From: an archaeon
GTDB taxonomy: Archaea; Thermoproteota; Nitrososphaeria; Nitrososphaerales; Gagatemarchaeaceae
Assembly: GCA_016432545.1 (NCBI GenBank)
Contig: CP066694.1
Coordinates: 1,433,206-1,497,205 of the forward strand
Direction of reading: 5' to 3'
Length of the DNA stretch: 64,000 nt
Of this stretch, positions 1 through 64,000 are shown one piece after another (within the stretch, counting starts at the first letter, position 1; the number at the start of each line of letters is the position of its first letter). The notes beneath the pieces were generated by a model, which was not told the DNA's origin, ran no database searches, and saw only the letters and a list, made by a program, of their open reading frames with translations. The position numbers were made by a program, and so were the translations under genes.

Positions 1-355
1 CGCGAGTAATCCTCTTTTCGACCGACCCCTGCGGGAAACCGAAGTTCTGGAGGGCGAAGGCCATCTCCTTCTCTACCGTCTCTGAGAAGAGCTGGTGGTC
101 CGGATTCTGGAAGGCGACCCCGACTTTCCTTGAGAGCTGAGCCGTGCTCTGCTCCCGCGTGTCCCTCCCGTCGACCAGGACCGAGCCTTCTGTCGGCTTC
201 AGGAGACCGGTCACGTGCTTGACCAAGGTGGTCTTGCCTGCCCCGTTCTCCCCCACGATGGCGACGGTCTCGCCCGGGCTTACTGCCAGGCTCACCGAGT
301 CCAGGGCCTTCACCCCGTTCTGATGTATGAACGTCACCCCTCTGAACTCGATCAC
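1..355 (-). CDS. ECF transporter ATPase subunit, second copy (partial, runs off left edge)
   Basis: N-terminal 118 residues of an ABC ATPase of the energy-coupling-factor type; the rest lies left of the window. The translation shows a Walker A (GENGAGKTT) and a Q-loop in the context AFQNPDHQLFSETVEKE, which is typical of EcfA proteins. It would hydrolyse ATP on the cytoplasmic face to drive vitamin or metal uptake. The GTG start at 355 overlaps the stop of the upstream ATPase gene (GTGA), so the two are translationally coupled, as expected for an EcfA/EcfA' heterodimer. The T (transmembrane coupling) subunit is probably beyond the edge; this is inferred. Confidence 0.88.
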   Translation of the reverse strand, partial: MIEFRGVTFIHQNGVKALDSVSLAVSPGETVAIVGENGAGKTTLVKHVTGLLKPTEGSVLVDGRDTREQSTAQLSRKVGVAFQNPDHQLFSETVEKEMAFALQNFGFPQGSVEKRITR

Positions 356-1197
356 TTCCGCGCACTCTCCAACGCCCGAGCGAGCTCACGGGCGCCCAGT
401 GGCCTTTCCCCCAGCTGGACGCCGTCGGCCCTCAGCATCCTCTGCACCTCGACGAGAGCGGGGACGGACACCCCGTACTTCTCCGACTCCCCGCCCAAGA
501 GGACTTCGCCCGGGCTCCCTTCCATGACCTTGGCCCCCTCGCTCATCACGACCACCCTGTCTGCGACCCCGACCAGGAGTTCGAGCCTGTGCTCCACGAC
601 AAGGAAAGAAGTCCCCACCTCCCTCCTCAGGCTCGCAACGAGCCCCACGAGCTCACCTGCCGTCTTTGGGTCGAGCAGCGACGTCGGCTCGTCGAGGATC
701 ACGAGCCTCGGCCTCATGGCGAGGACCCCGGCCAGCGCCACCCTCTGCTTCTGCCCGTCGGAGAGCTCGTAGGGGGCCCTCTGAGCGATGTCCTCTATCC
801 CCAGGAGACCCAGCGCCTCGTCAACCCGCTCTCTCATCTCCGGCCTGCCTACGCCGAGGTTCTCGAGCCCGAAGGCCACGTCCCTCTCGACCGTGAACAT
901 GAATATCTGGTTCTCAGGGTTCTGAAAGAGGAAACCGACCGTCTGCGCCAGGTCCTTCATCGAGGCGTCGCGGACCGGGGTCCCCCCGACCCTCACGTCT
1001 CCCTTGTACTCCCCCGAGTACATGTGGGGTATCAGGCCGTTGACCGCCCTGAGCAGCGTCGACTTGCCGCAGCCCGAGGGGCCAGCGAGGACGACGATCT
1101 CCCCCTCCCGGACCTTGAGGTCGAACCCCGCGACAGCAGCTCTCGGCGCGTCGGCGTACCTGAAGCTCAGACCTTCTATCTCGAGCAATTCCCCCAA
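352..1197 (-). CDS. ECF transporter ATPase subunit, first copy
   Basis: A complete 281-residue ABC ATPase. Walker A is GPSGCGKST near residue 40, the Q-loop lies in FLFQNPENQIF, the signature motif is LSDGQKQR, Walker B is LVILDEPTSLLD and the H-loop is VEHRLE. The Q-loop sequence and the length fit the EcfA family of energy-coupling-factor importers. It lies between the substrate-binding membrane gene upstream (27-base gap) and a second ATPase downstream (4-base overlap), so these form one operon. The substrate is not shown by this protein; the neighbours suggest riboflavin. Confidence 0.92.
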   Translation of the reverse strand: MGELLEIEGLSFRYADAPRAAVAGFDLKVREGEIVVLAGPSGCGKSTLLRAVNGLIPHMYSGEYKGDVRVGGTPVRDASMKDLAQTVGFLFQNPENQIFMFTVERDVAFGLENLGVGRPEMRERVDEALGLLGIEDIAQRAPYELSDGQKQRVALAGVLAMRPRLVILDEPTSLLDPKTAGELVGLVASLRREVGTSFLVVEHRLELLVGVADRVVVMSEGAKVMEGSPGEVLLGGESEKYGVSVPALVEVQRMLRADGVQLGERPLGARELARALESARK

Positions 1198-1224
1198 GGT
1201 GATCTCCCCAACTGCGGCCAGGGC

Positions 1225-1791
1225 TCAGCCCGGGCGAACGGATGGATACCTTGACTCGACGGCCCTCAGGACGCTGAAGGCGACGGGGACCGTGTAGAGG
1301 ACGACCGTGAAGTTGAAGATGCCGATGAAAACGAGGAGGCCTGGAACTAGACTCGGGTCCACAGAAAACCCCACTGGGTACGGCTGAGGAAGGGCTGCCC
1401 AGTTCACCGCCGTCATCACTCCCGTCCTCAACACGGCTCCGGCGGCAGTCGCGAGCACGACGAGGACCGGCGTCCCCCACCTGGCCCGCTTCGCAAGCCT
1501 TACCGCTGCAAGAACGCCCAAGAACATCGAGACTTGGGCAACCAGGTTGTAGATCGGCCCGGTCGGGAGCGCCCCCGGGTTGAGGGCCTCGAGGCCTATC
1601 GCGTTCAGGCTCGCTACGCTGACCCCTCCAAGGAAGCCGAGCATCAGCATCGCAGTCAGGACAGGGATCTCCCATACGCCGTACAGTAGGAAGGGCTCGT
1701 ATGGGGCAGGGACAGTAACCCCGTTCAGGACCACGGCTATAGCCGCGAAGAGGGCGATCAGGGCTAGCTTCTGCGACCCTCGGAGAGTCAT
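1225..1791 (-). CDS. ECF transporter S component (probable riboflavin uptake)
   Basis: A 188-residue very hydrophobic protein with about five or six membrane segments, starting at the ATG at 1791. Size, topology and operon position before two EcfA ATPases mark it as the substrate-binding S component of an ECF importer. An open frame continues upstream, but the TATA element at 1815-1823 sits about 28 bases before this ATG, so I take a leaderless start here. A riboflavin kinase gene diverges from the same promoter, which makes riboflavin the likeliest substrate (inference; other vitamins are possible). Confidence 0.8.
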   Translation of the reverse strand: MTLRGSQKLALIALFAAIAVVLNGVTVPAPYEPFLLYGVWEIPVLTAMLMLGFLGGVSVASLNAIGLEALNPGALPTGPIYNLVAQVSMFLGVLAAVRLAKRARWGTPVLVVLATAAGAVLRTGVMTAVNWAALPQPYPVGFSVDPSLVPGLLVFIGIFNFTVVLYTVPVAFSVLRAVESRYPSVRPG

Positions 1792-1813
1792 CGGAGCCTC
1801 GGTGGGAGGTACG

Positions 1814-1823
1814 TTTATAATAT
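1814..1823. promoter_or_regulatory. shared TATA element between S component and riboflavin kinase
   Basis: The core TTATAATAT reads nearly the same on both strands. Its centre (1819) lies about 28 bases from the minus-strand ATG at 1791 and 25-28 bases from the plus-strand TTG codons at 1844 and 1847. Archaeal transcription starts about 26 bases from the TATA centre, so both genes could be transcribed without a leader from one box. A clear BRE is not obvious. Confidence 0.6.
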
Positions 1824-1843
1824 TTTGGTAGCTACAAGCCCAG

Positions 1844-2527
1844 TTGTTGAATGCCCGCCAGAACTCCGCCGACCTCCCGACACTCGCGGAGTTGGCAAAG
1901 CTCGGCGCAGCCCGAGGCGGGGTGGTCGTCTCCTCTGCGGCCCTCGGCAAGGCCATGGGCGTCACGCAGCAGGCAGCGTCAAGGCGCCTCGTCATCCTGG
2001 AGGGGTCGGGTCTCATAGTCCGCTCCCACGCTGGGAGGGGACTCAGGGTCGCCCTTACTCCTGCGGGGAGGAGAAAGGTCCTGGAGTTCTATTCCGGGCT
2101 CAGGGCCGCCTTCGAAGAGGAAGAGAAGCTCGACTTCACGGGAAAGGTCTTCAGAGGCCTCGGCGAAGGCGGATACTACGTCTCCTTGAAGGGCTACGCC
2201 CTGCCCTTCCGAAGAGCTCTCGGTTTCATCCCGTTCCCCGGCACGCTCAACCTCCGTCTAGAAGAAGCGGAACAAATCGCGCAGCGCGCGCGGCTCCCGT
2301 TCATGGAAGGGGTGGAGGTCCGTGGCTTCAAGGACGGACGGAGGACCTTCGGGCCAGTCAAGTGCTTCCGGGCGGTCATCGAGGGAAAACATGCCGGCGC
2401 GGTCCTTGCCATCGAGCGGACTCACTACGACGACACTGTTCTCGAGGTGATCTCGCCCCTCGACCTCAGGAGGACCCTCGGCTTGAAGGACGGCGACCCG
2501 GTGCACGTCTCCGCCCTTCTCCGGTGA
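1844..2527 (+). CDS. ribK: CTP-dependent riboflavin kinase with N-terminal winged helix
   Basis: A 227-residue two-domain protein. Residues 1-80 form a MarR-like winged helix (SSAALGKAMGVTQQAASRRL). Residues about 95-227 match the archaeal RibK fold that makes FMN from riboflavin using CTP: FTGKVFRGLGEGGYYVSL, the PFPGTLNLRL motif, ERTHY and SPLDLR. RibK proteins with a DNA-binding N-domain are known as RbkR-type dual regulator/enzymes, so it may also repress riboflavin genes. It starts at a TTG just downstream of the shared TATA box and diverges from a vitamin importer, which fits feedback control of riboflavin uptake (inference). Confidence 0.9.
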   Translation: MLNARQNSADLPTLAELAKLGAARGGVVVSSAALGKAMGVTQQAASRRLVILEGSGLIVRSHAGRGLRVALTPAGRRKVLEFYSGLRAAFEEEEKLDFTGKVFRGLGEGGYYVSLKGYALPFRRALGFIPFPGTLNLRLEEAEQIAQRARLPFMEGVEVRGFKDGRRTFGPVKCFRAVIEGKHAGAVLAIERTHYDDTVLEVISPLDLRRTLGLKDGDPVHVSALLR

Positions 2528-2924
2528 GCCCTGCTCCGTCCATCGCAAACTCGACCAGGTCCCCATCCTTGACCCCCAACTTTCCCCTAAGGTAGACGGG
2601 CGAGACCAGCTCCGCGACCGTCGCGTTGTAGTGAGTTATCTCGATCCGCAGGAAGGCAGCCCTCTCCCCCAGGAGCGACCCCTCGAAGCACTCCAGGCCG
2701 CTGAAGCTCTCCCCCTCGAACGTGAACGGCCTGATCACAACTCCCCCCCTGGCCTCGTTCAGGGCTCTAGAGGACTCGGGACTCTCGAGCTTGACGTTCA
2801 GGGTCCCCGGGTAGGGCCTGTATCCAAGGGCCTCCTTGAACCTCTTCTGGTACTCTGGGTGGCCCACGTAGTACCTGCCTTTCCCAATCCCGCTGAAGAC
2901 CCTGCCCACCACCAGAGCGCCCAT
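2466..2924 (-). CDS. second CTP-dependent riboflavin kinase, catalytic domain only
   Basis: A 152-residue protein of the same RibK catalytic family as its convergent neighbour, without the winged helix: VVGRVFSGIGKGRYYVG, YPGTLNVKLE, EITHYNA and SPVYLRGKLGVKDGDLV. I chose the ATG at 2924 because the family begins just before the VVGRVFSG strand and a TTTTAT element lies about 27 bases upstream; the frame is open to 3134 with other ATGs at 2951 and 3002. Its 3' end overlaps the 3' end of the first ribK by 62 bases, adding a basic tail (GEGRRRAPGRRPSSRGSS) unlike the family. Having both forms side by side suggests an enzyme and a regulator-enzyme. Confidence 0.82.
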   Translation of the reverse strand: MGALVVGRVFSGIGKGRYYVGHPEYQKRFKEALGYRPYPGTLNVKLESPESSRALNEARGGVVIRPFTFEGESFSGLECFEGSLLGERAAFLRIEITHYNATVAELVSPVYLRGKLGVKDGDLVEFAMDGAGLTGEGRRRAPGRRPSSRGSS

Positions 2925-3000
2925 CGGGGCGGCGCCCCAGAGCTCCCCCATAAAACCCTCCGATGGGCTTATGTAGAATCGGGGGAGATTGTGACTGATC

Positions 3001-3537
3001 ATGCCCGAACAGGAGATACTCGTGCTGGTGGACGAGAACGACAACGAAATCGGGACCGACACGAGAGAGAACTGCCACAGCGGCTCGGGACGACGGCATA
3101 GGGCATACACGGTCCTCCTCTTCCACAGAAGCAAGCTCCTGCTCCAGCAGCGCAGTTCGAAGAAGCTCCTGTGGCCCGGAGCCTGGGACGTCTCCTACAC
3201 CAGTCACGTCTATCCGGGGGAATCCTACCAGCAGGCCTCCGCAAGGAAGGCGCTCCAGGAGCTTGACGCGAAGGTGGGGGCCCTCGAGGACGTCCACTCC
3301 TTCGTCTACTTCGCCCCGCAAGGGAAGAACGCCGAGAACGAGTTCTGCAGGGTCATGGTGGGCGAGTTCGACGGCGGGGTCAGTCCGAACCCGGACGAGA
3401 TCTCGGCGATAAGGTGGGCCTCCCCGAAGGAGGTCGCAGCCGAAGTCGGGTCGAACCCAAATTCCTTCACGCCCTGGTTCAGGCTCTCGTGGGAAGGTTT
3501 CTCGAGGAGTCCCCAGTCGGCAAAGTACGGCCTCTAG
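3001..3537 (+). CDS. idi: isopentenyl-diphosphate delta-isomerase, Nudix type I
   Basis: A 178-residue Nudix protein that would interconvert IPP and DMAPP for archaeal isoprenoid lipids. Type I IDI features are seen: the start of the fold RRHRAYTVLLF near residue 32, WPGAWDVSYTSHVYPGES near 60, a degenerate Nudix helix (SARKALQEL), and a NAENEFCRV segment with the acidic metal-binding region. Many archaea use the unrelated flavin type II enzyme, so the type I form is worth noting. The ATG at 3001 is about 28 bases from an ATGTA-like AT-rich element, consistent with a leaderless mRNA. Confidence 0.85.
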   Translation: MPEQEILVLVDENDNEIGTDTRENCHSGSGRRHRAYTVLLFHRSKLLLQQRSSKKLLWPGAWDVSYTSHVYPGESYQQASARKALQELDAKVGALEDVHSFVYFAPQGKNAENEFCRVMVGEFDGGVSPNPDEISAIRWASPKEVAAEVGSNPNSFTPWFRLSWEGFSRSPQSAKYGL

Positions 3538-4542
3538 CTACTCGATTTCCCTGGCCTCTTCGGACAGAAGACCCGAGACCGCTCCCAACGCCGCAGCCAC
3601 CGCCTCCTCCTCCCCTACGCTCGTGGCGAAAGACGCGGCAGTGGCGTGCCCGCCCCCATGCCCCCCGATCTTCTTCGTAGCCGCCTCCGCGACCTGAGTT
3701 CCGAGCTGGACCCCGGCCCTGTCGAGGAACCTCTGCGTGGACCTCATGCTCACCCTGGTCTCTCCCTCGGCCTCTCCACCGACTATGGCGACGTCCGCCC
3801 CGAGGTACACCAACCCCCTCGCGACGTGCGCCTGGAACGAGCCCACGAGGCTCGTCGCAGCGACCCATGGGCCCAGCTTGTAGATCCTGAGCCTCTTGGC
3901 GCCTTTGAGCTTGGCAAGGACTTCGCCGTAGTCCGGCTCGCTCCGCAGTTCCCTCCGCGCGTCCCCGATGTCTGCCCCAGCGTCGATGAGCTTGACCACC
4001 GTCCTCAGGGCCCCGGGGCCCGCGATGGCAAGATGGGACGAGTCGAACATCACCGCCTCCAGGAGCGCCTGAGCGGTCAGCCTGTCAACTTTGACCCCCA
4101 ATTCCTCAAAGATCGAGTAGACCACCTCAGCGGCGGAGGTCGCCGACTCGTCCACGACCACATGGTCGTAGGCCTCCCTGTCCCTAAGTGGGTGGTGGTC
4201 GACCAGTACCTTCAGCCCCTTGCTCGCCTTCATCTTCTCGAGCCACCCCTTTAGGAGCTCCGTGTCTCCAACGTCGACCGCGACGTAGAGGTCGTAGTCC
4301 TCGCCTCCCTCCTCCACGACCCTGTGCTCGAACTTCCTGCTCAGCTTTGTCGTCAGGGTCGTCATCCCTTCGGGAGTCACGATGTCCACATCGCAGCCAG
4401 GCGAGATGCTCCTCAGCAGAGCAGATAGCGCGAAAGCTGAGAGGTATGCGTCTGCGTCGGCGTTCCTGTGACAGAGGACTGCGGCCCTCCTGATCGTCTT
4501 GGGGTCCACATACGGGAACTGGCCGGACGCTCCGGCTCTCAT
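3538..4542 (-). CDS. DHH/DHHA1-family phosphoesterase
   Basis: A 334-residue protein of the RecJ/NrnA superfamily. It has motif I (NADADAYLSAFAL, near residue 28), an Asp in VAVDVGDTELL, the DHH motif (LVDHHPL, near residue 118) and a glycine-rich DHHA1 motif near the C-terminus (GGHGGGHATAASFA). These are Mn-dependent nucleases or cyclic-dinucleotide/nanoRNA phosphodiesterases. The substrate cannot be told from sequence alone. The gene follows prefoldin beta with a 10-base gap, as the last gene of the minus-strand operon, and converges with idi. Confidence 0.87.
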   Translation of the reverse strand: MRAGASGQFPYVDPKTIRRAAVLCHRNADADAYLSAFALSALLRSISPGCDVDIVTPEGMTTLTTKLSRKFEHRVVEEGGEDYDLYVAVDVGDTELLKGWLEKMKASKGLKVLVDHHPLRDREAYDHVVVDESATSAAEVVYSIFEELGVKVDRLTAQALLEAVMFDSSHLAIAGPGALRTVVKLIDAGADIGDARRELRSEPDYGEVLAKLKGAKRLRIYKLGPWVAATSLVGSFQAHVARGLVYLGADVAIVGGEAEGETRVSMRSTQRFLDRAGVQLGTQVAEAATKKIGGHGGGHATAASFATSVGEEEAVAAALGAVSGLLSEEAREIE

Positions 4543-4552
4543 GACCCAGGTC

Positions 4553-4933
4553 CTAGGCGTCGCCTGGGGGCTGTGCCTGCGAAGGCCTCACCTTCACAGC
4601 CTCGTCAATCTTGGACTGGAGGTCCTTAAGGCTCTCCCTGAAGCGCGTCTCCTGCTTCGCCAGTACCATCTTCCTCGTGTTCGCGAGCTCCTTCTTCTCC
4701 GTGAGCTCTTTCACTACCGAGTCCTTCTGGACCTTCACGAGCAGGTTCCCAGCAAACTTGTAAATCGCCTCCGAGTCGACCGCCTTCCCCAGTTCCTCGA
4801 GCGCCTTCTCCGTCTCGCCGAGCTCCAGCTCCACCTGTTGCTTCTGGACCATGACCGCCTGGAGGTTCTGCTGGGTCTGGTCGTATCGCGCCAGCTGCTC
4901 TCTGAGAAGTGGGGGAAGCTCAGGCTGACTCAA
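4553..4933 (-). CDS. pfdB: prefoldin beta subunit
   Basis: A 126-residue coiled-coil protein: a long N-terminal helix (PPLLREQLARYDQTQQNLQAV), a short beta region (SEAIYKFAGNLLVKV) and a second long helix. This is the usual length and hairpin shape of the archaeal prefoldin beta subunit, which with alpha forms a jellyfish-shaped chaperone that hands unfolded proteins to the thermosome. It sits 24 bases after the Pcc1 gene, a common place for it next to the L37Ae/exosome operon. Confidence 0.9.
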   Translation of the reverse strand: MSQPELPPLLREQLARYDQTQQNLQAVMVQKQQVELELGETEKALEELGKAVDSEAIYKFAGNLLVKVQKDSVVKELTEKKELANTRKMVLAKQETRFRESLKDLQSKIDEAVKVRPSQAQPPGDA

Positions 4934-4957
4934 TTTTCTGGCCGACGACCCTCTTGG

Positions 4958-5191
4958 CTACTTAAATCCTTTCGGCGTTTCAATTACGGCCCGGAGCTTT
5001 TCGAGGACCTTGTGCGCCCTCTCGGCAACCTCGCCCGGGTCTGACCCTTCGATGCTGATCTCGCACTCGCTCCCAGTCACCCGCGACTCGGGGAAGGACT
5101 CCTTCAGCTTGAGTGCGGTGCTTGCATCGGCCGTGAACTTGATCTTCAGGTGCACGGACTCGATGGGATTACCTTGACCTTGCCTGCGCAA
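4958..5191 (-). CDS. KEOPS complex Pcc1-type subunit
   Basis: A 77-residue small protein whose beta-alpha-beta-beta pattern (VHLKIKFTADASTALKLKES, then ECEISIEGSD, then a C-terminal helix) fits Pcc1/Cgi121-partner subunits of KEOPS, the complex that makes t6A in ANN-decoding tRNAs. Archaeal Pcc1 genes commonly lie between L37Ae and prefoldin beta, exactly as here. Its start overlaps the end of the L37Ae gene by 23 bases, indicating translational coupling. The family match is from length, pattern and context. Confidence 0.72.
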   Translation of the reverse strand: MRRQGQGNPIESVHLKIKFTADASTALKLKESFPESRVTGSECEISIEGSDPGEVAERAHKVLEKLRAVIETPKGFK

Positions 5192-5393
5192 GGTCGTAGG
5201 CCCCTCCGGCGACGGTATAACCGCAGGACTTGCACTTCCAGATCCCTGAAGACTCCCGCCTCAGCCTCATGCTGGAGCACGACGGGCACTCCCTGGCCGC
5301 CTTCAAGGTCCTGAAGATCCTAGCGTACCTCTTCCTGAGCGTCCCCCCGTACTTGGCCCCCAGGCCGCGGATGCTCTCCTTGGCCTTTGGCAT
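5169..5393 (-). CDS. rpl37ae: 50S ribosomal protein L37Ae
   Basis: A 74-residue ribosomal protein with a C4 zinc ribbon (CPSC near residue 36 and CKSC near residue 54) following the conserved basic N-terminus (GLGAKYGGTLRKRYARIF). The start is the ATG at 5393, which overlaps the rrp42 stop as TAATG; the longer open frame upstream is the shadow of rrp42. It is the standard member of the archaeal exosome superoperon. Confidence 0.95.
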   Translation of the reverse strand: MPKAKESIRGLGAKYGGTLRKRYARIFRTLKAARECPSCSSMRLRRESSGIWKCKSCGYTVAGGAYDLAQARSR

Positions 5394-6205
5394 TACTTCG
5401 TGGCCTCCAAAATCTGTTCCCTGATCTTGCGCCCTATGGCTATCGATATGTCGGCCGCCCTCAGCACTTCCCCCGGCGTGATCGTGCTCGCCTCTCCCTT
5501 CTGGCTCGCGCACACGTTCCCGTCGTCGTCGGTCGTAATCGTGATCCTCATGTCCATGAGGCCCTCCTCCTCAGACGTTGGGTCGACCACAAGGGCGTTT
5601 CCCATCCTCGCGATCGTGACGGACACCGGAGTCTTCTCGACCGGGACCGGAATCCACTCCTCGGTCGCGACCACCTTGTCCGCCTCTACGTTGTACTTCT
5701 TCATCTTCGCAGTCCTCAGCGCGGAGACGACCGCGTAGCTCACCGCGTCGAAGAGGTTCCCGTCCACGTTCATGATGTTCACGTCCACGAAGACGGTTAC
5801 CACCGTCTTTCCGGGGATGAGGCAAAGCTTGGTGAGGTCCACCATCTCGGACTCCCTGATCCCCCTGTCGACCACCCTCGCGAGCTCGATCGCCTCCTCG
5901 CTCGGGGGCCCCGGCTCCGCGAACGGGGACGACATCGGCAGTATCTCGGTGTTGACCACTAGGAGCCCTTTGTCGGGCGTGTCAGGGAACGGAGTTCCGG
6001 TGGCAATCTTGACCCCGGCCAGGACCTCCGAGTGCCCCAGGCTGACCTTGGCCGAGCCGTTCGCCTTCGGTATGACGCCCGTCTCGATCTTTATCGGCCT
6101 GTGCTCCTCCAGGCCCCTGTCACCCATCCTCTTGCCCTGCGCAATCAGCTCTGCCATCTGGGCGCGCTTTATCGTCTCGACGACGTAGTTCTTCTTCATC
6201 GACAT
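5393..6205 (-). CDS. rrp42: exosome complex RNase PH-like subunit Rrp42
   Basis: A 270-residue RNase PH fold protein, the non-catalytic partner of Rrp41 in the hexameric ring of the archaeal exosome, which degrades and tails RNA 3' to 5'. Family features include IKIETGVIPKANGSAKVSLG, VLAGVKIATGTPFPDTPDKG and SSPFAEPGPP. The start at 6205 (MSMKKNYVVETIKRAQ) gives the usual length; the frame extends further into rrp41 but this is non-coding. Only one base separates it from the rrp41 stop. Confidence 0.96.
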   Translation of the reverse strand: MSMKKNYVVETIKRAQMAELIAQGKRMGDRGLEEHRPIKIETGVIPKANGSAKVSLGHSEVLAGVKIATGTPFPDTPDKGLLVVNTEILPMSSPFAEPGPPSEEAIELARVVDRGIRESEMVDLTKLCLIPGKTVVTVFVDVNIMNVDGNLFDAVSYAVVSALRTAKMKKYNVEADKVVATEEWIPVPVEKTPVSVTIARMGNALVVDPTSEEEGLMDMRITITTDDDGNVCASQKGEASTITPGEVLRAADISIAIGRKIREQILEATK

Positions 6206-6206
6206 C

Positions 6207-6962
6207 CTAAGCCGCAGCCTCCTCTTCCTGCTCCATCTGCATCCCGCCCGCGCCGAAGTACTTCTTGGCCAAGGCTTCCTTCTGCATCTGGTAGATCTCC
6301 TTCCCCTTCTCGATGGCCAGCTCGAAGGCCTTCTGGAAGTTCTCCCTCGTGTAGATCCCGTCCACCTGGAGCAGCGAGACCTCGCCAAGGTTGGGCAGGA
6401 TAGCGACCGGCATGTCCCCGTTCCCCTCCTTGTCCTCAGTGTCGTCCAGGTCCGCCACCACCTGCTCTCCGATCAGCCCGCACGAGCACCCCACCACGAG
6501 GTCGCGCATGTTGATCCCCGCGTCCGCCAGGGCGAGCGACGCCGCGGTGATCCCTGCCACCCTCGACCCTCCGTCAGACTGAAGGACCTCGACCCAGACC
6601 TCTATCGCGGTCCTCGGATAGTCCTCGACTATCACCGCGGGCTGGAGCGCCTCGCGTATTACCTTCGAAATCTCGATCTCCCTCCTAGAAGGTGCCGGGT
6701 TCTTCCTCTCGTCCACCGAGAATGGCGCCATGTGGTACCTGCTCCTCAGTAGTGCCCTGTCAGAGAGGACCTGGTGCTTCGGGTGCACCTCCTTCGGCCC
6801 GTAGACAGCAGCCATGATCTTGTTCTTTCCCCACTCTATGTACGCCGAACCGTCTGCGTTCTTGAGCACGCCGACCTCCAGCTTGATCGGCCTCAACTGG
6901 TCCCAGGTCCGGCCGTCGAGCCTCTTGCCGTTCTCGTCGATGAGCTTCTTCTTAGGTTCCAT
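6207..6962 (-). CDS. rrp41: exosome complex exonuclease Rrp41 (catalytic)
   Basis: A 251-residue catalytic RNase PH subunit. The family start is seen ([20 protein letters not shown]), with [10 protein letters not shown] in the active-site region and the acidic [11 protein letters not shown] segment that holds the catalytic Asp in this family. It pairs with Rrp42 to form the phosphorolytic ring. Its start overlaps the end of rrp4 by 11 bases. An unusually glutamate-rich tail (MEQEEEAAA) closes the protein. Confidence 0.96.
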
Positions 6963-7635
6963 TCTGGCTTCCCCCTATGATCTCTTGCACCCTCGCGACG
7001 AGGTCTGAGCCGGCGGCGCCCCGGTCGATGAGCCCGATCGCCTTCACAGCCTTTGTAACCCCTTCCGGCGGCCCGTTGACTATCACGACTCCGTTCTGCC
7101 CGACCTGGATGTCGCTCCCCGTGGCTTCCATAATCATGTTGATCATCGCTCCTCTCTTTCCGATTACTCGGGGGACCCTCGTCGGTGATATCTTAACGAT
7201 TTCTCCCGTCGGGATCTTCCCGTACCCCTCCCCCCTGATGCTCAGCTGCGGGTCCCTCAGCCTCTCGAACGACTCGATCCTCGCCCCTATCATGTCCCCC
7301 AGCGCGAACTTCGACGCCAGGTCGTGGGTCGCCGGGGAGAAGTCTCTCCCGAAGACGAACGAAGCCGGAAGGAAGCCGTCGAAGAACGAATTGATGTCGA
7401 CGACCCAGCCGAACCCGTTCAGGTCTTTCACCTTCCCGATGACCTGGTCCTCAGCCCTCGGGATGTAAGGTCCCGAAGCCGGGCTGAGCCTCAGCCCCTC
7501 AGTGCTCACCTCAGCCACGCCGACCCTCAGCGCGATGTACTGCTCGCCCCTCTTCTCGATGAATGGCCCGTACTGATAGTTCCCACTGGCTATTACCTCC
7601 CCTGGCGTAACCTGTCTTCTCTCTACCATTCCCAA
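6952..7635 (-). CDS. rrp4: exosome complex RNA-binding cap protein Rrp4
   Basis: A 227-residue exosome cap subunit. The N-terminal domain ([20 protein letters not shown]) is followed by an S1 domain ([15 protein letters not shown]) and a KH domain ([15 protein letters not shown], near residue 150). It binds RNA at the ring entrance and recruits substrates. It lies between SBDS (1-base gap) and rrp41 (overlap) in the canonical order. Confidence 0.96.
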
Positions 7636-7636
7636 T

Positions 7637-8371
7637 TCACTTGATTACTGTAACCTGGGCAGCGCCCTTCGTCGTCGAACCGAGCCTGTCCAGCAGGCCG
7701 GGCTGTCCGCCAGCGGGTATTTCTACTATTGCTGAAAGTGTCCCGTCTGCCCCCCAATCCTCCTTGAGGATTTCTCCGAAGTTCTTGAGGACCCCTATCG
7801 TCTGCCCCGAATACTGCGCCGCGACCCTGACCTGCAGCTTCACCTTCTCCGACTTCATGGGCAGGATGGTCCTGAGCTTCTCGATTACCGACTTCGTCTG
7901 CTCGTTGGCGTCCTGGAACGGGTCTATCGCGACCCTCGCCTCTTGCATCGCCTGCTCGATCCTCAGCGGCGGGTGAGGGAGCGAGGTCCTGGGGTCCACG
8001 AAGTTCTTTGAGATTGTCGCTATGACCGCCTTCCTTTTCTCCTCCGTGAGCCTCTTCCTCTGTTCCTGGGTCAGGTTCAGCTCTCCACGCTTCAGCACCT
8101 CGAGCGCCGCCATTGCGTGGTCGTCCGTCCCGAAGTTCAGCTTCAGCTTCTCGCTCCCCGCCCTCAGTCCCTTCCCGGAGTCGGAGTAAACCTCGTCGAC
8201 AGCGATGACCTGCGATGGCTCGACATCCCTGCCCTGCTTGAAGCTCAGGGCCGCGTCTGGGTTGACGAGTATCTCGTAGTGCTCCCCTGCGATGGTGAGC
8301 TTGACGGTAGTGAACTTCGAGGGCCCCTTGGTCCTTGGCTTGAACTCTCCGCCTCCGTGCCCGAAGCTCAA
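7637..8371 (-). CDS. ribosome maturation protein SBDS/Sdo1
   Basis: A 244-residue protein with the three SBDS domains: the N-terminal FYSH domain (TVKLTIAGEHYEILVNPDAAL, then KRGELNLTQEQRKRL), a central helical domain with the conserved FVDPRTSLPHPPLRIEQAM, and a C-terminal ferredoxin-like domain. In eukaryotes SBDS works with EFL1 to release anti-association factor 6 from the large subunit; the archaeal role is taken to be ribosome maturation. It is the normal gene between psmA and rrp4 in archaea. Confidence 0.95.
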   Translation of the reverse strand: MSFGHGGGEFKPRTKGPSKFTTVKLTIAGEHYEILVNPDAALSFKQGRDVEPSQVIAVDEVYSDSGKGLRAGSEKLKLNFGTDDHAMAALEVLKRGELNLTQEQRKRLTEEKRKAVIATISKNFVDPRTSLPHPPLRIEQAMQEARVAIDPFQDANEQTKSVIEKLRTILPMKSEKVKLQVRVAAQYSGQTIGVLKNFGEILKEDWGADGTLSAIVEIPAGGQPGLLDRLGSTTKGAAQVTVIK

Positions 8372-8389
8372 TTTACAGGCAGCGCCGTT

Positions 8390-9139
8390 CTAGGAGCTCT
8401 TGGCTGGGGGCTTGTCGGACTTCGTCTTTGCCATTGAGGCGTTCTTTGCTATCTCTTGCTCGAGGAGGCGGCGCCACTTCTTGGACTGGGCGTCCACGAC
8501 CGAGACCTTGATGTGCGCGGTTCCGGCCTTGTCCTCGCTCACGAGATAGATGCACTCGATGGCAAGTGTGATGGCAGCGTCCAGCGAAAGGTCCATGCTG
8601 TAGTTCTTCTCAAGGTAGTCGTTTACCTGGTCGCTACCCTGACCTATGGCGATCGCGTGGAACCCCGAATACGTCCCCGTCGGGTCGGCCAGATAGACCA
8701 CAGGCCCGTTGGTCTCATCGACGCCTGCAATCACGAGGGAGACTCCGAAAGGCCTCACGCCGGCATACTGCGTGTACTGCTGATTCATGTCAGCTATCCT
8801 CTTGGCGATTGCTTCGATGTCGACCGGCTCGTCGTAGATCAGCCTGTTGCTCTGGGCCATGACTCTCGCGCTGTCCACCTGAATCCTCGCGTCAGGGATG
8901 TATCCGGCTCCGACCGCTCCTAAGTGGTCGTCGATCTGGAACATCTTGATGACAGAGTCATCGCTCTGGAGCTTCCTGCCCTTCTCTTCTACGGCAAGCA
9001 CTATGCCTTGCTTGGTCTTTATCCCGACCGCAAGGCTGCCTCTGCGTACGGTCTCGAGGGCGTATTCGACCTGATACAACCTTCCGTCGGGCGAGAAAAT
9101 CGTGATGGCCCGGTCGTATCCTGCCGAAGGTGCAAACAT
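8390..9139 (-). CDS. psmA: 20S proteasome alpha subunit
   Basis: A 249-residue outer-ring subunit of the archaeal proteasome, first gene of the exosome operon. The alpha signature (YDRAITIFSPDGRLYQVEYA) is at residues 7-26, and the N-terminal gate segment (MFAPSAGYDR) fixes the start at 9139 rather than the longer frame to 9217. The C-terminus is a short basic tail. A TATA-like TTTAAAAG lies about 46 bases upstream, leaving a short leader with a purine-rich AAGGAAAAG before the ATG. Confidence 0.96.
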   Translation of the reverse strand: MFAPSAGYDRAITIFSPDGRLYQVEYALETVRRGSLAVGIKTKQGIVLAVEEKGRKLQSDDSVIKMFQIDDHLGAVGAGYIPDARIQVDSARVMAQSNRLIYDEPVDIEAIAKRIADMNQQYTQYAGVRPFGVSLVIAGVDETNGPVVYLADPTGTYSGFHAIAIGQGSDQVNDYLEKNYSMDLSLDAAITLAIECIYLVSEDKAGTAHIKVSVVDAQSKKWRRLLEQEIAKNASMAKTKSDKPPAKSS

Positions 9140-9179
9140 TTTCTTTTCCTTGCTCCTTTTGACGCACGAATCCCGTCTG

Positions 9180-9190
9180 CTTTTAAACCC
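9180..9190 (-). promoter_or_regulatory. TATA element for the psmA-exosome operon
   Basis: On the minus strand the sequence reads GGGTTTAAAAG, about 46 bases before the psmA ATG. This would place transcription near 9160 with a leader of about 20 bases. The glutamine amidotransferase gene diverges from the other side. Confidence 0.5.
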
Positions 9191-9249
9191 TTTTGGGGAG
9201 TAGGGCCAGTTTCTCAAAGTTCATATCGACAACTTGTCCCGGAGCTCCA

Positions 9250-9837
9250 ATGGTCAGGGTACTCGCAGTCAACAACTATCCGACCGAAGAGCGCTTCCAG
9301 CGGCTCGTCGACTGCCTATCAGTGAACGGGGCCGATGTCTCGGCCCTAAGCTGGGAAAGCTGCTCCACAAAGACCTTCTCGAAGTACAGCGGGGTCGCCC
9401 TCAGCGGCTCACCTGACATGATGTCGAAGCCATCCGTCCAGGAGAAGTTCAGCGCTGAGATTGAGGCGGTCAGAGATTCGTCGGTGCCGATCCTCGGAGT
9501 CTGCTTCGGGCACCAGCTCATGGCCCACGCGTTTGGCTCCGCGGTCGTGGAGGACCGCCAGCACGTCCTCGACTTTGTGAGCACCAACGTGCTGACGCCT
9601 GAGGGGCTCTTCTCGAGCATGCCCGCGAAGCTGCTCCTCCTCGAGTCGCGCCACGAGGTTGTAGCTTCACTTCCTGCGGGCTTCCAGCTCCTTGCACGCA
9701 GCGAGACCACGGAAGTCGCCGCCATGCAGCACAAGGGAAGGCCTCTCTACGGCGTGCAGTCCCACCCGGAGAGGTACACCAAGGAAAACCCGGACGGTAG
9801 GGATGTAGTCGGCAACTTTGTCCGGCTTCTCAGGTGA
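9250..9837 (+). CDS. class I glutamine amidotransferase (GMP synthase subunit A-like)
   Basis: A 195-residue glutaminase domain. The catalytic triad is visible: the nucleophile Cys in GVCFGHQL (near residue 81) and the His-Glu pair in GVQSHPERY (near residue 170), with an ESRHEV motif between. Length and the stand-alone domain fit the archaeal GMP synthase glutaminase subunit, which supplies ammonia to a separate synthetase, but the same fold serves other amidotransferases. I chose the ATG at 9250 (VRVLAVNNYP); the upstream frame has no family sequence. Confidence 0.75.
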   Translation: MVRVLAVNNYPTEERFQRLVDCLSVNGADVSALSWESCSTKTFSKYSGVALSGSPDMMSKPSVQEKFSAEIEAVRDSSVPILGVCFGHQLMAHAFGSAVVEDRQHVLDFVSTNVLTPEGLFSSMPAKLLLLESRHEVVASLPAGFQLLARSETTEVAAMQHKGRPLYGVQSHPERYTKENPDGRDVVGNFVRLLR

Positions 9838-9843
9838 TCTTCG

Positions 9844-10233
9844 ATGCCCGTCCAAAAGGTCGTCTTCCAATCGGATGTAGTCGACAGCCTCCTCTCTTAC
9901 TCGAGGATGGCCTACCCCAACGAGGGGATCCTGATTCTCCGAGGCAAGTCGAAGAAAGGGGTCGCAGAGGTGAACAGCGTTATGGTCCCCCCTGCGGCGG
10001 TCCACGGAGGCACCTTCTCGTCCTTCAACTGGTTCATGCTTCCCATCGACATGTCATACCTCGGCGTCGCGCACTCCCACCCGTCAGGCAACAACACCCC
10101 CTCGGACCAGGACCTGCTCCACTCCACTGGGAGGCTGATGGTTATCATGGGATACCCCTACGCGACCGAAAGGGACCTTGGAGTCTACGACCACAACGGG
10201 AAGAGGCTACCTTTCGAAGTAAAGCGCGGGTAG
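9844..10233 (+). CDS. JAMM/MPN-domain metalloprotease
   Basis: A 129-residue single JAB1/MPN domain. The zinc motif is intact: an N-terminal Glu (NEGILIL, near residue 23) and AHSHPSGNNTPSDQD (near residues 76-90), matching E...HxHP...SxxD. Archaeal JAMM proteins remove small ubiquitin-like modifiers (SAMPs), and the gene lies close to the proteasome alpha gene, so a role in proteasome-linked deconjugation is plausible (inference). It begins 6 bases after the amidotransferase stop. Confidence 0.88.
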   Translation: MPVQKVVFQSDVVDSLLSYSRMAYPNEGILILRGKSKKGVAEVNSVMVPPAAVHGGTFSSFNWFMLPIDMSYLGVAHSHPSGNNTPSDQDLLHSTGRLMVIMGYPYATERDLGVYDHNGKRLPFEVKRG

Positions 10234-10240
10234 TTCTTGA

Positions 10241-10906
10241 TCAACCTTTGCCGTGACGCGCCCCGTTTGCTTTCAATTCTCGCAGTACCCTTCGCAGGAC
10301 GCCCTTGGTGTACCCATACTTCCGGCTGAGCGTCGTCTCGCCCATTCCTAACTTGAGGTGGTCGTTACGGATCTTCTCCTCAACAGCAGGGTCGACTCTG
10401 ACTCTGTGTGCATCCCTGGCTCTTTTCGCGTTCGTCAGTTCGTGAAGCCTCAAGCCTTGTCGCCGTGTGTAAGGCATCATAGTCATCCGTCTCTTCCCCT
10501 TCCTCCGTCCGGTCGCGATAAGGTCGTTGAAACGAGAAGCTGCTTCATCTCCAGTGATGCGGTCCTCCAAGTAGTCGAGCGCGATCTTCAGGTCTTCGCT
10601 CTTCTTAACACAGAGGCTCCCAAGTGCCCGCACGAGCATGATCACGCTTGCGGTCTCTCCCACATCAAGTCGGTACGCCGGTCGCCTGTTGCCCGCCCTG
10701 TCTTGATCAAGGCCCACCCTGCCCATCCTTACCCCTTGCCCCATTAGGAAAGACCTGATTGACTCAAGCTGTGGGCCCCAAGTATCTACGAAACGAACGC
10801 CCAACCTCAAGACAAATTTCAGAACCTCGACTCTGACGTTTCCATCCCCGTCGAAATACCCCCCGACCTGTTCCCACGACCTGTAACTTGTCAGCTCTTC
10901 GGGCAC
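10241..10906 (-). CDS. LAGLIDADG homing endonuclease-like protein
   Basis: A 221-residue protein. Near the N-terminus VGGYFDGDGNV is a clear LAGLIDADG-type helix and active-site Asp, followed by a beta-rich region ending in YRLDVGETASVIMLV, as in single-motif homing enzymes. The C-terminal part is basic and ends in a resolvase-like helix-turn-helix (GMGETTLSRKYGYTKGVLRRVLREL). It stands alone, not inside an intein or intron, so it may be a free-standing nuclease or a domesticated DNA-binding protein. It converges with the JAMM gene. Confidence 0.72.
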   Translation of the reverse strand: MPEELTSYRSWEQVGGYFDGDGNVRVEVLKFVLRLGVRFVDTWGPQLESIRSFLMGQGVRMGRVGLDQDRAGNRRPAYRLDVGETASVIMLVRALGSLCVKKSEDLKIALDYLEDRITGDEAASRFNDLIATGRRKGKRRMTMMPYTRRQGLRLHELTNAKRARDAHRVRVDPAVEEKIRNDHLKLGMGETTLSRKYGYTKGVLRRVLRELKANGARHGKG

Positions 10907-10962
10907 TGAGGCTGGAGCAGAGATTCCTAGTTAACCGCCATTCTGGGGTGCATGAGACGCGA

Positions 10963-10972
10963 AGGCTTATAT
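10963..10972 (+). promoter_or_regulatory. TATA element for the 60-residue protein
   Basis: GCTTATATTC is centred about 29 bases before the ATG at 10997. The spacing implies an essentially leaderless transcript and settles the start in favour of 10997 over the earlier in-frame ATG at 10952. Confidence 0.6.
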
Positions 10973-10996
10973 TCGAACTGGGATGGGAGATGTCTC

Positions 10997-11179
10997 ATGT
11001 CGACCCAATACTCGAAAGGTCAAACATGGGGAGCCCTGAAAAAGGCTTGGAGAGGCTACAAGGTCGCGAAGGTCCAGAAGAACGTAGATGACATGAAGAA
11101 GTACGCTGAGCGGATCCGAACTCTCCAAGGCGAGCTGGGCCTCGTCCAGGCGAAGTTTCCCGAGCTAGGTCTTAACTGA
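10997..11179 (+). CDS. small conserved-looking basic/helical protein
   Basis: A 60-residue protein (starts MSTQYSKGQTWGALKKAW) made mostly of amphipathic helix with many Lys residues and a KVQKNVDDMKKYAERI segment. A well-placed TATA element supports expression. I do not recognise the family. It lies between two minus-strand genes and has its own promoter. Confidence 0.6.
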   Translation: MSTQYSKGQTWGALKKAWRGYKVAKVQKNVDDMKKYAERIRTLQGELGLVQAKFPELGLN

Positions 11180-11196
11180 CCTAACTCGTCACTATT

Positions 11197-11574
11197 TTAT
11201 GCCACTGAGCCGGAGTGGTTCGTCACTATCTGGTTTCTGAGGTCCTGCGCCTGCTGGAGCGTAAAGTCGGGCTCGGCCGAGACCAGCACAAGCTTGTTCC
11301 CGAGATTGAAGGTCAGGATGTTGAGCTTCTCCCTCTTGATGAAGGTGTACTGACTACGGCCGAAGTACTTGTCCCAGGTCTGGTCAGTGTTGAGCTGGAT
11401 GGTTATGTTCGCTATCAGCCGCAGGTCCTCGCTCTGGGGCTCCAGGGAGGCGATGCCCTTCTTCATCCCTCCCGCTATCTTCCTGCCAGAGTTGTCGAGG
11501 ATGCCGGCGAACCTGATCCTCCTGTCGAACTTGAACATCTCAGTGCAAATCTTGTCCCACTGAATCGAGAGCAT
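11197..11574 (-). CDS. Roadblock-like protein, thaumarchaeal type
   Basis: A 125-residue alpha/beta protein: FDRRIRFAGILDNSGRKIAG, a long helix, then EKLNILTFNLGNKLVLVSAE. This Roadblock/LC7-like pattern is known from a family of small proteins that are many-copied in Thaumarchaeota, of unknown role (family placement from memory). The ATG at 11574 is supported by a TTATATTAC element (minus strand) about 26 bases upstream; the open frame to 11679 adds a low-complexity leader that is unlikely to be translated. Confidence 0.65.
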   Translation of the reverse strand: MLSIQWDKICTEMFKFDRRIRFAGILDNSGRKIAGGMKKGIASLEPQSEDLRLIANITIQLNTDQTWDKYFGRSQYTFIKREKLNILTFNLGNKLVLVSAEPDFTLQQAQDLRNQIVTNHSGSVA

Positions 11575-11659
11575 GCTAAGCGAATGGTCCGGGCTGTAAT
11601 ATAAGCGCGACTGAGCGCGGGGCCCCCCGGGTCCGGGGCCGGTTTCTGGTCGAGAGAAA

Positions 11660-12124
11660 ATGAGGGATTTGTGTATCATGTTTGACCTTGGTTTAGAAGA
11701 GCCCCCAACAACCGTATCATCAGTAGCAATGGTCCTTGAACTAGCGACTGTATTGCTTGGCGTTGCCGTGGGCGCTGTGGCAGTGCTCTACGCCGCACCA
11801 AAGGGATACCTAGGACACCCGAGAAAGAGGGGATCTGCCTCCTCGCTCGAGTCTTACGCTCCGGCGACGGAGCAGGTGAAAGTACCAGCAACGGAAGTGC
11901 CCGCCGTAGCTGAGCCTGCTCCGTCCCCTGCCCCCGCACCAGCCCTCTACGAGTCGGTCCAGCCGGCCCCAACGCCGGTCGCCTACTCATCGCCTTCTTC
12001 GACATCCTTCGGGGCTCCATCCATCTCGAGGAAGACGACGAAGAACTACAGGAGGCGGACGGCACCTGTGAGGAGCACTTCAGTATCCAAGGCGTCGCGG
12101 ACTACCAAGCCTAAGAAGCGCTAA
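11660..12124 (+). CDS. single-pass membrane protein with Pro/Ala-rich, basic tail
   Basis: A 154-residue protein. One hydrophobic helix (MVLELATVLLGVAVGAVAVLY, about residues 24-46) is followed by a linker rich in Pro, Ala, Ser and Val and a strongly basic end (TKNYRRRTAPVRS...KPKKR). It could anchor to the membrane with the tail on nucleic acid or a polyanion. I do not recognise a family. Starts at 11660, 11678 and 11726 are all possible. Confidence 0.55.
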   Translation: MRDLCIMFDLGLEEPPTTVSSVAMVLELATVLLGVAVGAVAVLYAAPKGYLGHPRKRGSASSLESYAPATEQVKVPATEVPAVAEPAPSPAPAPALYESVQPAPTPVAYSSPSSTSFGAPSISRKTTKNYRRRTAPVRSTSVSKASRTTKPKKR

Positions 12125-12191
12125 GCTGAACGAAAAGAAGAGCGTGGGTTGCGGCCGGAAACGCCCATAAACCCACACTCTGCCTCTTTTG

Positions 12192-13046
12192 ATGTTGCCC
12201 ATCGAGCCGCAGGTAGGGCTCCACCTTTCGATTGAGAAGTCGCTGGACCTGGCGTTTGACCGAGCTGAGGAGGTCGGGGCGACGACCTTCCAGATCTTCA
12301 CCAGGAACCCGCGGACGTGGAAGTTCAAGGAGCTGACGGCAGAGCAGGTAAGTGCTTTCAGGTCGCGCAGGAAGAAGGCAGGGACCAGATCCGTGGTCGC
12401 CCACATGCCCTACCTTCCAAACCTCGCCTCGCCCTTCGCGGGGATAATGAAGCCCAGCAGGGCTACTCTGAAGGAGGAGGTCAGCAGATGCGACGAGCTA
12501 GGGATCGACTTCCTGGTGACCCACCTGGGCAGCCACCTCGGCGCTGGAACAATGGTGGGGGTCAAGAACGTGGCCGAGGCGATCAACAAGGCGTTGGCTG
12601 AGAGCGGTGGGGCGACGACGGTCCTCCTCGAGAACATGGCCGGCCAGAAGAACAGCGTGGGCTCGAGCTTCGACGAACTGAAGCTGATCCTCGACCGCGT
12701 CAGGGAGGAGCACAGGGTGGCAGTCTGTCTTGACCTCTGCCACGCTTTCGCCTCTGGGTTCGACCTGACCAGCTCGGCGGCTGTGGAGAACACGATGAGC
12801 CTGTTCGACGATGCGGTCGGAGTGGACAAGCTGCGGGTCGTTCACCTCAACGACTCCAAGGGCCCGCTGGGGGGAAACCTTGACCGGCACGAATTCGTGG
12901 GCGAGGGCAAGATTGGGAAGAAGGGCATGCGAGCCTTCCTACGCTACAGGGGGATCAGGGAACGCCCCCTCATCATGGAGACGCCCTTCGAGGACGTCGA
13001 AGGAATGCGAAGGAGCCTCAGGACGGTGCGGTCGCTCCTCGCCTGA
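12192..13046 (+). CDS. nfo: endonuclease IV (AP endonuclease)
   Basis: A 284-residue TIM-barrel AP endonuclease that cuts at abasic sites in base excision repair. Zinc-site and family motifs are present: VGLHLSIEKSLDLAF at the start, VAHMPYLPNLASP, TVLLENMAGQKNSVGSSFDEL, CLDLCHAFASGFDL, VVHLNDSKGPLGGNLDRHEF and LIMETPFED. The ATG at 12192 follows a TTG; a CATAAAC element about 26 bases upstream supports a leaderless start here. Confidence 0.95.
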   Translation: MLPIEPQVGLHLSIEKSLDLAFDRAEEVGATTFQIFTRNPRTWKFKELTAEQVSAFRSRRKKAGTRSVVAHMPYLPNLASPFAGIMKPSRATLKEEVSRCDELGIDFLVTHLGSHLGAGTMVGVKNVAEAINKALAESGGATTVLLENMAGQKNSVGSSFDELKLILDRVREEHRVAVCLDLCHAFASGFDLTSSAAVENTMSLFDDAVGVDKLRVVHLNDSKGPLGGNLDRHEFVGEGKIGKKGMRAFLRYRGIRERPLIMETPFEDVEGMRRSLRTVRSLLA

Positions 13047-13107
13047 CGCAAGTCTCAGGGTAAAATAGACCGTCCGGGGGCGAGGCTGTCGCGGGCCCGT
13101 AGCTTAG

Positions 13108-13127
13108 TTCCACCAAGTGGAGAGGAC
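13108..13127 (+). other. putative non-canonical tRNA intron in the D-loop
   Basis: The 20 bases TTCCACCAAGTGGAGAGGAC interrupt what would be the normal D-loop AG-TCAGGTA. They hold a small hairpin (TCCAC-CAA-GTGGA), as expected for a bulge-helix-bulge substrate of the archaeal splicing endonuclease. Exact edges are uncertain by a base or two. Confidence 0.7.
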
Positions 13128-13161
13128 TCAGGTAGAGCATCGGGCTTTTAACCCGAGGGTC

Positions 13162-13177
13162 AGCCGACGGCCCCTAG
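13162..13177 (+). other. putative non-canonical tRNA intron in the variable region
   Basis: Between the anticodon stem and T-stem there are 21 bases where tRNA-Lys needs about 5. Removing the 16 bases AGCCGACGGCCCCTAG leaves GGGTC, a normal variable loop. tRNA-Lys is a class I tRNA, so a long variable arm is not expected. Confidence 0.68.
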
Positions 13178-13299
13178 ACGGGTTCGATTCCCGTCGGGCC
13201 CGCACTCGTTCGGGTTCAGGTCCTTGGCCCCTCTTGCAGAATTTTCAGGTTGCATGCGCTAGTGATAAGCCTGCCTTGCCGTTAAAAGTGCCACTATTC

Positions 13300-13334
13300 C
13301 CTCGTTGCCTGAGTTCGAATCCCTTCCGGCCCAC
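13300..13334 (+). repeat. degenerate tRNA 3'-end-like fragment
   Basis: The stretch holds GAGTTCGAATCCC followed by TTCCGGCCCACAC, which looks like the T-loop and 3' acceptor strand of a tRNA without a matching 5' half. It lies about 100 bases past tRNA-Lys and differs from its 3' end. It may be a diverged member of the T-arm-like repeats described further on, or an unrelated integration scar. Confidence 0.4.
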
Positions 13335-13403
13335 ACCCATTTCCGTGCGAATCCCCCATCTGATTTTGCAAGGGGTTCATAGGTCATCATTCTAAGAGTC
13401 GAT

Positions 13404-13757
13404 ATGTATGCGCCCCCTTCCACTGTGTCAAACTGGTTCTCGGGATTCGACCCCGGCGTGGACAGTTCCAAAGAAACATTCCTCAATGTTGAAATTTTCG
13501 AGATGCTAGGGAGCAACTCGCTCGTAATTGTGGATTTAACGGAAGTGCGTCCAAATTGCCTCCTAGAACTTGGGGTGGCCCTTGGCCTCGGCAAGAAGAC
13601 CATCATCACTGCGATTGAAGGAACGCAGCTGCCGTTCGACGCGGAAGCGCTGCCTTGTCACTTCTGGCGCGTGGGCCAACCGAACAAGGTCAGACGAGAG
13701 GCCTTCGAGAAATTCGTGGTGAGAAACATCAATCGCAGAGGTGTCAGCCAAGATTGA
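13404..13757 (+). CDS. TIR/deoxyribosyltransferase-like fold protein, probably N-terminally truncated
   Basis: A 117-residue protein. The core VIVDLTEVRPNCLLELGVALGLGKKTIIT resembles the second half of nucleotide-binding TIR-like and nucleoside 2-deoxyribosyltransferase-like domains (Asp in a strand, then RPN..LELG.A.GLGK). The usual first strand and helix are missing or replaced, so this may be a truncated remnant at the edge of the accessory region. Such domains often serve in nucleotide signalling or NAD-consuming defence; nothing here proves that role. Confidence 0.5.
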   Translation: MYAPPSTVSNWFSGFDPGVDSSKETFLNVEIFEMLGSNSLVIVDLTEVRPNCLLELGVALGLGKKTIITAIEGTQLPFDAEALPCHFWRVGQPNKVRREAFEKFVVRNINRRGVSQD

Positions 13758-14198
13758 CGATGAGGACTGCGCCATTGACCTCGATAGCCATACGCGAGAA
13801 CAGCCCGAATTAGTTGGGCGAATTCTCAGCGCAAGAACATTTCCAGTGAGGGCACCGTTGTCACTGGCGCCCGGTCAAAGACTGACCAGAACCTAACTTG
13901 AACTCGCTCTGGATGCGGATTCAATATCGTAACTGGGGTGTCCCGCTTGAGGACTTCATTCTTGACCATTGTCCCGAGCAACATCTCAAGTTCCCCTCAC
14001 GTGATGCTGGGTCCAAAACAACAACCATATGTGGTCACAGCAACTCCCCATCAAAGATGCGGGTCGGAGCAAAGATTGCATGAGGTGTGGGAACTCGTTC
14101 CACCAACCGCTCGGCAAGGTGGTTGCCGTAGTTACCCAAGACCTGCCGCGAAGGGCCGTCTCATAGAGTTAAGTAAATCCTGACCGACTTGTTGACGC
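13758..14198. other. gene-free interval
   Basis: About 440 bases without a convincing gene. Short open frames here have no family sequence or promoter. AGTTAAGTAAA near 14166-14177 could be the TATA element of the membrane protein that follows. I see no strong repeat. Confidence 0.5.
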
Positions 14199-14570
14199 GT
14201 GATGATAAAGGGACTTCTAGCTTTAGTGGTGCTTCCCACGGGAGGATATATGATATTCGACGGTCTTCATAGGCTAATCACGGGCTCATTTTTCGGTCCT
14301 GGGCTTGGACCTTGGGCCACGGTACTCCGGGCGGTCGGAATCGACCCACTGTCAATGGGACTGCCATTCGTCATCTTGGGCGCCCTCTGGATTCTTTTCT
14401 TCGTTCTTGTCTTGAATGATTCTAGTTGGGGGTTCTACGGAGGATCGGCACTTGCCGCATTTACCTTGTGGTATTTGCCAATTGGCACTGCCTTTTCGGT
14501 CGCCTATCTGATAATCTTGTTCAAGTACCGAACTAACCTCCTGTCTAGTAGGCAGAAAGAACATGGCTAG
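14199..14570 (+). CDS. four-helix membrane protein, unknown
   Basis: A 123-residue hydrophobic protein with about four membrane segments (residues 4-22, 50-72 and two more between 75 and 115) and a basic C-terminal end (KYRTNLLSSRQKEHG). A TTAAGTAAA element about 26-30 bases upstream supports a leaderless start. No family recognised; no partner gene adjoins it. Confidence 0.6.
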   Translation: MMIKGLLALVVLPTGGYMIFDGLHRLITGSFFGPGLGPWATVLRAVGIDPLSMGLPFVILGALWILFFVLVLNDSSWGFYGGSALAAFTLWYLPIGTAFSVAYLIILFKYRTNLLSSRQKEHG

Positions 14571-14666
14571 ATTTGGGTTACGGGCCCAATACGTGCGCTC
14601 TAGTCCCACCCCCCCGCACCGTGTGAAGTCTCATAGGGATTAGCACGAGAAAGTTCTAGGAAATTT

Positions 14667-14703
14667 CCACCCATCTTGCTGGGTGGTAGTCCCGGCGACC
14701 GCA
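14667..14703 (+). repeat. T-arm-like repeat, copy 1
   Basis: Inverted repeat CCACCCA (14667-14673) / TGGGTGG (14680-14686) followed by AGTCCCGGCGACCGCA. GGG-TGGTAGT-CCC has the shape of a tRNA T-arm (3-bp stem, 7-base loop), and CGACCGC-A looks like an acceptor 3' strand with discriminator. The GGCT-like gene begins (3' end) 3 bases later. Confidence 0.75.
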
Positions 14704-14705
14704 TT

Positions 14706-15143
14706 TCAGTCATTGTTAAGCCCCGCTTTTCTCAGTCTTTCGACGTACCAAGAAGGAAAGCAATAGGATTTCGCGGTTTCGACCAAGAGGCTCACGTAGT
14801 CTGGCTTAGGAGAGGCGTTCTGGCGTAAAGGAGCAACATAGCAGGACGCGGTCACTTCTTGCCCATCTTTCTTTTTCGCATTGATGGATATCGGTTTGTA
14901 ATCACTGAGCCATCCCCGGGAGTAAAGGAGGTCAATCTCGTCGACTGTCAGTTCCGCCAGGACACCGTACACCACGCCCTTCGTTGAAGGCACCAGGGTC
15001 GCGTTCGGAGAGAGAACGACATCGAATCCTTCGAGAGTAGCAACCTCCATCGCCCCCACTTCTCTGCTTAGCCCTTGGTCCCGAAGGACTTTCGGAGACA
15101 TGAAAGAACCGTAGAAGAAAACGATGGCCTTGCTTATGTCCAT
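14706..15143 (-). CDS. gamma-glutamylcyclotransferase-like protein
   Basis: A 145-residue protein of the AIG2/GGCT-like fold. VFFYGSFMSPKVL near the N-terminus is the YGS substrate-loop motif, and GVVYGVLAELTVDEIDLLYSRGW is the usual following core with the region of the catalytic Glu. These enzymes release 5-oxoproline from gamma-glutamyl amines or peptides. An in-frame ATG at 15164 adds seven residues. It is the only gene between two T-arm-like repeats (14667-14703 and 15274-15307), so it looks like a one-gene cassette. Confidence 0.75.
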   Translation of the reverse strand: MDISKAIVFFYGSFMSPKVLRDQGLSREVGAMEVATLEGFDVVLSPNATLVPSTKGVVYGVLAELTVDEIDLLYSRGWLSDYKPISINAKKKDGQEVTASCYVAPLRQNASPKPDYVSLLVETAKSYCFPSWYVERLRKAGLNND

Positions 15144-15273
15144 CGGGAGATTTGAGCCAGTCAAGGATTATTACCGTTATAGATGTCTTTCGAAGGCAGA
15201 TTAACCAGACGACCGGCGCATCCACGTATGGCGTGAGCGTTGGTGACAAGCAGCCATGATCGAATCCTTTCAG

Positions 15274-15307
15274 CTCTACATGTAGAGTCCAAGTCCCGGA
15301 GACCGCA
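15274..15307 (+). repeat. T-arm-like repeat, copy 2
   Basis: A perfect palindrome CTCTACATGTAGAG (15274-15287) followed by TCCAAGTCCCGGAGACCGCA. GAG-TCCAAGT-CCC keeps the 7-base loop. One base differs from the common tail (GGAGACC instead of GGCGACC). The palindrome subtype is shared with the copy at 27609-27640. Confidence 0.7.
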
Positions 15308-15333
15308 CATTTCTAACACTACATCCAGCTTTC

Positions 15334-16320
15334 TCACTGGCGAAAAAGGTCGCCCCCAAGATACCTGAGACCAGAGTCCACGATGACGGTCGCTATTCTG
15401 TGTCCGGGGCCCAGTTTCCTGGCTACCTGAAGTGCAGCAAAGACATTGGCTCCAGACGAGATTCCTGCGAAGACTCCTTCAGACTTCGCGAGTTCTCGAG
15501 CTGTGCTGTAGGCATCCTCATCTGTAACGGAGATAATCTCATCAACGAGGTCCATTCTCATCACCTTCGGGATGAATCCTGGCCCTATTCCTTCAATTCG
15601 GTGACCCCCGACGGGTCCACCCGACAGATGGCGAGACGATGCAGGTTCTACTGCCACACATTTCACCGCACCCATGCGGTCTTTGAATACCTCGGCATTT
15701 CCTGAAAAACAACCGCCAGTTCCCGCACACATCACGAACGCGTCGAAACCGCCGACTTGTCTCAGTATCTCATCCGCCATCTTATGGTATCCGGCCTTGT
15801 TGTCTGGATTGTTGAACTGGTCCGTCCAGAAAGTGTTAGGCTCCTCGGAGAGTTCCCTCGCCCTCTCTATCATGGTCTTGAACAACTCAGGCGTGGCCTT
15901 TCGACTTTCGCTAGGAACAACCTCGACTGCTGCTCCTAGGGCCCGCATGGTCGCGAGCTTTTCTTCGGCGAATGCGTCTGAAGAAACAAAATGCGCGCGA
16001 TAACCCTTGGCTGCGCAAATCATTGCCAACGAACTGCCAGTGCTACCCCCAGTGTATTCGACAACTTTGCCCCCGGATTTCAACTGCCCTCTCTTTTCTG
16101 CTCCTTCAACCATAGATAGCGCCATTCGGTCTTTCATGCTACCAGTGGGATTGGCGGCCTCCCACTTTGCCCAGATTTCTGCGCCATTCGACGCAGGCAT
16201 CTTTTGCAGGCGAAACAGAGGAGTATTGCCGATGGATCGAAGCACGCCTGCATCCACATCACTCGAGGGAGCCGGTGTCGCATCCATCAAGCTGCGGCCC
16301 TGCGGGGGATCCTGTTTCAT
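15334..16320 (-). CDS. cysteine synthase-family PLP enzyme
   Basis: A 328-residue fold-type II PLP enzyme. The PLP lysine lies in NPTGSMKDRMALSM, the substrate/phosphate loop is YTGGSTGSSLA, and GTGGCFSGNAEVF and GISSGANVFAAL complete the pattern of O-acetylserine sulfhydrylase / cystathionine beta-synthase-like proteins. It would make cysteine or a related amino acid from an activated serine. Its ATG overlaps the stop of the EamA transporter gene upstream (ATGA), so the two are co-translated; a divergent Lrp regulator completes the block. Confidence 0.88.
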   Translation of the reverse strand: MKQDPPQGRSLMDATPAPSSDVDAGVLRSIGNTPLFRLQKMPASNGAEIWAKWEAANPTGSMKDRMALSMVEGAEKRGQLKSGGKVVEYTGGSTGSSLAMICAAKGYRAHFVSSDAFAEEKLATMRALGAAVEVVPSESRKATPELFKTMIERARELSEEPNTFWTDQFNNPDNKAGYHKMADEILRQVGGFDAFVMCAGTGGCFSGNAEVFKDRMGAVKCVAVEPASSRHLSGGPVGGHRIEGIGPGFIPKVMRMDLVDEIISVTDEDAYSTARELAKSEGVFAGISSGANVFAALQVARKLGPGHRIATVIVDSGLRYLGGDLFRQ

Positions 16321-17201
16321 GTATTTGCCCCTGGGCTATCCCTCATTGGCTGGTGAAAAGCCACACCGCCAATGATCAGAAGGATGCCGACGAGTTGTCC
16401 CGGAGTGGGGAGTTGCCGAAGTACGACCGCACCAATGATAGTCGCCATGGCAGGAAGGATGGACAATAGAAGGGCAAAGGTGGCCCTTGGCAACCTCGAC
16501 ATCGCAAATTGATCCAGGACGTATGAGAGTACTGAAGAACAGATTCCCACTCCTATGCCAGCTGCAAGCAGAACCGGTTGAAGGAAAGAAGAGGCACCGC
16601 TGATTCCGACGGGAGTCATGAAGACGAGCGCGAACATCATGGAGAGTCCAACTCTGTTAATACCCGTGGATGAGCCTTGCTGAGCGAATCTGTGGCCCAA
16701 GGCTATGTAGCAGCCGAATAGAGCGCAATTAGCGAGGGCGAACGCGAGTGCCAACGGTTCCTGCGAGAGCTGAATCTCTGACAATGAGAATGCACCCAGG
16801 CTTGCTGCAGACAACGCAACAAGGTTCCTGAGGCTGCGGACCCCGGCTGCGGCCATCGCGACCGGTGCCAGAAATTCAATCGCACCTACGGTGGCGAGGG
16901 GAATCCTCGAGATTGCGAGGTAGAAGAAGGAGTTCATGGCCGCGAAGGTGGCCCCGAGTCCGACGCATCCAGAGATTTCACCAATTCTTAATGGGTGGAG
17001 AACCGTTCGCCACGGCTTCCTCCAAATTGCAAAAGTCGCGGCGGCGGTCGCGATCCTAAGCCATGCCACCCCCAGGACAGGCAGATAACCGAAGAGGATG
17101 ACCGCAAATGAGGGACCGAGGTAGTGAAAGACCGAGCTTGTGACAAATATCAAGTGCGTCGGAACCTTCGCGTGACCCTTCGACAGCTTCGCTCTTCCCA
17201 T
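16317..17201 (-). CDS. EamA/DMT-family transporter
   Basis: A 294-residue membrane protein with ten predicted helices in two halves (for example VFHYLGPSFAVILFGYLPVLGVAWLR at the start and a second EamA repeat in the C-terminal half), the pattern of drug/metabolite transporters. I chose the ATG at 17201 because the upstream frame to 17300 has no membrane-protein character. It is co-transcribed with a cysteine synthase-like gene and divergent from an Lrp regulator, so amino-acid or cysteine export is a fair guess. Confidence 0.85.
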   Translation of the reverse strand: MGRAKLSKGHAKVPTHLIFVTSSVFHYLGPSFAVILFGYLPVLGVAWLRIATAAATFAIWRKPWRTVLHPLRIGEISGCVGLGATFAAMNSFFYLAISRIPLATVGAIEFLAPVAMAAAGVRSLRNLVALSAASLGAFSLSEIQLSQEPLALAFALANCALFGCYIALGHRFAQQGSSTGINRVGLSMMFALVFMTPVGISGASSFLQPVLLAAGIGVGICSSVLSYVLDQFAMSRLPRATFALLLSILPAMATIIGAVVLRQLPTPGQLVGILLIIGGVAFHQPMRDSPGANT

Positions 17202-17248
17202 GGCTCTTTGATTGGCCGTTCGTCGCACAGCGCGGTAAAACGGAGGGA

Positions 17249-17265
17249 AGTAATAAATAATACCA
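17249..17265. promoter_or_regulatory. divergent promoter, EamA and Lrp genes
   Basis: AAGTAATAAATAATACC is the AT-rich core of the short region between the transporter (minus) and Lrp (plus) starts. It can be read as TATA on both strands, with transcription starts near 17231 and 17283. An Lrp operator would be expected here but no clean palindrome is seen. Confidence 0.5.
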
Positions 17266-17290
17266 GCATTCCGAATCTGGCATAGGATAT

Positions 17291-17821
17291 ATGCCTTCAA
17301 AAAAGAGGCCGAAAGCCTCCCTTGCCTCCGATTCGGTGAACGAGGAGCCCGAATTGGATGATTTGGACCTACGGATATTGGATACCCTTGGACGCAATCC
17401 CCGTATTTCCATGTCTGAACTCGCGAAGAACGTGCGGATGTCCAGGCCCGCCGTCGTCGAACGCGTCCGGAGGATGGAAAGCAAAGGGGTAATCAGCGGT
17501 TGGAGAGTCGACTTCAATCCCGCAAAATTAGGGCTTCCGCTTACATGCTACATCAGGATTAGACCTCTCCAGGGCCATCTTTCTACGATTGCGAATCTGG
17601 TGCGCGAACTTCCGCAAGTCGTGGAGTGCCATCGCATTACGGGTGAGGATTGTTTTCTAGTCAAAGCGAATGTGTCGTCAGTCGGTGCCTTGGAATTGAT
17701 CATAGATCGTTTCCTTCCGTACGGACAGACCACCACTTCGATCGTCCAATCTTCGCCGGTTCCGGTTCGACTGCCGCCACTACCAGAACTTGAGGTGTCA
17801 TCCAAGCAAAAACGGTCGTAG
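17291..17821 (+). CDS. Lrp/AsnC-family transcriptional regulator
   Basis: A 176-residue regulator. The helix-turn-helix lies at about residues 25-65 (LDLRILDTLGRNPRISMSEL, then NVRMSRPAVVERVRRMESKG), followed by the alpha/beta ligand-binding RAM domain (LPQVVECHRITGEDCFLVKANV). A charged N-terminal extension and a Pro-rich tail flank the fold. It diverges from the EamA/cysteine synthase pair and most likely controls it in response to an amino acid. Confidence 0.9.
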   Translation: MPSKKRPKASLASDSVNEEPELDDLDLRILDTLGRNPRISMSELAKNVRMSRPAVVERVRRMESKGVISGWRVDFNPAKLGLPLTCYIRIRPLQGHLSTIANLVRELPQVVECHRITGEDCFLVKANVSSVGALELIIDRFLPYGQTTTSIVQSSPVPVRLPPLPELEVSSKQKRS

Positions 17822-17828
17822 AATTTTC

Positions 17829-17862
17829 CGCCCAGTATGCCGGGTAAGTCCCGGCGACCTCA
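17829..17862 (+). repeat. T-arm-like repeat, copy 3
   Basis: CCGCCCAGTATGCCGGG followed by TAAGTCCCGGCGACCTCA, six bases after the Lrp stop. The loop is two bases shorter than in other copies and the acceptor-like end has CTCA for CGCA. The front part shares TTTCCGCCCAG with the copies at 27550 and 45491. Confidence 0.68.
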
Positions 17863-17912
17863 CTGCAAACTGGTTCAAGACCAGGCGAGCGCGCGCGAGG
17901 TACGACCAAGGT

Positions 17913-18392
17913 CTATTCGTTTTGAAGGTCCAATTCGAAGAAGCGGGTTCCTTCAATCGGGTTGTACCTGTATGGAGCCGTTTCCCTGAAACCAAGAGAT
18001 GTGTAAAGCATGATAGCTTCATTCATGGTCCTCAGCGTGTCAAGGCGCATCACTTCGTATCGCAAGCGACTTGCTTCAGCGATTACGCTTTCTGCAAGCC
18101 TCCTTCCAAGAGAACGACCTCTGAATTTTGGTCTCACGTAGAGCCGCTTCAGCTCGCAAACCTTTCCATCTGCTCCAAGTTTCCTCAGAGCGACGCAGCC
18201 CGCAGGTTCTCCATCAAGCAGTGCAATCAGCAGAACGCCATTAGGTGGGGAGTAATCCCCCGGAAGGGAATTGAGTTCTTCCTCGAAGTTCTGAAATGAG
18301 AGATCGATCCCTAGCGACTTCCCGTATTCTGAAAAAAGGTCTCGAGCGGTTCTAATCTGACCTTTTGTCTCGGCGTGCACTATTCTGAACAT
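17913..18392 (-). CDS. GNAT-family N-acetyltransferase
   Basis: A 159-residue acetyltransferase. The acetyl-CoA pyrophosphate-binding loop is seen in [20 protein letters not shown] (Q/R-x-x-G-x-G/A), preceded by the strand [10 protein letters not shown] and followed by [21 protein letters not shown]. The acceptor is unknown. I chose the ATG at 18392 ([15 protein letters not shown]); the frame continues to 18485 without family sequence. Confidence 0.85.
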
Positions 18393-18533
18393 CGCTAATA
18401 CACCCCCATATGCATCGGAGAAAGCTTGGAGATATCTTCTCCGTTCAGAGCGACGTTGCGAAACGGGTCGCTGTGGCGCCGCCACGGAAGGTGGTGACGT
18501 GTCCGTGTCCGTTCAAGACCGAACCATGCTGGT

Positions 18534-18560
18534 GGTTTGTACCCATTTTAGGTACAAACC
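18534..18560. repeat. perfect 10-bp inverted repeat
   Basis: GGTTTGTACC (18534-18543) and GGTACAAACC (18551-18560) are separated by CATTTTA. The pair is followed at once by CCGGCCGGGG and then by a third partial copy (TTGTACC). It lies in the gene-free stretch between the GNAT gene and the 407-residue protein and could be an operator, an attachment site or an RNA hairpin. Confidence 0.7.
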
Positions 18561-18717
18561 CCGGCCGGGGCATTGTACCTACGGGTTCACTTCCTCTCCT
18601 GGCGGAGCCCACGGGAATGGAGGCTGTCAAGGCGAAAAGGGATTACCGGGATAAGCTATGTGGAGCGTTCCCCAAAAATCTAGACTCGAAAGGCTGAAGG
18701 CAAGGCAGTCAGTAAGT

Positions 18718-19941
18718 TCATTTCGTCAAGCTGTAGAAGATCCTGCAGACAGGGTCTTCAGCACGCTTCAGATCAATATTCGAGAACTTATGCCCCTGCT
18801 CTTCGAGGTAAGTGGACAACCCCGGTATCTCGATACCCTGTAGCCTCCAAATGGCTGCGAACATCCTAGATGCCCATGGCAGGAACTGCCCAGTTACCTC
18901 TAGCCATGTGTCGAGGTCTCTCCTATCCCAGCCGGGGCGATGACGGTGAGCAACCCGAGTCACATGGACGTATCTCGACAACTTGGCGTACAGTTGCCTA
19001 ACGACATGGTCCTGATCCTTCGAGTATCCCTCGTTCTTCAGTTTCGCTTTGACCACCTCTCGCATCAGCTCAAAGGTAGGCACACGCTCAACGACAAGTT
19101 TAGTGGCTTCTCTCGAACACTTGATTGTCTTGCACCCAATCTCCTGAGGATGAACTGGTACTCCAATGGGGGAAGAAAGTCCCTGCCTGTCGAGCTCCTT
19201 CGACAGGCGCATGAAATGCTCGTTGCAGTAGCGACTCGCGAAAGCCTCTAGGTAGAAGTGAGTGAAGTCCACTAAGCAATCTGAAACGCTTCTTCCTTCC
19301 GTTTTTACCTGACCAACGACTTCCCTGAATGAAAGTGGCCGGATGCCAGAGTAGTATTGCCATAGGTCTGTTGTATACAGCTCGGTGAATGGGCTCCACG
19401 ACTTTCTTCCTTGCATAAGGTAACTGGTGGACAGGAAGGCTGCTTCGATTGATAGTTCAAGAGAGCGTCGCAGATGGGAAATCCCCTGTGGGACAGCCCG
19501 AAGTCTAGCGAGTAGACAGGCCACAAGAAGCTCGTAGGTGGCCTCTTCAGGAAGGTCCCAGGCCACAAAGGCAGCCTCGGGAGGATTCTTTGGGAATACG
19601 ACGTCTGTAAAGTACTCACCTTGGTGGACGACAATGAAAAGTAGAAAGTGAACCCCGTCGAATGTCTTGACAGCCCGACGGGCAGCTGGGAGCCTGCCCT
19701 CGATCTTGAATGTCAATTTGAGAATCTCACTGAGGGAATTTGACCGGTGGATATGATCCCATAACCTAGGCTCATTTTTTGTCTTCTTTGCGGCCTTGTT
19801 TGGCCGCGGGTGCTTGTCAATCAATTTCCTCTCGGACTGTGAGTAGTGGTAGTTCCGTTTCAATTCAAAAATTCCCCTTGACTCGTTTTCTCGGATTACC
19901 TGATATTGAATGAACGGGTATTCCACTAGCCCTTTTTCCAA
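18718..19941 (-). CDS. unknown 407-residue protein paired with a GIY-YIG protein
   Basis: A 407-residue soluble protein I do not recognise. It has no membrane segment, a Lys-rich N-terminus (KLIDKHPRPNKAAKKTKNEP) and a helical C-terminal half with LYAKLSRYVHVTRVAHRH, a motif that resembles the conserved end of some HEPN-like or abortive-infection proteins, though I would not assign it. Its ATG lies inside the end of the upstream GIY-YIG gene (16-base overlap), so the two are made together. Confidence 0.6.
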   Translation of the reverse strand: MEKGLVEYPFIQYQVIRENESRGIFELKRNYHYSQSERKLIDKHPRPNKAAKKTKNEPRLWDHIHRSNSLSEILKLTFKIEGRLPAARRAVKTFDGVHFLLFIVVHQGEYFTDVVFPKNPPEAAFVAWDLPEEATYELLVACLLARLRAVPQGISHLRRSLELSIEAAFLSTSYLMQGRKSWSPFTELYTTDLWQYYSGIRPLSFREVVGQVKTEGRSVSDCLVDFTHFYLEAFASRYCNEHFMRLSKELDRQGLSSPIGVPVHPQEIGCKTIKCSREATKLVVERVPTFELMREVVKAKLKNEGYSKDQDHVVRQLYAKLSRYVHVTRVAHRHRPGWDRRDLDTWLEVTGQFLPWASRMFAAIWRLQGIEIPGLSTYLEEQGHKFSNIDLKRAEDPVCRIFYSLTK

Positions 19942-20318
19942 TCCTGGATGGGAACCCTCAGACGTCTGAGTCTCTTGTAACCTCCCTGTAGGTTGAAGAT
20001 GTTGGCACTGGGGTCCTTCCTGTAGATGTATCTCAACAGACCCTCGAGCTCCCTTATCATGTCCTCGGGTATGTTATCCCAGATTTCGAAAACCGAAAAG
20101 TAATCCCAGGCGTCGCCCTTTCTACTACTTCGAGCATGAGCATTGAGTCGGCCGTGAATGTCCGAGTCTGACATCCCGACGTAAATAACATGAAAAGAGT
20201 CTCCGTGTCCCTTCTTCATCAGAACGTAGATTCCCCTGGCTCTCGGAAGAATGCTCCTTTTCTCTTTTGGGATGAACTCAGCACATCGCCTTATGAGGAA
20301 TAGAATCTCATCGGTCAA
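19926..20318 (-). CDS. GIY-YIG nuclease-domain protein
   Basis: A 130-residue protein with a GIY-YIG fold: GIYVLMKKG (residue 29), the second motif in VIYVGMSDSDIHGRLNAHAR with the catalytic-type Arg, and the metal-binding Glu region in IRELEGLLRYIY. The end is basic. It could be a DNA-cutting effector with the overlapping downstream 407-residue protein as partner. The orphan pair sits next to the plasmid-like backbone. Confidence 0.7.
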   Translation of the reverse strand: MTDEILFLIRRCAEFIPKEKRSILPRARGIYVLMKKGHGDSFHVIYVGMSDSDIHGRLNAHARSSRKGDAWDYFSVFEIWDNIPEDMIRELEGLLRYIYRKDPSANIFNLQGGYKRLRRLRVPIQDWKKG

Positions 20319-20544
20319 TGGGGCACGTCCCTCAACGTCAGGCCAGAGAAATGGGTGGTCTTACACCTTATTGCACAACTTGTGCCTGTAGTCGCGTTAC
20401 CTAGTGCCTTTCTTGGCTTCCAGTTCATGACTAGGATGGTCATTCTCGACTACCAGTGTTTGGCAGGTCAGAAACAATGGCTGGAGAAGGGGAACTGGGA
20501 ATCGTGACTACTACCTGCCAATGCTTGACTGTGGGCAGCGACGA

Positions 20545-22023
20545 CTAGCGTCTAGAACTGGCTTTGTTGACGAGTTCGACCCAGTTCGTCTGTTCTAGGG
20601 CTAGAGGCATGACTCTCCACACATCCGCATTGACATAGAAAGAGATGACCTTATGTCGCTCTAAGCTCGACCTCACTAACGTCTCGAGGAACTCCAGAAC
20701 CATCGAGTAGCCTCGCACTCTGTTGCCCATGCGGCTCAGCTCCCTGACGGTCGCGAACTCTTCAGGGGCGTTTGCAAGTTTTGTCGCGAGTCGGATGAAC
20801 CTGGTCAGGTTCTGACAGCGAGCCAAGATCTCTCCGAAGCTCTGTATCTGTCCGCCACGCTCCTCCCTCGCGTAGAATAGGTCATACTCTTTCCTGAAGT
20901 AGGAGTTAGGGTCCTGGTCCAGCTTGACGGCCGCCCGCTTGACCATTTCTTCTAGGGCGTAAGCGTCCCGGATCTTCTTCTCTTCGAACGGCCTCTTCTC
21001 TTGGCATTCCACTTCGAATTCGTCCGGCCCGGTCTCCTTTGCGACGAAGGCCGGAAGCCTCACGCGCATCCGGAAGTATGCCATCTCGTTTTCCCTGTCA
21101 GTCTGCTTGAACTTCTCTGGGATCTCGGAAATCCTGTCCATGGTCTTGGCGAACCCCCTGACCTCGTCCTCGCCGAAGGCGTCGAATACGGCCTCGAGGT
21201 CCTTGCCATCATACCACATTTTCCCGTTGGGGCTGACTACGGGGACAAACCGGACCCCATTCTCGCTGACCGATGCCTCGAGGAAGGTCGAGCTGACGAC
21301 GTCCTCCCCGATTTCTTTGAGCCAGAGCTCGCGGAAGTGCTGGTACACGTTGTCCCCGCTCTCCAGGTACGTGTAGTTGACTCGGCGGATTATGTCGTCG
21401 AGGTCGCCGAAGACAATTCCGAGGAACGCCTCCTTCACATCGTCGACCTTGTACGGGTACATTGCTATCACTCCGGGAAGGTCGGCTTCCCAATCGGCTT
21501 CCTTCGTCCTGGACTCAGGCTTGTTCTTGGACCACGCTTCTATCTGGGCCTCCAGATGGTCCAGCCGCATCTTCGCTGCTCGCTGACCGGCAACAAGTGG
21601 AGCAACCCTTTCCCGGAGGTAGCTCAGAATTCTTGGCCTCACGACGTCGGTCACTATATCCGAAAATGAGGAGCCGAGCTCAAGCTTGAGCCTGTAGAGC
21701 GCAAGATACTCACCTGTCCCGATGCGCACACTCTTCCTGACCATGTCTTCCGTAGGCGACTGAACGGTCGACGCAAGGGCGAGGAGTCGGTCCGCTGTCT
21801 TCTGATCTCCCCTGTCCAGTGCGGTTTCTATGTGCTTCTTGAGCTCCACCCGCGACATTACTTTGAGGCCTGTCGGAGCTGATTCGGAGCCCAGATCCGA
21901 ACCTGAGAGGACGAAGCTGTCGCTCAGCCAGGCTTGGAAGGAGGCTTCAGTCTTTTGATCTGCAGTATGATTCTGAGCCCCTTGGTTCTTCTCCGGGTCT
22001 CGCTCCTTGGCAGGGGTAGACAT
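20545..22023 (-). CDS. unknown 492-residue element protein
   Basis: A 492-residue acidic, mostly helical protein with no signal or membrane segment. The N-terminal 40 residues are low complexity (KERDPEKNQGAQNHTADQKT). The middle has DMVRKSVRIGTGEYLALYRL, a helical segment starting GSSFSDIVTDVVRPRILSY, and a coiled-coil-like RAAKMRLDHLEAQIEAW. I do not recognise it. A leaderless promoter about 27 bases upstream (CTTAAG region) and a pair of direct repeats next to it suggest controlled expression as a core gene of the element, perhaps in replication or maintenance (guess). Confidence 0.6.
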   Translation of the reverse strand: MSTPAKERDPEKNQGAQNHTADQKTEASFQAWLSDSFVLSGSDLGSESAPTGLKVMSRVELKKHIETALDRGDQKTADRLLALASTVQSPTEDMVRKSVRIGTGEYLALYRLKLELGSSFSDIVTDVVRPRILSYLRERVAPLVAGQRAAKMRLDHLEAQIEAWSKNKPESRTKEADWEADLPGVIAMYPYKVDDVKEAFLGIVFGDLDDIIRRVNYTYLESGDNVYQHFRELWLKEIGEDVVSSTFLEASVSENGVRFVPVVSPNGKMWYDGKDLEAVFDAFGEDEVRGFAKTMDRISEIPEKFKQTDRENEMAYFRMRVRLPAFVAKETGPDEFEVECQEKRPFEEKKIRDAYALEEMVKRAAVKLDQDPNSYFRKEYDLFYAREERGGQIQSFGEILARCQNLTRFIRLATKLANAPEEFATVRELSRMGNRVRGYSMVLEFLETLVRSSLERHKVISFYVNADVWRVMPLALEQTNWVELVNKASSRR

Positions 22024-22048
22024 CCTCCTGCCTAGTCTAATTGCCGGG

Positions 22049-22097
22049 GCTTAAGTGTGTAACGTAAACTGTAACATAAGAAGCACTTATAAATAAC
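22049..22097. promoter_or_regulatory. divergent promoter with 12-bp direct repeats
   Basis: Between the 492-residue gene (minus) and the small plus-strand cistrons. Two direct repeats TGTAACGTAA (22058-22067) and TGTAACATAA (22070-22079) are 12 bases apart. On one side CTTAAGTG (TATA for the minus gene), on the other CTTATAAATA (22086-22095, TATA for the plus strand). The repeats look like an operator covering both promoters; the RHH protein encoded nearby could bind them. Confidence 0.6.
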
Positions 22098-22118
22098 ACA
22101 ACCATGGTAGGGGGCACC

Positions 22119-22154
22119 ATGACGGCCCAATCGCGTCGTGCAGGGGGTGATTGA
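22119..22154 (+). CDS. leaderless 11-codon mini-cistron
   Basis: ATG at 22119 lies about 27 bases after the centre of the CTTATAAATA element, so the mRNA would begin at this codon. It encodes MTAQSRRAGGD and stops 5 bases before the next ATG. Its last codons contain GGGGGTGAT, which is also a Shine-Dalgarno match for the next cistron. It may be a regulatory leader rather than a functional peptide. Confidence 0.35.
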   Translation: MTAQSRRAGGD

Positions 22155-22159
22155 GCAAG

Positions 22160-22261
22160 ATGGGGCACATTGATGGAGATCCTGACAAGACCCAGGAGGA
22201 GTACGATCTAGACAATCATGCGGACCAGGAGAACCCCAATAACGATGAGTACGACAAGTAG
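22160..22261 (+). CDS. very acidic 33-residue protein
   Basis: Starts at 22160, six bases after a strong GGGGGTGAT ribosome-binding site, and encodes 33 residues (begins MGHIDGDPDKTQEEYDLDNH) with 12 Asp/Glu and almost no hydrophobic residues. A DNA-mimic or protein-interaction role would fit the composition but is only a guess. The promoter and ribosome-binding site make translation likely. Confidence 0.45.
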   Translation: MGHIDGDPDKTQEEYDLDNHADQENPNNDEYDK

Positions 22262-22387
22262 TGAGTTGAGGGCAGTCTAGGCCCCCAGCTCTCCCCCATT
22301 TTTTCTTTCATTTCTTTCCAACCCCTCAACCTCCTGTTCGAACCATGGAGGAATGAACCCGTGCACGTAGGAGATGAAGCTTGGTAG

Positions 22388-22674
22388 CTAGAAGGCATCT
22401 ACTGTCGTTTGGCTTGATGGTCTTAAGGACTCGGCGTAGTCCCGTAGTCGTCTGATTGTCTTCTCTTGGGCCAATAGCAGGGCCATGAAGAAGGGGTCGG
22501 TAGCGAGATTCTTTCCCGATGCGTCGACGGCCTCGCCGAACTGTTCTTTGACCTCTTGATCATGGCGTTCCACAGGTCCAAGTCTTCTTTGCGTAGCGCC
22601 CAAGGGAATCCCTTCCACGACTCTATTTCTTCGTCTAGCATGCCTTTCGTCGAATTCGGAAGTTCGCTCGCCAT
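22388..22674 (-). pseudogene. frameshifted paralogue of the WKGFPWALRKED small protein
   Basis: Two overlapping frames together match the intact protein at 37925-38215: first EEIESWKGFPWALRKEDLDL then, in the next frame, EVKEQFGEAVDASGKNL and DPFFMALLLAQEKTIRRL. The break is at ATGATCAAGAGGTCAAAG, where the paralogue has ATGATCAAAGAAGTC, so one A is missing. Either the copy is broken, or the base was lost in assembly. The family is a small helical protein of unknown role. Confidence 0.75.
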
Positions 22675-22731
22675 CCGATCTCTACCTCGCAGTCCTTCGA
22701 GATAGTTCTGACGGAATCAAGGCCGAACTCC

Positions 22732-23088
22732 TCAGCGTCTGACCGCGTTGATCACTTGAGGGAGCGCCCCCGCAAAGGCAGTATGCGGGCAATAGTCCGT
22801 GTTGTCCAGGGCGCAGTAGAGCTTGAGCTTTCCATCGTCAGCCCTCTTGGCCCTCACCTCCACAACCCTATCCTTCTTGTTGTCCCTGATTATCACCTCG
22901 TTGGCCTCCAGGGCGACTAGCTCAAGGAGCGGGACGTAGTTCGAGAACCTCTCATCAACGTAGAGCATGTTCAGCAGAATCTCGCTGACGTAGCCCGCTG
23001 CGCTCTTCTTCTCCCTCTTCGCCTTCTTTTTGACCTGGTCGTAAAGTTGCGTGGTCACGGTAATTGTTTTGAACCCTCTGTCTGGCAT
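22732..23088 (-). CDS. ribbon-helix-helix-like DNA-binding protein
   Basis: A 118-residue protein. Residues 1-45 fit an RHH domain: strand FKTITVTTQLYDQVKKKAKR followed by two helices (KKSAAGYVSEILLNML). The C-terminal part (VVEVRAKRADDGKLKLYCAL, then DYCPH) may bind a ligand or metal. It is divergent from the TFB-like gene and lies near the repeat operator at 22058-22079, so it is a candidate regulator or partition protein of the element. Confidence 0.65.
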   Translation of the reverse strand: MPDRGFKTITVTTQLYDQVKKKAKREKKSAAGYVSEILLNMLYVDERFSNYVPLLELVALEANEVIIRDNKKDRVVEVRAKRADDGKLKLYCALDNTDYCPHTAFAGALPQVINAVRR

Positions 23089-23144
23089 AGGCTACGGTAA
23101 AACTACGGAAGTCTTAAATGTTTACTCGAGTCCAGACGCAAATA

Positions 23145-24254
23145 ATGGTCATGGAGATTTCTTACGCGTTAAAAGCACCTTTCGTTTTCCCAGACGTGGC
23201 AGAAGGAGAACCCCTAGAATTGTGTGAGGAGTGCGGCTCCCCACTAGTGGAAGAGTCATGCTCGGGTTGTGGACCCGGCTACATGGACGGGGCCAGCCCT
23301 GTGGGCGCCGCCCCCCTTGACAGGCGCGAGCTCTCAAGAGTGCTGGGGAGGAGTGTCGGCACCAGGGCGCACGGATCCTATGCCCTCTCAATCCAGCAGG
23401 AAGGGAGGATGGCCCCACTGAGGAAGGGGATCAACGCCCTCGTGGAACAGTTCAACGCATCCTCTGAGGTGAAGGTTGCAGTCAAGCAGAAGGCGGAGCG
23501 GACGGCGGTGAAACTGATGGACGAGCTGGGGCCCACGAAGGCTGCAATCGCTTCTGTCGCAGACGAGTTCCTGAGGCTGGGCAGAAACGTCACCGAGGTC
23601 AGCCTCTGCATCTCAAGAGTCCACCCTCGAATCGGCCAGCTGAAGGACTTGATAGTCGAAGCCTACCCAATCTCTCCGGGAGATATCGGCGTCCTTGTCA
23701 ACGGCAGAGCAAGGGGCTTCAAATTTCACCCGAACGGACTCTACACCAATCTGAGGGTTCCCCTGTTCGTTTCGGACGGCGGGGCCCTTCTTGAGCTGAG
23801 CAACGCCCGGCTCACACGGAACGGGTACGACCAGAAGAGGGCAGCGGCACTCGGTCAGTCGAGACTGCTGATCACGGCCGACGAGAGGAACTTCGAGCTC
23901 TTCAAGGTCCTCGAGGAAGCAAGGCTCCGCGGGGGTCCAGTCGCCAATCGTGCGGACCTGACTGGGGCGCTCAGGAAGTATTCGATTTCAAAGCTGCCAC
24001 TGACCGAACACCTGCTCCGGGAGGCGGGGCTGCTGCAGAGGGTGAGCGCTGAGTATGCGGAGAGGTACGCTGCGAAGGCGATAGACGGGCGCGGCCGCTC
24101 TCCGAAGAAATTGGCAGAGGAGGCAGTGGTGGAGGCGTGCGAGTCGGTCGTGCCCGTGGAGCTGAGCGACCTGACGGTCCAGAAGCACCACCTTAGGCCT
24201 TCAGCGATGCGGTCGCTGGTCGTGAAGGGCGAGCTGGATCACTGGCAGGGGTAA
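23145..24254 (+). CDS. TFB-like protein with N-terminal zinc ribbon
   Basis: A 369-residue protein. A C4 zinc ribbon (LCEECGSPLVEESCSGCG, near residue 30) opens it, then a linker with a TFB-like GTRAHGSYAL stretch, then helical repeats (KAERTAVKLMDELG, ASVADEFLRLGRNVTEVSL) that resemble the cyclin folds of transcription factor B. The similarity is weaker than for the gene at 48744. I chose the ATG at 23145 because a TCTTAAATG element lies about 30 bases upstream; 23118 is also open. It diverges from the RHH gene and precedes a ParB-like gene by 9 bases, so it may be an element-specific initiation factor. Confidence 0.6.
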   Translation: MVMEISYALKAPFVFPDVAEGEPLELCEECGSPLVEESCSGCGPGYMDGASPVGAAPLDRRELSRVLGRSVGTRAHGSYALSIQQEGRMAPLRKGINALVEQFNASSEVKVAVKQKAERTAVKLMDELGPTKAAIASVADEFLRLGRNVTEVSLCISRVHPRIGQLKDLIVEAYPISPGDIGVLVNGRARGFKFHPNGLYTNLRVPLFVSDGGALLELSNARLTRNGYDQKRAAALGQSRLLITADERNFELFKVLEEARLRGGPVANRADLTGALRKYSISKLPLTEHLLREAGLLQRVSAEYAERYAAKAIDGRGRSPKKLAEEAVVEACESVVPVELSDLTVQKHHLRPSAMRSLVVKGELDHWQG

Positions 24255-24263
24255 TCAGACGAA

Positions 24264-25391
24264 ATGCCCTCTCAATTGGTAGCGATACCCCTAGACCATG
24301 CACAGCCCCACCCACGACTCGCGTTCCGCTTCAAGTACGACGTCTCATCCTTGGCTGACTCGATCAGGGCTGCGGCGGACGACGCCGTCCCGAACGGGCA
24401 GCTTAACCCGGGCAGGGTGATCAGAAGAAAGGACGAGGACGGTTACTACGTGTACATCGGAGTCAGACGCTTCCTCGCCCTGAAACAGCTGAGCCAGAAG
24501 ACGAAGGACAGGAGGTTCGATTTCTACAACGCCTACGTGGACGAGGGTCTCACAGAGATGCAGATGTTCGTCAGGGCGAGGGCGGAGAACGAAGACGGAA
24601 AAGGGGAACGGCAGGGGCTGTCGGTCCTGGAGCAAGCGTCAGGGCTCCTCAAGGTCAGGGGTCCGACAACGGACGAAGAGCTGGACAGCAGCCTGAAGCG
24701 CCTCCTCAGCGTGGCCGAGAAACTTGGGGAGGAGAGGCTCAAGAAGCTCTACGACGTGGAGAGGGCCTCGCGATCCAAGTACTCCCTGACACAGCTGGAG
24801 CACCTGTGCGAGGTCGAGGGAGAGAAGGAGTTCTACACGACCGCGGCCTCCACAGCCGAGTTCGGTATCGAAGACGCGGATGCCGCCGAAAAGAGCAGGA
24901 AAGCCGCATACAGCCTGAATTGGTTCCCCAAACTCTTCCCGAACATCAAGCCAGAGGAAGCGGCACAGGTGCCGAAGAGGGCCGTTGCAGAAAAGCACGA
25001 GCAACCCATGGAAGTCCATGAGGAAGCGGTGCTCGTCGCGTCATGTCCCCGCTGTGGCGGGGGAAACATGTTTCAAGTCAAGGGAGAAATCGACGTCACC
25101 CAACTCCCGCCCAACCCTGAAGGCGCAAAGGAGACGAAGGTGGCCGAGACGCTCTCCAGGGTGGCGTGTAATTGCTCTCATTGTGGGAAAGAATTCTTCC
25201 TTCTCGTCAGGCCTTTGGAAGGAAGGGCCTGGGCCGTCTCATCGCACTTCTCTGCGACGTTCATGGAGCCGGAGGGGAAAATGCAATCGGTAGACCTCCG
25301 TTTTGACCATGAGACAAACTCATGGCAGAAGGTGGTCGAAGGGAAGGTGGCCGGTCCCTTGCAGTTACCACTTCCGCGAATGAAGCGGTGA
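24264..25391 (+). CDS. ParB-like protein with C-terminal zinc ribbon
   Basis: A 375-residue protein. Residues 1-120 match a ParB/Srx-like N-domain: LVAIPLDHAQPHPR, DVSSLADSIRAAA, a GQLNPGRVIRRK strand and YYVYIGVRRFLALKQL (the ParB GxRR-type motif). The middle is helical (SVLEQASGLLKVRG as a possible helix-turn-helix). Residues about 260-310 hold four cysteines (CPRCGG...CNCSHCG), a zinc ribbon. ParB proteins bind centromere sites or regulate transcription; no ParA is adjacent. It is probably co-transcribed with the TFB-like gene before it. Confidence 0.75.
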   Translation: MPSQLVAIPLDHAQPHPRLAFRFKYDVSSLADSIRAAADDAVPNGQLNPGRVIRRKDEDGYYVYIGVRRFLALKQLSQKTKDRRFDFYNAYVDEGLTEMQMFVRARAENEDGKGERQGLSVLEQASGLLKVRGPTTDEELDSSLKRLLSVAEKLGEERLKKLYDVERASRSKYSLTQLEHLCEVEGEKEFYTTAASTAEFGIEDADAAEKSRKAAYSLNWFPKLFPNIKPEEAAQVPKRAVAEKHEQPMEVHEEAVLVASCPRCGGGNMFQVKGEIDVTQLPPNPEGAKETKVAETLSRVACNCSHCGKEFFLLVRPLEGRAWAVSSHFSATFMEPEGKMQSVDLRFDHETNSWQKVVEGKVAGPLQLPLPRMKR

Positions 25392-25395
25392 TGGT

Positions 25396-25770
25396 GTGCC
25401 AAAGGTCAAGAGAGAGGCCCTGGCAGCGATCATCTCCGCTGAAATGCTCACGCAAGGGGTGTACTTTGATTCGCAGAGCATCTACGCCCTTCCAGTCGAC
25501 GATAGCCTTGTGGCCAGGACCTTCCGTGCCCTCCTCGACGCTAGGGTAATCGCGCGGTCAACCAGCAGGGCGAAGTACCTCTTCACCGACTCGTTCCTTG
25601 AAGAGATGAGAAGACAGATCGCGTCCGGCATGCCCAGAGGAATCTTCGTTCACTATCCGGACCTTACCGTTTTTGACATGTGCGGCATCAAAGAATGGAC
25701 CGAGTCGGAACTCCAGACTTACGTAAGGCGGCTCAAGGAACGCTGGGCGCTCAGGACGGGGATTCCCTGA
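25396..25770 (+). CDS. small winged-helix-like protein
   Basis: A 124-residue protein with a GTG start four bases after the ParB-like stop. The first 70 residues (KREALAAIISAEMLTQGVYF, then LVARTFRALLDARVIARSTS, then KYLFTDSFLEEM) read like a winged helix with a beta wing. The remainder is polar. I do not recognise the family; its position suggests a role with the ParB-like protein. Confidence 0.55.
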   Translation: MPKVKREALAAIISAEMLTQGVYFDSQSIYALPVDDSLVARTFRALLDARVIARSTSRAKYLFTDSFLEEMRRQIASGMPRGIFVHYPDLTVFDMCGIKEWTESELQTYVRRLKERWALRTGIP

Positions 25771-25871
25771 TGGCGGAGCAGAATCTGAAGCGGCTACGCT
25801 CAACTGTTGAGCCTATCTTGCTGCGAGAGTTAGGCTCAACCCTCGACCCTAACCCGTTCGATTCGTTTTAA
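25770..25871 (+). CDS. 33-residue protein overlapping the preceding stop
   Basis: The ATG at 25770 shares its A with the TGA of the previous gene, a sign of translational coupling. The product (begins MAEQNLKRLRSTVEPILLRE) is a short amphipathic helix with a Pro/Asp end. It ends 22 bases before the VirB2-like gene. It is too short to place in a family. Confidence 0.4.
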   Translation: MAEQNLKRLRSTVEPILLRELGSTLDPNPFDSF

Positions 25872-25892
25872 GCCGCCCGCTCCTGGGTCTTC

Positions 25893-26219
25893 ATGCTAAG
25901 CTCGGCGATGCAGAAGATCGAGTCTGCCATCATAGCGGTCGTGCTCGGCCTCGCGATTCCTTTCATCATCACATACCTGGTCTCCGGGGGACAGACATCA
26001 TCGTTCCTCCTCCCGTGTAACAACCTCGCCTCGGGGGTCTGCAGCGTGGGCACACTCGACGGCAACACGATAACCCTTCCCGACATCCTGGTCAGCACGG
26101 CGAACCTGGTCATCACGCTCCTCGCTGGCATCCTAATCATATTCGCGTCCATCTTCGGAATATGGGGTGCGATAGAGTATCTGGGTGCGCGCGGCGGATC
26201 GGGCAGGGGCGGGGTCTAG
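25893..26219 (+). CDS. VirB2/CedA1-like two-helix pilin
   Basis: A 108-residue membrane protein. Two long hydrophobic helices (about residues 10-31, AIIAVVLGLAIPFIITYLVSG, and 73-100, NLVITLLAGILIIFASIFGIW) are joined by a short loop with two Cys, and the end is Gly/Arg-rich. This size and helical hairpin match VirB2-type conjugative pilins and the archaeal CedA1 family described as their homologues. With VirB6-, VirB4- and VirD4-like genes downstream it would build the transfer pilus or pore. The call rests on topology and context. Confidence 0.6.
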   Translation: MLSSAMQKIESAIIAVVLGLAIPFIITYLVSGGQTSSFLLPCNNLASGVCSVGTLDGNTITLPDILVSTANLVITLLAGILIIFASIFGIWGAIEYLGARGGSGRGGV

Positions 26220-26243
26220 GTCTCCTTCAAGGAATTACGGTCC

Positions 26244-26279
26244 GTGCTGGTAACCCGGGTTGAAGTCCCGGCGACCGCA
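26244..26279 (+). repeat. T-arm-like repeat, copy 4
   Basis: GCTGGTAACCCGGGTTGAAGTCCC then GGCGACCGCA, split here for length. GGG-TTGAAGT-CCC is a good 7-base T-loop. It lies 24 bases after the VirB2-like stop and opens the 26.3-27.5 kb cassette. The front half does not match the palindromic subtypes. Confidence 0.7.
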
Positions 26280-26375
26280 CAGTAATCTTGGCTTCTGAAT
26301 ATCCTGCTTTGAGCACAATTTATTGTGCTGAAATCCCACCACCCGCACTTCATGCTGAGTTCAAAGCGACGGTAC

Positions 26376-26939
26376 CTAGAAACCGATGCCGATTTTACTC
26401 AAGTAATCCATTCCTTCCTTCCATGAGAAACTTGTGTTATTACCGATTTTTTCTGCTTCCAACGCGTCAAACTTCTTGCCTCTTGAAAGGTAGTTGGCAA
26501 TAAGGAAATAGATGGTTCGTTTTGCCGATTTCGGTGTCTGATCACTGAAGAAGAGGTTCTTTGAGAAATCAATTATCCGCGGCAATACCATTGCGTTGAA
26601 CGTCTTCGCATTGTGTGGGTCGTATCCATATGCTTCCATCGAATTATACCACGCCGAAAGTAGGAATGCTCTTGTCTTGACATCATACGAATTGCTGTTT
26701 AGCCAATTCACTACCTTCCGTTCTTGATCGCCACTCAACAATTCAAGTAAGATTCCCGCTTCTACGTATTCTGCGATTAGTTTCGACAACTGATTCATTT
26801 CATCAACTCGTTGTTCGGACATAGTGGTAAGCAGGCGTTCCATCTCCAAAACTCTCGATTTCTTGTGCTCTTCAATGACGTTGAGGTACTGTGGTTTTGT
26901 CCACTCTCGGTAATGTTTCGCTCCGAAAAGTCCACGCAA
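26376..26939 (-). CDS. unknown 187-residue protein in a low-GC cassette
   Basis: A 187-residue helical protein (starts RGLFGAKHYREWTKPQYLNV) rich in Leu, Glu, Lys and Asn, with visibly lower GC than its surroundings. No catalytic motif recognised. It follows a predicted nuclease gene on the same strand by 13 bases, both between T-arm-like repeats, so it may be the immunity or partner protein of that nuclease. Confidence 0.55.
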   Translation of the reverse strand: MRGLFGAKHYREWTKPQYLNVIEEHKKSRVLEMERLLTTMSEQRVDEMNQLSKLIAEYVEAGILLELLSGDQERKVVNWLNSNSYDVKTRAFLLSAWYNSMEAYGYDPHNAKTFNAMVLPRIIDFSKNLFFSDQTPKSAKRTIYFLIANYLSRGKKFDALEAEKIGNNTSFSWKEGMDYLSKIGIGF

Positions 26940-26952
26940 TTTTCCGACCTTC

Positions 26953-27402
26953 TTAGCTGACTAGTCCGAACTCCCTTTGTGCACCTAAAGCATCATGAAA
27001 TCTCTCTCCGAGTCTAGTCATATGAAGAGAGTACTTACGAACAAACTGCCGAATTATCTCTTCGCCTTGTTGCTCTGTCAGCTTGAGTTGATAGTATGCG
27101 CAAAAATCGGGGTTCTTGAAGAGATATTCGTAATGATTGTCTCCTACCGTTTGTTGTACCCTCTCTTGATATTCACTCGGGGCAGCGTAAGGACCGGTCT
27201 TCACCTCGAAGAATTTCCAGACACTTGGGCGGTGTCTGATGACGAGAAAGTCCGCGCCGTTGTCGATCTTGATTATCCTAGAAGAGGGAAAGAGCGATCT
27301 GAGCCAAAAGTAAGCCAAAGCCTCACCTGCGTCACCTTGACCTCTTTTCGTCCAGACTGACGTAATTTTATGCTGTGACTGCGCATGCTTTAAGGCTAAC
27401 AA
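26953..27402 (-). CDS. PD-(D/E)XK-type nuclease
   Basis: A 149-residue protein. RGQGDAGEALAYFWLRSLFP provides an N-terminal helix with Glu, IIKIDNGADFLVI the Asp, and VWKFFEVKTG the E-x-K, together the restriction-endonuclease-like core (E...D...ExK). It is small and stands with one partner gene, as do some restriction or toxin nucleases. The gene belongs to the low-GC cassette between the repeats at 26244 and 27550, which marks it as a recent arrival. Confidence 0.68.
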   Translation of the reverse strand: MLALKHAQSQHKITSVWTKRGQGDAGEALAYFWLRSLFPSSRIIKIDNGADFLVIRHRPSVWKFFEVKTGPYAAPSEYQERVQQTVGDNHYEYLFKNPDFCAYYQLKLTEQQGEEIIRQFVRKYSLHMTRLGERFHDALGAQREFGLVS

Positions 27403-27549
27403 GAGAATGAGAACCGTCTCCTGGCATTCTTGAGCAACGCCTACCTGACGTTCAATACTTTAGCCACAGCATGCTAAGTCCTAATCCCGCCCCCACATTC
27501 AATCATGCTCAACGCGTTCTCGACCCCAGGCCCAGAGTCCAGAGAATTT

Positions 27550-27586
27550 CCGCCCAGCATGATGGGTTCAAATCCCGGCGACCGCA
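27550..27586 (+). repeat. T-arm-like repeat, copy 5 (closest to a real tRNA end)
   Basis: CCGCCCAGCATGATGGG followed by TTCAAATCCCGGCGACCGCA. GGG-TTCAAAT-CCC is a textbook T-arm loop sequence, and GGCGACCGCA would be the acceptor 3' strand with an A discriminator. No matching 5' half (GCGGTCG...) lies nearby, so this is not a whole tRNA. It closes the nuclease cassette. Confidence 0.78.
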
Positions 27587-27608
27587 CGCTAAGATACGAC
27601 CGCTTCCG

Positions 27609-27640
27609 GCACTACATGTAGAGTTGTAGTCCCGGCGACC
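27609..27640 (+). repeat. T-arm-like repeat, copy 6
   Basis: CACTACATGTAGAG then TTGTAGTCCCGGCGACC; the last four bases of the usual tail are CCCC instead of GCA. It shares the CTACATGTAG palindrome with the copy at 15274. It follows copy 5 by only 23 bases, so the interval between them is an empty cassette or a double scar. Confidence 0.68.
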
Positions 27641-27757
27641 CCCCTCCATGACGAGTCCGGTTCTGCCTCTTTTAACAGTGTGAGAGTCTGATAATCGGTG
27701 CGACACTAGGTGGAATTGAGAGCCGGGATACGCGAGGCTGCTTCCTCATATCGCAAG

Positions 27758-29548
27758 ATGTCCCGATACTTCTTCTATTGCCTCGTCATCATCGGGCTCA
27801 TTGGAACTGTTACCGGCGCATTCGCCCAGAGCCTGAACCAGCCGCTTCCGCTAACCGTCACCCTTTCCAACGTCAAGGTGAACTCCTATGACATCTATGG
27901 GGCCTCCTTCATTGCTGTAGGAGCGACGGTCACCGTGCAGGGGGCGTGGAATGGCGGCCCCCTTCACTTCGGGGGATGGGTGTACGTGGTCGGACACATC
28001 ACTGGCCCCTTGGGCGGCGCACAGACAACCGTAAACGACACGATTGACAGCGGCGGCTTCAACCCGTCATCCCTCAACTATCCATCGTCCGTGAGTTCCA
28101 ACCTCAGCTATGTCGGACAGGGTCTCAATCAGCCCTCGCAGATGGACTACTACACACTGGTAATCAACGCGTACAACCAAAACAACACAGTCGTTGGCAC
28201 ATCGGGCTCGCACCTAGGGGTCAGCAACGGGAATCTGTACATCCTCGTGGTCGAGCTTCCGCTCTTCCAAGTTCCCCAGCTCGGGATTACGGCCAGTAAC
28301 CCGACGTTCACGAGCCTCTTCGCGACGTTTGACCAGCTTCCCTTGGGCGGCTACTACATGCTCCTCGCCGAAGTCGCGGTCATCTTCCTGATTGGTGCCG
28401 GGATGATCAACTTCATCCTGTATCTCATGGGAGGAGGTGGGGGGAACGGGAAGGGGGACACCAAGAGGACGCTCGCAGGGCTCGACGGGCTATTCGTGAC
28501 GCTGCTGATGATCTTCCTCCTCCCCTTCGCCTACAACGCCATAGCAGGATTCGCCAACATCCTCAACCAGCAGATCATCGCCGGGCCGAACAGCTCGTAC
28601 ACAACATACAACGTCAACATCGCGACCGTGAGCTCCAACCTGGCGTTCGGAGGGGACTTTTTCACAGATATCATCGGCTGGATCGCAAGCATCATAGTTT
28701 GGGTGATGGAATGGATGCTCGGGACCGCGCGCCTCTTCCTGATAGGATCGGTGATAGTCGCCATGCCGATAGTTCTTGTACTAAGGGACATCAGGTTCAC
28801 GGCCAGGTTCGCAGGAACGATCGAGGACACGTTCTTCGGGATCATCTTTGCGTCTGTGATTAGCGCTCTCTTTCTTGGACTCGCGGCGAACATCCTCAAT
28901 AACTACGGCGGCTCGATCTTCAGCGCCGCGGGGGTCGAGAAGAACTGGGTCGCCCTCGCCGCGCTCCTAGGGGCGATACTCGCTCCGACCGTCTTCGCCC
29001 CGCTGACCGGCGTCTTCTTTCAGACTATGAGCCAGGTCGGGATGGCGTCCGCGGGAACGGCGATAGCGATTGGAGCAGGAGCGGCAGGGCCGGCGACGGC
29101 GGGAATGTCAGGCGGGATCTCGGCTGCAGGTCAGGCGGTTTCTGGCCTGCCCTCGGGGGCAGGGTTCTCACAGAAGGCAGGGGCGGCTCTTGGAGGGTTC
29201 GGAGGGGCCTTCGGCCGAGCTGTCCCGCACATGGCTCAGAACATGGCGCTCATGGGGACGGTCGGGACGCTGGGTGGCATGGGGGCGAGCAGGTCGGCGG
29301 CGTCAATCAACAGGGCGATCGACATCAAGATGCCTGCGCAGACCTCGCAAAGCATAGTGACCTACAGAGGAGGGATGCTTGCGACCGAACTGAAATTGCC
29401 TTTCGAAATGAGAGGGATTGTTGGGAGAGCTCTTGGGGTCGGAGTGCCCCATGAAGAAGTCAGAATGCTCGACTCACAATATCACGAGAATATGTCAATG
29501 TTTGAAAGTGCACTCAGAGCGAAAATCGATAGACTTAGGGTTCGATAG
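27758..29548 (+). CDS. VirB6/TrbL-like polytopic membrane protein
   Basis: A 596-residue protein. A signal peptide (MSRYFFYCLVIIGLIGTVTG, cut near AFA-Q) precedes an extracellular beta-rich, Asn-rich domain of about 190 residues. Six or more membrane helices lie between about residues 205 and 430. The C-terminus is Gly/Ala-rich and ends with a polar helix. Polytopic core plus Gly/Ala-rich tail resembles VirB6/TrbL channel proteins and archaeal CedA. The large outer domain is unusual. The frame is open to 27710, but the signal peptide begins at 27758. Confidence 0.65.
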   Translation: MSRYFFYCLVIIGLIGTVTGAFAQSLNQPLPLTVTLSNVKVNSYDIYGASFIAVGATVTVQGAWNGGPLHFGGWVYVVGHITGPLGGAQTTVNDTIDSGGFNPSSLNYPSSVSSNLSYVGQGLNQPSQMDYYTLVINAYNQNNTVVGTSGSHLGVSNGNLYILVVELPLFQVPQLGITASNPTFTSLFATFDQLPLGGYYMLLAEVAVIFLIGAGMINFILYLMGGGGGNGKGDTKRTLAGLDGLFVTLLMIFLLPFAYNAIAGFANILNQQIIAGPNSSYTTYNVNIATVSSNLAFGGDFFTDIIGWIASIIVWVMEWMLGTARLFLIGSVIVAMPIVLVLRDIRFTARFAGTIEDTFFGIIFASVISALFLGLAANILNNYGGSIFSAAGVEKNWVALAALLGAILAPTVFAPLTGVFFQTMSQVGMASAGTAIAIGAGAAGPATAGMSGGISAAGQAVSGLPSGAGFSQKAGAALGGFGGAFGRAVPHMAQNMALMGTVGTLGGMGASRSAASINRAIDIKMPAQTSQSIVTYRGGMLATELKLPFEMRGIVGRALGVGVPHEEVRMLDSQYHENMSMFESALRAKIDRLRVR

Positions 29549-29584
29549 TCAGGTCACGTCTGATTCCACGAAGTCCGGCAGGGG

Positions 29585-30397
29585 TCAAGAACTGGCGAGA
29601 ACAGGTTTCCTCTCGCCCGGACGGTACTTCCAATGTGATTTCAAGTAGCTCTTGAACTTCTCCGTCAAGAATGGGCCATCTGTCAGCTTGAATCTGATAA
29701 GGATCCGTTCCCAGTCATCGGGCCAAACCTCGTAAGCAGAGTACCCTATGTCTTCGGTCTCCGCCTTTGGACCTACTAGCCCTCGCAGGAAATAGATGTG
29801 AAGGACTCTGACTACATCTAACTGCAACTCAAGCTGATGTTTCTCCAGGCCCCAGAACGATATCGGATTATCGTCGGTTAGTGGGTCGAAACCGTACTTG
29901 GTGCCCATCAAATTAACCAACTTCCGAGAAGTTCTCTCGCATCGCGCTTCTTCATCGGGTGTCAATCTCAGACTTCTGTTCTTTGGGTCTCCCTGCACCT
30001 TGGCGAGCCTTTCCTCAAGTTCCTTCTTTGTCTCACGGTACAACCTCTCGAAGATTTCGTTGAGAGCGGTGGAGGTTGTTGGGCTCAGGGTTCTACTAGG
30101 AGCGAGGTCCGAAGCCCTGTCAGGAACGAGCAACGACGCGACAGCCGTCATTGGCTCTACTTTGACTGACCTGATTTCATTCCCGTCTGAGTACGCAATT
30201 ACCATCATCTCACCTTGAGGCTTTATCATCCTAATCGCGTTCTTCTCGAACCCGCCGATCTTGCCTCCTTTCTCGAACAAGACCGATTGACTAGTGATGT
30301 GAAGGATTGACTCTTCCCCGTCAACTTTCACCTTCCTGCTGCCTTGCCCTCCCCTTACCTCAGTTTCAGCCATCTGATTTCGCGTTTCCTGAATCAT
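29585..30397 (-). CDS. unknown 270-residue protein
   Basis: A 270-residue soluble protein. The first 90 residues form a beta-rich fold (ESILHITSQSVLFEKGGKIG, then NAIRMIKPQGEMMVIAYSDG) that could be a PH-like domain. The middle holds a long charged helix (NEIFERLYRETKKELEERLA) and the end is alpha/beta. No catalytic motif is seen. It is inserted on the opposite strand between the VirB6-like gene and the VirB3/VirB4 genes and is probably cargo. A later ATG (30373) is possible. Confidence 0.55.
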   Translation of the reverse strand: MIQETRNQMAETEVRGGQGSRKVKVDGEESILHITSQSVLFEKGGKIGGFEKNAIRMIKPQGEMMVIAYSDGNEIRSVKVEPMTAVASLLVPDRASDLAPSRTLSPTTSTALNEIFERLYRETKKELEERLAKVQGDPKNRSLRLTPDEEARCERTSRKLVNLMGTKYGFDPLTDDNPISFWGLEKHQLELQLDVVRVLHIYFLRGLVGPKAETEDIGYSAYEVWPDDWERILIRFKLTDGPFLTEKFKSYLKSHWKYRPGERKPVLASS

Positions 30398-30543
30398 CTC
30401 GGTGATTCGGCATATAACTGCCCCTTTGCCAAGCGGTCAGAGCAGTCTGCCAAGCATTGGCGATTTCAGTCGAGCCCTCCCACCCGGAAAGGGTCAGGAG
30501 CCAAGAATAGCTTAATATTCACCAGAGCCCTCGACTGCCGTAG

Positions 30544-30738
30544 ATGGCTTCCAAACTCACCGAACTCCACAGGGAAGTGAAGGGTCTCCGAAGAGACATC
30601 GAAGAGATAAGGGAGATGCTGATGCCTGAAGTCTCTCCAAGCGCACAGGATAGGAAGGCTGTGGCGAGAGGCAGGAAAGAATACGCGCAAGGCGACGTGG
30701 AGGAGTGGGGCGATGTCAGGAAGCGAGTCGCGGACTAG
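30544..30738 (+). CDS. antitoxin of a RelE-type toxin-antitoxin pair
   Basis: A 64-residue protein: a charged coiled-coil-like N-terminus (LHREVKGLRRDIEEIREMLM) and a C-terminal RKAVARGRKEYAQGDVEEWG segment, which is the usual toxin-wrapping end of RelB-type antitoxins. GCTTAATATTC about 30 bases upstream is a TATA element. The toxin TTG follows the stop directly. Confidence 0.75.
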   Translation: MASKLTELHREVKGLRRDIEEIREMLMPEVSPSAQDRKAVARGRKEYAQGDVEEWGDVRKRVAD

Positions 30739-30999
30739 TTGTATCATGTTGTCCTGACCAAGCGAGCGGGCAAGGGTCTGGAAAAGGCGCCCGAACATAT
30801 CAGAAGGAAGAGCGTCGAGGCGCTGGACGCACTGCAACAATCATTCGCACCAGTCAAACTCTTCGACGTAAAGAGGATGAAAGGGATGGAGGGGGTGTTC
30901 AGGATCAGGGTAGGTGACTGGAGGATAATCTATGAGTTTCACAAGAAGGACGGCGTGATAGTGGTCTTGGAAATAGGCCCAAGGGGCAGAGTCTACTAA
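30739..30999 (+). CDS. RelE/ParE-family toxin
   Basis: An 86-residue protein with the RelE fold: YHVVLTKRAGKGLEKAPEHI, then GVFRIRVGDWRIIYEF with the conserved Arg pair, and VVLEIGPRGRVY as the last strand. RelE toxins cleave mRNA on the ribosome; ParE relatives act on gyrase. The TTG start abuts the antitoxin stop, so the two are coupled. It would stabilise the element. Confidence 0.85.
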   Translation: MYHVVLTKRAGKGLEKAPEHIRRKSVEALDALQQSFAPVKLFDVKRMKGMEGVFRIRVGDWRIIYEFHKKDGVIVVLEIGPRGRVY

Positions 31000-31080
31000 C
31001 AACGCCACGGTTTTCAGACCTATGCATGGCACGACCGGACCTGCTTCAGTCTGTTAAATTCAGGTGCTCTCGTTTCTTAT

Positions 31081-31746
31081 GTGGTCAGGATTCTCTGGTT
31101 CAAAGAGGCCAACCGCTGGTCGAGGAGGGGGATCCCGCTAAGGCTGGTCTGGGTCAGTCCGAGGCAGCTGGTGATCCTGTTCTTCTCATTCTTGGTTGGG
31201 ATGGCCTTCTCGGTCCCGCTTTCGACAGCAACGCTCAAGCTGATTCCGGTCGGCTCCTTTCTCCTCGTCGGTTCCGCCTTGGCGTTCTGGCGGGTGAAAA
31301 TGCTGACACCTGAGCAGCTCATCTTGGTGAGGCTGCAGGGGCTAACGACGATTGCTCCCAAGGTAGCAGCGGAGAAAGAACAGCACCTAGAGAAGGCCCC
31401 TGACAGCAAGGAAGAGCCAGGGAAGGAAAGGGCGTTCAGGATTGAAGCTGACACTGACGAGTACTTCACGCCTCTGTCAATAAGCGGTAGATGGAAAAGG
31501 ACCAAGCAGCCCAGGAAGGTCTCTCTGTTTGTCGATGGGGCGCCGAGACCCGGGACCGACGCGCTTGCCACGCCCATCAGCGAGGCAGAGAGCGCCTATA
31601 CGATGATTTTCGTACCCACCGCAGCCGACCTAGGTCTTCACGACCTCGAAGTGAGGATTGAGGGCGAGGAGAAGCCGATCCACAGGGTGAAAGTCGAAGT
31701 CAAGGTGAAGGGGAAGAGATCCCTGGAGATGAAGAAGGTCTCTTGA
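31081..31746 (+). CDS. VirB3/PrgI-like membrane protein with a soluble C-terminal domain
   Basis: A 221-residue protein with a GTG start. Two close membrane helices (about residues 28-50 and 54-70: LVILFFSFLVGMAFSVPLST, then LKLIPVGSFLLVGSALAFW) are preceded by a basic amphipathic stretch, the topology of VirB3/PrgI proteins that always accompany VirB4. The remaining 150 residues form a beta-rich soluble domain (KVSLFVDGAPRPG...EVRIEGEEKPIHRVKVEVKV), which is extra. It overlaps the VirB4-like start by 4 bases. Confidence 0.6.
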   Translation: MVRILWFKEANRWSRRGIPLRLVWVSPRQLVILFFSFLVGMAFSVPLSTATLKLIPVGSFLLVGSALAFWRVKMLTPEQLILVRLQGLTTIAPKVAAEKEQHLEKAPDSKEEPGKERAFRIEADTDEYFTPLSISGRWKRTKQPRKVSLFVDGAPRPGTDALATPISEAESAYTMIFVPTAADLGLHDLEVRIEGEEKPIHRVKVEVKVKGKRSLEMKKVS

Positions 31747-33691
31747 GCGCCCCTTTTGCCTACGAGGTGGGCCCGATCAACTACTTCAACCTCAACGAAG
31801 GCGAGCGTGGCGCCGTTCTGTCTGGTTTCGCGGCAGCCCTCCAGCAGCTCAGCTCCCCCGTGACCTTCCACGTCAAGCTGGACAGGATGAGCGTCGTGGT
31901 CGGGAACGAGCTCTACCAGGTGAAATACCGGCGATACTTCATTGAGGGTGAGCACCCCCTCGAGGGGTTCCTCGCGGCCATGGGTCTGCAGGACAAGTGC
32001 GTCAGGGTGATGGAGATCCCAGAGTACCAAGTCACAAACAATCTCAAGAGGTATGCTGTAATAGAGAACGGAGACCTCGCGAAGGCCTACAGCATCACGG
32101 GCATCTCTTCAGAACTCGACCCCGCCTTTCTTGCGGTGGACAGGGGGGAAGGGAGCATAATCGACATGACCGACGAGGTGAGGATAAGTATAGAGCCACT
32201 CCCCAGAGACGAGTCCAAGACGGTCATCAGGCTCCACGCAGACACGCTGCAGGCCAAGCTTAGTATCGTCCAGATTGCGGGGGGAACAGACAGGGAGCTG
32301 ACGCAGGAGACGGCCATGGCTGAGGAAGCAGCCAGGGGGGTGATTTCGGGGTCGCAGAAACTCTTCAGAGTGTCGTGCGTCTTGGTACTGAGAGACAAAG
32401 ACCACTCATCGCTGAAGAAAAAGGCGGAATCCTTCTGGGATGTGGTGATGGGCGTGGTCACTGAGCTCGACTCGCCGAGCGGGATTCAGCACCTCCTGGT
32501 ATCAGGAAAAGGGCCCGGGTTTCTTCATGGGGCGAACCTGCTGATGCCTACGGACAGCGTCCCGGCTTTCTTCCCGTTTGCCGGGTTGGACATAATCGAG
32601 AACAACGGCGTCTTCCTCGGGACGAACCTCCAGACCAAGGGGCCAATCATATACGATGTTTATCGAAGAAGCAACCCGCACATCCTCGTGGTCGGGGCAA
32701 CAGGCTACGGGAAGTCAATACTCCTCAAGAGCTGGGTTTCCAGGATGGCAATCACATACCCTGACCTGGCCTTCATGGTCTTCGACAGCGTGAAAGAAAG
32801 CGAGTACGGCAAGGGCCCCGACGGCACCTATGATCATAGCTTCGCCGGACTCACAGGCGCGAAGGTCATCAGGTTCAACCCAAGAGAGCCGATGGGCCTC
32901 GACCCGCTCCTTCTCTTCAACAGGAAGCAAGCCTCGTCCCTCCTTGCAAGGATGGCACACATCAGCGACGGCGAAAGGAACCTGAGGGCCGAGCTAGCAA
33001 TGGTGGTCCAGTCCGAAGGCACTGCAACGATGCAGGACGTGTACAGCGCGAAAGTCTCCGACCAGCTGAAACTCAGGCTCGAAGCCAACCTGAAGCCGCT
33101 GAACTTCATGTTCGAGGGGGAGCCCCAGAAGCCGTACACGAGGACGATTTTCGTACTCGACGACCTCCCTGACGATGAGGAGGTGAGGGGGTCCGCGGTG
33201 ATCCTGAGCAGCGCCCTGGCGATGGCGGCACTGAAATCCCTCCCGATTCCGCAGAAGAAGGTCCTGCTCATCGACGAGGCCTGGGCCTTCCTTGCCACAG
33301 ACGATAGGGGCAGATTGTACTTCTCTGAGGCGATGGACATAGTCGCTGAGCCAGGACAGGGAGACACTACAACATCGCATTGGTGCTTGCGACGCAGTAC
33401 GGGAAGGACCTGATGAGCGGGCAGGGAAGGACGGTCCACGAGTCGTGCGCCACGAAGGTCCTCCTCCACCAGGACTCGGGGGGCCTGGGAGGGGGCTCAG
33501 ACCTGGCAGCTTCTCTCTTTGGGCTCAGCGAACAGGAGAGGGCCTTCGTGGAGCGGTCTGACAGGGGGTTCGGGATAATGGTCACTGAGCAGGGGAGGGT
33601 GCCTTTCTACAACAAGCTGACCGATATGGAGCACAGGTACTTCACGACGACTCCTGACGAGGTGGGAAGACAGGAAAGTTCGGTCACTTGA
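31743..33691 (+). CDS. VirB4/CedB-like ATPase, interrupted by a -1 frameshift
   Basis: The first frame (31743-33413, TTG start) holds an N-terminal domain of about 300 residues, Walker A VVGATGYGKSILLKSW and Walker B KVLLIDEAWAFL. It runs into nonsense after AEPGQ. The -1 frame continues with RHYNIALVLATQYGKD, RGFGIMVTEQGRVPF and the expected end at 33691. The shift occurs at CAGGGAGA, about 33357-33363. Rejoined it would be about 649 residues, near the family's size. VirB4 proteins power pilus assembly and substrate transfer. A lost base in assembly, a true mutation, or a programmed shift are all possible; I see no classic slippery heptamer. Confidence 0.8.
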
Positions 33692-33700
33692 GGGAGTGAG

Positions 33701-33904
33701 CTATTCGACGCCAGACAGATCAATGTCGGCGTGCTCTTCAGCATCTACGATTAGAGTTGTAAGGTGGGTTTGGGCTTTCCTAAGATGTTCCAGGTACGCC
33801 CTATGGTTGCCTTCTTCAAATTCCATTGTCGCCACGAACAACTCTGCGTTCAGCTCGACGATCTCAATCGCGGCCTCGTATGCATTGAGCCGATTGCTAG
33901 CCAC
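33701..33904 (-). CDS. small helical protein, unknown
   Basis: A 67-residue helical protein (begins MASNRLNAYEAAIEIVELNA), acidic, with a central FEEGNHRAYLEHLRKAQTHL segment. On the minus strand ATTATATG about 34 bases upstream could be its TATA element. It is located between two backbone genes on the opposite strand. No family recognised. Confidence 0.45.
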   Translation of the reverse strand: MASNRLNAYEAAIEIVELNAELFVATMEFEEGNHRAYLEHLRKAQTHLTTLIVDAEEHADIDLSGVE

Positions 33905-34043
33905 GTTGAATGTCTACAAAGAATTCGAACTGAGCATATAATACCCGCGTTCCTGTTTCAGAGCACATTGAGAAGAGAGAGGAGCTGTGAGGATTGCAGA
34001 AGTTTTCGCCATGCGTTTTAAGTGAAAGGCATGTCCTCAATTG

Positions 34044-35738
34044 ATGGTCGGCCTGTCTTGGTTTAGACGACCTCAGAACTCCAACCCCAAAACAACGCCA
34101 GACGTTCCCACGAATTCCTCGCTCAGCAACGAAGCTCCGGTTGTCATCGAAGGGAACATCGTAGATAGCTACCGCGTACCACGTGATGATGACCCCGACT
34201 CTTCAGCCCAGGTCTTCATCGTCGACGACAACTCTATGGGCCAATATGTCGTCAAACTGCCCTCTCTTGAAGGGAGGCAGCTTCAGGCCCTCAAACTCCT
34301 GAAGGACAACCTCCGCGACTCCATCCCGGTAGAGACTTCAGGGAGCCCCCGCCAGGTCCTTGAGAGGTACCTCTGGGAGGCGGCGGGCAAGGCGGGGCTC
34401 CTCTCAGTGGTCCAGGAAGCTCCTAGGAAGTTCCTCTACTACCTCTTGAAGGATTTCTCCGGCTTCTGGGAGATTGATCCTCTGGTGGGTGATGACGACA
34501 TAGAAGAGATCAGCGTCGTACGCTGGGACAGGCCGGTCAGAATCTTCCACAGAAGATTCACCGAGTACCTCTTCATGGAGACGAACATCGTCTACGAAAG
34601 CGAGGAGCGGCTGCAGGCATTCATCAGGCGGATGGCCCAATTCGGCGGGACAACGGTCTCCCTCGCCCAGCCCTCTCTCGAGGTAACGCTCCACGGCGCA
34701 TCCGACAGGAGGGTCTCCGCGACCCTTGGAGACGAGATTTCGAGGCCAGGGTCGACGTACTCGATCAGGAAGCAGAAGGAGAACCCGCTCACGATAGTGC
34801 AGCTGGCGGCCCCGCAGCAGGTCAAGGTCACCTCGAGCAGACCAGTACTGCAGTCGGACCCGTTGTTGGTCTACAATGAGACCCACTTCCATAAGACTCT
34901 CTCCGCGTTGATGGCGGCCTACTTCTGGCTCTTCCTGGAGCGCACCACGACCGTGCTGGTCGCCGGCGAGACCAGCAGTGGGAAGACGACCCTGATGAAC
35001 GCCATCCTCTCCATGATGAACCCCAGGGCGAAGATTGTCACTGCCGAGGACGTGCTGGAAGTCAACCTGCCTGACGACCTCCACTGGCAGAGGCTCAAGA
35101 CAAGGTCTTCTCGCGCCGGCCTTTCACCGGCCTCGGGCAGGTACGAGTACACCCTATCAGACCTGCTAAAGCTCTCCCTGAGGTTCTCCCCGACCATCCT
35201 CAGCCTGGGGGAGATGAGGGGGGAAGAGTCAGAGACCGTGGCCGCTGCCATCACGCTCGGGTTCTCGACCATAACGACAGTCCACGCCGAGGACGCGGAA
35301 AGGTGCGTCCAGAGGGTGACTACACCGCCGATGAGGTTCGCTGAAGGGCATGTAAGGGACATCACCGCCATAGCCACGATGAGGAAAATCACGCTGCCGG
35401 ACGGGACGACTGCGAGGAGGGTCATCAGCGTCGACGAGATAAGGCCCGTCGGGCACGACTCCCACGAGATCGTCAACGTCTTCAAGTACAGGTTCGCAGA
35501 CGACTCCTTCACCCCCACCACCCCCGAGGAGGTCCTCGACAGGAGCTTCAGGCTGAAGGAGATGGCCGAGAGCTTGGGATGGACCAACGAGCACGTTCTG
35601 AATGGTCTGACGACCCGGGCGGCCTACATAGCCAGTTCCGTCAGCAAAGCCGAATTCTCCCCGTCGGACCTCTCCTCGATGGTCAGGGCCTACATCAACC
35701 GAGAAGAGCCGCGCGAACTTCAGAGGACCCCAAATTGA
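34044..35738 (+). CDS. TadA/GspE-type secretion ATPase
   Basis: A 564-residue protein. After a variable N-domain comes Walker A (VLVAGETSSGKTTLMNAIL, about residue 310), an Asp box (AKIVTAEDVLEVNL), a Walker-B region (TILSLGEMRGEESE) and a His box (STITTVHAEDAERC), the full set of type II/IV secretion ATPases in the TadA/ArlI branch. It hexamerises at the inner face of the membrane to drive pilus assembly. GTTTTAAGTG about 26 bases upstream marks a leaderless ATG at 34044. The next gene, TadC-like, overlaps its stop. Confidence 0.92.
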   Translation: MVGLSWFRRPQNSNPKTTPDVPTNSSLSNEAPVVIEGNIVDSYRVPRDDDPDSSAQVFIVDDNSMGQYVVKLPSLEGRQLQALKLLKDNLRDSIPVETSGSPRQVLERYLWEAAGKAGLLSVVQEAPRKFLYYLLKDFSGFWEIDPLVGDDDIEEISVVRWDRPVRIFHRRFTEYLFMETNIVYESEERLQAFIRRMAQFGGTTVSLAQPSLEVTLHGASDRRVSATLGDEISRPGSTYSIRKQKENPLTIVQLAAPQQVKVTSSRPVLQSDPLLVYNETHFHKTLSALMAAYFWLFLERTTTVLVAGETSSGKTTLMNAILSMMNPRAKIVTAEDVLEVNLPDDLHWQRLKTRSSRAGLSPASGRYEYTLSDLLKLSLRFSPTILSLGEMRGEESETVAAAITLGFSTITTVHAEDAERCVQRVTTPPMRFAEGHVRDITAIATMRKITLPDGTTARRVISVDEIRPVGHDSHEIVNVFKYRFADDSFTPTTPEEVLDRSFRLKEMAESLGWTNEHVLNGLTTRAAYIASSVSKAEFSPSDLSSMVRAYINREEPRELQRTPN

Positions 35739-37804
35739 GAACCGCCAGCCTCAAACGAGTGGTTACGTTTTCAATAACAGCAGTCTTTGCGCTCGCTTCG
35801 TTCATCGTATACCTCGCCTTGCCCGCGTCGTCTTCTCTGCTGGGCCAGCTCGAAGGTGCCCTGTTGCTCAGCGTGAGCCTAGGTGCGGCGACAGGCCTGC
35901 TGTTTTCCATTACAGAGGGCCGCGCATTCCTGAGACGAGCGTCTCAGCACACGATCGTCTACGACCTCAGACTGCCAGCCGCAATCTTAGGCCTGTTCAT
36001 CGCAGGCGCCCTTCTCTACGAGTATAAGGCCACGGGCCTTTCGCTCTACCTGGTTCCCGCTCCCTCTCTCCTCGTTTTCTCCCTGCTTTCATTCAAAGGA
36101 GTCTACCCCTTCAAAGGCTCTGCCAGTTCGCCCACCTTGGCGAGGATCTCCGAGGACAGGTGGGTAAGGTTCGTCACAGGGAAGGACCGCCTGAAGAGGT
36201 TCGCGGAATACAGGGCCCAGAGGTTCTCAAAGCTCCTGTCAAGGTCGGGCGAGATAGGAAATCCGTATTCCCTTGCTGCCCAGTCCATCATGTCATCCAT
36301 GGTCGGGGCGGCAATCATCCTCCCAGCAGCTTTGATCCTCTCTGTGCTACTGTGGCCTCCCTTGGCCTTGATCGTCACAATCCCAGCGGTGCTCTATGTC
36401 TACCCCGAATTGAGGCTCAGGGACAAGGCCACCCAACGGCGAGAGGGGGTCGAGAGCGAGCTGCCGTTCTTCTCCATCCTGGTCAACGTTCTTGGCAGCG
36501 CGGGAGTCTCTCTCTATTCGATATTCGACGGCATGATCGACACCAGGATCTTCGTCTACGTCAGACGCGAGGCCCTGCTCGTCAGGCGGGACGTGACGAT
36601 ATTCGGGTCGAACCCCAACCAGAGCTTCGAGAGGCTCGCATCCAACCACCCGTCGAGGAAGTTCAGCTCCTTCCTGTACGGGTACACTTCCAAAGTGCGC
36701 AGCGGAGGGGACATCCCGACCTACTTGATAGGAGAGAGTGGGTCGCTGCTCCGCGAGCTCCAGGAGAGCTGGACCAGGTACGCCGGGAGGGCTGGGATCG
36801 TCGGGAGCATGATGGTCACGCTCTTCGGGGTCATACCCCTACTGATACTTGTGGTGGGCATGTTCTCACCGGGAAGTTCGATCCTCGGACTGTTGGGCTT
36901 CACCGCCCTCGGGATTCCCCTCTTCACGATCCTGCTCGTTGCTATGGCTGGGAGGATGCAGCCGGTCGGAGACGAGCCCCTGGCGGGGAACTTCGGGCGG
37001 AGCTTCGTGGTCTCGTTGCCGGGTCTGGGGCTCGGCCTAGCCACTGGGCAGCTCTGGATCGCTGCGGCGAGCGTGCTGTTCATGTTCACTACAATCTACG
37101 GCTTTTCGGTCATCCGCCAGCGGAGGGAGATGAGGGAGATTGAGGAGGCGCTTCCGGACTTCATGAAGGACATCATGGAGTTCAAACGGCAGGAGTACGA
37201 CCTCAACAGGTCGATCCTTTCCATTGCAGCCCACAACAGGTACACTTCCTCATTCGACAGCATCTTGGCCAAAGTGGCATCGGAGCTGAGGGCGGGCACT
37301 CCCCTCGACGAGCTGCACATCGACCCGAAGAGCAGGCTGGCGAGGATGGTGTTCTTCGTCCTGGGGCAGATGTCGCACTCTGGCGGCGGGACGGTGGACA
37401 CGGTCTACCAGCTAGCCTCGTACACCGAGAAAGTGGTGGAAATGAAGAGGAACACGCAGGCGGAGATGCGCCCGTATCTCATGCTTTCCTACGTGTCGCC
37501 AGTCCTCCTCGCCTTCGGAATCTCGTTCATGGGAGGCGTGCTGCAGAACTTCGGCTCGAAGGTAGGGCCAGGGTTCACCAACCTCCATGTGTCCAATCTG
37601 CAGATAGGAGCAGTCCCCCCTGAACTGCTGCAGATCTCCAATCTGCTTGTTGTGGTGTCGGCTGCAGCATTGGGAATAATAGGCGCGAAAATGACCGACT
37701 TCACGGTCAAGAACACGCTCAGGGCATCGGTCAACATGGCGGTGGCGGTAGGAGCCCTGCTTGTCATGTCCTACCTGAACTTCGCGTCTCTCATTCATCT
37801 CTGA
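35735..37804 (+). CDS. TadC/ArlJ-type platform membrane protein
   Basis: A 689-residue membrane protein starting at the TTG that overlaps the ATPase stop (TTGA). It has about four N-terminal helices, then two type II secretion F-like cytoplasmic domains (one around residues 150-340 including KFSSFLYGYTSKVRSGGDIP, the other around 470-590 including LPDFMKDIMEFKRQEYDLN and MSHSGGGTVDTVYQLASYTE) separated by membrane segments, ending in three or four more helices. Such double-module platforms anchor archaeal type IV pili. The frame is open upstream to 35579 but that part overlaps TadA. Confidence 0.88.
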   Translation: MRTASLKRVVTFSITAVFALASFIVYLALPASSSLLGQLEGALLLSVSLGAATGLLFSITEGRAFLRRASQHTIVYDLRLPAAILGLFIAGALLYEYKATGLSLYLVPAPSLLVFSLLSFKGVYPFKGSASSPTLARISEDRWVRFVTGKDRLKRFAEYRAQRFSKLLSRSGEIGNPYSLAAQSIMSSMVGAAIILPAALILSVLLWPPLALIVTIPAVLYVYPELRLRDKATQRREGVESELPFFSILVNVLGSAGVSLYSIFDGMIDTRIFVYVRREALLVRRDVTIFGSNPNQSFERLASNHPSRKFSSFLYGYTSKVRSGGDIPTYLIGESGSLLRELQESWTRYAGRAGIVGSMMVTLFGVIPLLILVVGMFSPGSSILGLLGFTALGIPLFTILLVAMAGRMQPVGDEPLAGNFGRSFVVSLPGLGLGLATGQLWIAAASVLFMFTTIYGFSVIRQRREMREIEEALPDFMKDIMEFKRQEYDLNRSILSIAAHNRYTSSFDSILAKVASELRAGTPLDELHIDPKSRLARMVFFVLGQMSHSGGGTVDTVYQLASYTEKVVEMKRNTQAEMRPYLMLSYVSPVLLAFGISFMGGVLQNFGSKVGPGFTNLHVSNLQIGAVPPELLQISNLLVVVSAAALGIIGAKMTDFTVKNTLRASVNMAVAVGALLVMSYLNFASLIHL

Positions 37805-37924
37805 AGGCGCGTAGCGATTCGTCAGCAGCGATGACTTGGCGGACATCACTTTCGATCTACCGTCTGTCTCACAGGCTCCGGAAGACCCTTTGCCTTATCT
37901 TAGAACGATGGTACGGACGTGTTG

Positions 37925-38215
37925 ATGGCTTCGAGAAGCCGACTCGAGGAAGAGATTGAGTCATGGAAGGGCTTTCCCTGGGCACTACGCAAGGAGGACA
38001 GGGAGCTCTGGGACGCCATGATCAAAGAAGTCACGGAGCAGTTTGGCGAGGCGGTTGAAACGTCGAAGAAGGACTTGACAACCGAACCGTTCTTCATGGT
38101 CTCGCTTCTAGGGCAGCAGAAGAAGATCAAGCTGCTTCAGGCCGAGATCAGGGCAAGAGGAGGTATGCCATCAAGAGGAATACCTGATTCCCTGCAGGAA
38201 TTTCTGTCGCCGTAG
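37925..38215 (+). CDS. intact WKGFPWALRKED-family small protein
   Basis: A 96-residue charged helical protein with the block EEEIESWKGFPWALRKEDRE and then EQFGEAVETSKKDLTTEPFF. A GCCTTATCTTAG element about 28 bases upstream supports the ATG at 37925. The frameshifted copy at 22388-22674 is its paralogue. The family is unknown to me, but two copies in one element suggest a function tied to it. Confidence 0.62.
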   Translation: MASRSRLEEEIESWKGFPWALRKEDRELWDAMIKEVTEQFGEAVETSKKDLTTEPFFMVSLLGQQKKIKLLQAEIRARGGMPSRGIPDSLQEFLSP

Positions 38216-38372
38216 CGGCCGCAAGTTCCTTCGCTCAGCCCGCGCGGGGGGTCTGGTAGGTCAACTGGACATTTTCCCCTGTTAAGAGGCTGGGCAAGAA
38301 CAAGTGGTTCTGTTAGGTTGATGGGCCAAGCCTCAGGATTTTGTCGGTGTCAAGGGTCGGGCCATGCGAGGC

Positions 38373-38941
38373 TCAATCGAGGAAGAGAACCAGTCCGAGT
38401 AGTATCAGGAAGACCCCTGAAGCCACCTTGAGCTGCCGCAGCCGACCCTCTACGAACCGTGAGAAAGGCCCTCTCAGGACGGCCGCCAGAGAGACGCTCA
38501 AGAAGAGACCAATCGATGCCGCGATGGTCGCTTCCAAAGCGCGGGATGACAAGACCAGTGGGATATGATCAACACGATTTCGACCTCCTCGACTGACACG
38601 AGTTGTAGTGCGACCGACAGGTTCCCCTTCCGAGACTTCGCTTCTTCAATTTCGTCTTCCTTCCCGAAGATCGAGGTGAGGAACCAGAAGGCCCCGATCA
38701 TTCCCAGAAGGATTGCAGCACCTTTCTGGACCAATCCAAGGTAGGCCTGTAGATAGGTTGCGGCGAAGAAAACAACGAGGGCAGAGACGAAAGTAATCAT
38801 GATGGACGCGATTATCAGAGCTTTGATCAGCGTCTTCCACCCGAATAGATGGCCGTAAATCAGGTCAACCACAGAGTCCTCGACCATCTCTGTCGACAAA
38901 GCCCACAGGGCAGCAACGAAGATTACAAAGTCAAAAGCCAT
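38373..38941 (-). pseudogene. two-repeat membrane transporter-like protein, frameshifted
   Basis: From the ATG at 38941 the frame reads MAFDFVIFVAALWALSTEMV and four membrane helices, then KSRKGNLSVALQLVSVEEVE before breaking. One frame over, the sequence continues as LVLSSRALEATIAASIGLFL with two more helices and ends at 38373. The break is near 38560-38570. Two halves each with a Glu-bearing helix suggest a duplicated transporter fold (UPF0016-like or FTR1-like); the family is uncertain. The shift is either a real mutation or an assembly slip. Confidence 0.6.
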
Positions 38942-39213
38942 CTTTTCGGGGTACGTGGGAAGGGATGGCTTATGCCTTACTTTCGTCGGCACTTGCGTTC
39001 TGAATCAGAGTCATCCGCTTGTTCTCGCCTCGACCTTGATTCCAGCTCTTTCAGCTGGAGTCATCCGTTCAGAGCTTCATGGGGTCGGGTATAGTTGTGG
39101 GGGAAAAGCTGATAGCCCCTTGAGGATTTGAGAGCGCCCTCCGTGGCCAGAGAACTTACCAATGCCCCGCGCAGGCCTTGGTCCGTTAAAAGCCGCTGAC
39201 TCCTTGACCGTCG

Positions 39214-39762
39214 ATGAACATAGCGCATCGAATCGCAGAAAACAAGCGCAAAGCAATCTCCCAAAGCATGGACCTCTTCATCATCATCGCAGCCGTCCTG
39301 GCTGTCGGCGGCGTTGTGGCCGCCGCTGTCTACGGTCTCGCAGGCAGCGCGACAAGCAACACCAGCATCCAGGTCTCGGCCTCATATGTCTCCGGAGGGG
39401 GGTCGGCGTCACCACAATCCATCGCAATCACAATCAAGAACAACGGAGGTTCTGCAGTGGCCTGCACTGCTCCAACCTGCACTGTCACCATCTCGCCCGG
39501 ATCAATCGGGACAGCCGCCCTGGCCTGTTCCGGGGCGTGCTCTCTCAGTGGGGCGAGCTGGGGCCTTGGTTCAGCGACAACTGGCCCGGTCACCTTCACA
39601 TACTCCGCAACCCTCTCTCCAGGACAACAAGCATCCTTCATTCTGAACGGCCCATTTTCGGGAACAACAACATTCTCCACCATGGCCGCCAAGGGCTCCA
39701 CGGTCACTATCAACGCCCTCTTCGGCACAGCGAACTCCCAAGTCCAGATAACCTCCAACTAG
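39214..39762 (+). CDS. type IV pilin-like protein 1
   Basis: A 182-residue protein. A class III signal is seen: a short basic N-terminus (ENKRKAISQ), then the hydrophobic helix SMDLFIIIAAVLAVGGVVAA, followed by a Ser/Thr/Gly-rich beta domain with two CT/CS pairs (AVACTAPTCTVTI and LACSGACSLSG). GTTAAAAGCC 26 bases upstream gives a leaderless ATG. It would be processed by a prepilin peptidase and assembled by the TadA/TadC motor. Confidence 0.8.
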   Translation: MNIAHRIAENKRKAISQSMDLFIIIAAVLAVGGVVAAAVYGLAGSATSNTSIQVSASYVSGGGSASPQSIAITIKNNGGSAVACTAPTCTVTISPGSIGTAALACSGACSLSGASWGLGSATTGPVTFTYSATLSPGQQASFILNGPFSGTTTFSTMAAKGSTVTINALFGTANSQVQITSN

Positions 39763-39828
39763 AAGCGCGGGGCTTCGCATGATGGAAGCCCCCTCCCTTT
39801 CTTTTAAGCCTCCGGACCCTGCTCTCTC

Positions 39829-40296
39829 GTGAGAATCGCAAAGAGAGCGGCCGTAAGCGAACTGTACGCAACCATGCTGATGATCGGTGCAACCCTGCTC
39901 TTCGGAAGCCTGGTTGTCGAGGCTGCGCTAAGCCAGTCTAGCACTACATCGTACTCGTCCTACCTGGCCGCATCCGCCCAGCAGGCCTCAGCAGGAAAGC
40001 TGATCGTCCTCGTCTATTCTTCCGTCTTCCCGGGATCCGGAGGTTGCATTCAGTCTTACAAGGGGTTCACCGAAGGGACAGCTTTCTCCCTCGCTCTCTA
40101 CAACTACGGTATCACAAGTTTCATGCCGACAGCCGTCTACATCAACGGCACCCTCTACTCAGGGAGCGGTTACGCCTCTATCATTGCGAACGGTCTGACG
40201 GTGTATTCGTTCACGACACCAACATGTGTGCACGCTTCGGGTCAGACGTTCACTCTAATCGACGCTGGAGGCAGTGAGGTCTCGATTGGAACCTAG
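39829..40296 (+). CDS. type IV pilin-like protein 2
   Basis: A 155-residue protein with a GTG start 26 bases after TCTTTTAAGC. N-terminus MRIAKRAAVS then the helix ELYATMLMIGATLLFGSLVV resembles a class III signal and pilin helix. The rest is Ser/Tyr/Gly-rich beta with two Cys that could form a disulphide (GSGGCIQSY, TPTCVHAS). Its end overlaps the next pilin-like gene by about 11 bases. Confidence 0.72.
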   Translation: MRIAKRAAVSELYATMLMIGATLLFGSLVVEAALSQSSTTSYSSYLAASAQQASAGKLIVLVYSSVFPGSGGCIQSYKGFTEGTAFSLALYNYGITSFMPTAVYINGTLYSGSGYASIIANGLTVYSFTTPTCVHASGQTFTLIDAGGSEVSIGT

Positions 40297-40774
40297 ACGC
40301 AGGACTGCGATCTCGACCTACCTCCAGACATTCATGCTCGTTGCCATTGTGTCAGGTGCCTCGGTTTTCGTGTACAGCGCCATCGGTTACTACTCAGCGT
40401 CTCTCCAGGGCGCGTCCATCTCCATCTCGAATGTGTCAATCCGGCAGGGATCCGGCCTGGCCATTGAAACGTTGCAGATTGCAAACACCGGGAACGTACA
40501 ACTCTCTTCATTTACCTTGGTGACTTCGGGAATCTCCTCCGCTGCGGCCTACAGCGGTACCCTTGAAAACCCGGTCACTGGTTCCTTGACAGCGTTCTCC
40601 GGGTCCAGCCCTGGCTCCATGGTCATCGCGACGACCCTCCCTCCCGGTCAATCTCTTCTCGTAACCGTGACCATCAAAGCCGGGAACGTCTTCACCCTCG
40701 GGACAGGGTACTCACTCTATGTGGCAGCCTCGGGGGCCAGTGCGCAGCAGGCTGTCTCGGTCTTGCCCGCCTGA
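40286..40774 (+). CDS. type IV pilin-like protein 3
   Basis: A 162-residue protein starting at the TTG at 40286 (MEPRRRTAISTYLQTFMLVA), inside the end of pilin 2. The basic head, the helix LQTFMLVAIVSGASVFVYSA and the Ser/Thr-rich beta domain fit the archaeal pilin/archaellin type. It lacks Cys. It is translationally coupled to pilin 2. An upstream GTG at 40274 is possible. Confidence 0.72.
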   Translation: MEPRRRTAISTYLQTFMLVAIVSGASVFVYSAIGYYSASLQGASISISNVSIRQGSGLAIETLQIANTGNVQLSSFTLVTSGISSAAAYSGTLENPVTGSLTAFSGSSPGSMVIATTLPPGQSLLVTVTIKAGNVFTLGTGYSLYVAASGASAQQAVSVLPA

Positions 40775-40806
40775 CTCGTTAAAAGCCGACTGTGAGTAAG
40801 TTCGCG

Positions 40807-42024
40807 ATGAGACTCGGCCACCGCAGGGGGGTTTCTTCCATAATCGGGACGATTTTCTTTGTGTTCGTCATGATGATCGCGATCGGGGCGATTATTTACC
40901 TCTCAAGCCTCCAGAACCAATCCGCCCAGGTTCAACAGGTAGGGCTGAATCTCATGGCCGCCAGAGCATCGACGTCTCTCTCGTTCCAGAACTCAAACGG
41001 CCTCTCAGTCACTAACACCGGCAACACAGGGGCGACAATTGTGAACCTCATCCTGAAGTTCGCGAACGGCTCTGTCTACACCATCGGTGAGAACACAGGC
41101 GTCCCGAGCGGGGGCAACCAGGGCCTCTCCTCGATTGCCACAGGGACTTGCGGCGGGGGCACATGCTCGTCGAAGTATAGCGCCCTGCTTGGCAGCAGCA
41201 ACCCGGCGGACACAATTGGGGTGCTTACGTCCTCCGGGGCCTCCTTCTGGTATGCTTCTGCCGTCCAGCAGCCTGGCGTCCCGAGCTCGTGTGGCAGCGT
41301 CGGAACCCTGTCGATGCAGGTCTCCCCGGCGGGCACAGGAATGACCAGTCCAGGCTCGATAACCCAGTACTGCAACGGCCAACAAGTCAGGATAGAGGCG
41401 TACGCAGCTCCTGGTTACGCGTTCTCGTCATGGACTGGTTCAGGCACCGGCTCCTACTCCGGCAGCTCAGACCCAGCTACCGTCACGGTTAACAACCTGA
41501 TTACCGAGACCGCGAACTTCGTTGCGGGAACTGGCCCCCCACAGCCATCTGGTCAGGATCCTCCTCTTGTCTATGTGACCACGGCCTTTCAGTCCACAAG
41601 TCTGAGCACCTGGACTGCAATCAATCGTCTTTCATTTGCGGGCACCGCGAACACGCTCTATCAGGTAACATTATCTCTGGGATTCTACCAGTCAGGGAAC
41701 CAGTTTCCTGGACCGGGGTTTGGGGTTTCGGCTCCCAGCGGAGCAACCATGCTTGCCTGCGGGGGGCTGGCTCTCAACTATCCAGCTACACAGTGGTGCA
41801 CAATGAGTTTCAATGCTGTAATTGGCTCTTCGGTCTTTAGTGGCGGCGTCTCGGGCCTCGCTGATAATGCATGCTCGAGCTCAACGAGCCCATGCCTGTA
41901 TCAGGCGACCATCTACGTCGCGTTCGGCTCTACCGGGGGCACGTTCAACGTGGAATTCCAACAACCCGGCGGCACAACGGCGACGGTAACCCCGAATTCG
42001 GTCATGATAGTGACGCCAGGATGA
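40807..42024 (+). CDS. large pilin-like adhesin with an InlB-type repeat
   Basis: A 405-residue protein. The N-terminus MRLGHRRGVSSIIGTIFFVF is a typical archaeal class III signal and pilin helix. The domain around residues 170-245 (including RIEAYAAPGYAFSSWTGSGT and PATVTVNNLITETANFV) matches the divergent InlB B-repeat fold seen in surface adhesins. A further beta domain follows. GTTAAAAGCC about 26 bases upstream fixes the ATG at 40807. It may be a tip or minor pilin that contacts other cells. Confidence 0.78.
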   Translation: MRLGHRRGVSSIIGTIFFVFVMMIAIGAIIYLSSLQNQSAQVQQVGLNLMAARASTSLSFQNSNGLSVTNTGNTGATIVNLILKFANGSVYTIGENTGVPSGGNQGLSSIATGTCGGGTCSSKYSALLGSSNPADTIGVLTSSGASFWYASAVQQPGVPSSCGSVGTLSMQVSPAGTGMTSPGSITQYCNGQQVRIEAYAAPGYAFSSWTGSGTGSYSGSSDPATVTVNNLITETANFVAGTGPPQPSGQDPPLVYVTTAFQSTSLSTWTAINRLSFAGTANTLYQVTLSLGFYQSGNQFPGPGFGVSAPSGATMLACGGLALNYPATQWCTMSFNAVIGSSVFSGGVSGLADNACSSSTSPCLYQATIYVAFGSTGGTFNVEFQQPGGTTATVTPNSVMIVTPG

Positions 42025-42377
42025 GGCCAGGGTCCTCACTTCCGCAGAGGAAGGAATTCGATGCGCAATTCAGCGAGGTCTGCGAGTCGACGATGAGGGA
42101 AACGCTGGGCGAAAGCGGAACAAAGTCTGTAGTTTGGTGGCTCCACCAGTCGGGCGTCTCAATGAAGGACAGCTCACTTAGGCCACAGGATTTCGACGAT
42201 GCCCTTGTCGACCTGTTCCACCCGATGGGCGCGTTGGTAATCGAGACAAGAATCCTGGCGCGATTCTACAGGGGGCAGGGGGCGAAATACTCGCGCGGGG
42301 GCAGCCTGAGCTTCGGAGACGAAGTAGCGAAGGCAAGGCGACTTTTCGGGGGACCTAGAGAATCGGGACGACCGTAG
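42021..42377 (+). CDS. small soluble protein coupled to the adhesin
   Basis: A 118-residue protein whose ATG overlaps the adhesin stop (ATGA). It is helical and ends in a basic stretch (KARRLFGGPRESGRP). It contains CESTMRETLGESGTKSVVWW and DDALVDLFHPMGALVIETRI. No family recognised. Coupling suggests a role with the pilin cluster. Confidence 0.6.
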   Translation: MRPGSSLPQRKEFDAQFSEVCESTMRETLGESGTKSVVWWLHQSGVSMKDSSLRPQDFDDALVDLFHPMGALVIETRILARFYRGQGAKYSRGGSLSFGDEVAKARRLFGGPRESGRP

Positions 42378-42429
42378 GCACCCTTTCGGCGGCGAGTGCC
42401 GTTTTTAGGGCCGCTGTCCCATCCATTCG

Positions 42430-42870
42430 TTGAACTCAATCGGCGTACTCTTCCTCTACACCCCTTTTCCATGGTTGGCATTCGCATATGTAGCAGCCTA
42501 CCGTCATGACCTGACGAGGATAGCCAGGCCCATCAGAGATCGTGCGAGTCGGAAAGATTGGTGGTCAGTCTGTGAGTATCTAGGCCTAATCCGCGCGAGT
42601 GTCGCTAGACCGAAGGAAAGTACGTGGAAGGCTCCGCCCTTCATCGCAGTCGCTGTCTCGTCATTCATTAGCCTCCTTTGGCTCGCCACTCCTGTATCGT
42701 TGGCGTGGTACTACCTTTGCGCTCTTCAAGCTCTGGCCTCTCTGCCTCTATTCCTCCTGCTGGTCACCATGGCCGGGCCGATTCCCTTCAGGCCGTACAG
42801 AGACGTGCTACCGTACCCGCGTCTGGGGACCAGGGTGAGGCACCTCAAGAAGGCGAAGGAGGCGGCCTAG
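42430..42870 (+). CDS. membrane protein, possible N-terminal part of the coupling ATPase
   Basis: A 146-residue protein with a TTG start, a first hydrophobic helix (IGVLFLYTPFPWLAFAYVAA) and two more around residues 72-115, then a basic end (RHLKKAKEAA). It lies directly before the 42944 frame, which has no upstream start for 70 bases and is in the next frame. TraD/VirD4 proteins begin with such membrane helices, so the two frames may be one gene broken by a frameshift near 42870. Alternatively it is a separate membrane protein. Confidence 0.55.
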   Translation: MNSIGVLFLYTPFPWLAFAYVAAYRHDLTRIARPIRDRASRKDWWSVCEYLGLIRASVARPKESTWKAPPFIAVAVSSFISLLWLATPVSLAWYYLCALQALASLPLFLLLVTMAGPIPFRPYRDVLPYPRLGTRVRHLKKAKEAA

Positions 42871-42943
42871 GTCGACGAAAGAGAAACAAGGTGTTAGGGA
42901 AGAGGTAGTATTCTTCAACATCTCGCTCATCAACGGGGATCCG

Positions 42944-43891
42944 GTGTCCATCCCGCGATATCCACAACCGCAGCGTCTCGTCAGCGAACTGATTCGATCG
43001 ATCGAAGCCGCATCTCCCAGGTTCGCATGGATACAGTTCCTCTTCAAGCGGGTGAACCTATCTTCTGCGCTCGTTGCCCTGAGTAATTCGGTCCATTCTG
43101 CGGCTACGTTGATCAAGACTCCGAGAACGAGCCTGATCGACGGGAGCGAATTTGACAGGGCTGAACTGCACCGCGACTGGTACAGGAGGTCGGGCGAGAG
43201 GGTGAAGAGCATCGGCGCCCTCGTTCACAAGCCCCATGTCCTCCTCGCCATACAGGGGATGTGGGTCGGAGACCCATCGCAGTTGTCAGGGCTGCCCTTC
43301 AGGGACTGCTACGATGAGCACGACAGGCTCGGCGTCTTCGCCTACCGGAACCCCTGGATGCTCGCCGAACTAGTGGAGCGGAGGATGGTCGAGGACATCT
43401 CCTCCTACATCACGAGCTACGCCTCATCCCGCCTCGAGCCGCCGTCGTTCCTAGTCACCCAGGAGGAGGTACCGTACTACCTCCACTTTCCCGTGGCCAG
43501 ACAAACCGACTTCCTGAAGTCCGTGAGCTGGAAGCAGCACACGGCTGAGGTGAGGGAGGGTGATGTCGAAGGTGATGAGCCTAGGGTAGAGGCGGCGCAC
43601 TCGAAGGTACTGAGGCTGACGAAGGTCCCTTGGATTAGCGAGCCGCTAAAGGAGAAGGAAGGGGAGAGGCTGTCCCTGCTGCCCTCGCCGACGGTGAGGA
43701 GCTTTGAAATCACTTTCGCATCCGGGAGGACGGAGATCATACTTTCGTCCCGGACTGAGCGAGACACGGGAGAATATGTGGGCGTACTCGAGTCCGTGTA
43801 TGGTGAGCTAGATGTCGTAGAAGGCTCCCCACGACCCGACTTCCTGAGGGAGATACCCAGGCTTGTGGGGATTGAAAGGAATCCGGGCTGA
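42944..43891 (+). CDS. probable N-terminal half of a split VirD4/TraD-like coupling ATPase
   Basis: A 315-residue soluble protein with a GTG start; the open frame reaches back to about 42872 without a start codon. EAASPRFAWIQFLFKRVNLS and FEITFASGRTEIILSSRTER recall the domain before the motor in conjugative HerA-type ATPases. It ends in DFLREIPRLVGIERNPG, the last residues being encoded by a T-arm-like repeat. The motor domain that would be expected next appears at 45596 and starts just before its Walker A (MARLLDSNDMLFHILVAGGT). I infer one gene split by the 43.9-45.5 kb block. Confidence 0.55.
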   Translation: MSIPRYPQPQRLVSELIRSIEAASPRFAWIQFLFKRVNLSSALVALSNSVHSAATLIKTPRTSLIDGSEFDRAELHRDWYRRSGERVKSIGALVHKPHVLLAIQGMWVGDPSQLSGLPFRDCYDEHDRLGVFAYRNPWMLAELVERRMVEDISSYITSYASSRLEPPSFLVTQEEVPYYLHFPVARQTDFLKSVSWKQHTAEVREGDVEGDEPRVEAAHSKVLRLTKVPWISEPLKEKEGERLSLLPSPTVRSFEITFASGRTEIILSSRTERDTGEYVGVLESVYGELDVVEGSPRPDFLREIPRLVGIERNPG

Positions 43892-43912
43892 AGTCCTGGC
43901 GACCACACCGCA
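43879..43912 (+). repeat. T-arm-like repeat, copy 7
   Basis: GAATCCGGGCTGAAGTCC then TGGCGACCACACCGCA. GGG-CTGAAGT-CCT keeps the 7-base loop. The tail carries a small insertion (ACCACACCGCA for ACCGCA). It overlaps the 3' end of the split coupling-protein gene and opens the DoxX/SnoaL cassette. Confidence 0.65.
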
Positions 43913-43921
43913 ATTTGGATT

Positions 43922-44077
43922 CTAATCTGCTCCATTAGTTCCCGCGATGCATCCGCACAAACCAAATTCGTCAATTCGCGTGTTGCAGAACGGGCAAAGG
44001 ACATCAGAGTAAGCAACATCCTCTGATTTCTTTCCATAGAACTTAGTGTGATCATCCATTTCGGCTGTACCAGACAT
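43922..44077 (-). CDS. 51-residue zinc-ribbon-like protein
   Basis: A complete frame from ATG at 44077 to TAG at 43922. It encodes 51 residues with CPFC at position 28 and CGC at position 41 (DVLCPFCNTRIDEFGLCGC), a plausible small zinc site. The N-terminus is charged. It sits in the cassette with DoxX and SnoaL-like genes. The Cys spacing makes it a better candidate than a random frame of this size. Confidence 0.5.
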   Translation of the reverse strand: MSGTAEMDDHTKFYGKKSEDVAYSDVLCPFCNTRIDEFGLCGCIAGTNGAD

Positions 44078-44224
44078 CTCCAACCAGCCTTCGAAGTGAT
44101 TTTTTGAGAACTCTGCTAGTTTAACGTTTAGAGGGCTATGCGCATGTGGTCCTTAAGCTGGCTCATACTGAACTACATGGCTGGGCACCGGGCCATCTAG
44201 CAGGTGACGGGAAAATCCTCTCCG

Positions 44225-44650
44225 CTACAGTCCCAACAAGCCATCCAGCGAAAAGGACCCTGCCCCAAGCACGAGGAAGACTAGGGCCAGCAACAGGTAG
44301 ACGGCGTCGATTTCGTACGTGAGCTTCCCCTTCTCCACGCTGATGAAGCTGGCGTTCATCTTCGACTTCTTCATCAAGATGATCGACCCGAACTGGACGA
44401 CGAAGAAGAGGCCGATAAGGGGCGTCAGCAGGCCGAGTATCAGGAAGATTCCCCCGAGAAACTCAAGGACCGTTACCAGGTCGGCTGCGAGCGGCGGTAA
44501 TCCCATGCTCTTCAGCCATTGTCCGGCCTGAACTCTTCCTCCCTTTGCCTTCGGGTAACCGTGGAGCACCAACCCCGCCCCTACTGAAAGCCTTAGGATT
44601 AGCAGGAGCTCCGGCCCGTACGGGTTCAGGACTTCCAAGAGACCTGACAC
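44225..44650 (-). CDS. DoxX-family membrane protein
   Basis: A 141-residue four-helix membrane protein. LLILRLSVGAGLVLHGYPKA near the N-terminus, with the conserved Arg in the first helix and the HG pair, and LEFLGGIFLILGLLTPLIGL in the middle match DoxX/DoxD-like proteins, associated with thiosulfate:quinone oxidoreductase or oxidative stress. Which role applies here is unknown. It is the main gene of the repeat-flanked cassette. Confidence 0.85.
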   Translation of the reverse strand: MSGLLEVLNPYGPELLLILRLSVGAGLVLHGYPKAKGGRVQAGQWLKSMGLPPLAADLVTVLEFLGGIFLILGLLTPLIGLFFVVQFGSIILMKKSKMNASFISVEKGKLTYEIDAVYLLLALVFLVLGAGSFSLDGLLGL

Positions 44651-44930
44651 CTATGTCTTCGTCTCCTTGCGAAACCTAGGAGATTCTCGTGAGCGCTGCA
44701 TTAGCCCAACTTTCTCAGGCTCCCTTACATTAGGCGTGTTCATCGGTGACTCTTGAGACAAGTCTTGGATATATACTTAGTGTGAATTATTTACTTAGTG
44801 GTATTTCCGTAGCTACTTAGTATCGTTAGGCTCACCCGACACACGCATTGCAAAGAGACGACCGCACAGTCTTCAGGAGAATTACATCTTCTAGAAGACT
44901 TAAGATGAAGTTGGACAACAATCCACACGC

Positions 44931-45392
44931 ATGGACACGGAGTCCGTCGTCAAGCGTAATTTGGAGCTAATGAGGACCCTAGACGACGCTTGGAACGCCG
45001 GACCTGGAAGTCCTCTTTGGGAGACCTTCAGGGACCGTCATGGTGAGAACGTCGCCGTTTACTGGCCAGGCCAACCCAAGCCTACAAGAGGACGGCATAA
45101 CCATGACTTGGAAGCTGTTGAATTCTTCAAGACATTTCCGGACAACCACCTGATCAACAACCCGTACAAGATTTTCTTCGGTCAGGGTGACTATACCTGC
45201 ACGGTAGCAGATTTCTCAGGGACAATGAAAGGACCGATGAAGGCGGCTGATGGCATGGTGATTCCTCCAACGAACAGGAGTTTCCATGTGGAGTTCTGTA
45301 CAGTCGCGCACTGGAGTGACAAAGGGGAGATACTCGAGGAGCGGCTCTCCTACGACCTAGTCGGATTGATGAAACAAATCGGATTATCCTAG
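44931..45392 (+). CDS. SnoaL/NTF2-like protein
   Basis: A 153-residue alpha+beta barrel-like protein: an N-terminal helix (NLELMRTLDDAWNAG), AVYWPGQPKPTRGRHNHDLE, FFKTFPDNHLINNPYKIFFG and a beta-rich end with FHVEFCTVAHWSDKGEILEE. This is the pattern of SnoaL-like polyketide cyclases/ester cyclases, a fold used for many small-molecule reactions. ACTTAAGATG about 30 bases upstream is the likely TATA. The substrate is unknown. Confidence 0.8.
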   Translation: MDTESVVKRNLELMRTLDDAWNAGPGSPLWETFRDRHGENVAVYWPGQPKPTRGRHNHDLEAVEFFKTFPDNHLINNPYKIFFGQGDYTCTVADFSGTMKGPMKAADGMVIPPTNRSFHVEFCTVAHWSDKGEILEERLSYDLVGLMKQIGLS

Positions 45393-45490
45393 TTCGGAAG
45401 ATGAAGGTCTCAAGACTTCTGGGCCCGCAACTCTCTCTTCATAGAGCACATTCCTCTTTTGCGCAGGCCATTCGAAATATTGGTATTTTC

Positions 45491-45525
45491 GCCCAGCATG
45501 CTGGGCTGTAGTCCCAGCGACCGCA
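45491..45525 (+). repeat. T-arm-like repeat, copy 8
   Basis: A perfect 16-base palindrome GCCCAGCATGCTGGGC (45491-45506) followed by TGTAGTCCCAGCGACCGCA. GGG-CTGTAGT-CCC keeps the 7-base loop; one base of the tail differs (CAGCG for CGGCG). It closes the DoxX/SnoaL cassette 70 bases before the coupling ATPase. Confidence 0.75.
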
Positions 45526-45595
45526 TAGCAAATCGGGTTCGAACCGCGGCCCGTTAAAGGCGGTCCCTCGTCAGAAGCCTGAGGAACGAACCTGC

Positions 45596-48058
45596 ATGGC
45601 CCGGCTTCTCGATAGCAACGACATGCTCTTTCACATACTCGTCGCCGGGGGCACTGGCAGCGGAAAGACCAACGCTATCCTCTACATGCTAGACCTCTTG
45701 TTCAGGAAGGAGGACAAGGGAAGCGTACTTCCGGCCCTCTTCCTCTTCGATCCCGCCGGTGATGCCTCGATCGACCTTCTCCGAGCGATATCACCGACTG
45801 AGCGGAATCGGGTGGTCATCCTCGACCCCCAGTACGTCACCTTCGGCTTCAACCTCCTCTCCCTGCCTGAGGGCCTCGACGCTGTCGAGAAACCGGAAGT
45901 CCTCCAGATTCAGGTCGAGGAGTTCTCCGCGCTTCTCTCGGACGTATTCAACACCGACGCCACCACGGCCCCTCGCCTGATGTGGATCTTCAAGGGCGCC
46001 CTCTACTACCTCTACACATTCACCAACGACCCTACCTTCTGGGACCTCTACAACATCATGCTCCTATTCACCAAGAAGAAGGCGAGGGAGGTCGAGGACC
46101 TGTTCAGGAGGAGGGACATGAATGTCGAGATCATCGAACAGACCCTGGAGGCGATATCCAAGCTTCCCCAGGACGCTTACATGCCGGTCATCAACAGGAT
46201 TTCGAACTTCGTCCTGCCCCCAAGCTCGATCACCTTCAGGACGTTCTGCTCCCGCAAATCTACCTTCGACCTGGAGAAGCTCATGTCGCCCGGAAGGCTG
46301 ACCATCTTCAGGATACCCAGCAGCCTCCCCAACGAGTTCAGGAGACTTTTCTCCAGTGCCGTAGTGATGCAGCTCTATTTCGCCAGCCTGAAGCGGGCGA
46401 AGCGGCTGGAGAGGTCGGGCGAGCAGCCTACCGCGCGGATTCCCGTGGTCCTGGCCGCCGACGAGTTCAGGGACATAGGCGAGCTGAAGATCCTGAGGAC
46501 TATCCTCTCCCAGTCCAGGAAGTACGGCCTCTATCTTTGGATGGTGGTCCAGACGCTCTCCGAGATCCCCGAGGACCTCATGGGCTCGATACAGGCCAAC
46601 GTCGGCCCAATCCTGGCGTTCAGGGGGAGCCCCGACGACGCGCGGAAGCTGGGGAAGCTGCTTCTCCCCCAGCGGGCCGAGACGGTTGAGACGCTGATTC
46701 CGGGCTTGGAGGACTACGCCGCCCTCGTGAGGAAGAGGCCCGTCGGGGGAAGGCTGGTGGAGCCGCCCTTCAGAGTGACCTTCCCGAAGCTCCGGGACCC
46801 TGTCAACGAGTACGCCGGCGCTCTGTCTTACATGAAAGGCGACATGGACAGGGCCTACGGCGGCGCGGTCGCAGACAGGAACCTCGTCTACAAGAAGGAC
46901 CAGGAACTCGTGGCGAAGCTGAGGGGGGACTGCCCGCTCGAAATCCCCCTCTACTGGGTCCCGCTGACATACCTGCACCGCAACCGGGGGTGGAACCCCT
47001 TCACCCCGATGGCTGAGGAATTCGAGTCGGACCACGCGTGGGGACCGGACGTCCTCAAGGTCGCCCTTAGCCGCCTCGTCGACATGGGGAAGGTGCAGCA
47101 GAAGATCGATATCTGGAAGTTCAGGGCAGGCACGGACGCTAAGACCGGGAAGCCCATCTGGAAGGACCCCACGACCGAAGACGAGACGCTGAGGGCCAGG
47201 GAGGCCTTCTACTCCATCTCAGAGGATGCCCAGAAGGAGTACTTTGTTTTCTACAACAAGTCGGCGAAGTCGGACAGGGCGGGGGGCGACGTCCACGTCG
47301 CGCTAATCAAGCTGGTCCTGGAGGAGTACTGGAAGGAGGGGGCCTGGTGCGCGGTCGACAGAGGGGACAGGGCCGGACCCTTTCCGGACGTGCTGGTCCT
47401 CCATCCGAAGGTCACGATGGCGAAGGCTAAGGACGGAAGGCAGAGGGTCACCATGAGCACTGAGGAGTGGGACGAAGAGAAGAGGATGCCGGTGGAGTCC
47501 CAGGCGACGCCTTCCAAGAACCCGGACGGGGTCATGAACGACTACGAGAGGGACATGAAAGGGTGGGGGAGGATGAGGTTCGTCACGGCGACGAGGAATG
47601 ATATTGAGACTGTCAAGACCATCCTCCAAGGCAAGGAACTGTCAATGGTGCAGTTCGTCCACAAGGACGTAGGCCTGCCGCAAGACGAGCTTGAGAACCT
47701 GCTTGCTGCGGAGAAACAGCCTGTCTTACAGGCAGGCGCGGCAGAAGGGAAGGGAAGTCTTGCTGGAGCGGAGCAGGCCCTGGCGAGCGTTGAACGAAAG
47801 CCTGATCCAAGTATCCACGAGAACGAACTCAGGCTGCTCTCGGTGCTCCTCTCTTCCGGGTACAAGAACAGGCCGACCTTGGCGTCTGGCTTGGGGGTGG
47901 CGCCGCGGCAGGTGACGAGATATCTGGTCCACCTCCATAAGCTTGGACTGCTGTCGAGGACAGGGAAACGCTATCTGCTCATGCAGGAGGGACGCCGACT
48001 GGCGGAGCGCCATGATCAAGGGATGCCCGGCGGGCCGGCTCAGTTAAAGCTCGCCTGA
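45596..48058 (+). CDS. VirD4/TraD-like coupling ATPase (motor half) with C-terminal winged helix
   Basis: An 820-residue HerA/FtsK-type ATPase. Walker A is HILVAGGTGSGKTNAILYM at residues about 18-36, Walker B VVLAADEFRDIGEL near 290, followed by SRKYGLYLWMVVQTLSEIPE, the sensor-like region of conjugative coupling proteins. The C-terminal third is substrate-interaction-like, ending in a winged helix (RPTLASGLGVAPRQVTRYLV). It would pump DNA in conjugation. It starts abnormally close to Walker A, without the membrane and outer domains, which seem to lie at 42430-43891. Confidence 0.82.
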   Translation: MARLLDSNDMLFHILVAGGTGSGKTNAILYMLDLLFRKEDKGSVLPALFLFDPAGDASIDLLRAISPTERNRVVILDPQYVTFGFNLLSLPEGLDAVEKPEVLQIQVEEFSALLSDVFNTDATTAPRLMWIFKGALYYLYTFTNDPTFWDLYNIMLLFTKKKAREVEDLFRRRDMNVEIIEQTLEAISKLPQDAYMPVINRISNFVLPPSSITFRTFCSRKSTFDLEKLMSPGRLTIFRIPSSLPNEFRRLFSSAVVMQLYFASLKRAKRLERSGEQPTARIPVVLAADEFRDIGELKILRTILSQSRKYGLYLWMVVQTLSEIPEDLMGSIQANVGPILAFRGSPDDARKLGKLLLPQRAETVETLIPGLEDYAALVRKRPVGGRLVEPPFRVTFPKLRDPVNEYAGALSYMKGDMDRAYGGAVADRNLVYKKDQELVAKLRGDCPLEIPLYWVPLTYLHRNRGWNPFTPMAEEFESDHAWGPDVLKVALSRLVDMGKVQQKIDIWKFRAGTDAKTGKPIWKDPTTEDETLRAREAFYSISEDAQKEYFVFYNKSAKSDRAGGDVHVALIKLVLEEYWKEGAWCAVDRGDRAGPFPDVLVLHPKVTMAKAKDGRQRVTMSTEEWDEEKRMPVESQATPSKNPDGVMNDYERDMKGWGRMRFVTATRNDIETVKTILQGKELSMVQFVHKDVGLPQDELENLLAAEKQPVLQAGAAEGKGSLAGAEQALASVERKPDPSIHENELRLLSVLLSSGYKNRPTLASGLGVAPRQVTRYLVHLHKLGLLSRTGKRYLLMQEGRRLAERHDQGMPGGPAQLKLA

Positions 48059-48743
48059 AGGTCCGATGTCACCATTCACACCCGAAAGGTCACAATCCTG
48101 TCCTGCCATGTCATCATCGGGCCTGATAATGTCACCATCCGGTCCTCGCTATGTCACCATTGGCAGCGTCGATGTCACCATTCTGCTCGCAGGTCGGTTG
48201 GCGTAATAGAAATCGGCCCCGCGTTAAATGCCCACAGCCACTTTCATGTCGCTATTCATAGCAAACCCCCCCTTCAATCGCAGAGGCTCGTTCCAGTAGG
48301 AGCGTGCCGTCTCAGCATCCTAAGCGGTGCTTACGCCCGGACCAATCCAACCCGTTCATCACTACTTTTCGCGTTTCTTCACACAATGATCATTCAAACA
48401 AGGTTTGTTTTCAGATAGCCGTCTCGACGCTCTGCCCGTCCAAGGGACGTTAAACTGCCATCTGACGCCGGCCGAATTGCGCTGGGAAGAAGGGAGGCGG
48501 CCATCGCTCTGCCCTGCTCCTAGACCCGGGGATTCCAATAACAATCCCGTGACAAGTCTGGGATAAACCGGAAGTCCTCTGCTCGTGGTTTTCGCTCTTA
48601 GCGGCGAGCATCGACTTCTTGGCAGGCGCTGAGAAAGAAGCCATTGTCCGCTTCTTACCGTGACTCGGCCAGGTCTGACGGCGACGGTCCAGCCCCTCTC
48701 TCGGGGCGGGCCGAGGGCAATCAACCAAAGGAGGGTGATGTCA
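48059..48743. other. gene-free region with iterons, candidate origin or transfer region
   Basis: About 685 bases without a convincing gene. It starts with the iteron array (48068-48181). GCGTTAAATG at 48221-48230 is a TATA-like element before a 17-codon frame (48246-48299) that I do not trust. A plus-strand Shine-Dalgarno (GGAGGGTGAT, 48730-48739) precedes the TFB gene. Confidence 0.55.
48066..48183 (+). repeat. six iterons with 21-bp period
   Basis: The core GTCACCAT occurs at 48068, 48131, 48153 and 48174, with close variants GTCACAAT at 48089 and GTCATCAT at 48110. Intervals are 21, 21, 21, 22 and 21 bases, two turns of the helix, so a protein would bind all copies on one face. Most are extended to GATGTCACCATTC. 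Iterons of this kind are typical of plasmid origins, partition sites and copy-control loci. Confidence 0.82.
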
Positions 48744-49679
48744 ATGGAGAGACCACAACCACTCGGAATAGGCATCGTAGAGAAGTGCCGCGAATGCAGA
48801 GGTGTTCTGGCCCAGGCAGGCCAGGAGGTCGCATGCACGAACTGCGGCGTCGTGGCCAGGAGGGAGGGGCCAATCCAGGAAGTCAAGACCGCCTCTCGAG
48901 CCGGAGAGCGAAACCGTCTCGGCTCCTACATGGGGACCAAGGCCGACGAGGGCTCCAACGCCGACTACAACGGCGTCTCAACGGTGGGATTCCTGAAGAC
49001 CATCTCCGACCACATGGGCGAAGACCAGGCAGCCTGGAAGTGCACGTCCCTGATCGAGAGGGTCGCTGAAAGACTCTCTCTGCCCACATTCGTGAAAGCG
49101 AACGCAGTCGTCCTGTCGGGGAAGATGCTGGCGGAAAGGAAGAGTGACGGAGGGCCCAGGCGAAGGACCACCGTCCCGGCGATATCCGCCTACTCGCTCC
49201 TCTGCGCCTGCAGGGCAGCGGGGATAGACCACATCAGCGCGAAGAGCGTCATCCAGGCCCACACAGACCTGGGCCACAGGGTCACCAAGTCCCTGCTACT
49301 GCGTCTGGGGACGGAATCGCGCGTACCCCTCAGATCCGCCGACCCGCAGACGCTCCTTCAGACGGTGATCGGCAGCCTGGAGTCGAACGCCGCCGTCGCG
49401 GAGAGACTGAAGAGGCACGGGATTGAACCTCGCCAGTACTTCCGCAGACTCCTGCAAGCCTCAGCGACTGTCGTCACCGCGGTGCGCGAGGTGAAGGAAG
49501 GCAACAGCCCGAGAACTGTGGCGGCGACCTCTGTCTACCTGGCGTCCTTGGAGGTGCAGCCGAAGACCCTCACGCAAAGGGACGTTGCTGAGACACTGGG
49601 GGTGGCGGAGTACACCATCCGCGAGTTCAGCAGCTGGGCCAGGAGCGAGCTCGGCCCGTTAAATGGAGGTGGCGCCTAG
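48744..49679 (+). CDS. transcription initiation factor B (TFB) paralogue
   Basis: A 311-residue TFB. The zinc ribbon (CRECRGVLAQAGQEVACTNC) begins near residue 15, followed by a B-reader/linker-like NRLGSYMGTK and two cyclin folds (residues about 90-190 and 200-300, for example VAERLSLPTFVKANAVVLSG and RDVAETLGVAEYTIREFSSW with the BRE-contacting helix-turn-helix). The Shine-Dalgarno GGAGGGTGAT at 48730 points to the ATG at 48744. Being on a mobile element, it may redirect host RNA polymerase to element promoters. Confidence 0.85.
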   Translation: MERPQPLGIGIVEKCRECRGVLAQAGQEVACTNCGVVARREGPIQEVKTASRAGERNRLGSYMGTKADEGSNADYNGVSTVGFLKTISDHMGEDQAAWKCTSLIERVAERLSLPTFVKANAVVLSGKMLAERKSDGGPRRRTTVPAISAYSLLCACRAAGIDHISAKSVIQAHTDLGHRVTKSLLLRLGTESRVPLRSADPQTLLQTVIGSLESNAAVAERLKRHGIEPRQYFRRLLQASATVVTAVREVKEGNSPRTVAATSVYLASLEVQPKTLTQRDVAETLGVAEYTIREFSSWARSELGPLNGGGA

Positions 49680-49685
49680 GAGGGC

Positions 49686-50198
49686 ATGCCAGGGAAGAAG
49701 AGGCGGGTCAGAAGAATGGAGACCCCATACGCCCGCATCACCGAGATCAGAGAAGCCACAAACAGCGGCGAGGCAAACGGCCTCCTCACTAGCGGCTTCG
49801 TCTTGATCAAGGCCGTCGAAAGACGCGAGACAGACGCCCTCGGCAGGCAGTCGAGCAGCATCGTCTACGTCCTCGGGAAGTTGAGAGAGAGCGGGAACGG
49901 CCACACATCGAAGCCAAAGACAGAGACACCAACCCCCGGGCACACGGACATCATGGCAGACGAGCCAACTGTGGACCCGGCCCTTCTCGAGAACCTCACG
50001 TGGAGAGCCTACGACAACGGGGACGGGGAGTGGACCTTCGTGACCAACCAGGACGGTTCACCCTTGGCGGTGCTGGAACCAGCCAAGGAATTCCTGCAGA
50101 GGCTGAGGGAGGGGGAGGACCTGGTCGTCGGCGGCTACAAGTACCGGCTGAGGGAGAAGTTCCTGAAGCGGTACCCCGCGAACGGGCAGACCCGGTAG
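49686..50198 (+). CDS. unknown 170-residue protein
   Basis: Begins six bases after the TFB stop with a GGAGGG ribosome-binding site. Basic N-terminus (MPGKKRRVRRMETPYARITE), a polar linker with PKTETPTPGHTD, and a C-terminal domain (TWRAYDNGDGEWTFVTNQDG, then YRLREKFLKRYPANGQ) that looks like a small beta-rich fold. No family recognised. It is likely co-transcribed with the TFB and the ArdC-like gene. Confidence 0.6.
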   Translation: MPGKKRRVRRMETPYARITEIREATNSGEANGLLTSGFVLIKAVERRETDALGRQSSSIVYVLGKLRESGNGHTSKPKTETPTPGHTDIMADEPTVDPALLENLTWRAYDNGDGEWTFVTNQDGSPLAVLEPAKEFLQRLREGEDLVVGGYKYRLREKFLKRYPANGQTR

Positions 50199-50216
50199 CG
50201 GCAGGCGACCGCACTC

Positions 50217-51089
50217 ATGCAAACAACTGAAAACCCAGCGGGAGCCATCGACCAGAAAACTTGGAGAGAGCGCACCAACTCAGAGCTCGAGAAGATCGTA
50301 CAGCTCTTCTCTTCGAAGCAACTCCCTGACCTCTGCGCTAAGGCCTTGATCAATGCCCCCGGCAAACCCAGCTCGAAATGGTCCTTCGGCAACCAGCTCC
50401 TGGTGCTCCTTGCAGGAACCAGCGATGCGAGGGGCTACAGACAGTGGCAAGAGGTAGGGAGGCAGGTCAGGTTCGGCTCCAGGGCGTTCTACATACTGGG
50501 GCCGGTCATCGTCAAGAAGCTTGCACAAGCCGACGCCCCTGACCAGGACGCGGAGCCAGACAGAATCCTCGTGGGATTCCGAACCATCCCAGTCTTCAGG
50601 TGCGAGGACACAGAAGGCAAAGAACTCCAGACCTATGCCCCCATAGACCCGCCGCCCCTTCTCGAAGTGGCAGCAAGGTTCGGCATGGAGGTGAAGTACG
50701 AGCGCCTCAGCCCCGGCATGTACGGCGTCACCGACCACACAGCCAAGGCGATTACCCTGGCAACGGAGGACTGGGATGTCTTCTTCCACGAACTCGCCCA
50801 CGCCATCCACCGCACCTTCGAGCCGAAGACCGGGCACGGCCAGGAACCGGAAGCCGAGACCGTGGCGCAGCTGGTCGCCGCCACCCTTGCGAGGCTCTAC
50901 GGGAGGCCAGCCGACGGCTTCAGCTGGACCTATATCGCCAGCCAGGAGCGATCCGCCAATCCCCAGAGCGTCGGGAGGCTCTGTATGCGAGTCCTTGAGA
51001 GGACAAGGAAAGTGCTGGAGCTAATTTATTCAGCTCCAGGCCGCCCTCTCATGGATGGGCCTGACGTTATAGCGCCGACAGCCGCATGA
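50217..51089 (+). CDS. ArdC-like antirestriction / zinc-metallopeptidase protein
   Basis: A 290-residue protein. The N-terminal half resembles the ssDNA-binding domain of ArdC (KWSFGNQLLVLLAGTSDARG, YRQWQEVGRQVRFGSRAFYI). The C-terminal half holds a zinc metallopeptidase motif (VFFHELAHAIH, HExxH, with ETVAQLVAATL as the following Glu helix). ArdC proteins travel on conjugative plasmids and protect incoming DNA from restriction. It fits the conjugation-like backbone upstream. Confidence 0.8.
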   Translation: MQTTENPAGAIDQKTWRERTNSELEKIVQLFSSKQLPDLCAKALINAPGKPSSKWSFGNQLLVLLAGTSDARGYRQWQEVGRQVRFGSRAFYILGPVIVKKLAQADAPDQDAEPDRILVGFRTIPVFRCEDTEGKELQTYAPIDPPPLLEVAARFGMEVKYERLSPGMYGVTDHTAKAITLATEDWDVFFHELAHAIHRTFEPKTGHGQEPEAETVAQLVAATLARLYGRPADGFSWTYIASQERSANPQSVGRLCMRVLERTRKVLELIYSAPGRPLMDGPDVIAPTAA

Positions 51090-51093
51090 TTTC

Positions 51094-51687
51094 GTGAGAA
51101 AAGTTCGCGGTCTCACGATTAGATTATGTCCTAAGTGCGGAGGAATCACTCCCCACCGGACACTATACGTCAAGACTGAGGAAGGCGGGAGGACGAGGTG
51201 GTTCCAGCTATTCTGGGCTTGCCTGGAATGCGGCACCTTGAACCACGTCCTCCTTCCCTGTTATCGGCTGCTGTCATTTCCGTCAAGAATGCCCTCCTCT
51301 CTTTGTACGAACATCTTCGCCGTCATGAAGGAAGGCCCCGCGGACATCAATGAACTCATCCAGGAGCTGAGGCGGAGACGCTCCTCTGAATCCTCTCACA
51401 TACTTCATTCGGACGTCCAAATGGCCCTGACGTACATGAAGTCGCAGGGGGTCCTAGCCGAGAAGAGGGTCGACCGCACGTTGCAGAAGCTCGAGGCCCT
51501 CGGGGCCCTATCTTCGGAATCGAAGCACCTAGGCGCCTGCCCCGCCGAGATGAAACAAGGCGGCGTGAGGAGGAGTCTGGTCTCGCTGTACGCAGAGAGA
51601 AGGATTTCTGGAACAAAGACACGCGTGCCCGTTGGTGTGCTTTGCCTTCACTGTGAATACAACCGCGTTGACCTGAGCCTACCCTGA
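51094..51687 (+). CDS. zinc-ribbon, winged-helix-like protein
   Basis: A 197-residue protein with a GTG start just after the ArdC stop. A C4 zinc ribbon (CPKCGG near residue 12, CLECG near 44) leads, a helical domain in the middle has the look of a winged helix (DVQMALTYMKSQGVLAEKRV), and a CLHC pair lies close to the end. It is probably a DNA-binding regulator of the element; no family recognised. Confidence 0.58.
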   Translation: MRKVRGLTIRLCPKCGGITPHRTLYVKTEEGGRTRWFQLFWACLECGTLNHVLLPCYRLLSFPSRMPSSLCTNIFAVMKEGPADINELIQELRRRRSSESSHILHSDVQMALTYMKSQGVLAEKRVDRTLQKLEALGALSSESKHLGACPAEMKQGGVRRSLVSLYAERRISGTKTRVPVGVLCLHCEYNRVDLSLP

Positions 51688-52151
51688 AAGCCCCCAACTA
51701 TCACAGAAACTCCGACAGAGTATTGACCTGCGGCTGAATTGATGCCCTTCCCCCTGTTTTTTTGGACCTTCTTCATGGTCCGTACGGTTCCCTAGATGCG
51801 CAGGATGCGAAACCCAAAAGCTCCCAATCTCAAGTCTCTTCGCCTTAGCCAAAGACAACAAACTCAGGCTCTGGCATGCCACTCGCGCACACTTGGTTCG
51901 TGTCTCCTCCCACCCCGTCTTGCGCCGTGTTAATGGTCGATCCCGAGTCTTCGCCTAGACTCTATTGACAAGCACGACAGTCCGCGGGTTCGGATGTTTC
52001 CCTGGCTGTCCAGATGAAACCTGAGTATTGGGTAATTCTGACTGAGTCAAGGATTTCGCAAAATTGGCGGAGCGCAACTGAAGTTAAACCCCCGTGGCGG
52101 GTGTGAAGGGGCATGCCATGGGTTAAATCATGACGGCGTGAAACCCGAGTA
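51688..52151. other. gene-free interval
   Basis: About 460 bases with no convincing gene on either strand. AAGTTAAACC near 52081 could be a TATA element but is far from the next start. I see no strong repeat. Confidence 0.5.
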
Positions 52152-53525
52152 GTGTCGACCGGTCAGTTCGAGGACATCCTCAGCATTACCGGAACGGGTC
52201 TTGCGATTTTTGATGACGGCAAAGGTGTGGGCGTCACCTTCACGGCCGCACTCCATATCAACGGGAGGTTCGAAGGACAGATTGACTTCCCTGCCGAGTT
52301 CGAAGGGGATTTCTTTTCTCTTCAGGCTGTCCCCCTGACCTATTTCGACATCGAAGGCGCCGCGAACCTCAGGGATCATGCCTTTCCGATTATGATTCGG
52401 CGCTGCCTCCTCACTAGGTTTGAGATTTCTCACGGAGCAACAACAGAACTCCGAGGCAATTTCATCTGCCAAGAGGCGGTTTTCCAAGAAGAGTCCCTGA
52501 GGACGGTTCCAACCCGGAAACTCCTCTTCGGCTTCGAGTTAGCCAATGTTTCGAAGACATTCAGAGTGATAGTCGGGACAGAGCTGGGTGAGCTGGTTCT
52601 CCGCCACTCGAGTGAAATGGATTCGCTCGAGGCAAGGATGGATTCCTACGGAAGTCCCCTTGTCACTTCATCGGCAACAATCGAGGTGGCTTCGGGCGGC
52701 GGCCTCACGCTGGGGGAGATTTTACAGCGCGCGACCGTGACAGTTGAGAATTTCCTCAAGATTACTTCCCTTGCTCAGGGTAAGTGGCACACATGGGTAA
52801 CAGTAAGCATCTATGAAAGCTCTGTCGATGGAGGAGGCGAACTTCGCTACCTGTCCATCAGGCATGGCAAACTGCTGACATCGTCGGGCCGGCAACTTAC
52901 GAACCCTGCGCACTCGTCAAGATTCGTGTCCGCTGCGTGGAAAGGGTACTCGGGAAGGAATGTGAAGAAATACGGGTTCGACTTGGCGCTGGAATGGTTC
53001 GTCGGTGCCAACGGGTCTCAGCTGCTCGAATCCAAATTCCTCTCTGCAACTACTTGTCTCGAGCTTTTGATGGACCGGTACTCTCAAGAGGCAGGGAATG
53101 AATTCATGTTGCCTGGAGAATCCTTCGAACATCTGCGGGAGTACCTGAAGACAAGCCTGAAGGCTTGGGATGGAGCAAAGGGATTGCACTCAGACGTCCT
53201 TGGCTCGCTTGAGAACAAGCTGCTCGAACTGAACAGAAGATCTTACTCCCAGAAGGCGAGGATGATGCTGGATTTCTGGAGGATAAAGCGCGACGACCTT
53301 GGAGTCACTTTCGGAGACATCGTTTCAATCAGGAACAAAATCACACATACCGGAGATGCCAAGGTATCAGGATCCTACGATATGTTGCTTAAGTGCTACA
53401 ACGCAATCATGACAATGCTTGCCCGCGTGATGCTGGCGATTCTGGATTACGATGATCAATATTTCGACTGGGTCAAAGGGAATTTCGTGAGCTTTGTAGA
53501 TGCACGGACGCCAGTGCGGCAATGA
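52152..53525 (+). CDS. HEPN-domain protein, ApeA-like
   Basis: A 457-residue protein with a GTG start. The first 230 residues form a beta-rich domain (LSITGTGLAIFDDGKGVGVT, EGQIDFPAEFEGDFFSL). The C-terminal 200 are helical and contain GDIVSIRNKITHTGDAKVSG, in which R-N-x3-H is the HEPN RNase motif. This beta-plus-HEPN layout is that of ApeA-type anti-phage proteins that cleave RNA on infection. It lies next to restriction genes, which supports defence. Confidence 0.72.
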   Translation: MSTGQFEDILSITGTGLAIFDDGKGVGVTFTAALHINGRFEGQIDFPAEFEGDFFSLQAVPLTYFDIEGAANLRDHAFPIMIRRCLLTRFEISHGATTELRGNFICQEAVFQEESLRTVPTRKLLFGFELANVSKTFRVIVGTELGELVLRHSSEMDSLEARMDSYGSPLVTSSATIEVASGGGLTLGEILQRATVTVENFLKITSLAQGKWHTWVTVSIYESSVDGGGELRYLSIRHGKLLTSSGRQLTNPAHSSRFVSAAWKGYSGRNVKKYGFDLALEWFVGANGSQLLESKFLSATTCLELLMDRYSQEAGNEFMLPGESFEHLREYLKTSLKAWDGAKGLHSDVLGSLENKLLELNRRSYSQKARMMLDFWRIKRDDLGVTFGDIVSIRNKITHTGDAKVSGSYDMLLKCYNAIMTMLARVMLAILDYDDQYFDWVKGNFVSFVDARTPVRQ

Positions 53526-53604
53526 GAAACTCAGGAATCAGGGTGGAAAGACTGCATGTCTATTGGTGTTTATATTCGGCGAGCAGGTATCGCGATTAGG
53601 ATTC

Positions 53605-53847
53605 TTGACCCGTGCTACTCGCAGGACTGAGGCGCGAACGCATCTCCCATCCCCAGACGGAATATCAGACGATTGGGGCAAGACCAGACCCTTCTGGTGC
53701 CTGAGCTGCGGGCGCGGCTTCAGGTCCGTAGAACGTGTGATGGCCCATTACTCAGAGGCCTCTCACGGAAATGAATCAATGAGTGTCGGGTCCCGAGGTT
53801 TGACCAAGAAGCAGCAGTTGGATGCGTTCAGGCTGAGAAACAGGTAG
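53605..53847 (+). CDS. C2H2-like zinc-finger small protein
   Basis: An 80-residue protein from the TTG at 53605, with TTTATATTC centred about 35 bases upstream. The central FWCLSCGRGFRSVERVMAHY followed by SEASH is a C-x2-C...H-x5-H finger. The end is basic (LTKKQQLDAFRLRNR). An open frame reaches back to 53500 but overlaps the HEPN gene. It could bind DNA near the Vsr/methyltransferase pair. Confidence 0.5.
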   Translation: MTRATRRTEARTHLPSPDGISDDWGKTRPFWCLSCGRGFRSVERVMAHYSEASHGNESMSVGSRGLTKKQQLDAFRLRNR

Positions 53848-53879
53848 CGCTTATACGCTCTTGGGCCCACGCCGGCCGT

Positions 53880-54311
53880 ATGCCTGACGTCCTGACGCCC
53901 GGGCAAAGGAGTTTGAACATGTCAAGGATTAGGGGGAGGAATACTAGTCCTGAAAGGATCGTTCGCGCGGGGCTGAAGGATGCCAAGATTACGGACTACC
54001 GTATCCATTCATCACTGCCAGGCAAACCCGACATCGTCTTTCCCAAGGCGCGGCTCGCGGTCTTCATAGACGGATGTTTCTGGCACAGGTGTCCTGAGGA
54101 CTACCAAGAACCTGACACCAGGAAGGACTTCTGGAGGAAGAAAATTGCTGGCAACGTGTTAAGGGACCGGCACGTGGATGGTATCTTGACTGGCACGGGC
54201 TGGACTGTCATGAGAATCTGGGAGCATGACGTGAAGGCCAGACCTGAACATGTGATTCGGTTGTTGGCAGCAGGGCTGAAGAAGTCTAGACGGTCAGGAC
54301 CTCGGCGTTGA
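53880..54311 (+). CDS. vsr: very short patch repair endonuclease (Vsr)
   Basis: A 143-residue Vsr-type nuclease: the N-terminus MSRIRGRNTSPERIVRAGL, the catalytic PD-(D/E)XK core with KPDIVFPKARLAVFIDGCFW (catalytic Asp), HRCPEDYQEPDTRKDFWRKK and WTVMRIWEHDV. Vsr nicks T:G mismatches created by deamination of 5-methylcytosine. Its end overlaps the end of the opposed cytosine methyltransferase gene by 26 bases. Confidence 0.93.
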   Translation: MPDVLTPGQRSLNMSRIRGRNTSPERIVRAGLKDAKITDYRIHSSLPGKPDIVFPKARLAVFIDGCFWHRCPEDYQEPDTRKDFWRKKIAGNVLRDRHVDGILTGTGWTVMRIWEHDVKARPEHVIRLLAAGLKKSRRSGPRR

Positions 54312-55524
54312 TTACCGGCCTTTCGACCGGACTCAAGAACGGCTTGATTGCCTCGGCGATGTGCTTGGCCAGTATCGGAGGGACCGCGTTCCCGATCTGC
54401 TTGAATTGCTGTGTCATGGGGCCGCAGAACCGGTACCAGTCCGGGAATGACTGGAGCCGGGCCGCCTCCCTGGGGGTGAACGTGCGCGCCTGAGAGGGGT
54501 CGGGATGGACATACATCAGGCCGTCCTTCTGCATGTGTGAGAGTATCGTGCTGGAGGGCCTGTGCCAACCCTGCTTCTTGATTCTGTCGGCAAATATGTC
54601 AGTCCGGTAAGGGGGCCTGAGCTTCTCGGGGAGGTCCCCCATCTTCTCCCCTACCTTCAGGATCCTGAAGACGTTCCTGTCTCTTTCACTGTGATTCCTA
54701 GCGACATGGTTGTAGAGCATAGGTGACCCCGTGCGGACCCGTGCCTGATAGGGGGTCAGGCCGGAGGTTGGCGGATACGGCACTTCGTCCAGGCCGCCCC
54801 CAGGTTCTAGCGGAGGTAAGTCGCTTATTGCATCCCCAACATTGAGGTAGTCGGGCAGGGGGTGGGTGGTCTCCCCCAGCTTCAGCTGTGGTTCAGCCTC
54901 CCAGTCCATATTCGTCGGCGTAGGGACAGGATTCTTCACCTTCATTCTGTTGCCGATGAAGAATGCGCGTTTGCGTATTTGTGGAACACCGTAACGTGCA
55001 GCGTTCAGCACTACCGGTACCGTTTCGTACCCGATGCCCTTGAATTCTTCGATTATCGCTTCCTTGACCTTCCCCTCCCGGAACGAAAGTATTGTCGGGA
55101 CGTTCTCCATTACGAAAAACTGGGGTTTGACATCACCCACGATCCGAACGAACTCTTTGTAGAGAGTCCTCCTTGGATCTCTGACCCTTTTCTTGCCTTC
55201 TTCAGTCAGTCTCTGGTGTCTAATCTTGGGAATCCCGACGTTTGAGAAACCCTGGCAGGGTGGCCCCCCTACCACCACGTCAACATTCCCACTCATCCTC
55301 AGCTTCCTGACATTTTCCTTGAGGACAAGGTTCCCTGTTTGCTTGGCGTTGAGCGAAAGAGTCTGGTAGGCGTATTCGTCGTTGTCCACGGCAGCCGCTA
55401 TGAAGAAGCCCGCCTGCCTGAATCCCTCTCCCAGACCACCTGGCCCGGCAAAGAGATCCACAACCGAGGGCGACCCTATGGGACCTGAACGATACGACAA
55501 CTGTTTCCCGCCTAGGCCCCTCAT
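54286..55524 (-). CDS. DNA (cytosine-5-)-methyltransferase
   Basis: A 412-residue C5 methyltransferase. Motif I is VVDLFAGPGGLGEGFRQAGF, motif IV GGPPCQGFSNVG with the catalytic Cys, motif VI has FVMENVPTIL, and motif X-like sequence (QFKQIGNAVPPILAKHIAEA) is at the end. No restriction enzyme gene is adjacent other than Vsr, so it may serve self-marking. GGGCTTAAATACA about 26 bases upstream makes the ATG at 55524 leaderless. The target sequence cannot be read from the protein. Confidence 0.94.
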   Translation of the reverse strand: MRGLGGKQLSYRSGPIGSPSVVDLFAGPGGLGEGFRQAGFFIAAAVDNDEYAYQTLSLNAKQTGNLVLKENVRKLRMSGNVDVVVGGPPCQGFSNVGIPKIRHQRLTEEGKKRVRDPRRTLYKEFVRIVGDVKPQFFVMENVPTILSFREGKVKEAIIEEFKGIGYETVPVVLNAARYGVPQIRKRAFFIGNRMKVKNPVPTPTNMDWEAEPQLKLGETTHPLPDYLNVGDAISDLPPLEPGGGLDEVPYPPTSGLTPYQARVRTGSPMLYNHVARNHSERDRNVFRILKVGEKMGDLPEKLRPPYRTDIFADRIKKQGWHRPSSTILSHMQKDGLMYVHPDPSQARTFTPREAARLQSFPDWYRFCGPMTQQFKQIGNAVPPILAKHIAEAIKPFLSPVERPVINAEVLTV

Positions 55525-55615
55525 TCGCCCGACATTTTGCCTTTGTATTTAAGCCCCGGAACAATTCTCTGACCGTCGGTCGTGCAACGCCTGATTTATC
55601 CTGGATAACCGTGGT

Positions 55616-55625
55616 GCTTAAATAG
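55616..55625 (+). promoter_or_regulatory. TATA element of the ATPase-GHKL-helicase operon
   Basis: GCTTAAATAG is centred about 29 bases before the mini-cistron ATG at 55650, so transcription would start at or very near that codon. No other promoter is seen before the six genes that follow. Confidence 0.6.
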
Positions 55626-55649
55626 ACCAAGGGCCGTCAGCCAAAAACC

Positions 55650-55700
55650 ATGAACCAACAACCAACATCAATGGGAGAGGAGCTGTATTGTTCGGGCTGA
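55650..55700 (+). CDS. leaderless 16-codon mini-cistron before the operon
   Basis: The ATG at 55650 lies at the predicted transcription start and reads MNQQPTSMGEELYCSG, ending at 55700, past the TTG (55688) of the ATPase gene. Its codons contain GGGAGAGGAG, the ribosome-binding site of the ATPase. Translation of the mini-cistron and initiation at the TTG would interfere or be coupled, as in a regulatory leader. Confidence 0.4.
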   Translation: MNQQPTSMGEELYCSG

Positions 55701-56806
55701 ACGCCGAGCACTACAGCATCAATCCGAAGGAGGAGTTCGACGTCTTCCTCGTCAGGCAGAAGGAGTTCCAGGAGTTCTACCAGGACCTGATAGGAACCCT
55801 CAACAGCGGCAAAGTGCCGAAATACGTTGTCTACGGGTCGTTCGGAATCGGGAAGACACACTTCCTGTACCACCTGAAGCAGCTGGTCTCTGACGTGACC
55901 GAGCCCATTTACTTTCAGACGCCCCCATCCCACAGGCGGACGTCCTTCACCGAGTTCTACGGCGCCGTACTATCAGAAATCGGGAGGACCAGGGTGATGG
56001 AGGTCCTTGGCAAGGGGGCAGGAAAACCCGGCAAACTCAGGAAGCTCGGAATGAGCGAGGATCTCGCGCTCGTGGTCGAGAACGCCATCAAGAATGACAA
56101 GGCCTTCCTGCTCTGGAAGTTCCTCAGTGGCATCAAGCTGAAATCGAGCGAGGCGGACGACCTAGAGACGATCCATACAGAGCTGGCTCCTGACGATGCA
56201 GTCGCCATCCTGAATGCCCTCGGGGCGCTGAGCGAGGAGGCCGGTGGTAAGCCACTGCTGCTGCTGGTCGACGAGTTCGAAAGCACCAGCAACATCGGGG
56301 GCGACGCGAGGGTGGTCTTCACCGAGGCCGTCAGGGCCCTGGTAGACGAGAGCAGCAAGGTGGGCGTTGTCTTCGCGGTGACGGCCAGGGCGCTGGCCGA
56401 GATGCCGGGGCCGATAGACTACGAACCCGTCAGAAGGCGCATAGGCCTGACCAACTACATCCAGTTCAGGGACTACAGCGAGAACGAGCTCGAGGAGTTC
56501 GTCTATGAGGCCATCCTGTACAGGAGGGACAGGAAGTTCGACATCAAAGGCGCCCTCTCCGCCTTGACGACCGACGAGACTGTTGACGCTCAGAGTTACC
56601 CGTTCTCCAAGGAGGCGGTGAAGGAGATAGTCAGCGCGGTGGCACTCTTCGCCGCGAACAACAAGATCGAGGCGGCCAGGCCCAAAGAGCTGCTTGAGCT
56701 GATGGACAAGGGGCTGCGGGTCGCCCTGCTCAACAAGAAGCATTTCGTCTCCAAGGACATCATACGCAAGGTCAGCGACGAGGTCGTGGAGGGGCTCTCA
56801 CTGTGA
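55688..56806 (+). CDS. P-loop ATPase, first gene of the candidate system
   Basis: A 372-residue AAA+/STAND-like ATPase. The N-terminus (FGLNAEHYSINPKEEFDVFL) leads to Walker A YVVYGSFGIGKTHFLYHL at about residue 52 and Walker B PLLLLVDEFESTS near 190; VFAVTARALAEMPG is a sensor-like region, and a helical C-domain follows. It has the look of archaeal Orc/STAND-type or BrxC-like regulators but lacks decisive motifs. The TTG start is chosen for its GAGAGGAG site seven bases upstream. It overlaps the next gene by 4 bases. Confidence 0.75.
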   Translation: MFGLNAEHYSINPKEEFDVFLVRQKEFQEFYQDLIGTLNSGKVPKYVVYGSFGIGKTHFLYHLKQLVSDVTEPIYFQTPPSHRRTSFTEFYGAVLSEIGRTRVMEVLGKGAGKPGKLRKLGMSEDLALVVENAIKNDKAFLLWKFLSGIKLKSSEADDLETIHTELAPDDAVAILNALGALSEEAGGKPLLLLVDEFESTSNIGGDARVVFTEAVRALVDESSKVGVVFAVTARALAEMPGPIDYEPVRRRIGLTNYIQFRDYSENELEEFVYEAILYRRDRKFDIKGALSALTTDETVDAQSYPFSKEAVKEIVSAVALFAANNKIEAARPKELLELMDKGLRVALLNKKHFVSKDIIRKVSDEVVEGLSL

Positions 56807-57768
56807 AGGTCCACTGGATGAGGTACCTCGTCGGGGACGCCGGGCACCTTCAGCGGACTTACCTTGCTGTCCTCACGGCGTCCAAGTACAGGGCCCTGAG
56901 CATCCGCCCACTGTGTGAGCTGTTCATCGAAAAGTACGGCGGGCTGACGGTGGAGGGGCCCCGGAAGAGGGGCCTGCTGGACTCGGAGTGGAGATCGGCC
57001 GAACCTCACTTCAGCTTTGCCAGGGAACTGGACTTCCTAGAGGGGCGGAGGCTGGAGAGGTGGGACGTCACCTTCGGGGCAGGGAGGACGTTCCTAACTC
57101 TGTGGGAGGCGAAGCAGAGGCAGACGGAGCTGCTGCTCCACCAGTTCCTCACACACGACAGGACTTTCTCCCTCCCGTTCCTCAGCAGACTGGTCGATGC
57201 TGACTACGACTTCGGCAGAGGCAGGTTCAAGGGGCTCGAGGGTCTGGCGAGAGAGGTCTGGGAGGAGATCTGGAAAGCGCACAGGTACGAGCTCGTGGCG
57301 CTCGAGCCGCCGCTCCCCGATTCAGTCAAGGTGACCGAAAGGACCCTGCTCCATCACGCGAGCGCGCGAATCAGGTTCCTCAACAGGATGGATGGTCTGG
57401 CACTGAACATCGATGTCCTGCGACGGCTGACCGAAGGCTTCCAGGGGACAGAGGATTCTGACCGGATGCCGGCCGATTCCTTTGCCAGGATCAAGGCGGC
57501 GACCTCCGGATTGGCCCCAGCCGAAGCGACGGCCAATGAATTGCATGCGGCTCTCATGGATGCATACCAGACCCTGCAGAAGGCAGGGTATATGTCGGGG
57601 TACGGGGCCTATCTCCTGGTCAACCAGAAGCTTCCGGCCAACAGATATGTTGCCTGGGAAACGCTGGTCAACCACGCCAGGGTGGGTGAAGGGTTCGTAT
57701 GGAAATCCAGCTTCAGGAGCGACGATTTTCTCCTCGGAATATCCCCGCAGAAGAAGGTGGCGATGTAG
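56803..57768 (+). CDS. unknown 321-residue protein, second gene of the candidate system
   Basis: GTG start overlapping the ATPase stop (GTGA). It is a soluble protein with winged-helix-like stretches (SIRPLCELFIEKYGGLTVEG, LLDSEWRSAEPHFSFARELD) and further helices. A repeat of this form could bind DNA. No catalytic motif recognised. Tight coupling with the ATPase suggests a complex. Confidence 0.65.
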   Translation: MKVHWMRYLVGDAGHLQRTYLAVLTASKYRALSIRPLCELFIEKYGGLTVEGPRKRGLLDSEWRSAEPHFSFARELDFLEGRRLERWDVTFGAGRTFLTLWEAKQRQTELLLHQFLTHDRTFSLPFLSRLVDADYDFGRGRFKGLEGLAREVWEEIWKAHRYELVALEPPLPDSVKVTERTLLHHASARIRFLNRMDGLALNIDVLRRLTEGFQGTEDSDRMPADSFARIKAATSGLAPAEATANELHAALMDAYQTLQKAGYMSGYGAYLLVNQKLPANRYVAWETLVNHARVGEGFVWKSSFRSDDFLLGISPQKKVAM

Positions 57769-57811
57769 GACGGCGCAGAAGTTCTACGAGCTACAGTCGA
57801 GATTCCGGGAG

Positions 57812-58576
57812 ATGTACATGGACGACGTCTCGTACTCTGAGATCTGCGCGACACTCGGTATCGGTGATTACACGGCGCGGGAATGGAGAAGGAAACTAGG
57901 CCTGCCGGTCAGGCTCGGGTATGAGCCGGTGTCCTGGATGGATGTAAAGAATCTGAACGGGCTCAGTCCGAGGCAGGTTGTCGAGCGGGTTGCGGGGGCA
58001 TTCGGCATCAGGGCTGAGGAGATACGACTCATCCTGACGCGGTTCGACAAGCTCCGCCAGAAGGGCAAATCAGCCGGGAGGAACCTCACCCAGCTGCTCC
58101 TCACCGCCGTCTACGAATACCTCAGATGGCCTCCGTCGCGCAAGCAGCCCCAGTCACCCACGCTGTTTGCCAAGGTGTGCCAGGACAAAGGGTTTGCAAT
58201 CAGGCGTTCCAATCTGCTCAGTCTTAGCCGCCTTTACAAGGAGGCGGGGCTCTTCCCCCCTGCCCACCTGACAGCGGCGCAGCTTCTCGAAATAAGATGG
58301 CCGGTCCTGATGACCCGCATGGACCTGCCCGCCAAGGTCAGATCGGTGGCACTCGCATTCATATCGGAGGTGAAGTTCGAAGGCAAGAGTCCTGAGGGTG
58401 CGGTGGCCGCATCCCTCTTCACCGCGGCGAGAATCCTTTCGTTGAACAGGGCGCAGAGTGACTTCGCCAGTTTCTTCGGCATCACCGAGGTAACGGTCCG
58501 CCACGCCATCGTTGACATCTATGCCTATTACGAGAGCATGGGCCAGAATCCAACTGTCAAGGCGGGATTACCTTGA
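57812..58576 (+). CDS. TFB-cyclin-like protein without zinc ribbon, third gene of the candidate system
   Basis: At least 254 residues. N-terminal helix-turn-helix (DVSYSEICATLGIGDYTARE) followed by helical repeats; the final part (LPAKVRSVALAFISEVKFEG, ASLFTAARILSLNRAQSDFA, FGITEVTVRHAIVDIYAYY) matches a TFB second cyclin fold with its DNA-contacting helix-turn-helix. No zinc ribbon is present. The frame is open upstream (AQKFYELQSRFRE in frame from 57770) with no start codon before the ATG at 57812, so the true start is unclear; a frameshift or an unusual start is possible. Confidence 0.65.
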   Translation: MYMDDVSYSEICATLGIGDYTAREWRRKLGLPVRLGYEPVSWMDVKNLNGLSPRQVVERVAGAFGIRAEEIRLILTRFDKLRQKGKSAGRNLTQLLLTAVYEYLRWPPSRKQPQSPTLFAKVCQDKGFAIRRSNLLSLSRLYKEAGLFPPAHLTAAQLLEIRWPVLMTRMDLPAKVRSVALAFISEVKFEGKSPEGAVAASLFTAARILSLNRAQSDFASFFGITEVTVRHAIVDIYAYYESMGQNPTVKAGLP

Positions 58577-60432
58577 GCGCCGTGTCAGGCGAGGCCGGGG
58601 AGCTCATCCTGCCGAAGATAACCGAGAGTTCCCAGCTGCTGGCGGCTCTGGCAAGCACGGGCGCGGGATTCGAAGCCCTCGGCGGCAGCTCGCTGATGCT
58701 CACCGAACCGGTCGAGAACAGCGTCGACTCAATTATCCAGGCGCGCAAGGCAGGGTTCAGGGGGAAGGGGATTGTCAGGATCTTCATCGACCGGGGAAAG
58801 GAACGCGTCATCATCGTCGACAACGGGCTCGGCTTCATCAATCCGCGTCACATATGTGAGAAGCCGTTCGATTCGCTGAAGAAGTATGACCCGGACCTGA
58901 CCGGCAAGTTCGCAAGGGGCTTGCAGGGGTTCCGCTCCTACTGCGAAACCTTGAGGTTCGTGACCCGCCGCCGGGACGTCCCGGCAGGGGAGCAGTTCAG
59001 AGGAAGATCCGGCAACACCGTGTCGCTGGACTTCAGGGCCAGCAGGCCGGAGGTTGAGGCCGCAGTCGCTCCTGACGTCCTCTTCGAGGAATGGAGCTGG
59101 GGGGAGTTCAACCAGGGCGCAGTGGCGTTCTACGGGGACTGGAAGCAGGGGGAGTTCGCCAAGATCCGCAGGGAGAGGCTCACCCGGAGGATCGAGCGCC
59201 ATTTCGGGGAGCTGATACGCAAGGGGGAGGTTGAAATCCTGCTGTGGGAGGGAGAGGATCTCGTCGCCGGAAGAAAGGTCCCACGCAAGGAGTTCTACGA
59301 GTGCAAGCCGAAGGACTACGGCGAATACACCAAGATCGACGTTCCCGCTGCCCAATACAATGGCGGGTCAGCGAAGGGGGAAGCTGTCTTCGAACTCTAC
59401 CTGATGCCCGGGCCCAAGTCAGACAGGGACTACAGGCCCTTTCTCATGTACAAGGATCGGCCAGTGGGGGACTCTCCCATCGCACTGATTGGGGAGTTCG
59501 CTGAGGATGCGGTCTGGAACAGCTCTTACCTGACCGGCTACGTCAGGGCGGACTTCTGCGAGATCAACGAACTCAGGCTTGCCCTCAAGCCGGGGGCCGC
59601 CCGGGACTTCCTCTACCAGCAGCTTCTGAACGTCGAGGGGGCGCTCGCCACTGCGATCAAGGAGCACGCCAAGGGGCTGATCGACATCAGGAGGAGTCAG
59701 GAAATCAACCAGCTGGTAAACAAGCTGCAGTCCTTTCTCAAGGCCAAGAAGATATTCGACTTCAAGATTGCGCGCGAATCCGGTTCCATATCAACCGGAG
59801 ACGACGTGGAGACGCTCCAAGGGTCGGTGTCCCAAGGAACTGATGCCCAGTCAGCGTTCCCGGCAGCCTCGGGCGACCCGGCAGTGACAGGCGTCCCAGT
59901 CCAGGTCGAGCCGGTCGCGGGCGTCATCCCGGGCGGTGACCCCGGCGTCCACACAGGGCAGACGGATTTCGGCGGGACGGGAGGAGAGGGAGGCGGCAAA
60001 AAGGAGGGAGGGCCGGGAGGACCGGGTTCGGAGGCAGGGTACGGCAAGGACGGGTACCGGGACGCCAACGGGGAGCTGAACAAACTCCAAACGGTCGAGC
60101 AGCAGGTATCCTCGGGGGACGCGGCCTCTGCCAGCACCAGAACCTACAGGCGCAGGAAGCCGCGGGGGTTCAACATCACCACCCAGGACAACGAATTCTC
60201 CGAGTGGCTGTCAGATTTCGACGAACTTACCTCGACCGTGATAGTCAACAGCGGACACCTAAGATACAAGGCCAGGGACAATCCTGACGACCCCATCAAC
60301 AAAGACCTGCTGGCGTACCTCGCCGAACTCTACATCTGGGAAATCTGCAAGCTCGCTGGAAGGAAGAACAGCGAGTTCCCTGTGATGGACACCTTCCTCA
60401 AGACCAAATACGAATTCTTCGAGGTGGACTAG
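58573..60432 (+). CDS. GHKL-type ATPase, fourth gene of the candidate system
   Basis: A 619-residue protein with a TTG start overlapping the previous stop. The N-terminal 250 residues show the Bergerat fold: N box LTEPVENSVDSIIQARKAG (residues about 37-55), G1 box VIIVDNGLGFIN, and the lid/G2 region LTGKFARGLQGFRSYCETL. These motifs belong to GHKL ATPases (MutL, Hsp90, topoisomerase VI B, MORC). A second alpha/beta domain follows, then a Gly/Pro-rich linker (about residues 440-500) and a C-terminal domain (FNITTQDNEFSEWLSDFDEL). ATP-driven clamp closing on DNA is a likely mode (inference). Confidence 0.82.
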   Translation: MSAVSGEAGELILPKITESSQLLAALASTGAGFEALGGSSLMLTEPVENSVDSIIQARKAGFRGKGIVRIFIDRGKERVIIVDNGLGFINPRHICEKPFDSLKKYDPDLTGKFARGLQGFRSYCETLRFVTRRRDVPAGEQFRGRSGNTVSLDFRASRPEVEAAVAPDVLFEEWSWGEFNQGAVAFYGDWKQGEFAKIRRERLTRRIERHFGELIRKGEVEILLWEGEDLVAGRKVPRKEFYECKPKDYGEYTKIDVPAAQYNGGSAKGEAVFELYLMPGPKSDRDYRPFLMYKDRPVGDSPIALIGEFAEDAVWNSSYLTGYVRADFCEINELRLALKPGAARDFLYQQLLNVEGALATAIKEHAKGLIDIRRSQEINQLVNKLQSFLKAKKIFDFKIARESGSISTGDDVETLQGSVSQGTDAQSAFPAASGDPAVTGVPVQVEPVAGVIPGGDPGVHTGQTDFGGTGGEGGGKKEGGPGGPGSEAGYGKDGYRDANGELNKLQTVEQQVSSGDAASASTRTYRRRKPRGFNITTQDNEFSEWLSDFDELTSTVIVNSGHLRYKARDNPDDPINKDLLAYLAELYIWEICKLAGRKNSEFPVMDTFLKTKYEFFEVD

Positions 60433-60453
60433 ACGGGAGGAAAGGAGGAAGTA

Positions 60454-61347
60454 TTGGCTGCCATAGCGGCCCTGGTCCCCAAAATACAGAAGGACCAGTC
60501 GAAGGTCGGAAGCGCAATCGAGGCCTACGATACAAGGCACCTGTGGGCGCTAGGCGATCAGGTCGGGAAATACGAGTCCCTGGCGGGCAGCGAAGAGCAG
60601 GCCATCTCCGAGATTCTGACACATTTCGAATCTGGCCTGGTCAGGTTCCAGCCTGCCCTGCTGAAGAAGGCGCGGGCGGCGAGGAGGGCATTCCAGTCAG
60701 AAGAAGAGTACCTGGCATATGCCAAGGGGGTGAGTTACGGCAAGCTCAGGGAGGTTCTCCCCATTCTGGACTCGGACTTTGCCCAGGCCTTGGGGGTCCC
60801 ACAGGACGAGTTCACGAGACTGAGGGGCCTTCTCCCTAAGCTGACGTACGAGGAGACCCTGGCCGAGGTCAGGAAGATCAGGGAGAAGTATGACCCCGAA
60901 GGAATCACGGTTGACTACGACCAGGTCTGGGAGGACATGGAAGCATCGGTCACCGTCCTGAGCGCGGCGGTCAACAACAGAGACAGGACAGGCATGAGTG
61001 AATTCAGGCAGCTTTTCGGCGCCGATTTCATAACAAACAGCAGGCGGCTGATGGCGGCCCTGAACGACGAGACAGGCTTCAAGGGCATCACCGCCGGCCT
61101 CTCGAGGAATTTCGGCCGCGACCTAGACACCACCTCCCCCGGCCTCAAGGGAGAGATCAACCGGGTTGTGCACAGCCTGTCCCTCCTGAGGCGTGCAGAC
61201 CCCAAGGCTAGAGAGAGGTTCCGCGACAGAGTCGGGAAGATGATGATAGGCGAGCTGGGCACGCTGATGAAGGCTGCGAGCAGTGACGAGGAAACCGAGA
61301 GATACCTGAGGAGCAGGAAAATCATTGAGAGACTGAAGGTTCCATAA
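60454..61347 (+). CDS. unknown helical 297-residue protein, fifth gene of the candidate system
   Basis: TTG start preceded by a GGAGGAAAGGAGGAA ribosome-binding site. The protein is almost entirely helical and charged, with coiled-coil-like segments (KKARAARRAFQSEEEYLAYA, ERFRDRVGKMMIGELGTLMK). No catalytic motif seen. Its position between the GHKL ATPase and the helicase-nuclease (TAA then TTG of the next gene at once) suggests a bridging subunit. Confidence 0.62.
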   Translation: MAAIAALVPKIQKDQSKVGSAIEAYDTRHLWALGDQVGKYESLAGSEEQAISEILTHFESGLVRFQPALLKKARAARRAFQSEEEYLAYAKGVSYGKLREVLPILDSDFAQALGVPQDEFTRLRGLLPKLTYEETLAEVRKIREKYDPEGITVDYDQVWEDMEASVTVLSAAVNNRDRTGMSEFRQLFGADFITNSRRLMAALNDETGFKGITAGLSRNFGRDLDTTSPGLKGEINRVVHSLSLLRRADPKARERFRDRVGKMMIGELGTLMKAASSDEETERYLRSRKIIERLKVP

Positions 61348-64000
61348 TTGAGCAAGACCACCAGTGCAGGCCTCGATTTCACAAAGGAACAGCTGAAGAT
61401 CATTTCGCACCGCAACGGGCACCTCAGGATAATCGCCTGCCCTGGCTCCGGCAAGACCGAGGTCGTCTCCCAGCGAGTAGTCCGACTGATTGAGGGTGGC
61501 GTCGCGCCCAAGACGATCGTCGCGTTCACATTCACAGAAAAGGCGGCGGAGGAACTGAAGTTCAGGATCCGCCAGATTCTCGAGGAGCGGTGCCCAGACA
61601 GGGCCGATTTCGGGGACATGTTCGTCGGCACGATTCACTCGTTCTGCTTCCAGATGCTCAAGGAGCTGGTCCCGGAGTACCGTTCGTACGACGTGCTGGA
61701 CGACCCGAAGAGGGTCGCGTTCCTTTCGAAGGGGGCGAATTACTTCTACAACATCGGGCTCGTCAGGCTGGAGAAGACCCACGGTCTCTGGTACTTCCAG
61801 ACGATTGACCGGTTCATCGAAAGCGCCGACATTGTGATGACCGAGGATGTGGACCCGGACAGAATCACAGACAGGAGGTTCGCGGAGTGCTACGGGAACT
61901 ACAGGGCGTCCTTGGACAGGGAGAAGTACTTCGACTTCTCGTCCGTGATGCACGCCTTCGTCTCTCTCCTGAGGGACAACCGCGAGGTGAGGAAGGCTGT
62001 CCACGCCCGGATCAAGCATGTCGTCGTCGACGAATACCAAGATGTGAATAGAATCCAGGACCTGCTGGTCGAGCTCCTGTCAGAAGGCGCCGACTCCGTC
62101 TGCGTCGTCGGGGATGACGACCAGAACATATACCACTGGAGAGGCTCCGACGTGAGCATCATCAGGAGCTTCGCGAAAAAGTACGGACGGAGATACAGGG
62201 TCACCGAAGGGCGCCTTTCCACCAATTTCAGAAGCACAGGGGCAATCATAGACACCGCGAGGTCGTTGATAGAACACAACGACGAACGGCTGGCCAAGGA
62301 AATGGAGCCGAGCCGAAAGCTGCCGAGAAAGAGCGAACCGGGGGACATAATCTACCACCACTTCGGTTCCGACAACGAGGAGTACAGCTTCATACTTGAC
62401 AAAATCAGGGAGCTGCTGGGCACCGACTTCCTCGACAAAAGGAACAACCCGTTCTCCCTCTCGTACAGCGATTTCGCGGTCCTCGTTAGGAGCAACGCGG
62501 ATGCCGCCAAGGTAGTGGCGTTCCTCGACCGCAACCACATTCCATGCGTGGCCTACAGCGGGACGAGCGTCTTCGAAGCGCCCGAAGTCGTGCTGGCAAT
62601 GAATTGCATCGCATACCTTTTCGGGGCCAAGTCGTACCCGGACTTCGGGAAGACTCCCACTCTCAGCCAGCTAGGTGAGGCCTACAAGGCTGTGTTCGAC
62701 CGGAGGTTCACGGAGGCGAAGGTGGAAAAATTCATCGTGGGGATGGCGAGGGTAAGGAAAGAAGCGGACGCCCTCCTCACGAAAGGCAAGAAGGACTACT
62801 TCGGCGACCTCGGCCTCCAGGGGTTCTACTACAAGATACTCTCGGCGATGGGCGCAGGAAGATTTGACTTCGGGGATGTTACGAATTACAACCTCGCGGC
62901 TCTGAGCCGTGCCATCTCTGACTACGAGTCGGTCTGGATCAGGCTGAGAGCCAGCGAAGTCAGGTACTTCTTCAACTTTGTCAGATCCTTCGCAGAAAGC
63001 CACTACACAGACACGCAACACAGCGACGCTTCGGTGATCAATGCCGTCCACGTCCTTACCATCCACAAAGCGAAGGGGCTGGAGTACCCTGCCGTGTTCA
63101 TCCCCGGATTCGAAACAAGAAGGAAGCCTCTCTCAGGTTACAATTTCGTCGACAGCAAACTGTACGACGTCCGGAAGTACGAGGGGACCAAGGAGGACGA
63201 AAGGCGTGTCTATTACACAGCCATGACTAGGGCAGAGAAGTACCTCTTCATCAGCGGGTCAGAAGACCACGAGGGCAGGAAGCATTCGTACAAGTCCCAC
63301 CCCTTTGTCCAGGAGCTGGACTTCGGGCACGTCTCAGGCGTCGTGAAGCTGAAGAGGCTCCGCTCGGGCCTTCCTCCGAAGGCGGCCGTGTCGGGCACAT
63401 ACCCCACTTCGTTCACACAGCTGAACGCATACTCCCGGTGCCCGCAGGACTTCAGGCTGAGACACATCTACCAGTACAATGCAGGGGTCCCCGTCACCTT
63501 CGGCTACGGAACCAATGTCCACAATGCCCTCAACATAATCCACTCTGACTATGTCGAGAACAGGAAGGTCCCGGACGACGGCGAAATCGAGGCGCTGGTA
63601 AACAGGATATTCAAGCTCCGCTACGCCACAAAACCCATTGCAGACAGGATGAAGACGAGCGTGATCAGGATCGTGAAGAATTACGTGGGGCTCCACAAAG
63701 GCGACTTCGGCAGGATTCTTGAAACGGAGAAGAAGTTCGAATTCGCCCTCGACGACGCTCTCATCGCCGGCCAGATCGACCTCCTGAAGAAGGTCGACGA
63801 AAAGGGCTCTGTGACAGAGGTGGAGATAATCGATTTCAAGACCGAGCAGAACGACAGCATCTACACGGCTGATTATGAAAGGCAGCTCAGATTCTATGCA
63901 ATCGCATGTCTCGAATCCCTAGGACTGGACCCGCAGAAGGCGTACGTCCACCACCTCGACGAGAACAGGAAGAGCGAGGTGGACATATCCGCTTCAGTTC
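61348..64000 (+). CDS. UvrD/Rep helicase fused to a RecB-type nuclease, sixth gene (partial, runs off right edge)
   Basis: At least 884 residues with a TTG start directly after the previous stop. Helicase motifs: Ia-type IIACPGSGKTE (Walker A), AFTFTEKAAEELKFRI, VGTIHSFCF, VVVDEYQDVN (motif II), GDDDQNIYHWRGS (motif III), LSTNFRS (motif IV), VLTIHKAKGLEYPAVF (motif V), RRVYYTAMTRAEKYLF (motif VI). From about residue 690 a Cas4/RecB-like nuclease follows: SRCPQDFRLRHIY, GTNVHNAL, AGQIDLL and EIIDFKTEQ (D-x-K). The combination is like AddA/PcrA-RecB nucleases. The end is outside the window. Confidence 0.93.
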   Translation, partial: MSKTTSAGLDFTKEQLKIISHRNGHLRIIACPGSGKTEVVSQRVVRLIEGGVAPKTIVAFTFTEKAAEELKFRIRQILEERCPDRADFGDMFVGTIHSFCFQMLKELVPEYRSYDVLDDPKRVAFLSKGANYFYNIGLVRLEKTHGLWYFQTIDRFIESADIVMTEDVDPDRITDRRFAECYGNYRASLDREKYFDFSSVMHAFVSLLRDNREVRKAVHARIKHVVVDEYQDVNRIQDLLVELLSEGADSVCVVGDDDQNIYHWRGSDVSIIRSFAKKYGRRYRVTEGRLSTNFRSTGAIIDTARSLIEHNDERLAKEMEPSRKLPRKSEPGDIIYHHFGSDNEEYSFILDKIRELLGTDFLDKRNNPFSLSYSDFAVLVRSNADAAKVVAFLDRNHIPCVAYSGTSVFEAPEVVLAMNCIAYLFGAKSYPDFGKTPTLSQLGEAYKAVFDRRFTEAKVEKFIVGMARVRKEADALLTKGKKDYFGDLGLQGFYYKILSAMGAGRFDFGDVTNYNLAALSRAISDYESVWIRLRASEVRYFFNFVRSFAESHYTDTQHSDASVINAVHVLTIHKAKGLEYPAVFIPGFETRRKPLSGYNFVDSKLYDVRKYEGTKEDERRVYYTAMTRAEKYLFISGSEDHEGRKHSYKSHPFVQELDFGHVSGVVKLKRLRSGLPPKAAVSGTYPTSFTQLNAYSRCPQDFRLRHIYQYNAGVPVTFGYGTNVHNALNIIHSDYVENRKVPDDGEIEALVNRIFKLRYATKPIADRMKTSVIRIVKNYVGLHKGDFGRILETEKKFEFALDDALIAGQIDLLKKVDEKGSVTEVEIIDFKTEQNDSIYTADYERQLRFYAIACLESLGLDPQKAYVHHLDENRKSEVDISASV

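Follow-up and report, generated by a model that had tools for sequence, protein, structure and literature searches.

What do the six co-directional genes at the end of the window (the whole 64,000-nucleotide stretch of archaeal DNA analysed here) do, and do they belong to one system? Apart from CRISPR and restriction-modification, the defences of archaea have been little mapped. For Thermoproteota, a generally lower prevalence of defence systems is reported (PMC12988326). Our tentative answer, held with somewhat less than even confidence, is that the genes may encode a lineage-specific, multi-part, ATP-dependent restriction-like defence on an archaeal island. The locus would then be a candidate built from parts that no profile library names as a system. 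Scans with PADLOC, NCBIfam, and Pfam matched no named system, in agreement with the sequence-only reading, which knew of none with this gene set.

The six genes, in order ATP1, ORF2, TFB3, GHKL4, ORF5, and HEL6, all lie on the plus strand behind a single archaeal TATA box. The sequence-only reading had described this layout, and the ORF analysis and a one-mismatch promoter scan agreed with it: all ORFs are present, the TATA-like box CTTAAATA (55617–55624, plus strand) is the sole promoter visible for the operon, and no further TTTAWATA box was found on either strand between 55625 and 64000. Matches to sigma-70-type promoters did not exceed the chance level. A second, divergent TATA-like copy (55546–55553) serves a cytosine methylase. 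Most joints had been described as 4-base overlaps or immediate. This applies to three of the five, with 4-base overlaps at ATP1/ORF2 and TFB3/GHKL4 and a 0-base gap at ORF5/HEL6, but not to GHKL4/ORF5 (a 21-base gap) or ORF2/TFB3 (a 43-base gap, unless an upstream TFB3 start is used; the start was taken as the first in-frame ATG past ORF2). The GC3 values of the six genes are alike (0.75–0.85).

The host genome (1.50 Mb) is a single contig, which is circular, since the opening 141 bases recur at its end. Candidatus Culexmicrobium profundum falls in the same phylum, which places the host among the Thermoproteati. The operon lies in a defence/mobile island, and the neighbours bear out the setting that had been proposed for it. 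Upstream are a HEPN (Apea-like) protein (52152–53525, plus strand; HEPN_Apea 0.0047, below Pfam's cut-off), a Vsr endonuclease (53880–54311, plus strand; Vsr 1.3e-21), and the divergent cytosine DNA methylase, which is outside the operon (54286–55524, minus strand; DNA_methylase 4.3e-66). Conjugation-type ATPases, an ArdC-like gene, and a TFB are found at 23–51 kb of the window. The gene downstream of HEL6 (64130–65530, or with an ATG start at 64241) contains, by eye, a HEPN-type RxxxxH motif. It is probably a neighbour and not a seventh member, since its GC3 (0.62) is lower than that of the operon. A 44% relative of its product in a same-genus genome keeps the RxxxxH motif and adjoins EVE, sacsin-type GHKL, and helicase genes. 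The two HEPN-type proteins flanking the operon showed no detectable kinship to each other. Farther on, another cytosine methylase and a gene resembling Vsr were recognized by eye, and just across the contig origin come an integrase-like ORF and a toxin-antitoxin-like pair. A tRNA-Arg at 13574 was considered as an attachment site and set aside, because it falls within an ORF and the call is probably false.

GHKL4 (58573–60432, plus strand, 619 aa) is, judging from its motifs, its relative, and hhalign, a GHKL (Bergerat-fold) ATPase. No GHKL match was obtained from Pfam; the N, G1, and G2 motifs (EPVENSVD, DNGLGF, and GKFARGLQG) place the protein in the superfamily. As a single-sequence query it retrieved nothing from 100 relatives, plasmids, GTDB species contigs, or viral contigs, and two weak matches from 398 genomes of the phylum (E 0.001, in the low-complexity linker, and 0.006). 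The sole clear relative among 400 genomes of the class (L042 in G654; 30%) lies at the end of a short contig and matches HATPase_c at 6e-4. In hhalign, the two-sequence profile matched E. coli MutL at 3e-5 and HtpG at 2e-6, while unrelated and shuffled control proteins reached 0.085 or worse. The same profile gave no match in viral contigs and no further match in the genus of the relative. After the ATPase domain come a linker rich in Gly and Pro and a short domain at the C-terminus, an outline resembling that of MutL; the structure model was unusable (pLDDT 34).

The GHKL relative adjoins exonuclease-like and VRR_NUC genes, without the rest of the operon. This neighbourhood would suit a module that processes DNA for the mobile element itself, in replication, recombination, transfer, or anti-defence, as would the conjugation-type ATPases, ArdC, and TFB upstream and the integrase-like ORF across the contig origin. 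We regard such a function as unlikely: the operon is flanked by methylases, Vsr, and HEPN-type genes, and neither viral contigs nor plasmids yielded relatives.

HEL6 (61348–64140, plus strand, 930 aa) has its stop codon 140 bases past the window end, and the ORF was completed from the whole genome. The protein is predicted to be a fusion of a UvrD-type helicase (UvrD 9.8e-60 in Pfam) and a RecB/PD-(D/E)XK nuclease (PDDEXK_1 3.9e-17). Its motifs include DEYQD and GQIDLL...DFKT, and with both SF1 and RecB-type nuclease motifs it groups with the UvrD/AddA-type helicase-nucleases. The Cys cluster CSECDYAMIC suggests an Fe-S cluster like that of AddB-type nucleases. The domain assignments of the sequence-only reading are supported by these profile matches and motifs and by hhalign. 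One HEL6 relative (49%) is located at a contig end, and another (41%) stands alone in G399, which counts against a single system. Among further relatives at 30–37%, two adjoin N6_N4 methylases (type III-like), one of these in a three-gene run that also includes ResIII; these neighbours argue for defence.

A MutL-like GHKL protein, a UvrD helicase, and a nearby Vsr/cytosine methylase pair are also reminiscent of very short patch and mismatch repair. The operon might accordingly be read as a MutL/UvrD-like repair operon, perhaps coupled to the correction of deaminated methylcytosine by Vsr. We consider this very improbable. MutS is missing from the operon genes, and ATP1, ORF2, and TFB3 would be left unexplained. 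Absent from 100 relatives, more than 20 of the same genus among them, the operon is not housekeeping. The set is not the normal chromosomal repair operon of all relatives that would have refuted the proposal of the sequence-only reading. The function is not a core one: GHKL4 is missing from those 100 genomes, and ATP1 is present in one same-genus genome.

ATP1 (55688–56806, plus strand, 372 aa) starts with TTG, preceded by GGGAGAGGAG, and is a predicted BrxD/Cdc6-like AAA+ ATPase. It matches BrxC_BrxD (3.3e-8) and AAA_22 in Pfam and the BrxD model of PADLOC (2.2e-8), and its score as a BrxD equivalog, 32 bits against a cut-off of 350, leaves it outside that family. At the profile level it resembles the ATPases of archaeal DpdA islands (hhalign probability 99.3), and the occurrence of ATP1-type ATPases in these islands favours a role in defence. 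ORF2 (56803–57768, plus strand, 321 aa), its conserved neighbour, matched no family in profile searches. The predicted structure of ORF2 is mostly helical and of low confidence (pLDDT 56), possibly with a C-terminal winged helix, and a Foldseek search with this weak model gave no significant match. A comparison of ORF2 with the partner protein of the Dpd islands gave no support for kinship.

ATP1 and ORF2 recur as a unit in two more archaea, unaccompanied by the remaining four genes, so that the pair is common to three archaeal genomes. In G015 the adjacent homologs show 41% and 32% identity to ATP1 and ORF2, respectively, and lie near an N6_N4 methylase, an EcoRII-C endonuclease, and a DUF3800 gene. 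The methylase and endonuclease beside this pair speak for defence; its occurrence without the other four genes speaks against one system. The genes are also adjacent in G337. Relatives of GHKL4 and HEL6 were detected in neither genome at the thresholds used, which is a weak negative. A trio of ATPase, ORF2, and DUF3800 common to both genomes was dropped, because the third ORF of G337 is DUF3800-like by eye and no test backs the assignment. Elsewhere, the ATP1 profile matched one genome in GTDB contigs and nothing in viral contigs. A joint query with GHKL4, ORF5, ORF2, and ATP1 against 400 genomes of the class, which picked up the GHKL relative in G654 and the pair in G015, added distant ATP1-type ATPases (G671 and G521) and an ORF2 fragment (G668).

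TFB3 (57812–58576, plus strand) is a divergent TFB-core protein with an HTH-like N-terminus. It aligned with TFIIB in both Pfam (4.4e-8) and the PDB (5.7e-6) through the second cyclin repeat only. The zinc ribbon, which is the RNA-polymerase-recruiting part of a TFB, is not present in its sequence, and its score of 29.9 bits compares with a canonical TFB cut-off of 384. A TFB would show the ribbon, two cyclin repeats, and a canonical score. In searches for relatives, TFB3 gave only distant TFB matches. ORF5 (60454–61347, plus strand, 297 aa) matched no family in profile searches, and no relatives were found in the plasmids, viral contigs, or class genomes searched. The roles proposed below for TFB3 and ORF5 are guesses.

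How far does the set hold together in other genomes? The searches covered 398 genomes of the phylum, 400 of the class, GTDB contigs, IMG/VR, and plasmids. No other genome in these data, which are a sample with many fragmented genomes and in which single-sequence searches miss distant relatives, carried all six genes; viral contigs and plasmids contained no relatives. The expected co-occurrence therefore failed for the full set and held for the ATP1–ORF2 pair, and the idea of one conserved six-gene machine was not sustained. Since the parts recur separately, the operon is a composite of modules that travel independently. The absence of the set elsewhere, which makes selection on the whole uncertain, counts against a single system. 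The main rival to a single defence system is thus that at least two independent defence units were stacked in one transcript by island shuffling: an ATP1–ORF2 switch, a GHKL4–ORF5–HEL6 unit, and a TFB3 regulator. Such stacking fits three observations: G015 and G337 carry the pair but not the others, HEL6 relatives occur apart from the other operon genes, and the GHKL relative lies on a different contig with none of the rest. The short or overlapping joints across the six genes, the one promoter, and the similar GC3 speak against it. We judge stacking to be possible, though doubtful.

The single-system reading, a restriction-like defence, draws on the tight co-directional operon with its single promoter and on the Vsr, methylase, HEPN-type, ArdC, and conjugation-type genes of the island. 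From the domain content we infer the following steps. ATP1, as an ORC/Cdc6-type AAA+ protein, would act with ORF2 as a switch or loader assembling on DNA that is foreign or wrongly marked, and TFB3, a TFB core without a zinc ribbon, may be the DNA-binding tether that picks the target together with this switch. GHKL4 would be an ATP-gated clamp, closing like MutL. ORF5, encoded between GHKL4 and HEL6, may be their adaptor, through which the clamp would load and activate HEL6, in parallel to MutL and UvrD. HEL6 would be the effector, unwinding and then degrading the DNA. In its fullest form, the proposal is of a new ATP-dependent restricting system whose DNA recognition comes from a captured TFB core, whose loading is licensed by a Cdc6/BrxD-like pair, and whose UvrD-RecB helicase-nuclease is set off by a MutL-like clamp; this we rate as rather unlikely. 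If true, it would put a TFB core to an unusual use, making it a DNA-binding subunit instead of an initiation factor.

Judged by the defining features tested, the predicted products are not those of BREX, Gabija, or Dpd, nor is TFB3 a canonical TFB. The likeness to Gabija (GajA and GajB) lies in the UvrD-family helicase: HEL6 matches the GajB model at 2.5e-60, and UvrD models cross-match generally. HEL6 differs in carrying a RecB-type nuclease, with no GajA OLD-type nuclease; no GajA (OLD ATPase-nuclease) was found among the nine proteins scanned. The Dpd/DpdA islands of archaea share the ATP1-type ATPase, whereas the operon is without deazaguanine genes, and no match to the DpdA transglycosylase or another Dpd protein was obtained among the proteins scanned. 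As in Type 2 BREX, in which a BrxD ATPase and the BrxHI helicase form a dyad and BrxD has been proposed to load or activate BrxHI (PMC12839542), a BrxD-like AAA+ ATPase is encoded with a helicase. However, the BREX helicase is Ski2-like SF2, and that of the operon is SF1 UvrD-type with a nuclease. Profile scans of the six operon proteins and of three neighbours detected no PglZ, PglX/BrxX, or BrxC, no PglW was seen in the operon, and Type 2 BREX is reported to have no archaeal members (PMC12839542).

The restriction-type systems served by GHKL proteins of the MORC/paraMORC group likewise combine a GHKL ATPase, a helicase, and a nuclease in methylase-rich surroundings (Iyer et al. 2008, PMC2292703). 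Their helicases are SF2, in contrast to the SF1 UvrD with fused nuclease here, and the operon contains no methylase. We found no papers describing this gene set, and the arrangement appears promising as a new one made of familiar parts. In MutL-UvrD mismatch repair, MutL acts on UvrD (PMC2292703), and the operon similarly places a putative GHKL ATPase with a linker and C-terminal domain near a UvrD helicase. Unlike that repair system, it is patchily distributed and without MutS, and HEL6 has its own nuclease. The locus may offer a tangible example of a UvrD-type nuclease under MutL-like control in a setting other than repair.

A second cytosine methylase gene, accompanied by a Vsr-like gene and recognised by eye, is located downstream of the operon (14106–15790 of locus L002, corresponding to about 67105–68789 in window coordinates), less than 14 kb from the first methylase/Vsr pair. 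Towards their 3′ ends, over 105 bases, both cytosine methylase genes share about 70% of their sequence. At the start of the circular contig, an integrase-like ORF (247–1677 of locus L047), whose 5′ end lies inside a tRNA-like sequence, and a toxin-antitoxin-like pair (about 1700–2250 of the same locus) lie immediately on the other side of the contig origin from the island, and this region may represent the element's far end. Upstream in the window, an integrated conjugative-like element spans 23118–51687 and encodes a HerA-like ATPase (31743), a T2SSE/VirB11-like ATPase (34041), a T4SS coupling-type ATPase (45596), a TFB (48660), and an ArdC-like protein (50217).

An island in G004, a genome of the same genus as the host (L051 1–10981), encodes YprA-like and SNF2-type helicases, a sacsin-type GHKL protein of 1659 residues, and an EVE protein. 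It also encodes a HEPN-type protein, which is 44% identical to the product of the gene directly after the operon. The pair formed by ATP1 (the BrxD/Cdc6-like ATPase) and ORF2 is kept in two other archaea, G015 (L011 11664–14270) and G337 (L030 310–2437). It is followed by a DUF3800 gene in G015 and by a cut ORF in G337, where the likeness to DUF3800 was judged by eye only.

Archaeal Dpd-like islands, all carrying transglycosylases, were observed at three loci: L031 6000–19000 (G340; DpdA equivalog, 1.6e-98), L045 2438–7579 (G521), and L010 6178–13104 (a Natronorubrum aibiense plasmid). In all three, an ATP1-related ATPase is accompanied by a partner that has no name and is about 300 residues long. 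At L024 9311–18247 and L021 8876–12365, a UvrD-PD(D/E)XK helicase-nuclease gene lies immediately 5′ of an N6_N4 methylase gene, and L024 additionally encodes a ResIII helicase; this arrangement is a type III-like operon plus an extra helicase-nuclease.
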